In this document: positions 1 to 20,890 of the stretch, piece by piece
Position numbering within the stretch: position 1 is the stretch's first letter
How the letters are laid out: each line of letters begins with the position of its first letter
Virus record (IMG/VR): IMGVR_UViG_3300040751_002983
Coordinates: 1-20,890 of that record
DNA length: 20,890 bases
DNA from: a virus
Direction: 5' to 3' (one strand)
Notes under the pieces: generated by a model
Database searches by the model: none
What the model saw: only the letters and a program-made list of their open reading frames with translations
Told to the model about the DNA's origin: nothing
Program-made: the position numbers and the translations under genes

Positions 1-602
1 AGCCACACTTCGTCACTTCTAGTGCGTATTTGCTTCACATATCCAAGATCACTTAGTATTTTCTGTGAAACTTTGACAACTTCAGGTCGTTTACTACTTT
101 TCATTTCTATGTTGATCACTGGGTTGTTGATCGCTAATGTTTCTTGTGATCCTTGGAGCAACAGGTCCTCATACCCGTCAACATCTATCTTGATGAAGTC
201 CACATCGGTCAGTTCATAACTGTCAAGGGTTTTTATTTTAATATCGCCTGGTGCCCTTTGCAATTTTTGATTTAGCGGTTGTGCAAACTTGGCTGTTGAT
301 TCTGTGTCTCCGAGACCCACTTGATGTAGGATTGCGTTCTTGTCTGAAGGTATATTCTTATTCCAACATTCTACGAACACAGGATTTGGTTCGAAGCAGT
401 GAACGTGTTTGAAATCCTGCATGAGATTCCTCGTCCACATACCCACATTGGCTCCTGCATCAACACATGTTCTCCATTGCTTTACATAACTGTATGCAAT
501 TTTACGTAATGGTCCTTGACCATCGCCCTCGTCTTTAAGGAATGTTGGTTCGGTGTGTACGCCTTTGTATGCTACCCAGAAGTCTCTGCCTGTTGGATAC
601 AT
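1..602 (-). CDS. FkbM-family SAM methyltransferase, 3' end cut by window edge
   Basis: Translating the minus strand from the ATG at 602-600 gives 200 residues, open to the left edge. The SAM-binding motif VDAGANVG is at residues 47-54, the acidic ribose-binding loop FEPNP at 70-74, and the FkbM signature DFIKIDVDGYE at 135-145. The family transfers methyl groups from S-adenosylmethionine to hydroxyls of sugars or lipids, and is common in glycan loci and in marine phages. The start overlaps the stop of the preceding cysteine-rich gene (TAATG), so it is the last visible gene of the operon that starts near 1394. Only the C-terminal tail is missing. The family call is firm; the substrate is unknown. 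Confidence 0.88.
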   Translation of the reverse strand, partial: MYPTGRDFWVAYKGVHTEPTFLKDEGDGQGPLRKIAYSYVKQWRTCVDAGANVGMWTRNLMQDFKHVHCFEPNPVFVECWNKNIPSDKNAILHQVGLGDTESTAKFAQPLNQKLQRAPGDIKIKTLDSYELTDVDFIKIDVDGYEDLLLQGSQETLAINNPVINIEMKSSKRPEVVKVSQKILSDLGYVKQIRTRSDEVW

Positions 603-718
603 TATTCTTCACACTCTTTACACGCACAGTCTGGGCAGTCCCTACATTCTGTACAAGAACTTCCGCAGTGCTGTTCGCAACCACAAAGTTCACAAATATA
701 CTTGATAAGATTATCCAT
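602..718 (-). CDS. Cysteine-rich mini-protein 2 (metallothionein-like), 38 aa
   Basis: A 38-residue frame with ten cysteines at positions 9, 12, 14, 18, 22, 25, 28, 31, 33 and 36, and His17 just before the fourth. The spacing CxxCxCxxxCxxxCxxCxxCxxCxCxxC is identical to that of the neighbouring gene at 711-833, so the two are tandem duplicates. Ten thiols in 28 residues suggest a metal-binding protein (zinc, copper or iron) or a tightly disulfide-bonded one; no named family is recognised. The ATG at 718 overlaps the end of the upstream gene by 8 bases, and the stop overlaps the methyltransferase start. The same frame can be read further upstream from 805, but that part is the out-of-frame shadow of the first copy, so the 718 start is chosen. 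Confidence 0.75.
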   Translation of the reverse strand: MDNLIKYICELCGCEQHCGSSCTECRDCPDCACKECEE

Positions 719-833
719 CTGGTGCGAACCTTTCAAGGCACTTGTTGCAGTCGCACACGTCACAGTTTTCACAGTTCTTACACCCTTTGTCGCAGTGTGG
801 ATCACAATTACATCTATAACATTTTTCCCTCAT
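711..833 (-). CDS. Cysteine-rich mini-protein 1 (metallothionein-like), 40 aa
   Basis: A 40-residue frame starting with the ATG directly after the stop codon of the gene at 834-1394. Cysteines are at 5, 8, 10, 14, 18, 21, 24, 27, 29 and 32, with His13 before the fourth, and a short tail ends in APDG. The cysteine spacing is the same as in the downstream copy, although the residues between the cysteines mostly differ. That conservation argues that both copies are translated and selected for metal binding or disulfide structure. The function is unknown. Metal sequestration, a zinc-knuckle binding protein or a structural mini-protein are all possible. It is co-transcribed with the gene at 834-1394 and with the FkbM methyltransferase. 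Confidence 0.75.
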   Translation of the reverse strand: MREKCYRCNCDPHCDKGCKNCENCDVCDCNKCLERFAPDG

Positions 834-1394
834 CTAAAGATACTTGAACTTCCTGTGTAAATCGGTGTTGGGCAATTTATTCTGCAACATCTGTTTCAAA
901 CTTGCCAGCGTCTTTGCTTTTGTTTTGGAATCTAGTTTGGATAGGTTTGCTATTGCCCTCCTCACGTTTCTGTAATTGGCATCCGTGATGTTCAAGGCCC
1001 TTTCCAGTTGCGTGAGATTCCTGAAGTGATCTCCCCAGGTTCTCATGTATCTGCGTAGTGCCATAACAGGTACCGGTTGCCTCTGCCTCATGGCTTGTGC
1101 TTGATTTTTGTTCTTAAGTTTCTTGGTGATCTCAGGATCTCCTGATACGATGGCCAGCATATTGGCCAAGTCGTTGTTGATCATCCTGACCTGGTCGAAC
1201 GTGCCCTTTGCCATTGTTTGATCCGCGTATGCTTTCACGAACGGCATTGTTTCCTTGCTCTGGCTCAGCCAAGACAGTGCGAGAAAACTGAGGTAAATTC
1301 TTTCTGTGACTTCAGGGAAGGTGAACCTTTGTAAGTCACTAAAACGCCTTATGACCTTGCCCTCAGATACATACTTTAAAAATAGTGTTAACAT
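834..1394 (-). CDS. Conserved-looking phage protein of unknown function, 186 aa
   Basis: Mostly alpha-helical, basic, with no membrane segment and no catalytic motif I recognise. The middle is rich in Gln and Arg (KNKNQAQAMRQRQP around residues 95-108), and the C-terminal half repeats Lys/Leu-rich helices. An in-frame ATG also exists at 1400, but it lies inside the late-promoter box TATAAATA. The ATG at 1394, five bases after that box, matches the promoter-to-start geometry seen elsewhere in the window and is preferred. It heads an operon with two cysteine-rich mini-genes and a methyltransferase, all contiguous or overlapping. The late promoter suggests a role in virion assembly or lysis rather than early takeover. 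Function not assigned. Confidence 0.7.
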   Translation of the reverse strand: MLTLFLKYVSEGKVIRRFSDLQRFTFPEVTERIYLSFLALSWLSQSKETMPFVKAYADQTMAKGTFDQVRMINNDLANMLAIVSGDPEITKKLKNKNQAQAMRQRQPVPVMALRRYMRTWGDHFRNLTQLERALNITDANYRNVRRAIANLSKLDSKTKAKTLASLKQMLQNKLPNTDLHRKFKYL

Positions 1395-1399
1395 ACACA

Positions 1400-1407
1400 T
1401 ATTTATA
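1400..1407 (-). promoter_or_regulatory. T4-type late promoter box TATAAATA
   Basis: The minus strand reads TATAAATA exactly, followed by five bases and then the ATG at 1394. This is the T4 late consensus recognised by gp55-directed polymerase, and it is placed right before a gene. Transcription would begin near the start codon, so the message may be leaderless. Confidence 0.7.
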
Positions 1408-1413
1408 GAGCAT

Positions 1414-2544
1414 ATGCAACGAAACTTTATTCTGACCGATGTTATGAAAACGGGATACCATCAGGAACTCGAGAATTTCATCTCGATGCACAGCATGAAA
1501 AATCAAAATTTTGAAATGACTGGTGAATATTACGATTTACACAACTACGACTTGGACAGTTATGATCGAAGATTTGCCGTCATTGACGTGAGACTTGCGA
1601 ATAGCAGGTACAGTGAAAATCAACAATGGGTGGATGAGTTTCATAAAAGATGTGATCTACTACGGAGTCAAGGTTTTGTCTTTATCTGTGCCACACCATG
1701 GGAGTCAGTTGAGAATGTACTTGCTGAAAAACTTTATCCCGTGGTAAGATTTGAACACATCAAATGGACAGGAGATGTCAGTTGGTTCTGGTACTATATG
1801 TTCAACAAGCATAAGACCAGCAGGTTCAATTTCACCCACGACCACAACGGTAGTTACTGGCATAAGAAACACGACTTCCTGTACCTAAACAAGGCTCCAA
1901 GACCACACAGAGTAAAACTGTATGATAAACTTCTAAATGCAGGATTATTAGAAAACAGCATCCACACATTCATTGGCAAGGGTGCGTTTAAATTTGATCA
2001 TGAATTCAAGGGTAACAATGTTCCAAGAAGACTTGACAAGAAGTATGAACTGCCTGGAGTAGAGCCTGAACACTACCCAAGATTTGGTAAGGATCAGGAC
2101 ATCTATGAACCGCCTTACATTGATACTGTATGCTCGATAGTATCAGAAACAAACGATAACGATTATGAGGTATTCATGACTGAAAAAATATGGAAACCTA
2201 TAATTGCCCAACACGTTTTCGTAGTCCACGGAAACTACCTATACCTACAAAGACTCAGGGAGATGGGATTCAGGACTTTCGGTGCTTACTTCGACGAGTC
2301 ATATGATCTAGAGAAAGACAAAGAAAAACGTATCGACAAACTAGTGTCGGTTTGTGAGCAATTGAAATCTAAGTGTGACAACGGAAGTGTAGTTGAGAGG
2401 GGCAACAAGAAATGGCAAGACATTTACTTACAGACACAATCTCTTAGGAAGCACAACTATGATACTTTTTTCAACGAGGAAAAGTTGGGTGTTCAGATCA
2501 ATAAAACTCTAGAACTATTTCTTGAATTTGCTGATAGCCGTTAA
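1414..2544 (+). CDS. Glycosyltransferase-like protein 1 (TEK...GFKTF...DESYD family)
   Basis: 376 residues from the ATG at 1414. An earlier in-frame ATG at 1306 would run through the divergent promoter and gene, so it is not used. The C-terminal half carries SIVSET, then MTEKIWKP near residue 255, then GFRTFGAYFDESYD near 285-298. The same order of motifs appears in the proteins at 13089-14075 and 18443-19627. The TEK segment followed by a Pro-containing strand resembles the donor-binding part of GT-B fucosyltransferase-like enzymes (GT10), so a sugar transferase is likely but not proven. It stands alone on the plus strand and overlaps the convergent gene by 30 bases at its 3' end. No late box lies directly upstream on this strand. 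Confidence 0.65.
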   Translation: MQRNFILTDVMKTGYHQELENFISMHSMKNQNFEMTGEYYDLHNYDLDSYDRRFAVIDVRLANSRYSENQQWVDEFHKRCDLLRSQGFVFICATPWESVENVLAEKLYPVVRFEHIKWTGDVSWFWYYMFNKHKTSRFNFTHDHNGSYWHKKHDFLYLNKAPRPHRVKLYDKLLNAGLLENSIHTFIGKGAFKFDHEFKGNNVPRRLDKKYELPGVEPEHYPRFGKDQDIYEPPYIDTVCSIVSETNDNDYEVFMTEKIWKPIIAQHVFVVHGNYLYLQRLREMGFRTFGAYFDESYDLEKDKEKRIDKLVSVCEQLKSKCDNGSVVERGNKKWQDIYLQTQSLRKHNYDTFFNEEKLGVQINKTLELFLEFADSR

Positions 2545-3729
2545 ATTTCTTCTAGAGAATCCTAGCCTATCAACCAACTTAACAGCATTGCCTGACTTGT
2601 CAACAGCAACGAAGCCTTCTGGTTCTGTGACTTCGAGACCACTGTCCGTCTGTTGGAATGATCCTATTGCCTGTGCTTGATTCATTTTCTTAAGCACGAA
2701 TGCCTTCATTGTCTGCACCGCCCTGTAGAAAGTCAACATTGCCTGTAATGGCTTCTTGGCCCTGTTAAGGAACACGGGCATCTGTTTCATCTTGTCCTGT
2801 CTCAGTTGTAAGGCCTTCTGTGCTTTTAATCCTGACATCTGCTGTGCCATCTTATCGTTGTAGTATTTCTTGAATCCTAGCAAGAACTTGTTGGCATCGT
2901 TTGGCAGTTTTCCTTCCCTGACCATGGCGTTGATGTACATCTGGAACATTGGAATGAAGTCCTGATTCTGTCCCAGCACACTTGATAGATTCCTCGGAAC
3001 ACCATTCAAGAGGTTCTCAAGTTTCTCGATGCCATTGAAGAACTGTTTCGTTTCTTCGTCAGTGAACTTGGCACTGCCGGACACGTCCTTGTATGTGGCA
3101 TTGTCAAAGAACACATCATTGCTCTTAGCAAATGAACTTACATCTGCCCCTCCTTGTGCGTTCATGTCTGCCAGAGTGTCTCCCACATATGTCGTGTGGA
3201 ATATTATTCCAACTTTGGCTCTGTCGATCTGTTTACCCAAGTCACTTGCTTCTGGAACTGCATATGTGATTGTGTTAGGTGTAAATGTTAGGTTTGGTTT
3301 GCCGTCCACGTTCTTACGTGTGATGTCCTCGTCTGTGAACAGTAGATCACCTTGTACAACACCCTGTATGTTAAGTTTTTTTAGATGTACAAGACATTTT
3401 AATAATTTTTGTCCTAGGTCGTCGGTGCCGTGATTGTTTGCTATGTCTCGCTTTGTGTAGTTCACTTTAGCGTTCTTGGCGAACACAGATTTAGTACCTA
3501 CGAAGAAACGTCCGTTGTCTGGATTGGTCCCACAAACGACAGCAGGTGCACCGTCCCATTTTACAGACACACTCATTGCCTCGGAACTTGTGCCTTTGAG
3601 TGTTAATAGTAATCCTCTGAAATATTCTATAACTGCTTTACCACCCTCATAGCCGTCAGTGATCACTATGTCCTCTATGTGTTCAAGGTGTGTCCTCTTG
3701 AATTCAGTAAGGACATCTTCTATCAACAT
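2515..3729 (-). CDS. DUF6267-like phage protein with nucleotidyltransferase/RNA-ligase-like motifs
   Basis: 404 residues. The overall look, notably the segment around SVKWDGAPAV, matches a family I recall from T4-like marine phages as DUF6267. The order of short motifs fits a covalent nucleotidyltransferase: KWDG at 57-60 (motif I, adenylated Lys57), VQGDLLF at 125-131 (motif III-like), KVGIIFHTTY at 172-181, EGFV at 371-374 (motif IV) and KLV at 384-386 (motif V). A long, basic helical insertion (about 225-350) separates the last two. Known: DNA and RNA ligases and capping enzymes share these motifs. Inferred: this protein may ligate or modify nucleic acid. It follows the gene at 3732-4031 by two bases and probably shares its promoter. 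Confidence 0.7.
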   Translation of the reverse strand: MLIEDVLTEFKRTHLEHIEDIVITDGYEGGKAVIEYFRGLLLTLKGTSSEAMSVSVKWDGAPAVVCGTNPDNGRFFVGTKSVFAKNAKVNYTKRDIANNHGTDDLGQKLLKCLVHLKKLNIQGVVQGDLLFTDEDITRKNVDGKPNLTFTPNTITYAVPEASDLGKQIDRAKVGIIFHTTYVGDTLADMNAQGGADVSSFAKSNDVFFDNATYKDVSGSAKFTDEETKQFFNGIEKLENLLNGVPRNLSSVLGQNQDFIPMFQMYINAMVREGKLPNDANKFLLGFKKYYNDKMAQQMSGLKAQKALQLRQDKMKQMPVFLNRAKKPLQAMLTFYRAVQTMKAFVLKKMNQAQAIGSFQQTDSGLEVTEPEGFVAVDKSGNAVKLVDRLGFSRRNLTAISKFKK

Positions 3730-3731
3730 TG

Positions 3732-4031
3732 TTAGTCCTCTTTGTATTCGCCGTCTTTAATCTTAAGCACGTTCTGTTTGATGTCTCTGTTCTCTTTGAT
3801 ACGGGCGACGCCTTTGCTGAACTTGGATGCGTCCATGTTCTTCAGTGCTGAGTTGAATTTCTTTTCTAGTTTAAATGCTGTGTCTTGGTCGAAGTTCTCC
3901 CTGATGTATGTCATCAGTCTGATAGCACTCTCTAGGATATGAGATGCCCTGCTCTCAACCACTTCTTCCTTGTCCCTCTTAAGGGGCATTGAGCTCAATT
4001 CTTCTAATAGACTTTTTGTGTGTTTTTGCAT
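3732..4031 (-). CDS. Small helical phage protein, 99 aa
   Basis: A charged protein predicted to be wholly alpha-helical, with no cysteines and no recognised motif. It starts with MQKHTKSLLEEL and ends with an acidic tail (GEYKED). It lies two bases upstream of the DUF6267-like gene on the same strand, so the two are almost certainly co-transcribed and may act together. A TGTAAATA box lies six bases before the ATG, indicating late expression. It may be an accessory or chaperone-like subunit of the downstream protein; that is only a guess from position. Confidence 0.7.
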   Translation of the reverse strand: MQKHTKSLLEELSSMPLKRDKEEVVESRASHILESAIRLMTYIRENFDQDTAFKLEKKFNSALKNMDASKFSKGVARIKENRDIKQNVLKIKDGEYKED

Positions 4032-4037
4032 TGTAGG

Positions 4038-4045
4038 TATTTACA
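4038..4045 (-). promoter_or_regulatory. Late-type promoter box TGTAAATA
   Basis: Differs from TATAAATA at one base and lies six bases before the ATG at 4031, in the 43-base gap after the gene ending at 4075. Its spacing matches the other boxes in the window. Confidence 0.5.
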
Positions 4046-4074
4046 CTTTATTATAGCACAATTCTAGCATAAGT

Positions 4075-4782
4075 CTACGATCTAATGCTTTCTTTGTAAC
4101 GTAACAGGTATTTTTCTAGTATTCTGTACTGTGCTGGTGCGTGGTGTATGTTGTAATCAATTTTTTCTTTGTTTTCAAGGGAGTTCCACATATACCTGTT
4201 GCCACAGAAATTGAATAAATCAAGGACTTTTTTGTTTTCCTCTAACAACTTTAACTTTTCAAATCCTTTGTAGTCGCTCAGATGTACTTTGTCGAACTCA
4301 TTACACATATCAAACATAAGATAGTCTACCTTGTGGGCGTCTAGGAAACCACTGAGCAGTACCGCTTCGGTGAACAACTTGTCCCAGAAGCCTCTGATGG
4401 TCGGAGATATGCCATTGAAGTACTCTATCAGTTTTTTCAGTTTGTCCTTGTCAACGTCTGGATCAACTTTCCTAACAGTTTCTTCTTTGGGGTCGGACTC
4501 TAGGTATTCTGCCCTCTGTATGGGAAACCATAACCCGTCTATCTGATCGTCAATCGCACTCACCGTCCACTCCCATCTGGTGTAAAATGTTATAGGGATC
4601 ACTACGAAATGTGGATAACCGTTCTGTGCTATCCATTCCACTGTGGACCTACAAGTCCTATGGAAACTGGTTCCAACTTTTGAAATATTCACATAGTCAT
4701 CACACCCCAGAGATTCTATGAATTCAGTGCTGGGTGTCCAACTATTGCCAAAACTACAACCGTTTATGAGCAATCTCTTCAT
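4075..4782 (-). CDS. SGNH/GDSL-like hydrolase, 235 aa (copy 1)
   Basis: SGNH-fold signs: block I as NGCSFGNSW with the candidate nucleophile Ser10, a glycine block SKVGTS at about 34-39, and a C-terminal HHAPAQY at about 213-219 that supplies the catalytic His in the usual H-x-x-P layout. SGNH enzymes cleave or form esters, often acetyl groups on polysaccharides. The middle (residues 75-150) holds a charged insertion without a recognised motif. Its start overlaps the stop of the upstream cysteine hydrolase gene (ATGA), and it is the last gene of the long minus-strand chain. The canonical Asp before the His is not clear, so activity is uncertain. Two more SGNH-like genes are at 6111-6860 and 11108-11764. 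Confidence 0.65.
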   Translation of the reverse strand: MKRLLINGCSFGNSWTPSTEFIESLGCDDYVNISKVGTSFHRTCRSTVEWIAQNGYPHFVVIPITFYTRWEWTVSAIDDQIDGLWFPIQRAEYLESDPKEETVRKVDPDVDKDKLKKLIEYFNGISPTIRGFWDKLFTEAVLLSGFLDAHKVDYLMFDMCNEFDKVHLSDYKGFEKLKLLEENKKVLDLFNFCGNRYMWNSLENKEKIDYNIHHAPAQYRILEKYLLRYKESIRS

Positions 4783-5459
4783 TGTTTGTCTGCCTCGAAT
4801 GTTCTGGTCACATCAACAGTTGACCTTACTTTGCCAAAGTATTTACTGAAAGTGCTCAGACAGGCGTCGTGTAGATCTTTGTGAGTGGTTGAACAGGCAT
4901 CGTCAATTATTGTAACCGAATATCCCCTGTCTGCGGCTTCACGTGCTGTTGACTCCACGCAGACGTTTGTTGACACTCCTGTGAAGTAAAGATGTTCCAC
5001 ATTTATATCTTTGAGCAGTTGTTCTATGTCTGTTGAAGCGAATGCTCCCATTGATGTTTTTCTAAGAATGTGTTCTCCGTCAATTGGTTTGAGCTCGTCT
5101 ATGATACTGTGTGCAGGTCCCCCCACATAGTTGCCAACCTCCTTGTAAAATTCACGCATGTGACTTGGAATATCTCCGCAGTCCTCCGTGCTTGATCCGG
5201 CTGTGAGATAAATGACCTTGCCTCCCATGTCACGCATCAGTTTCAATAAGGACTTGATATTAGGAATCACGACTTCCTTGATCCTTTGGAATCTCCAATC
5301 AGTGATCGTATTGCCTTCCGCCTGCATTTTTTTGGCCAGTGGACCTTGGTGATGTCCGGTTGCGTACTGCATATCAACGACGACCAAGGCCGATTTGCTT
5401 ATATCCGCCCGCACCTCGATGTTCAGTTGTTTAGAATAGTCTTCGACTACAGCACTCAT
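4779..5459 (-). CDS. Isochorismatase-fold cysteine hydrolase, 226 aa
   Basis: The catalytic triad of the family is visible: Asp29 in VVVDMQ, Lys134 in ILRKTSMGAF, and the nucleophile Cys167 in GVSTNVCVESTAREA, followed by the typical IIDDAC segment. Members hydrolyse amide, vinyl-ether or carbamate bonds in small molecules (isochorismate, nicotinamide, N-carbamoyl compounds, ureidoacrylate, biuret). Length and motif order are normal for the family, with an extra loop at about 92-115. The start shares a base with the upstream methyltransferase stop (TAATG), and the stop overlaps the next gene by four bases, so translation is probably coupled. The substrate cannot be read from the sequence. A nitrogen-releasing amidohydrolase is plausible. 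Confidence 0.85.
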   Translation of the reverse strand: MSAVVEDYSKQLNIEVRADISKSALVVVDMQYATGHHQGPLAKKMQAEGNTITDWRFQRIKEVVIPNIKSLLKLMRDMGGKVIYLTAGSSTEDCGDIPSHMREFYKEVGNYVGGPAHSIIDELKPIDGEHILRKTSMGAFASTDIEQLLKDINVEHLYFTGVSTNVCVESTAREAADRGYSVTIIDDACSTTHKDLHDACLSTFSKYFGKVRSTVDVTRTFEADKQ

Positions 5460-6118
5460 TATCTTGTTTTTCTATAAACGAAATACTTACGTTGGTTGGT
5501 ATCATCACGTATGTCAAGTATTTTAAGATTATAAATCTCTGAGAGTTCTATGATGAAAGGCACATTCCAAGCAAAGAATTCTATCCAGTCTGCTTCAGGC
5601 TTGTCGTGTTGCACACCTGGGTTGACCCTGAAGAACATCGTCCCATTGTCTGCCAATAGGTTCACACATCTTCCTACCTCGGCAACGATCTTGTCTCTGG
5701 CGCCAAAGTTCACAGATCCCAAACAAAGTATAACATCATACTTTTCAGCAGTCTTATATTCTAGTGTGCTGATCTGTAGATCTGCCTTGTTATTGTATGG
5801 ATCAATGCCCACAAGATTATCTATACGTCCTTTGAATTCGTTGTACCCACAACCAACGTCTAGCACTGCCCTTGGTTTGAGACTGTTGACTTCGTCAATC
5901 AGTTGTACACCCGAGTACTTCCATTTCTTCATATCGTTCTGCCAATACTTGGAAAAGTATTTGTGTAGGCAGGCATCGTCGATGGCCTCCACGTACTGTT
6001 CTATGGTTTCACATCTATCTACTTCCACACCAAATGTTTCCATTATGTAGGGTTGATTTATTTTTGTTAGATCGTTCTGTGTATCTCCTAATAATCTAGC
6101 AAATATTTTTTTATTCAC
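5459..6118 (-). CDS. Class I SAM-dependent methyltransferase, 219 aa
   Basis: The SAM motif AVLDVGCGYNEF is at about 84-95, GIDPYN at 104-109 (acidic residue after strand 2), and YDVILCLGSVNFG follows as motif IV, in the order of a Rossmann methyltransferase. The first 80 residues form a helical cap. It probably starts with GTG at 6118, inside the 3' end of the upstream SGNH gene (overlap 8 bases). The methyl acceptor is unknown; small metabolites and sugars are more likely than DNA, because no DNA-methylase motif (NPPY/DPPY) is present. It sits in the middle of the minus-strand chain, between two SGNH-like genes and a cysteine hydrolase. Confidence 0.8.
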   Translation of the reverse strand: MNKKIFARLLGDTQNDLTKINQPYIMETFGVEVDRCETIEQYVEAIDDACLHKYFSKYWQNDMKKWKYSGVQLIDEVNSLKPRAVLDVGCGYNEFKGRIDNLVGIDPYNNKADLQISTLEYKTAEKYDVILCLGSVNFGARDKIVAEVGRCVNLLADNGTMFFRVNPGVQHDKPEADWIEFFAWNVPFIIELSEIYNLKILDIRDDTNQRKYFVYRKTR

Positions 6119-6860
6119 GTATTTCTCCTGTGTTGAAGTTCAATTTGTTGGTAAACATATTCATAATGTTGACATGTGCCTGCTTTGTTGGATGACCAGA
6201 CCATGGATTCACTAAATTCTTTTCCTTTGCTAGTTTAATTTTATCGTCAGTGTCAGTCCACGTGCTCATATGTGGTTCATTATTTTGCTGGTAGTCATCG
6301 ACTAGTTTTGAAAGAAGTGACCAACCGTCAAAAAGAAGATTATCAATTTTACCTGGCCAGGTTTGTTCTTGGAATGTGTTGAACCAATAATTTTTAATAC
6401 TTCTTTGTTTACAATACGCATTGAACATAACGATCTGTCTGTAAAGGTGTGCGACTTCGACTTCTTCTTTGAAATACTTCTTCAACATTATCTTTGCCAT
6501 GCTGTCGTGGGTGTCTGAAAGCACCACCCTTACGAAATCGTCCTTGCTGATATCGAAAAACTCAAATCTGTATAAAGAAGTAATTCCCCATAAAATGATC
6601 ATGTCATCAACTTTGTCCTGGGTTTCTAGGAAATCTATTGCCTTCCTGAATTGTGATGGATTAGAACTACCACCCTTAGATAGATTTTTATTTGTGAGAT
6701 TATATTTTTCACTGATCAAACCACGGAAACTGTAAGTGTCGGCATCTGTTCTGTTTTGGTAAATTTTTTGATATTCCTTAGATGATTGTCCTTCGTCGTA
6801 TCCACAACCAATTCCCCACACCCAACTATCGCCTAAAGTCATCAGCCTAGTTTTTTCCAT
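6111..6860 (-). CDS. SGNH/GDSL-like hydrolase, 249 aa (copy 2)
   Basis: Block I reads TLGDSWVWG with candidate Ser12, block II NLSKGGSSN at 59-67 gives the oxyanion glycine, ILWGITS is block III-like, and SGHPTKQAH contains the candidate catalytic His at about 223. All SGNH blocks are therefore in order, more completely than in copy 1. Such proteins act as esterases or acetyl-modifying enzymes on carbohydrates, in many marine phages with unknown targets. It follows the 2OG oxygenase gene after a 30-base gap, and its stop overlaps the methyltransferase start. There is no late box upstream, only an AT-rich TATATACTA stretch at about 6867-6875. Confidence 0.72.
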   Translation of the reverse strand: MEKTRLMTLGDSWVWGIGCGYDEGQSSKEYQKIYQNRTDADTYSFRGLISEKYNLTNKNLSKGGSSNPSQFRKAIDFLETQDKVDDMIILWGITSLYRFEFFDISKDDFVRVVLSDTHDSMAKIMLKKYFKEEVEVAHLYRQIVMFNAYCKQRSIKNYWFNTFQEQTWPGKIDNLLFDGWSLLSKLVDDYQQNNEPHMSTWTDTDDKIKLAKEKNLVNPWSGHPTKQAHVNIMNMFTNKLNFNTGEIRE

Positions 6861-6890
6861 ACCACTAGTATATACAAAATTGTTTGAAGA

Positions 6891-7547
6891 CTAAACCTTT
6901 TTCTTGATCTGTTTTGATAAAATTTCTTTGGTCTTGTCTGAGATCACACCAGTAATAACCAACATAGGCCTAGGCTTGTTGCTGGCATTGGCTGTGGCGT
7001 GTGGAATGTTCTGCCAATCAAACTTGTGTATGTCTCCTGCCCTCCATCTGTCGAACTGTTCGTTTCCATACATAATGAACTGTCCAGGCTCCCAATCCTG
7101 TAGCATAACCATGATACGGACGACATTATTTGGATCAGCATCCAGGTCATACAATTTGTCTACGTGCATGTTTAACACCTCACCTGTGAACTGTATGTGA
7201 AGTTTAGATCTCACACTAGACAGAGCAAAGAAATCTGTCATACGTTGTAGTGTTGGACATTTAGTGAAATCTTTCAATCCCCTGTAGATTGTCATCTTAG
7301 GATCAGCACCTGCTTCCTTTAGATCATTCTCTTCTGCTTCCACATCTATGTTGATGTTCTCTCTGCCTGTGCCTTCCCTACGGTTGGCCCAGTTCAATGG
7401 TTTGGCATCTTCTATCACTGCCTGTAGTTCTGTCTGCCATCCACCTGTGAACTTGCCCAGGTGTTGGACACAATCCGTGTCTTTGTGCCACTTGTTGAAG
7501 TGATAGTTGCTTCTTGCTTTTGCGTCTTCCCAATTACTTGTAGACAT
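6891..7547 (-). CDS. 2-oxoglutarate/Fe(II) oxygenase-like protein, 218 aa (copy 1)
   Basis: The iron-binding triad can be placed on HVD at 128-130 and His183 in NIPHATAN, with Arg193 in KPRPMLVITG as the 2-oxoglutarate anchor, set in a double-stranded beta-helix pattern (RIMVMLQDWEPGQF, WRAGDIHKFDW). Such enzymes hydroxylate amino acids, peptides or small molecules using oxygen and 2-oxoglutarate. The first 110 residues are a charged helical region without a recognised motif. It overlaps the upstream sulfotransferase-like gene by 14 bases. The smaller protein at 14072-14557 shares the layout H-x-D, then H, then R near VTG, so the two look like paralogues. Substrate unknown. Confidence 0.72.
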   Translation of the reverse strand: MSTSNWEDAKARSNYHFNKWHKDTDCVQHLGKFTGGWQTELQAVIEDAKPLNWANRREGTGRENINIDVEAEENDLKEAGADPKMTIYRGLKDFTKCPTLQRMTDFFALSSVRSKLHIQFTGEVLNMHVDKLYDLDADPNNVVRIMVMLQDWEPGQFIMYGNEQFDRWRAGDIHKFDWQNIPHATANASNKPRPMLVITGVISDKTKEILSKQIKKKV

Positions 7548-8118
7548 AAACTTGTATTCCTTTGTCTGCGTAATTATGTAGCCGTCTCTTTGTGTTGGGG
7601 AAACTTATTTCTAGCAACCTACAAAGATCAACATTGTCTTTGGGTTTGTGAATTCTGTCTTTGTTATCTTTGATAAACTGCATAGTGTCTTTGTTCTCTG
7701 ACTGTATGTGATCCCACATACGATCTAGGTTCTCATACCACTGATAGTTGGGATATGTTATCGTGAACTCCCCACACAGTTTCCACCATTCCAGGCACTC
7801 GAAGTCATTCCTGTACACCATCACGATCGGATGGCCCTTATCTTTGAGTTCATTCAATCTGTGTGCGAATGTGTGTGATTTTATAATTCTTTTACCTGTG
7901 CCCGAGAAAGGTCCGTCCCAGTCTATGTTCACGAACTCCATTCCCGGATCCCAGTAAGCACCGATGTGCATTAGATGTTTATTGCCAGGGGTGTCAGCAT
8001 CGTGCCAGTAGGTTCTTGCCTCAGAATAGTCTGTGTGATCTATGTCATCACTCCAGTAGATATTCTTGACCACACTACTCCACTTTGATCCTGGTGCCCC
8101 TGTAAACAATATGTACAT
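7534..8118 (-). CDS. Sulfotransferase-like P-loop protein, 194 aa
   Basis: The N-terminus reads MYILFTGAPGSKWSSV, which fits the PAPS-binding loop of sulfotransferases (GxxRSGTT-like, Lys12). It is followed by IIKSHTF at about 78-84 and VMVYRNDFECLEWW at about 98-111, the usual site of the 3'-phosphate-binding Arg. The protein is shorter than typical sulfotransferases (250-300 residues), and the C-terminal half has lost clear motifs, so it could instead be a kinase-like or non-catalytic P-loop protein. Its ATG shares a base with the tctC stop (TAATG). A sulfotransferase in this chain would suggest modification of a glycan or lipid. Confidence 0.55.
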   Translation of the reverse strand: MYILFTGAPGSKWSSVVKNIYWSDDIDHTDYSEARTYWHDADTPGNKHLMHIGAYWDPGMEFVNIDWDGPFSGTGKRIIKSHTFAHRLNELKDKGHPIVMVYRNDFECLEWWKLCGEFTITYPNYQWYENLDRMWDHIQSENKDTMQFIKDNKDRIHKPKDNVDLCRLLEISFPNTKRRLHNYADKGIQVYVYK

Positions 8119-9164
8119 TATTTGGTCAACTCTTCCTTGTAGATGGCATTGTAACCCAACTGATTCTTTCCAAAATCAGATAGTGTCTTCAATGCACCCG
8201 GTGTGATGAATGACTTCAGTGTTCTAACTGCGGCGTCACCTTCCTCACCTGTTCTCCACTCGTACTTGCCAACCTTCTTCTCGATTGCGGCAACTGACTC
8301 TGGATCCTTGATCATCTTGTCAAGTGCGGCAACAAGTTTAGCCTTGTTGGGATTGCCCTTGTTCACCCAAAACGCTTTCTGTAAAGCATCTCTCCAACTC
8401 TTCACAAGTTTGTAAGCATCGTAGAAGTCACCACTTGGTGCAACACCGTGCATTTTTTCAAACAGTTCTTCGAAAGTTGGCTCGGTGAAGTTTGGATCTT
8501 TATCGTGTCCGCCCGTCTTGACGTTTAGTAGTCCATGATGGAACCAAGTGTAGGCGTCGCCTTTCTTGATCACCGGCATCACGTGTTTCTTGTATGCGGC
8601 AGGGTTCTCCCTGGTTGCATTCAAGTCACCTCTGATGAACGCAAGTCTCCTCTCAGAGCCTCTCATTCCTTTCACCCATACTATCTTGTCTTCGAATGTT
8701 TTAACAGGATCATTGTTTGGTCCTGCAAGTAACATAACGATAGCCATGATCTCTGGAGTCATACCAGATCCTGATGGAAACTGTATCGGTCCATTTGTCG
8801 TATCCGCTTTGTTCCTAGCACCCACAATGATGTTTAGGTTCATGTGTCCAACAGACTCCCAATCGAAGTAATTGTAATCAACAGGCTCTGTAAGATATGA
8901 TATACCATTACCTCCGTGTGATACAAGTATCGTCTTGTCATCGAACCTCAGTTTGTTTTGGAACTCGTTTGGTCCCAGTTGGTCTCTCGCACCTGGCTTG
9001 TAGATAAGATTGATCTTCTCTCCCAGGTGTTTCTCCCATTCCGCTACAACTATCTGTGCCCACACAGAAGTTCCACCAGATGGTTTTTGTGGCACGATCA
9101 AGTTGTAATCTGCCAAGGCTGTTGTTGTCATCAACACCAAAGCCATTATTGTTTTCTTAAGCAT
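8118..9164 (-). CDS. tctC: TTT-family periplasmic substrate-binding protein (TctC/Bug)
   Basis: 348 residues. A Sec signal peptide fills residues 1-18 (positive MLKK start, hydrophobic core, ALA before DYN). The mature part begins with a beta strand and the PSGGTSVWAQ loop, and LIYKPGARDQLGPN at about 54-67 corresponds to the KPGAGG ligand loop of Bug proteins. These bind organic acids (citrate, other tricarboxylates, dicarboxylates, aromatic acids) in the periplasm and hand them to TctA. It overlaps the upstream tctA by 8 bases. A TctB-like small membrane subunit, normally part of the complex, is not seen between or next to these genes. The protein seems intact; whether it works in the host periplasm depends on a host TctB. 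Confidence 0.82.
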   Translation of the reverse strand: MLKKTIMALVLMTTTALADYNLIVPQKPSGGTSVWAQIVVAEWEKHLGEKINLIYKPGARDQLGPNEFQNKLRFDDKTILVSHGGNGISYLTEPVDYNYFDWESVGHMNLNIIVGARNKADTTNGPIQFPSGSGMTPEIMAIVMLLAGPNNDPVKTFEDKIVWVKGMRGSERRLAFIRGDLNATRENPAAYKKHVMPVIKKGDAYTWFHHGLLNVKTGGHDKDPNFTEPTFEELFEKMHGVAPSGDFYDAYKLVKSWRDALQKAFWVNKGNPNKAKLVAALDKMIKDPESVAAIEKKVGKYEWRTGEEGDAAVRTLKSFITPGALKTLSDFGKNQLGYNAIYKEELTK

Positions 9165-10593
9165 AGTCTAATCGACTCCTCTTTGTTATTCCCCAATACA
9201 ATAATGCAAATACACAAATCATTATGCCAATGAAGATCGGTCTAGTGATCAGATCGTCTACCGTATGCAAGGATGTTAGTTGATAAGTGAGGTTGTAAAT
9301 CCTGTCACTCAATATGTACCCAATCAGCAGTGCTGGCCTGCTGATTTGGAATTTTTTACACAGCACCCCGAATATCGAGAATGCTGTCAGTACCGCTAGG
9401 TCTTCCCACCCGCCTGTGTACTGTAAGGTTGCCCAAACAATCACGGCAAGAATGAAAGGGAAATAGTAAACGTATGGAATACGTGTCACCCACCCTGCGA
9501 AATATGCCAGTCCATAACATAAGACAGCAGTGATGATCGTTCCAAGTAGGAACGCATAGGTCATGCTGTCAAATAATCTGTCGTCATAGAATGTATCGGG
9601 TGATCCCAGGTCAATGCCCAGGTATAGAAACAGTCCCATCAGTATCGCGGCGAAACTCGCACCAGGGATACCAAACAAGACTGTTGGAATGAATGACGAG
9701 GCCTTCTGTGCGTTGTTGGCCCCCTCGGCACCCACGACTCCCCTTACATTACCATCACCAAACTTCTCTTTGGGATTGGCCGCGACCGTGGCACCGTAAG
9801 CCAACCAGTCTGCCATCGCACCTCCCAAGCCTGGAAGTAGTCCTATGAAGGAACCTATTGCTCCTCCCCTCACACTGTCCTTCCAACATCTGACGGTATC
9901 TTTCACTCCTTGTTTTAGATCTTGCCAACTGCCGTGTTCTGCTTTTATAGTTGTGGTCTTCTTCCTGTTGAACCATCCGTCCCACAGTTCAGGTATTGCG
10001 AAAAGTCCTGCCATGTAAGGTAAAATCTGTACACCGTCTTCCAGGTAACGCCAACCCATTGTGAATCTCGGCACGTTGTTCACGTCCACACCAACTAGTC
10101 CTATGGTAACACCTAAAACTATTGCGAGAACACTTCTGACATATTTCCTAGTGGATACAAATCCCACAGTGACAAACGCCAACAGCACCAATGCCCACAG
10201 TTCGGGTATGCCCATGTACATTACAACTTTGGTGTACCAAGGTAAGAAAAGGAATGTTAGCGATCCCCAAAACAGACCATTACAAGTCGACGAAGTGATC
10301 GCGGCACTCAATGCTCTAGTGGCTTCTCCGTTCTTGGCCATTGGAAAACCATCCACCATTGTGGCCGCCGCAGAATTGGCTCCCGGTATGCCCAACAGCA
10401 CACCTGCAAATGAATCACCGGTTGTTGATGAAGCGACAACTGCCACACAGAATATCACGCCCAGGTAGGGATCTCCCACGAAGTAAGGCATGACTCCAAA
10501 TAGTGTGATTAGACCTGTTGTTGCTCCCGCGGCTGGTATTAGGCCAATGATCAAGCCGTAAACAATACCTGCCATTAATATAGCAAGTTCCAT
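9157..10593 (-). CDS. tctA: TTT-family large membrane permease TctA
   Basis: 478 residues, with about eleven hydrophobic segments. Both family signatures are present: the N-terminal half has GLIPAAGATTG, then PGANSAAATMVDGFPMAKNG, and the C-terminal half repeats GLLPGLGGAMADW and EGANNAQKASSFIP followed by FGIPGAS. These inverted-repeat motifs form the transport core. TctA, with TctB and a TctC binding protein, imports organic acids with cations. Length is slightly below the usual ~500. It is the first gene of the minus-strand chain. The 90 bases before it hold an AAAGGAAG sequence 32-25 bases before the ATG but no NNTAAATA box, so it may be expressed early or from a host-type promoter. Confidence 0.93.
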   Translation of the reverse strand: MELAILMAGIVYGLIIGLIPAAGATTGLITLFGVMPYFVGDPYLGVIFCVAVVASSTTGDSFAGVLLGIPGANSAAATMVDGFPMAKNGEATRALSAAITSSTCNGLFWGSLTFLFLPWYTKVVMYMGIPELWALVLLAFVTVGFVSTRKYVRSVLAIVLGVTIGLVGVDVNNVPRFTMGWRYLEDGVQILPYMAGLFAIPELWDGWFNRKKTTTIKAEHGSWQDLKQGVKDTVRCWKDSVRGGAIGSFIGLLPGLGGAMADWLAYGATVAANPKEKFGDGNVRGVVGAEGANNAQKASSFIPTVLFGIPGASFAAILMGLFLYLGIDLGSPDTFYDDRLFDSMTYAFLLGTIITAVLCYGLAYFAGWVTRIPYVYYFPFILAVIVWATLQYTGGWEDLAVLTAFSIFGVLCKKFQISRPALLIGYILSDRIYNLTYQLTSLHTVDDLITRPIFIGIMICVFALLYWGITKRSRLDYA

Positions 10594-10683
10594 ATCGATT
10601 TCTTTGGGATTTGTTGTGAACTTCCTTTGGAGCGTTACAACAGATTATGTATTATTAATTATGCTTTACACTATATACTTTAT
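10594..10683. other. AT-rich divergent intergenic region between tctA and the membrane-protein gene
   Basis: Ninety bases serving two divergent transcripts. It contains many TATA-like stretches (for example TATATACT at 10672-10679) but no clear -35/-10 pair and no NNTAAATA box. It is the only place for a promoter of the whole tctA chain unless one lies inside the plus-strand gene. Confidence 0.4.
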
Positions 10684-11124
10684 ATGAAACTGAGTCAACA
10701 ACAGAAACGCAGGATGTACTCACACTATGATCACGACATCGACGTAGAAGATGACTTCTGGCCCATCATAGGCATACTGTTGACCATATTATGCGTATGG
10801 ACTGGAATAGTACACTTCATCGACGCAGTGACCATGGACACCATCCCATGGTACGCTGAGCCATTCACTATAGTGCCTGTGATATTCCTGATCATCATGA
10901 AAGAAAGATTTGATTCACTCAATCCTTTACATTGGTGGCCAGCGGTATGGGGGTATACAGCCAAACTGCCCGAGGATGACAGGATAACGATCAGGCCATT
11001 GGACTCTGAACGTATATTGAAGGAACACGGCGGACGATTGAATGTTTTTATTGTGGATTACGAACACGTCAAATTCCGTCGTAAAAAGGACGCCGTGATC
11101 TTTGGACTCAGGAACCTTTGGTGA
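10684..11124 (+). CDS. Small membrane protein, 146 aa, unknown function
   Basis: Two hydrophobic segments (about 29-47 WPIIGILLTILCVWTGIVH and 60-72, FTIVPVIFLIIM) are separated by a short acidic/Trp loop. They are followed by a soluble basic tail with DRITIRPLDSERI and a C-terminal cluster FRRKKDAV. The ATG at 10684 is preferred over the in-frame one at 10627, because the extra residues are encoded by the AT-rich intergenic stretch. It is transcribed away from tctA and overlaps the convergent SGNH gene by 17 bases. It is not TctB: there are only two membrane segments where TctB has four. No family recognised. Confidence 0.65.
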   Translation: MKLSQQQKRRMYSHYDHDIDVEDDFWPIIGILLTILCVWTGIVHFIDAVTMDTIPWYAEPFTIVPVIFLIIMKERFDSLNPLHWWPAVWGYTAKLPEDDRITIRPLDSERILKEHGGRLNVFIVDYEHVKFRRKKDAVIFGLRNLW

Positions 11125-11764
11125 TCAACAGTTCAAGATCGTGTGCTACCTTTTCGTTTTGTTCTTTGGTTAGATGATTGAAAAGATCTTCGCTGGCGAC
11201 GTTGTTGGCCATGTTTTCTCCGTACAATGGCATAAGGGTGTAGTCAAGCACAGGCGTGTTCTTTATCTCAACTCCATAAGTTTGGAATGAAAACAGTTGT
11301 ACCACGTTGTGTCTATCAACAAGTTTTGAAATAATGTTCTGATCGAACCATTCTATGCTGGCCTTGTATTTGAAATGATTGATCTTGGGAAAGTCGAGGT
11401 GTTTTATGTACAGGTCACAGGCCCTCTCTAGATCGTTTTCACTTTTCTCATCCAATGCCCAAGCAGGCAACAGCACATCCGGATGATACAGCCTGTCAGG
11501 ATCTGTGTACACTATCACGATGTTGTCTGGCAGTTGATTTTTATCGTGAAGTTCCATGAAGCGATCGAACATATACCAGATGCTCGTACCACCAACTCCC
11601 CAGTGGGTTACGGTTCCGACTCCCAACCTATTGGCCAAAAGGTTACAATAACTGCCTTGGTTGATGCTGTCAGCACAGAAACTGTCTCCGAAGTAACCTA
11701 TGGTTCCAGTTTTGTTTCGATCAATGACTACTGGTCGCTGTGGATGGATGTATTGCTGTCTCAC
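11108..11764 (-). CDS. SGNH/GDSL-like hydrolase, 218 aa (copy 3)
   Basis: Block I reads GYFGDSFCADS with candidate Ser28, block II HWGVGGTSIW at about 54-63 has the oxyanion glycines, block III-like IVIVYTDPDR is at 82-91, and His197 in NHLTKEQNE is the candidate catalytic His. It starts with GTG at 11764, which overlaps the TGA of the upstream coiled-coil gene (GTGA), so translation is probably coupled. Compared with copies 1 and 2, it is shorter but has the clearest block I. The target is unknown; deacetylation or acetylation of surface glycan is the usual suggestion for this fold. Confidence 0.7.
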   Translation of the reverse strand: MRQQYIHPQRPVVIDRNKTGTIGYFGDSFCADSINQGSYCNLLANRLGVGTVTHWGVGGTSIWYMFDRFMELHDKNQLPDNIVIVYTDPDRLYHPDVLLPAWALDEKSENDLERACDLYIKHLDFPKINHFKYKASIEWFDQNIISKLVDRHNVVQLFSFQTYGVEIKNTPVLDYTLMPLYGENMANNVASEDLFNHLTKEQNEKVAHDLELLITKGS

Positions 11765-11919
11765 TTTTTCTTGAACACCGTGCCGTACTTGTTTTCATAC
11801 AGTTTCAGTTTGTCAGATAATTCTTTCACGATCTGTTGATAGTCCGCGACCTGTACCTCGAGGTTGCCTATCTGAGCCCTCAGTAATCTGACTTCGTCCT
11901 TACTTGCCCTGTCCTGCAT
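11761..11919 (-). CDS. Small coiled-coil protein, 52 aa
   Basis: The ATG at 11919 lies inside the end of the upstream basic gene (overlap 20 bases), and the TGA overlaps the GTG start of the SGNH gene. Residues 8-48 form a heptad pattern (VRLLRAQIGNLEVQV, then IVKELSDKLKLYENK), and the tail is basic (FKKK). Such short coiled coils are common small phage proteins and may mediate oligomerisation. Overlaps on both sides support that it is a real gene. Confidence 0.6.
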   Translation of the reverse strand: MQDRASKDEVRLLRAQIGNLEVQVADYQQIVKELSDKLKLYENKYGTVFKKK

Positions 11920-12040
11920 ACGCCTTGTAACTTCTCTTCTTGTGCTTGTTCATAGAGCTCATCTTGATCCTGCTCTTGTTCTTGCCCTGGGAAGTCTTCT
12001 TGGGTTTGCCCGGTGTGTATCCTGAAACATTAATTGCCAT
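11900..12040 (-). CDS. Small very basic phage protein, 46 aa
   Basis: Starts MAINVSGYTPGKPKK and ends AYAGQGK; about a third of the residues are Lys or Arg. The pattern GKPKKTSQGKNK...GQGK resembles small basic proteins I recall from many marine tailed phages, probably bound to nucleic acid or the virion. An in-frame ATG at 12046 adds two residues, but the start at 12040 lies better with respect to the TATAATAT box just upstream. It heads a three-gene minus-strand operon with the coiled-coil and SGNH genes. Confidence 0.68.
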   Translation of the reverse strand: MAINVSGYTPGKPKKTSQGKNKSRIKMSSMNKHKKRSYKAYAGQGK

Positions 12041-12048
12041 ACTCATAT

Positions 12049-12075
12049 ATTATAGTAGACAGTTCTTTAAGTCAA
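12049..12075 (-). promoter_or_regulatory. Candidate promoter: TTGACT, 15 bases, TATAAT (minus strand)
   Basis: The -35 TTGACT is at 12075-12070 and the -10 TATAAT at 12054-12049, eight bases before the ATG at 12040. The 15-base spacer is shorter than ideal. The same -10 can also be read as a late-type box TATAATAT. It overlaps the divergent promoter on the plus strand. Confidence 0.5.
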
Positions 12076-12084
12076 GTATATAAT
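12056..12084 (+). promoter_or_regulatory. Sigma70-type promoter: TAGACA, 17 bases, TATAAT
   Basis: The -35 TAGACA (12056-12061, five of six consensus bases), a 17-base spacer and a perfect -10 TATAAT (12079-12084) lie 12 bases before the ATG of the DUF1178 gene. This is a host-polymerase type promoter, suggesting early expression. Confidence 0.65.
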
Positions 12085-12096
12085 GTAAATAATATT

Positions 12097-12510
12097 ATGA
12101 TCAAATATCAATTGAGATGCAGATGCAACCACGAGTTCGAAGGTTGGTTCCCAGACAGCAAAGAATACAAGAGACAGAAGAACAAAGGAATGATCAACTG
12201 CCCGATGTGTGACAGCACCGCAGTGGACAAGGCCATAATGGCACCTAATGTAAAAACCTCAAAGAAGAAACAGGTACCAGACGACTACTTTGTGATGGGC
12301 GAGAGTGCAGAACAGATCCTGCGTAAACTCAACAAGAAGATCAAGAAAGATTACCAGGACGTTGGTAAGAACTTCGCCAAAGAAGCAAGGAAGGCACACA
12401 AAGGCAAACGAGACCAGAAGTTCTACGGTAAGCCAACCAAGGAAGAGACCAACAAACTGTTGGATGAGGGCATAGACCTGTTCGCGGTGCCGGACTACAA
12501 GGACAATTAG
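12097..12510 (+). CDS. DUF1178 family zinc-ribbon protein, 137 aa
   Basis: The N-terminus MIKYQLRCRCNHEFEGWF, then CPMCDS at about 35-40 and KAIMAPNV at about 45-52, is the signature of DUF1178, a family found mostly in Alphaproteobacteria. Cys8/Cys10 and Cys35/Cys38 (with His12 nearby) can bind zinc. The C-terminal GIDLFAVP is close to the family's usual ending. The ATG at 12097 gives the family N-terminus; an earlier ATG at 12034 would cover the promoter. The middle is unusually Lys-rich (roughly 55-110) compared with cellular members. The cellular role is unknown. In a phage it is probably captured from a host and expressed early. Confidence 0.85.
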   Translation: MIKYQLRCRCNHEFEGWFPDSKEYKRQKNKGMINCPMCDSTAVDKAIMAPNVKTSKKKQVPDDYFVMGESAEQILRKLNKKIKKDYQDVGKNFAKEARKAHKGKRDQKFYGKPTKEETNKLLDEGIDLFAVPDYKDN

Positions 12511-12539
12511 TCGCATAAAAGTTGATCTTTTCATTACGG

Positions 12540-12568
12540 TTGACATAATACACTTTCTAGTATATAAT
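12540..12568 (+). promoter_or_regulatory. Perfect consensus sigma70 promoter TTGACA, 17 bases, TATAAT
   Basis: TTGACA at 12540-12545, a 17-base spacer and TATAAT at 12563-12568: both hexamers and the spacing are ideal. Transcription would start near 12575, right at the ATG of the leader frame at 12576. It is the strongest host-type promoter seen in the window. Confidence 0.85.
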
Positions 12569-12575
12569 TGTAAAC

Positions 12576-12659
12576 ATGGAACGTAGGATAACAGAGATTG
12601 AAACTCCAGAGTTACGTAACCATAACAATAACAATAAGGAAAAGGAAACAATATGCTAA
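12576..12659 (+). CDS. Leader reading frame, 27 aa, coupled to the next gene
   Basis: The ATG lies seven bases after the -10 box, at the likely transcription start. It encodes MERRITEIETPEL, then an Asn/Lys-rich tail, with a stop (TAA 12657-12659) that overlaps the downstream ATG at 12653. It may be a leader peptide that couples or tunes translation of the basic protein, or simply an untranslated leader rich in AAGGAA-type ribosome-binding sequence. No attenuator hairpin was seen. Confidence 0.4.
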   Translation: MERRITEIETPELRNHNNNNKEKETIC

Positions 12660-13024
12660 CAAGTATGTTCAATACACTTTTTCCATCTACTAAGAAGGAA
12701 ACAAAAACCATGGCAAACTCAACACAATACGTTGTATACACAAGAAACTTCAAATCAAGAGCGAAGCAGATTGGTGTATTTGCGGAGCCGGCTTCAACTT
12801 ACAAAGTGAATGGTGAAGTACACGGTGGTAAAATCAAGTTCAAAAACCTAGCAGTAAAAAACACTGCAAGAAAAACAGCGACTAACAAGTTGTTATCTAA
12901 AGGTTTAGATTTTACAGTAGAAGTATTAGGTGTAGCACCTAAGAACTCTGCTTTGACTATGAAATCAAACATCATTTCATTATTAAGAAAATCAGGCAGA
13001 AAAGTAATCAACTACTCTGCGTAA
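12653..13024 (+). CDS. Small basic protein of unknown function, 123 aa (104 aa from the inner start)
   Basis: Two starts are possible. ATG 12653 has AAGGAA five to ten bases upstream and overlaps the leader stop. ATG 12710 (MANSTQYVVYTRNF) has AAGGAAA at a similar distance and begins what looks like the folded domain. The protein is rich in Lys and Ser/Thr, with alternating strands and a C-terminal helix (MKSNIISLLRKSGRKV). There are no cysteines and no recognised family. Base composition is more A-rich, with many AAA and AAC codons, than in neighbouring genes. It is framed by a perfect sigma70 promoter and a strong terminator, so it is a single-gene, highly expressed, probably early unit. 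A DNA- or RNA-binding takeover protein is a reasonable guess only. Confidence 0.75.
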   Translation: MLTSMFNTLFPSTKKETKTMANSTQYVVYTRNFKSRAKQIGVFAEPASTYKVNGEVHGGKIKFKNLAVKNTARKTATNKLLSKGLDFTVEVLGVAPKNSALTMKSNIISLLRKSGRKVINYSA

Positions 13025-13036
13025 TTGATTAATTCC

Positions 13037-13072
13037 AAAGGGGCGGTACAGAAATGTATCGCCCTTTTTTTG
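13037..13072 (+). terminator. Rho-independent terminator
   Basis: The stem GGGCGGTACA (13041-13050) pairs with TGTATCGCCC (13055-13064), with one G-T pair, around a GAAA tetraloop, followed by seven Ts (13065-13071). Four more A-T capable bases flank it. It ends the transcript of the basic-protein gene and lies just ahead of the next late box. Confidence 0.92.
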
Positions 13073-13075
13073 TGA

Positions 13076-13083
13076 CTTAAATA
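13076..13083 (+). promoter_or_regulatory. Late-type promoter box CTTAAATA
   Basis: Contains TTAAATA, five bases before the ATG at 13089 and directly behind the terminator. Same geometry as the TATAAATA boxes at 1400-1407 and 20116-20123. Confidence 0.6.
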
Positions 13084-13088
13084 TCGGT

Positions 13089-14075
13089 ATGGAAACAATC
13101 AGAGAGCAACTGTCTTCACGATATCGCTTTTTAGATCTAGAAGATTTTTTTTGGGGGGATCACCAAGGGATGATGTCACTGCTCAAAGAAGCCATTGCCA
13201 GAAATGAAAATATAATATTATACCATCAGGAAAATATAGATTTCTACCACGTAGACTATAACGGAGTGCCATGGATCAAAACCATCCAGATGACAGAACT
13301 TAAGAATTTAGTAAGTGAGCACAGAGATAAGATCTGTGTCCTGGCACACGGTGTTCATGACAATTTTCCTTTTGAGTACATCAACCATTATGATTTCTGG
13401 ATAGACATCAGGAATAGAAACAATGGTATCAAATTTTCAAATACTGAAAAGAAAAAGGAAAAGGATTTTCTGTTTCTTATGCGTAGACAGACAGAACACA
13501 GACACAGACTGCGTGAGAAACTACAAACACGAGGTTGTTTGGAAAACAGCCTGTATTCATACATAGACGGAGAGGAATCAATCTACCTACCACCGGAATA
13601 CGAACACGAGAAATTCAATGACCCAGAATTCAAACTGGAACAGTGCTATTACGAACCAGCGATATGGCAGGTGTTGCCTCAGCAATATGATGCAACCAAG
13701 TGGTCCATCGTGGCAGAGACAGTCGAGACCAACGGTGTACATTGTTTAAGTGAAAAGTTATTCAAACCGTTGATAGGCGGACATCTTTTTGTGGTGTTGG
13801 CGGGTGCGGGTTACCTTTCATACCTGCGATCAGTGGGTTTCAAAACTTTTGGTGATTACATAGATGAATCTTATGACGATGAACCAGATATAGAATTAAG
13901 GATTGACAAGATCGTTGACCTATGTGTCAGTCTAAAACATAAGGACTACTTGGACCTGCAGGGTAGCATACAAGGAATAATCAAACACAATCAAGAGTTG
14001 TTCTTTAACGACAGTCATCTAGAATCATTAAATACTCATATTATAAACAAGATCAACGAGTATTTCAAAAGATGA
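13089..14075 (+). CDS. Glycosyltransferase-like protein 2 (TEK...GFKTF...DESYD family)
   Basis: 328 residues. WSIVAET at about 212-218 is followed by LSEKLFKPLIGG near 220 and GFKTFGDYIDESYD at 250-263, the same motif order as in the proteins at 1414-2544 and 18443-19627, so the three are paralogues. The TEK position reads SEK here. The N-terminal half is charged, with the KEKDFLFLMRRQTEHRHRLREKL segment (first half near 120-143) where the other copies have other sequence. It is the first gene of a five-gene plus-strand operon with its own late box. Probably transfers a sugar; donor and acceptor unknown. Confidence 0.65.
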   Translation: METIREQLSSRYRFLDLEDFFWGDHQGMMSLLKEAIARNENIILYHQENIDFYHVDYNGVPWIKTIQMTELKNLVSEHRDKICVLAHGVHDNFPFEYINHYDFWIDIRNRNNGIKFSNTEKKKEKDFLFLMRRQTEHRHRLREKLQTRGCLENSLYSYIDGEESIYLPPEYEHEKFNDPEFKLEQCYYEPAIWQVLPQQYDATKWSIVAETVETNGVHCLSEKLFKPLIGGHLFVVLAGAGYLSYLRSVGFKTFGDYIDESYDDEPDIELRIDKIVDLCVSLKHKDYLDLQGSIQGIIKHNQELFFNDSHLESLNTHIINKINEYFKR

Positions 14076-14557
14076 TAGATGGTAAAATCACAGTGGCATG
14101 GACTGAAGATGATTACATCAATTTGCCATGGTCCACAAATGATGTTCACGAGGAAAAGTTCAATTCAACCGTTGAGACAAAGAACTACAACGTGGGAGTG
14201 TCCATGTGTTTTGATGAACAATTACTGAAAAAGTTTTACGATGCTGTTTCTTCTTTACCGCTTGAGAAAAAAGTTGTTGCTGTCAACAAACTTTCTCCAG
14301 GACAGATACTTCCTTATCATACAGACAAATACAAGACCTACAGGGATAGAAACAACATAAATGAAAATGACGCCGTCCAAAGAATAATAGTGTTCTTACA
14401 CGATCAAAAGGCGGGACACCAACTATGGATAGGCAATCGTTTCTGTACCGGAGATGCCGGCAGTTATTTTGGTTGGGGACAAGGCACAGAGCACATGGCC
14501 GCTAATCTAGGGCACGAGGACAGATACATTCTACAGGTCACGGGATTGAAATGTTAA
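14072..14557 (+). CDS. 2-oxoglutarate/Fe(II) oxygenase-like protein, 161 aa (copy 2)
   Basis: H83-x-D85 in LPYHTDKY, His141 in GTEHMAA and Arg151 in DRYILQVTG match the iron triad and co-substrate Arg, within strands RIIVFLHDQKAGH and WIGNRF. The layout parallels the larger protein at 6891-7547 (HVD, then H, then R, then TG). It is short for the fold, so it may be a minimal core. The ATG overlaps the stop of the glycosyltransferase-like gene (ATGA), and the stop overlaps the next start by seven bases. Likely hydroxylates a sugar, amino acid or amidino precursor made by the same operon, but that is inference. Confidence 0.7.
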   Translation: MIDGKITVAWTEDDYINLPWSTNDVHEEKFNSTVETKNYNVGVSMCFDEQLLKKFYDAVSSLPLEKKVVAVNKLSPGQILPYHTDKYKTYRDRNNINENDAVQRIIVFLHDQKAGHQLWIGNRFCTGDAGSYFGWGQGTEHMAANLGHEDRYILQVTGLKC

Positions 14558-15537
14558 GCAGGAACGAATACAGTCAATTGAAAACAGTGATAGTCGGTGA
14601 TGCCACTGGTGCGAAGATTCCTGCACACGATATCAGTTTGCGTTGTGTGAACTACGCTGACAAGTCAAGCGATGATCAATTGCCAACACCAGGACCATAT
14701 CCTAAACAGGTGATTGATGAATCAAATGAAGACATAGCAAAGTTCATACAGTTCCTGGAGGGAGAATCGGTAAACGTACTGCGTCCTGATCCCAAACACG
14801 ATCCAGAGTATTATACATATTGTCCAAGGGACACAGTTTTCGTACACGGAGACAAGGTACTGTTCACACCAATGGCATTGAGGGCAAGGGCACAAGAGTT
14901 TCAGGCCTACATTGATTTGTTCAAACCCTTTGATGTGCGTAAGGAAGTTGTAATGATAGACAGAGATGACAACCTCTACAATGACAAATGCATCGGTGAT
15001 CCAAACGTACTGGCACTTAACGAGACTGTAAACTGTTTTGATGCCGCCAACGTGCTGAGACACAACGACGACATATATTATTTGGTAAGCAACAGCGGAA
15101 ACAAGAAAGGTGCTGAATACCTACAAGGATTCTTAGGCAACGAAGTAAAGGTACACACACTTGAGGACGTGTATTCCTATATGCATCTTGACAGTACAAT
15201 CGCTTTCCTACGAGATGGTTTGCTGTTGGTCAATCCAAGTAGAATAAAGGACAAGGAACAGTTGCCAAAGTCATTACAGGATTGGGATATAATATGGGCA
15301 CCCGAGCCAGTGGAGATAGGACACTACCCTGGCCTGTGTAACTCAAGTCCATGGTTGAGCATCAACTTACTTTCTATCAACGAGAAACTGGTAGTGTTAG
15401 AAGAACACCAGCACAATCTCAGACAAGAGTTGGAGAAACACGGAATAGAATGTGCCATGTTACCTCTGAGACACGCCGTTACCTTGGGAGGTTGTTTCCA
15501 TTGTATAACAGCAGATGTGGAGAGGCAGGATGTTTAA
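14551..15537 (+). CDS. Amidinotransferase-fold enzyme (glycine/inosamine amidinotransferase-like) copy 1, complete catalytic triad
   Basis: 328 residues. CPRDTVFVHGDKVLFTPM (91-108) and FDAANVLR (163-170, Asp164) are followed by MHLDST (211-216, His212) and GGCFHCITADV (313-323, Cys318), the Cys-His-Asp arrangement of glycine, inosamine and lysine amidinotransferases. These move an amidino group from arginine to an amine. The start overlaps the oxygenase gene by seven bases. A second, more divergent copy follows directly, and a DegT-type aminotransferase comes after that. Streptomycin-type gene clusters also pair such an enzyme (StrB1) with an aminotransferase (StrS). The acceptor amine here is unknown. 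Confidence 0.88.
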   Translation: MLSRNEYSQLKTVIVGDATGAKIPAHDISLRCVNYADKSSDDQLPTPGPYPKQVIDESNEDIAKFIQFLEGESVNVLRPDPKHDPEYYTYCPRDTVFVHGDKVLFTPMALRARAQEFQAYIDLFKPFDVRKEVVMIDRDDNLYNDKCIGDPNVLALNETVNCFDAANVLRHNDDIYYLVSNSGNKKGAEYLQGFLGNEVKVHTLEDVYSYMHLDSTIAFLRDGLLLVNPSRIKDKEQLPKSLQDWDIIWAPEPVEIGHYPGLCNSSPWLSINLLSINEKLVVLEEHQHNLRQELEKHGIECAMLPLRHAVTLGGCFHCITADVERQDV

Positions 15538-16636
15538 GGTCACACACCAATGGAACAAACTGAAAACCTGTGTGGTTGGCAGTGCCTATCCACCAGAAGT
15601 TTTTGATTTCATCAAGGACGCGAAGTTGAGAAACAGTTTTGAGAAACTTGCCATAGAGACGGAAGAGGACATACAACAACTCGCCAAGTTCCTACAATCA
15701 TTTGGCATAGAAGTTGTGAGGCCAACAATGCCCAAGGACTTGAAGGAATTCAGGATAGACAAAGGTTACATAGCACCTCCCATATCGGCCAGAGATTTCA
15801 TGACAATGGTAGATGACAAACTGTACTACCCAGGACTGCCCAACGTGAATCACGCCTGGAACACATTCAAGGACAAGAAGAATCTAGAAGACATCACCAG
15901 AGAAACAATACACACAGACAAAAACGTAAGGGCACAGTGGTTACAGTTCCAAAGGGAAGACAAGGCAGTGTTTGACAAGAAGGTTGGTTTCTACAAGGAC
16001 ATCTTTACTTTGGCACTGCAACAGGGCAATGAAGTTGTTGCCAGTCCTATAGACTACATGAACTCCTCATTCATCACAAGATTGGGAGACAAGATGATCG
16101 TTGGCACACAGAACTACTATGACAATCACGGCGAGATCAAAGACAGGTTCTCGAGACTGTTCCCTGGTAAACAGATACACGTGGCATCGAGTGAAGGGCA
16201 CTCAGATGGATGTTTCACTCCTATAACCGAGGAACTGATCATATCTGCCTACGAGGCCATAGACTACAAGACCACTTTCCCCAACGCGGAGGTCGTAGAA
16301 GTGCCACCAGAGATAACACTGAAGGACAACAAGTTCAAACAGAAGATACTGACAGGAGAGCACAAATGGTTCTTGGAAGGCATGGAGAACGACAAGGCTT
16401 TGGTCGAAATGGTTAATCACTACTTCAACACCTGGATAGGAGATGTGAACGAGACAGCGTTCATGGTAAACATCTTGATGCTAGACAAGAAGAATGCTTT
16501 GTGTAGCACAGACAACAAGCAGGTGAGGGAAGCGATGAAGAGACACGGGGTTGAATTACACATCACACCATTCAGACACAGATGGTTCTGGGACACAGGC
16601 ATACATTGCCTGACACAGGATTTGGACAGGGACTAA
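15530..16636 (+). CDS. Amidinotransferase-fold enzyme copy 2, Asp position replaced
   Basis: 368 residues from the ATG at 15530. The ATG at 15515 lies five codons earlier, but 15530 overlaps the upstream stop in the usual way. It keeps the histidine block SSEGHSDGCF (His224) and the cysteine block WDTGIHCLTQDL (Cys360). At the place matching FDAAN of copy 1 it reads MNSSF (177-181), so the catalytic Asp is Asn178. ARD at 87-89 corresponds to PRD of copy 1. The catalytic cysteine is present, so it may still react with amidino compounds, perhaps with changed specificity or as a hydrolase. It may act as a pair with copy 1. Confidence 0.82.
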   Translation: MFKVTHQWNKLKTCVVGSAYPPEVFDFIKDAKLRNSFEKLAIETEEDIQQLAKFLQSFGIEVVRPTMPKDLKEFRIDKGYIAPPISARDFMTMVDDKLYYPGLPNVNHAWNTFKDKKNLEDITRETIHTDKNVRAQWLQFQREDKAVFDKKVGFYKDIFTLALQQGNEVVASPIDYMNSSFITRLGDKMIVGTQNYYDNHGEIKDRFSRLFPGKQIHVASSEGHSDGCFTPITEELIISAYEAIDYKTTFPNAEVVEVPPEITLKDNKFKQKILTGEHKWFLEGMENDKALVEMVNHYFNTWIGDVNETAFMVNILMLDKKNALCSTDNKQVREAMKRHGVELHITPFRHRWFWDTGIHCLTQDLDRD

Positions 16637-17223
16637 TGGAAGCAGTAAGGAAATTCGAAAAGGAACTAGCAGAATTTTATGGAGCACCATACGCCGTGGC
16701 TACTGACAGTTGTACCCACGCCATCGAGTTGTGCCTCCGACATAGGAAACCCGCACCAGGTATAGAACTGACAATACCCTCGAGGACATACATCAGCATA
16801 CCTTTCACTTTGATCAAACTTGGACTGGAATGGAAATTTATAGATCAGGTTTGGCAGGACTTCTATTACATAAACGGAACTAACGTGATCGATGCCGCTG
16901 TGTATTTTCAGCGAGGAGGCTACGTTCCTAACAGTCTGATGTGCCTCAGTTTTCAGTTCAGGAAAACATTAAGCCTGGGCAGGGGTGGTGCCATACTCTG
17001 TGAGAGAGCAGAAGATTATGAAACACTTAAAATGATGTCATACGACGGACGATCAGATGACAAACCCTGGCGTGAACAGAACATCTCACAGATGGGGTAT
17101 CATTACTACATGACACCCGAGACGGCAGAACTAGGAAGTAGCAAGTTAAAGACAGCAGTTCCTAAACCCGTACAGGGCAGTGATGACTACCCGTATCTTC
17201 CAACAATGGATATCTTTAAATAA
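16636..17223 (+). CDS. Mini DegT/DnrJ/EryC1/StrS aminotransferase, 195 aa
   Basis: Matches the N-terminal part of DegT-type sugar aminotransferases: FYGAPYAVATDSCTHAI (15-30, phosphate-binding), TYISIPFTL (51-59), VIDAAVYF (84-91, Asp86 near the pyridine nitrogen) and FQFRKTLSLGRGGAIL (106-121, with Lys110 as the PLP Schiff-base lysine). The cellular enzymes are about 370-400 residues. Here the middle of the large domain and the C-terminal domain are missing. The ATG overlaps the stop of the previous gene (TAATG). An ATG at 16582 exists, but it reads through that gene in another frame. PLP enzymes of this kind transfer an amino group to a keto-sugar. Whether the short form is active alone is uncertain. 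Confidence 0.78.
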   Translation: MEAVRKFEKELAEFYGAPYAVATDSCTHAIELCLRHRKPAPGIELTIPSRTYISIPFTLIKLGLEWKFIDQVWQDFYYINGTNVIDAAVYFQRGGYVPNSLMCLSFQFRKTLSLGRGGAILCERAEDYETLKMMSYDGRSDDKPWREQNISQMGYHYYMTPETAELGSSKLKTAVPKPVQGSDDYPYLPTMDIFK

Positions 17224-17225
17224 GG

Positions 17226-18446
17226 CTAACTTGATCTTGTGTTTCCAAAGTGTATCACGTGATATCTTTCATCACTGAAGCACCTCCACGGATCGACAAC
17301 CGTTGAACCAGGCTTGAGATCGAAATGCAGTTTCTGTTTGTACACCTTACCGGTGTGTGAATAAGTGGTCTGGGGATCGTGTGCCATCACGCAGACACAG
17401 TCTTGTTCACCATCTAAAATGTCATCTGTCTCTTTGTCGGCGAACTTGACTTCGACGCCCATCTCCGTCAGATAACCTGCCAACAGCACAGAGGGTGAAC
17501 CAATGGTGTAAGGCACAGATGGCTTATAGGCCTTACCGTTTATCACACAAGGTTTACTCTGTTTCTTACAGATGTCAGCGATAAAGACAGCCATGTTTTT
17601 TGTCTGTTGCTCTCTGGCATGACTAATGGCATTGAAAAGATCGTATCCCAGATCTAGTTTTTCGGCCAACCAACTGAGTGCTATATTATCTCGTGGATGA
17701 CAGGCACCACCATCACCCATACCTGATTTGTAATATCCTTGCCCTGTTATCCTGATGTTGGCTGTTTTGAATGCGTCTGTGATCTTGTCAACGTTCATGT
17801 GTCCTATCTTCTGTGCCACGTCCTGTATCATGTTAACGAGACTGAGTCTGGCTGAAATCATTGTGTTATAGAATATTTTGAAACCTTCTGCTTCTTCCCA
17901 GGTACCTATCATTTGCTTGGCACCGTTGAGTATCAACTTCTTATAGAAGCGTGAGACTATCCTTGCCGCTCTGGTCTCCTCACCGTGTTCTGTTCCTATG
18001 ATCACCATGTCTGGGTGTACCATGTCATATGCCTCTGATCCCATTGCTATAAGATATGGGTTGTAAACGAACTGCATATCCTTTGTGTACCTTGAGAACT
18101 CTCTCCTTGTGGTTCCTGGCAACACAGTGCTTATGAGTGCCACTATCTGGTCCTTGTTGGCGTATCTCTGGCACTGTTTCAAAACTCCAATCACTGTTGT
18201 GTAGTCGAAGTCCTTGTTGGGCAAGTGGGTAGTTGGATTACTCCCGTCGTAGTCTTTGTCGTGTGGTGTTGGGACTGCGACAAATATTATCTCAGTGCCC
18301 TGAAAAACCTGTTTGATGTCACTGGTAATTTTTACGTGTGGAGACACCCTGTGTTCTACGTCATACCCGATCACAGTGTGCTGTCGTGTCATTTCCTCCG
18401 CACAGGGAAGGCCTAGTTTACCAAGTCCTATGAAACCTATCTTCAT
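17226..18446 (-). CDS. UDP-glucose/GDP-mannose 6-dehydrogenase family enzyme
   Basis: 406 residues. The Rossmann start is MKIGFIGLGKLG (1-12), then IIFVAVPTP (53-61). EEAEGFKIFYNTM at 184-196 is the central-domain Glu...Lys helix, and GMGDGGACHPRDN at 242-254 holds the catalytic Cys249, in place of GFGGxCFPKD of cellular enzymes. It oxidises a nucleotide sugar to the uronic acid with two NAD+. The length is near the usual 390-450. It is translated after the glycosyltransferase-like gene with a four-base overlap (ATGA). An ATTAAATA box lies four bases before its ATG, inside the previous gene. The nucleotide base and sugar cannot be told from the sequence. Confidence 0.88.
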   Translation of the reverse strand: MKIGFIGLGKLGLPCAEEMTRQHTVIGYDVEHRVSPHVKITSDIKQVFQGTEIIFVAVPTPHDKDYDGSNPTTHLPNKDFDYTTVIGVLKQCQRYANKDQIVALISTVLPGTTRREFSRYTKDMQFVYNPYLIAMGSEAYDMVHPDMVIIGTEHGEETRAARIVSRFYKKLILNGAKQMIGTWEEAEGFKIFYNTMISARLSLVNMIQDVAQKIGHMNVDKITDAFKTANIRITGQGYYKSGMGDGGACHPRDNIALSWLAEKLDLGYDLFNAISHAREQQTKNMAVFIADICKKQSKPCVINGKAYKPSVPYTIGSPSVLLAGYLTEMGVEVKFADKETDDILDGEQDCVCVMAHDPQTTYSHTGKVYKQKLHFDLKPGSTVVDPWRCFSDERYHVIHFGNTRSS

Positions 18447-19627
18447 TTTATATTTAATTTATGCCACTGTTTGAAATCCATGAGATGCTTGTGATTGTGT
18501 TCTAGTATTGGAGTCATCTCTTTGAACATCGATAGCAACTCCTCTTCGGATTTGGCACAAAGATTCTTAAGTATTTTGGTCAACTTTGATATCTTGTTGA
18601 AATCTGTAGTGCCCATATCATCGTAACTCTCGTCCCAAAAGTCACTGAAAGTTTTGAATCCTATTTCCTTTAGGTAGGCCAGTGTGCCGTTGTCGCCGTT
18701 GATCAGGAAAGGTCTACACAGGTTGATACACCTATAGGTCTTTTCGGTAACAAAGGTCAGATGATCGATCTGATGCGTCTCGTTGACTAGATTAACAAAC
18801 ACATCTTCCAGCAGAAAAGTCTCATCCTGTCCATTGGCGTGGGTCAGCACCTTGTCGTTGTTTGGCTTGTCGATGTCGTAGGGCAGTGACTTGATGAAAT
18901 TGTCACAGGAATCTTGGTCCCAGCAATCTAGACTGGCGAGGTATTGATTAGTGGTCAGCACACCCCCATTCATGTATTTGAAATCGTCATACTCGGCACA
19001 GGAGACCTTGCCGTGCTTCAGCAGGTCGTTCTTGTACAGGGAGTAGGTCATGCCATACCTGTGGTGCCTCTTGACTCCTCTGCCCATGGATATGAAAACT
19101 TTATTGATTTGCTCGAGTCCAAGCCAGGGCATTTTCATTTTCTTCTGCTCCTCGAGGAAATAATCAAAGTGTATGAACTTGGCTTTTACCCAATCGGGTA
19201 TGATGTCTTTCACGCACACCAACCATACGATGTTTTGTTCTTTGATACCGTGTTTTTCAAACTGTGCTATGACTTTTGAGTATGTGCTCCGTATTGGTCC
19301 TCTTTCAAATATGGGCCACGCTTCCGAGATCATGAATATTATTGGTACTAGTTTTTCTTCCTTAAGGAGTTTGAGATGATCATCATCTATGAGACTACAG
19401 AAATCCATTGTTTCCATTGTGAATGGTTCTCTAATAAAGAACGGAAAGTAAACGGTTGGTGCCGACGCTGGCCAGGTATCATCCCAAACGATCTTCGTGG
19501 AAGGATCAATGAAGTGTGGTATACAACCTTTCATTTCTGCTAGTGTTTCAAAATGTAGGCTGGCACTGGAATCGAACCTCTCGTGAAACTCTTTATTGTC
19601 TATTATGGTAAATCTAATGTCATTCAT
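18443..19627 (-). CDS. Glycosyltransferase-like protein 3 (TEK...GFKTF...DESYD family)
   Basis: 394 residues. FVTEKTYRC at 292-300, RPFLINGDNG at 305-314, and GFKTFSDFWDESYD at 323-336 follow the pattern of the other two copies (1414-2544, 13089-14075), and this copy keeps the clearest TEK motif. The N-terminal part (residues 40-180) holds hydrophobic strands typical of a GT-B half. It heads the minus-strand operon, followed by the UDP-sugar dehydrogenase. A late-type ATTAAATA box lies ten bases before the ATG. A sugar transferase using the uronate made by the neighbouring enzyme is plausible. Confidence 0.67.
   Translation of the reverse strand: MNDIRFTIIDNKEFHERFDSSASLHFETLAEMKGCIPHFIDPSTKIVWDDTWPASAPTVYFPFFIREPFTMETMDFCSLIDDDHLKLLKEEKLVPIIFMISEAWPIFERGPIRSTYSKVIAQFEKHGIKEQNIVWLVCVKDIIPDWVKAKFIHFDYFLEEQKKMKMPWLGLEQINKVFISMGRGVKRHHRYGMTYSLYKNDLLKHGKVSCAEYDDFKYMNGGVLTTNQYLASLDCWDQDSCDNFIKSLPYDIDKPNNDKVLTHANGQDETFLLEDVFVNLVNETHQIDHLTFVTEKTYRCINLCRPFLINGDNGTLAYLKEIGFKTFSDFWDESYDDMGTTDFNKISKLTKILKNLCAKSEEELLSMFKEMTPILEHNHKHLMDFKQWHKLNIK
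18451..18458 (-). promoter_or_regulatory. Possible internal late-type box ATTAAATA before the dehydrogenase gene
   Basis: Identical to the box at 19638-19645 and four bases before the ATG at 18446, but it lies in the end of the upstream coding region, so chance is possible. Confidence 0.35.
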
Positions 19628-19637
19628 TGGACTACCA

Positions 19638-19645
19638 TATTTAAT
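19638..19645 (-). promoter_or_regulatory. Late-type promoter box ATTAAATA
   Basis: Lies ten bases before the ATG at 19627 in non-coding sequence, on the strand of glycosyltransferase-like gene 3. Confidence 0.5.
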
Positions 19646-19664
19646 CCTGGAGTATTATGTGTAT

Positions 19665-19686
19665 GGCTCGCTATTGGCTCGCTATT
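19665..19686. repeat. Tandem 11-base repeat GGCTCGCTATT, two exact copies
   Basis: Copies at 19665-19675 and 19676-19686, in the short gap between two minus-strand genes. No hairpin or T-run makes it a terminator. The function is unknown; it may be a slippage product or a protein-binding site. Confidence 0.75.
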
Positions 19687-19705
19687 AGGTCTTTGAATTT
19701 TGAGA

Positions 19706-19942
19706 TTATTTTGAATAGTCTGGCAGAGGTCCACCGTACTTCTTGCCCTTGATACGTTTACCACTGACCTTCATGGTCTTGCCGCCCACTTTCTCGTTAC
19801 GCTTGCCGGTGCGTTTCATCTTGCCCTGTGATTTACAACTGCTGACCCAACTGGCGGGCAGGCTCGACATAGGTTTGCTACACGCTCCTTTGGGTGCTGG
19901 TCCTATGTTCTCGTGTGTGTTGTATATCTCGAATATCTTCAT
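19706..19942 (-). CDS. Small basic phage protein, 78 aa
   Basis: Begins MKIFEIYNTHENIG and ends KGKKYGGPLPDYSK, with the middle SCKSQGKMKRTGKRN and KVGGKTMKVSGKRIKGKK. This pattern, with a CKSQG block and repeated VGGK/SGKR units, resembles small basic proteins I recall from marine T4-like phages, but no function is known to me. The ATG at 19942 is chosen over the one at 19990, because it lies eight bases after a late-type box and starts the conserved-looking part. It may bind DNA or RNA. It is transcribed alone, away from the repeat region at 20027-20114. Confidence 0.7.
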   Translation of the reverse strand: MKIFEIYNTHENIGPAPKGACSKPMSSLPASWVSSCKSQGKMKRTGKRNEKVGGKTMKVSGKRIKGKKYGGPLPDYSK

Positions 19943-19950
19943 CGCAACTG

Positions 19951-19958
19951 TATTTAAC
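19951..19958 (-). promoter_or_regulatory. Late-type promoter box GTTAAATA
   Basis: Eight bases before the ATG at 19942 on the minus strand; same TTAAATA core as the boxes at 13076 and 19638. Confidence 0.5.
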
Positions 19959-20026
19959 ACATCTATCCGGGTCAAGTTGATCTTGTACAAAGTGTAGCAC
20001 CTGTAATAAAATGTTATCAGTTCGTT

Positions 20027-20114
20027 AGTTTAAGCATCAGTTTAAGCATCAGTTTAAGCATTAGCATTAGCATCAGTATTAGCATTGTAAGGTTTAATGT
20101 GTAAGGTGTAAGGT
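20027..20114. repeat. Nested short tandem repeats in a divergent intergenic region
   Basis: The 12-base unit AGTTTAAGCATC occurs at 20027-20038 and 20039-20050 and, with a final T, at 20051-20062. It is followed by 6-base units AGCATT/AGCATC/AGTATT to 20086, then GTAAGG/GTAAGGT units at 20087-20092, 20101-20107 and 20108-20114. The tract ends just before the late box at 20116. There are no spacers and no long dyad. Confidence 0.85.
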
Positions 20115-20115
20115 C

Positions 20116-20123
20116 TATAAATA
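20116..20123 (+). promoter_or_regulatory. T4-type late promoter box TATAAATA
   Basis: Exact consensus, five bases before the ATG at 20129; the same spacing as at 1400-1407 and 13076-13083. Confidence 0.75.
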
Positions 20124-20128
20124 CTCAT

Positions 20129-20650
20129 ATGAAGATCACAGAAATCACCTTAGTGCCAATCAAACTAGATGACACTAAATCTAGTGCCACAATATCTAGT
20201 ACCATCAAAGGAGACCAGACACAAGATATAGTGCCACAGGATATAGTGTCAGAGAATATATCGGCACTGGAGGTTGACAGCATTGAGGAACACCCAGACC
20301 ATTCCGCCATCGCTGAAGGCGTGAGCCAGATCCTGAGACGAACCAAGGGCCGTAAACCCAAACAAGGATTCAGGTGTTCATCGGGACCAAGGAAAGGTCG
20401 TATCGTGGCCAAGCCATCGACCTGTTTCCAAAGGACAGACCCTGTGAAGTCCGCCAAGATCAGGAAGAAGCGTCAGGCCAAGGCCACCATCGCGGGTAAG
20501 AAATTGGCCCAGACCAAGAGGGCAGGTGCGGGTTCACTGAGGTTGAAGGGTGCCCAGATCAAGAAGAGATCCCAAAGGGGCAAGAGTTTCAGCCCAAAAT
20601 TAGGTGGTAGGTCACCTATCAAATCTAAGGTAGTCAAACCAAAGAAATGA
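20129..20650 (+). CDS. Two-part basic phage protein, 173 aa
   Basis: The first ~60 residues are acidic and Ser/Thr-rich (MKITEITLVPIKLDD, then many Asp, Glu, Ser). The rest is strongly basic, beginning with GFRCSSGPRKGRIVAKPSTC at about 80-99 and continuing as a Lys/Arg tail with GRSPIKSKVV near the end. The basic part, with its RCSSGPRKGRIVAKPS block, is of a kind I recall from T4-like marine phages. It may package or bind DNA, or be a virion protein. Two cysteines flank the block. It is led by an exact TATAAATA box and followed by a 37-residue gene that overlaps its stop. Confidence 0.75.
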   Translation: MKITEITLVPIKLDDTKSSATISSTIKGDQTQDIVPQDIVSENISALEVDSIEEHPDHSAIAEGVSQILRRTKGRKPKQGFRCSSGPRKGRIVAKPSTCFQRTDPVKSAKIRKKRQAKATIAGKKLAQTKRAGAGSLRLKGAQIKKRSQRGKSFSPKLGGRSPIKSKVVKPKK

Positions 20651-20760
20651 AATACATAGATTGGGTAAGAAGGCAGATACGCCTTTTGAAACTTTCAAAT
20701 GTGATCCGATTTCCTATAGAGAAAAGATCGGAACAGATCCAAAAGGAAAAAAAGGACTAG
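20647..20760 (+). CDS. Small basic protein, 37 aa
   Basis: The ATG at 20647 overlaps the TGA of the previous gene (ATGA), typical of coupled phage genes. It encodes MKYIDWVRRQIRLLKL, then a Lys/Glu-rich helix ending KEKKD. No family recognised. The TAG stop shares the CTAG palindrome with the stop of the opposite-strand gene. Confidence 0.55.
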   Translation: MKYIDWVRRQIRLLKLSNVIRFPIEKRSEQIQKEKKD

Positions 20761-20890
20761 TCCTCTAATTCGATACCATCAGCCTTCAAGGCCTCTTCTA
20801 CCACCACTCTGGGTGAGTAGGTCCAAACGGTGAATGAAGCCGAGTTCATCTCGTCTCCGTCGACCACTCCCTCTATGCCCTGTCGCTTTA
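20757..20890 (-). CDS. Partial protein, C-terminal 43 residues only
   Basis: An open minus-strand frame enters from the right edge and stops with TAG at 20759-20757. The visible end reads VVDGDEMNSASFTVW, then YSPRVVVEEALKADG and an acidic finish (IELED). No family recognised from this much. It is convergent with the 37-residue gene, sharing four bases. Confidence 0.55.
   Translation of the reverse strand, partial: KRQGIEGVVDGDEMNSASFTVWTYSPRVVVEEALKADGIELED

Follow-up and report, generated by a model that had tools for sequence, protein, structure and literature searches.

Two short, cysteine-rich open reading frames (ORFs) in a 20,890-base virus contig are real genes that, judging from sequence comparisons, evolve under purifying selection on the encoded proteins, and they are members of a genuine, previously unnamed family found in many marine viruses of bacteria. 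The contig analyzed here (hereinafter, the window) is an entire IMG/VR virus record; among isolates, its DUF6267 gene is closest to those of Pelagibacter phage HTVC008M and the Kyanoviridae cyanophages (about 40% protein identity), which points to a T4-like marine phage as the source. We predict, with a probability of roughly 0.55, that the products of the two ORFs, A and B, are cytoplasmic, metallothionein-like mini-proteins that are made late in infection and buffer or donate metal. The family is new, but its kind of chemistry is known: examples of metal-thiolate proteins come from all parts of cellular life. The relevant features of the window, in the order of transcription, are as follows.

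1400..1407, minus strand: T4-type late promoter box, TATAAATA, 5 nt before the ATG at 1394
834..1394, minus strand: c12, the upstream gene of the operon and a conserved immediate upstream neighbor; the start is most likely the ATG at 1394
711..833, minus strand: ORF A, 40 amino acids (aa), ten Cys and a His, translation MREKCYRCNCDPHCDKGCKNCENCDVCDCNKCLERFAPDG
602..718, minus strand: ORF B, 38 aa, ten Cys and a His, translation MDNLIKYICELCGCEQHCGSSCTECRDCPDCACKECEE
3..602, minus strand, running off the window: FkbM-type methyltransferase, the downstream gene (PF05050, E = 2.9e-12; phrog_8156)

The first-pass annotation of this DNA described A and B as tandem ORFs of 38–40 residues with identical cysteine spacing and a His before the fourth Cys, with most of the residues between the cysteines differing between the two copies. 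Both observations are borne out on re-reading the two frames, which have in common the pattern C-x2-C-x-C-x2-H-C-x3-C-x2-C-x2-C-x2-C-x-C-x2-C and, apart from these 11 ligand columns, are identical only at Met1 and one Glu. The window contains exactly two instances of the 11-codon pattern, and 100 dinucleotide shuffles yielded none, even when 3 mismatches were tolerated. Each ORF represents a subfamily with its own signature, C[HY]RCxCxxHC...CDxCDCxxCLxRFxxDG for A and [IV]xYICExCGCEQHCxxSCTECxDCPDCxCKEC for B. Both proteins recur in a second IMG/VR contig (L212), where the upstream ORF is 100% identical.

On the minus strand, the promoter box is followed by c12, A, B and the FkbM-type methyltransferase gene. 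Overlaps had been reported at every junction, and this holds for A and B (8 nt, ATGGATAA) and for B and the methyltransferase (1 nt, TAATG), but c12 and A merely abut, with 0 nt between the TAG of c12 and the ATG of A. Likewise, the exact late promoter that had been assigned to the operon is present (1407–1400), but directly precedes c12 rather than A. The box is kept, followed by the c12 ATG at 5 nt, in 76 of the 80 homologous loci described below, and the co-directional placement of A and B behind it supports late expression. Given the geometry of T4 late promoters, the 5-nt distance from the box to the ATG would place the start codon at about +1, so that leaderless late mRNAs are predicted. 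Across 383 distinct box sites in the collected loci, the distance from the box to the first long-ORF ATG shows peaks at 5 and 8 nt, and control octamers lack a comparable peak at 5 nt. The window contains a second TATAAATA box (20116–20123, plus strand), which also lies exactly 5 nt before an ATG. For the c12 protein itself, the Pfam search gave no match and the PHROG search no significant match.

Disrupted frames or missing cysteines in the homologous loci had been named as the outcome that would speak against translated proteins. We retrieved 80 homologous viral loci with the c12 protein alone, ignoring cysteine content, and the comparison failed to refute the claim. Cysteine-rich ORFs are present at the junction between c12 and the FkbM gene in 62 loci (one ORF in 40 and two in 22), and 83 of the 84 junction copies retain the complete register of ten Cys and one His, allowing a one-residue insertion of the A type; the sole off-register copy, the B ORF of locus L240, has a shifted N-terminus and extra Cys. 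In the remaining 18 loci, c12 runs directly into the FkbM gene and the ORFs are cleanly absent, without any remnant (at most 4 of the ten Cys codons in register, on either strand). No broken frame was found at this junction among the 80 loci, and the variation consists in the presence or absence of intact genes, not decay, with 0, 1 or 2 copies per genome.

The suggested Ka/Ks comparison between homologues gave 0.06–0.09 in the true frame (dN/dS of 0.085 for A and 0.058 for B) against about 0.9–2.5 in the other frames (0.94–2.45); these are pairwise averages that are phylogenetically non-independent, and the contrast between the frames is large. At the non-ligand columns, dN/dS is 0.25 for A and 0.11 for B, and in all ten Cys columns the codons switch synonymously between TGT and TGC while the residue stays constant. 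Selection on a translated protein, as originally proposed, is thus upheld by the contrast between frames together with the register at the junctions. That these are not genes at all, but cysteine-rich frames that arose by chance or mirror the opposite strand, has practically negligible probability: the ORFs are short and the family libraries do not list them, but this reading is refuted by the dN/dS values, the register, the synteny and the absence of the pattern from the shuffled sequences.

The search of viral metagenome contigs with the cysteine pattern, another of the checks initially suggested, detected real homologues: the ten-Cys codon pattern has at least 120 matches in viral contigs, and the pattern with the His included likewise matches at least 120 viral stretches. 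Among the matches listed, there are 116 distinct proteins of the A type, the B type and more divergent types. Without the His, the pattern also picked up many low-complexity poly-Cys artefacts, but the His was present in all clear homologues. In 257 Gb of cellular genomes, the ten-Cys and His pattern matched 5 times, and only 1 match is genuine, in a contig binned as Betaproteobacteria (L199) that has the same phage synteny; the other 4 (Prevotellaceae, Obscuribacterales) are cysteine-rich readings of low-complexity repeats. Within the reach of these searches, the family is phage-specific. In an alignment of 36 members, none of the columns of the ten Cys and the His varies, and 34 members have exactly the same spacing between the cysteines (x2,x1,x3,x3,x2,x2,x2,x1,x2); of the two others, the L156 type is one residue short between the first two Cys, and the second has one additional residue after HC.

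The statement of the first-pass annotation that no named family has such spacing holds when checked against the profiles of Pfam, NCBIfam, PHROGs and the PDB. Neither A, nor B, nor the family (36 members) has a match in Pfam or NCBIfam, metallothionein profiles included, or a convincing match in the PDB, and A and B have no significant match in PHROGs; 4 of the 36 members touch phrog_24592, an entry without an assigned function, with a best E value of 0.0085. A tblastn search of phage isolates returned no relative of A or B, although the BLAST low-complexity filter probably masks such queries. A match in Melnitz was discarded, being located inside a 462-codon CDS with an E value of 0.8, in a record that as a whole has no profile match. 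The literature searched, with subscription journals mostly outside it, contained no account of a metallothionein family encoded by phages.

The 36 family members are 35–47 aa long, with Cys making up 25% of the whole protein and 36% of the core, the 28 residues of which include on average 0.4 aromatic and 0.8 aliphatic residues. AlphaFold (AF2) predicts a single 7-residue helix and no fold, and a fold search with the predicted structure gave no match, so that the chain would have little but metal to fold around. The metallothionein-like make-up noted at the outset is confirmed by the cysteine content, the CxC and CxxC motifs and the scarcity of hydrophobic residues: the proteins are small, with at least about 20% Cys, few aromatic or hydrophobic residues and no predicted apo fold, as broadly expected of metallothioneins. 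By profile, the family falls outside the bacterial metallothionein family (Metallothio_Pro / SmtA-BmtA), yet probably works like one.

The alpha domain of vertebrate metallothionein (M4Cys11; about 30 residues, 11 ligands and almost no hydrophobic residues) is like A and B in size and ligand count but has no His, a different spacing and an unrelated sequence. Prokaryotic small CPxCG zinc-finger proteins, which typically contain four Cys in two CPxCG motifs and bind one zinc, are equally tiny and missed by gene callers, whereas A and B have ten Cys and a His. As a working analogy, and not as a claim of homology, we use SmtA, with its Zn4Cys9His2 core of 11 ligands (PMC10119931). Like A and B, this cyanobacterial protein is small and cysteine-rich, with CxC and CxxC motifs, a His as an extra ligand and 11 ligands in all; unlike them, it is 56 aa long, differs in the spacing and the order of motifs, is not matched by profile and includes a partly folded zinc-finger part. 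On the SmtA model, the 11 ligands of A or B would wrap a cluster of 3–4 Zn(II) (or Cu(I)/Cd(II)) ions. Late in infection, the proteins would bind metal that is freed from host metalloproteins or enters the damaged cell, buffer it and then hand it on to metalloproteins that the phage makes late; A and B would be two variants that differ in metal affinity or partner.

The usual locus order is DUF6267, an opposite-strand gene, c12, A and/or B, FkbM and a run of small genes that includes a virion-structural PHROG match. Divergent members are found elsewhere: that of L144 lies between a large structural-looking gene, which it follows, and heptose-type sugar genes, those of L141 and L052 are a few genes away from the large terminase, that of L161 is near a DNA polymerase, and that of L136 adjoins a Dps-like gene. 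This occurrence in many unrelated neighborhoods fits a free-standing metal buffer better than a subunit of one enzyme, and the finding that genomes carry none, one or both of the ORFs suggests a function that is useful but dispensable. No metal-transport or metal-responsive gene was recognized adjoining A or B, which, like the lack of similarity to any metallothionein profile, counts against the metal-buffer reading.

Several other features of these loci were observed. In L070, a truncated second B copy (about position 4333, reverse strand) lies downstream of the methyltransferase gene, and the join comprises ~15 identical bases common to the methyltransferase 3' end and the start of B; the extra copy therefore looks like a recombination product or an assembly join, and the former would be a possible route of gain and loss. 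A family of ~134-aa proteins without a PHROG match (c0) is often represented by 1–3 copies per locus shortly downstream of FkbM (L075, L164 and many syntenic loci). In the window, genes on the minus strand at 8118–10593 resemble, by eye, the TctA/TctC-like permease and binding protein of a tripartite tricarboxylate transporter; these have no PHROG match and are candidate auxiliary metabolic genes. The late region of the window also encodes an isochorismatase-family hydrolase (4779–5459, minus strand; PF00857, E = 4e-34).

The main rival to metal buffering, which we consider rather unlikely, is that A and B are zinc-stapled accessory or adaptor proteins, in which structural Zn(II) would hold a small scaffold in shape for binding to a late phage protein, either a tail or baseplate assembly factor or the FkbM methyltransferase. 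The late operon lies amid structural genes, with virion-protein PHROG matches among the neighbors, and FkbM is located directly downstream of A and B in most loci. The contigs L042 and L151 encode an in-frame fusion of an A copy with the FkbM protein, and the point of fusion lacks a start codon; as the two contigs are nearly identical, they represent one event. The residues between the cysteines are conserved in B, and this constraint at the non-ligand positions (dN/dS 0.11) exceeds the needs of a pure metal sponge. However, the clean absence of the ORFs from 18 of the 80 syntenic genomes implies that neither the virion nor FkbM requires them, members of the family occur in contexts without FkbM (L126, L144, L186, L161, L136), and 11 ligands within 28 residues far exceed what a structural zinc site needs.

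Two other readings are less likely than either the metal buffer or the zinc-stapled accessory protein. The high Cys content and the CxxxCxxC stretch within the core could suit a redox or Fe-S mini-protein, with the cysteines carrying an iron-sulphur cluster or serving as a thiol antioxidant or disulphide donor late in infection. This is improbable: the classical ferredoxin motif, CxxCxxCxxxC(P), is absent from the family spacing, the invariant His adjoining a Cys suits Zn or Cu better than redox thiols, and there is no hydrophobic stretch for a signal peptide or a core, which makes both a secreted disulphide-rich peptide and a ferredoxin fold unlikely. Many small phage proteins are anti-host or regulatory peptides, and A and B might similarly be zinc-finger peptides that bind nucleic acid or the host RNA polymerase, a role with which a weak zinc-knuckle profile similarity (E of 0.6 or worse) would agree. 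We regard this, too, as improbable, given that no zinc-finger profile match is significant, the promoter is late rather than early, and there is no consistent basic charge; the net charge across the family ranges from −9 to +4, and this speaks against binding to nucleic acid.

Searching with a less strict pattern, CxxCG[C/H]xxHCGxxC, led to two related families, which we denote 2 and 3, with A and B constituting family 1. In family 3, the layout is that of A and B plus two additional residues between the sixth and seventh Cys, whereas family 2 has a longer middle part and includes hypothetical proteins of HTVC008M (KC465899, 30276–30395) and Mosig (MT647606, Mosig_00110). In profile comparisons, families 1 and 3 score 45.9 and families 3 and 2 score 43.3, against maxima of 20.0 and 20.2, respectively, in 100 column shuffles (96–97% probability for both links). 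The direct score of families 1 and 2, 23.5, does not rise above the shuffled maximum of 26.2, so that A and B are linked to family 2 only transitively, via family 3. The HTVC008M and Mosig proteins resemble A and B in their 40–45 aa scale and CxxCGHxxHCG..CxxCxC arrangement but differ in having a longer Cys-free middle, fewer Cys, an extra His and another locus, on the gp25 side. Family 2 genes (L290–L396, for example, L291 and L303) adjoin the baseplate gene gp25 in 68 of 80 loci, sometimes together with a PAAR gene, and many of the encoded Cys/His mini-proteins end in a conserved FNGA tail. The position beside gp25 is a further point in favor of a zinc-stapled accessory protein, and a metal-binding role of family 2 near the tail tip is a candidate worth testing. 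Together, the fusion of A with the methyltransferase and the gp25-side relatives hint at specific protein partners.

Beyond the metal-buffering role predicted for A and B themselves, we put forward, more tentatively, the possibility that marine T4-like phages own a dedicated metallothionein system. This would be a virus-specific superfamily of late-expressed mini-proteins with multi-metal clusters, including the gp25-side relatives in pelagiphages, that captures zinc or copper as the host dies and uses it for loading phage metalloproteins or for protecting late virion production. The presence of distant relatives in cultured pelagiphages makes this idea testable. If such a family, widespread and specific to viruses, does occupy a fixed place in late operons, phages would be managing host metal late in infection, with consequences for the annotation of small ORFs and for the cycling of zinc and copper in the sea.
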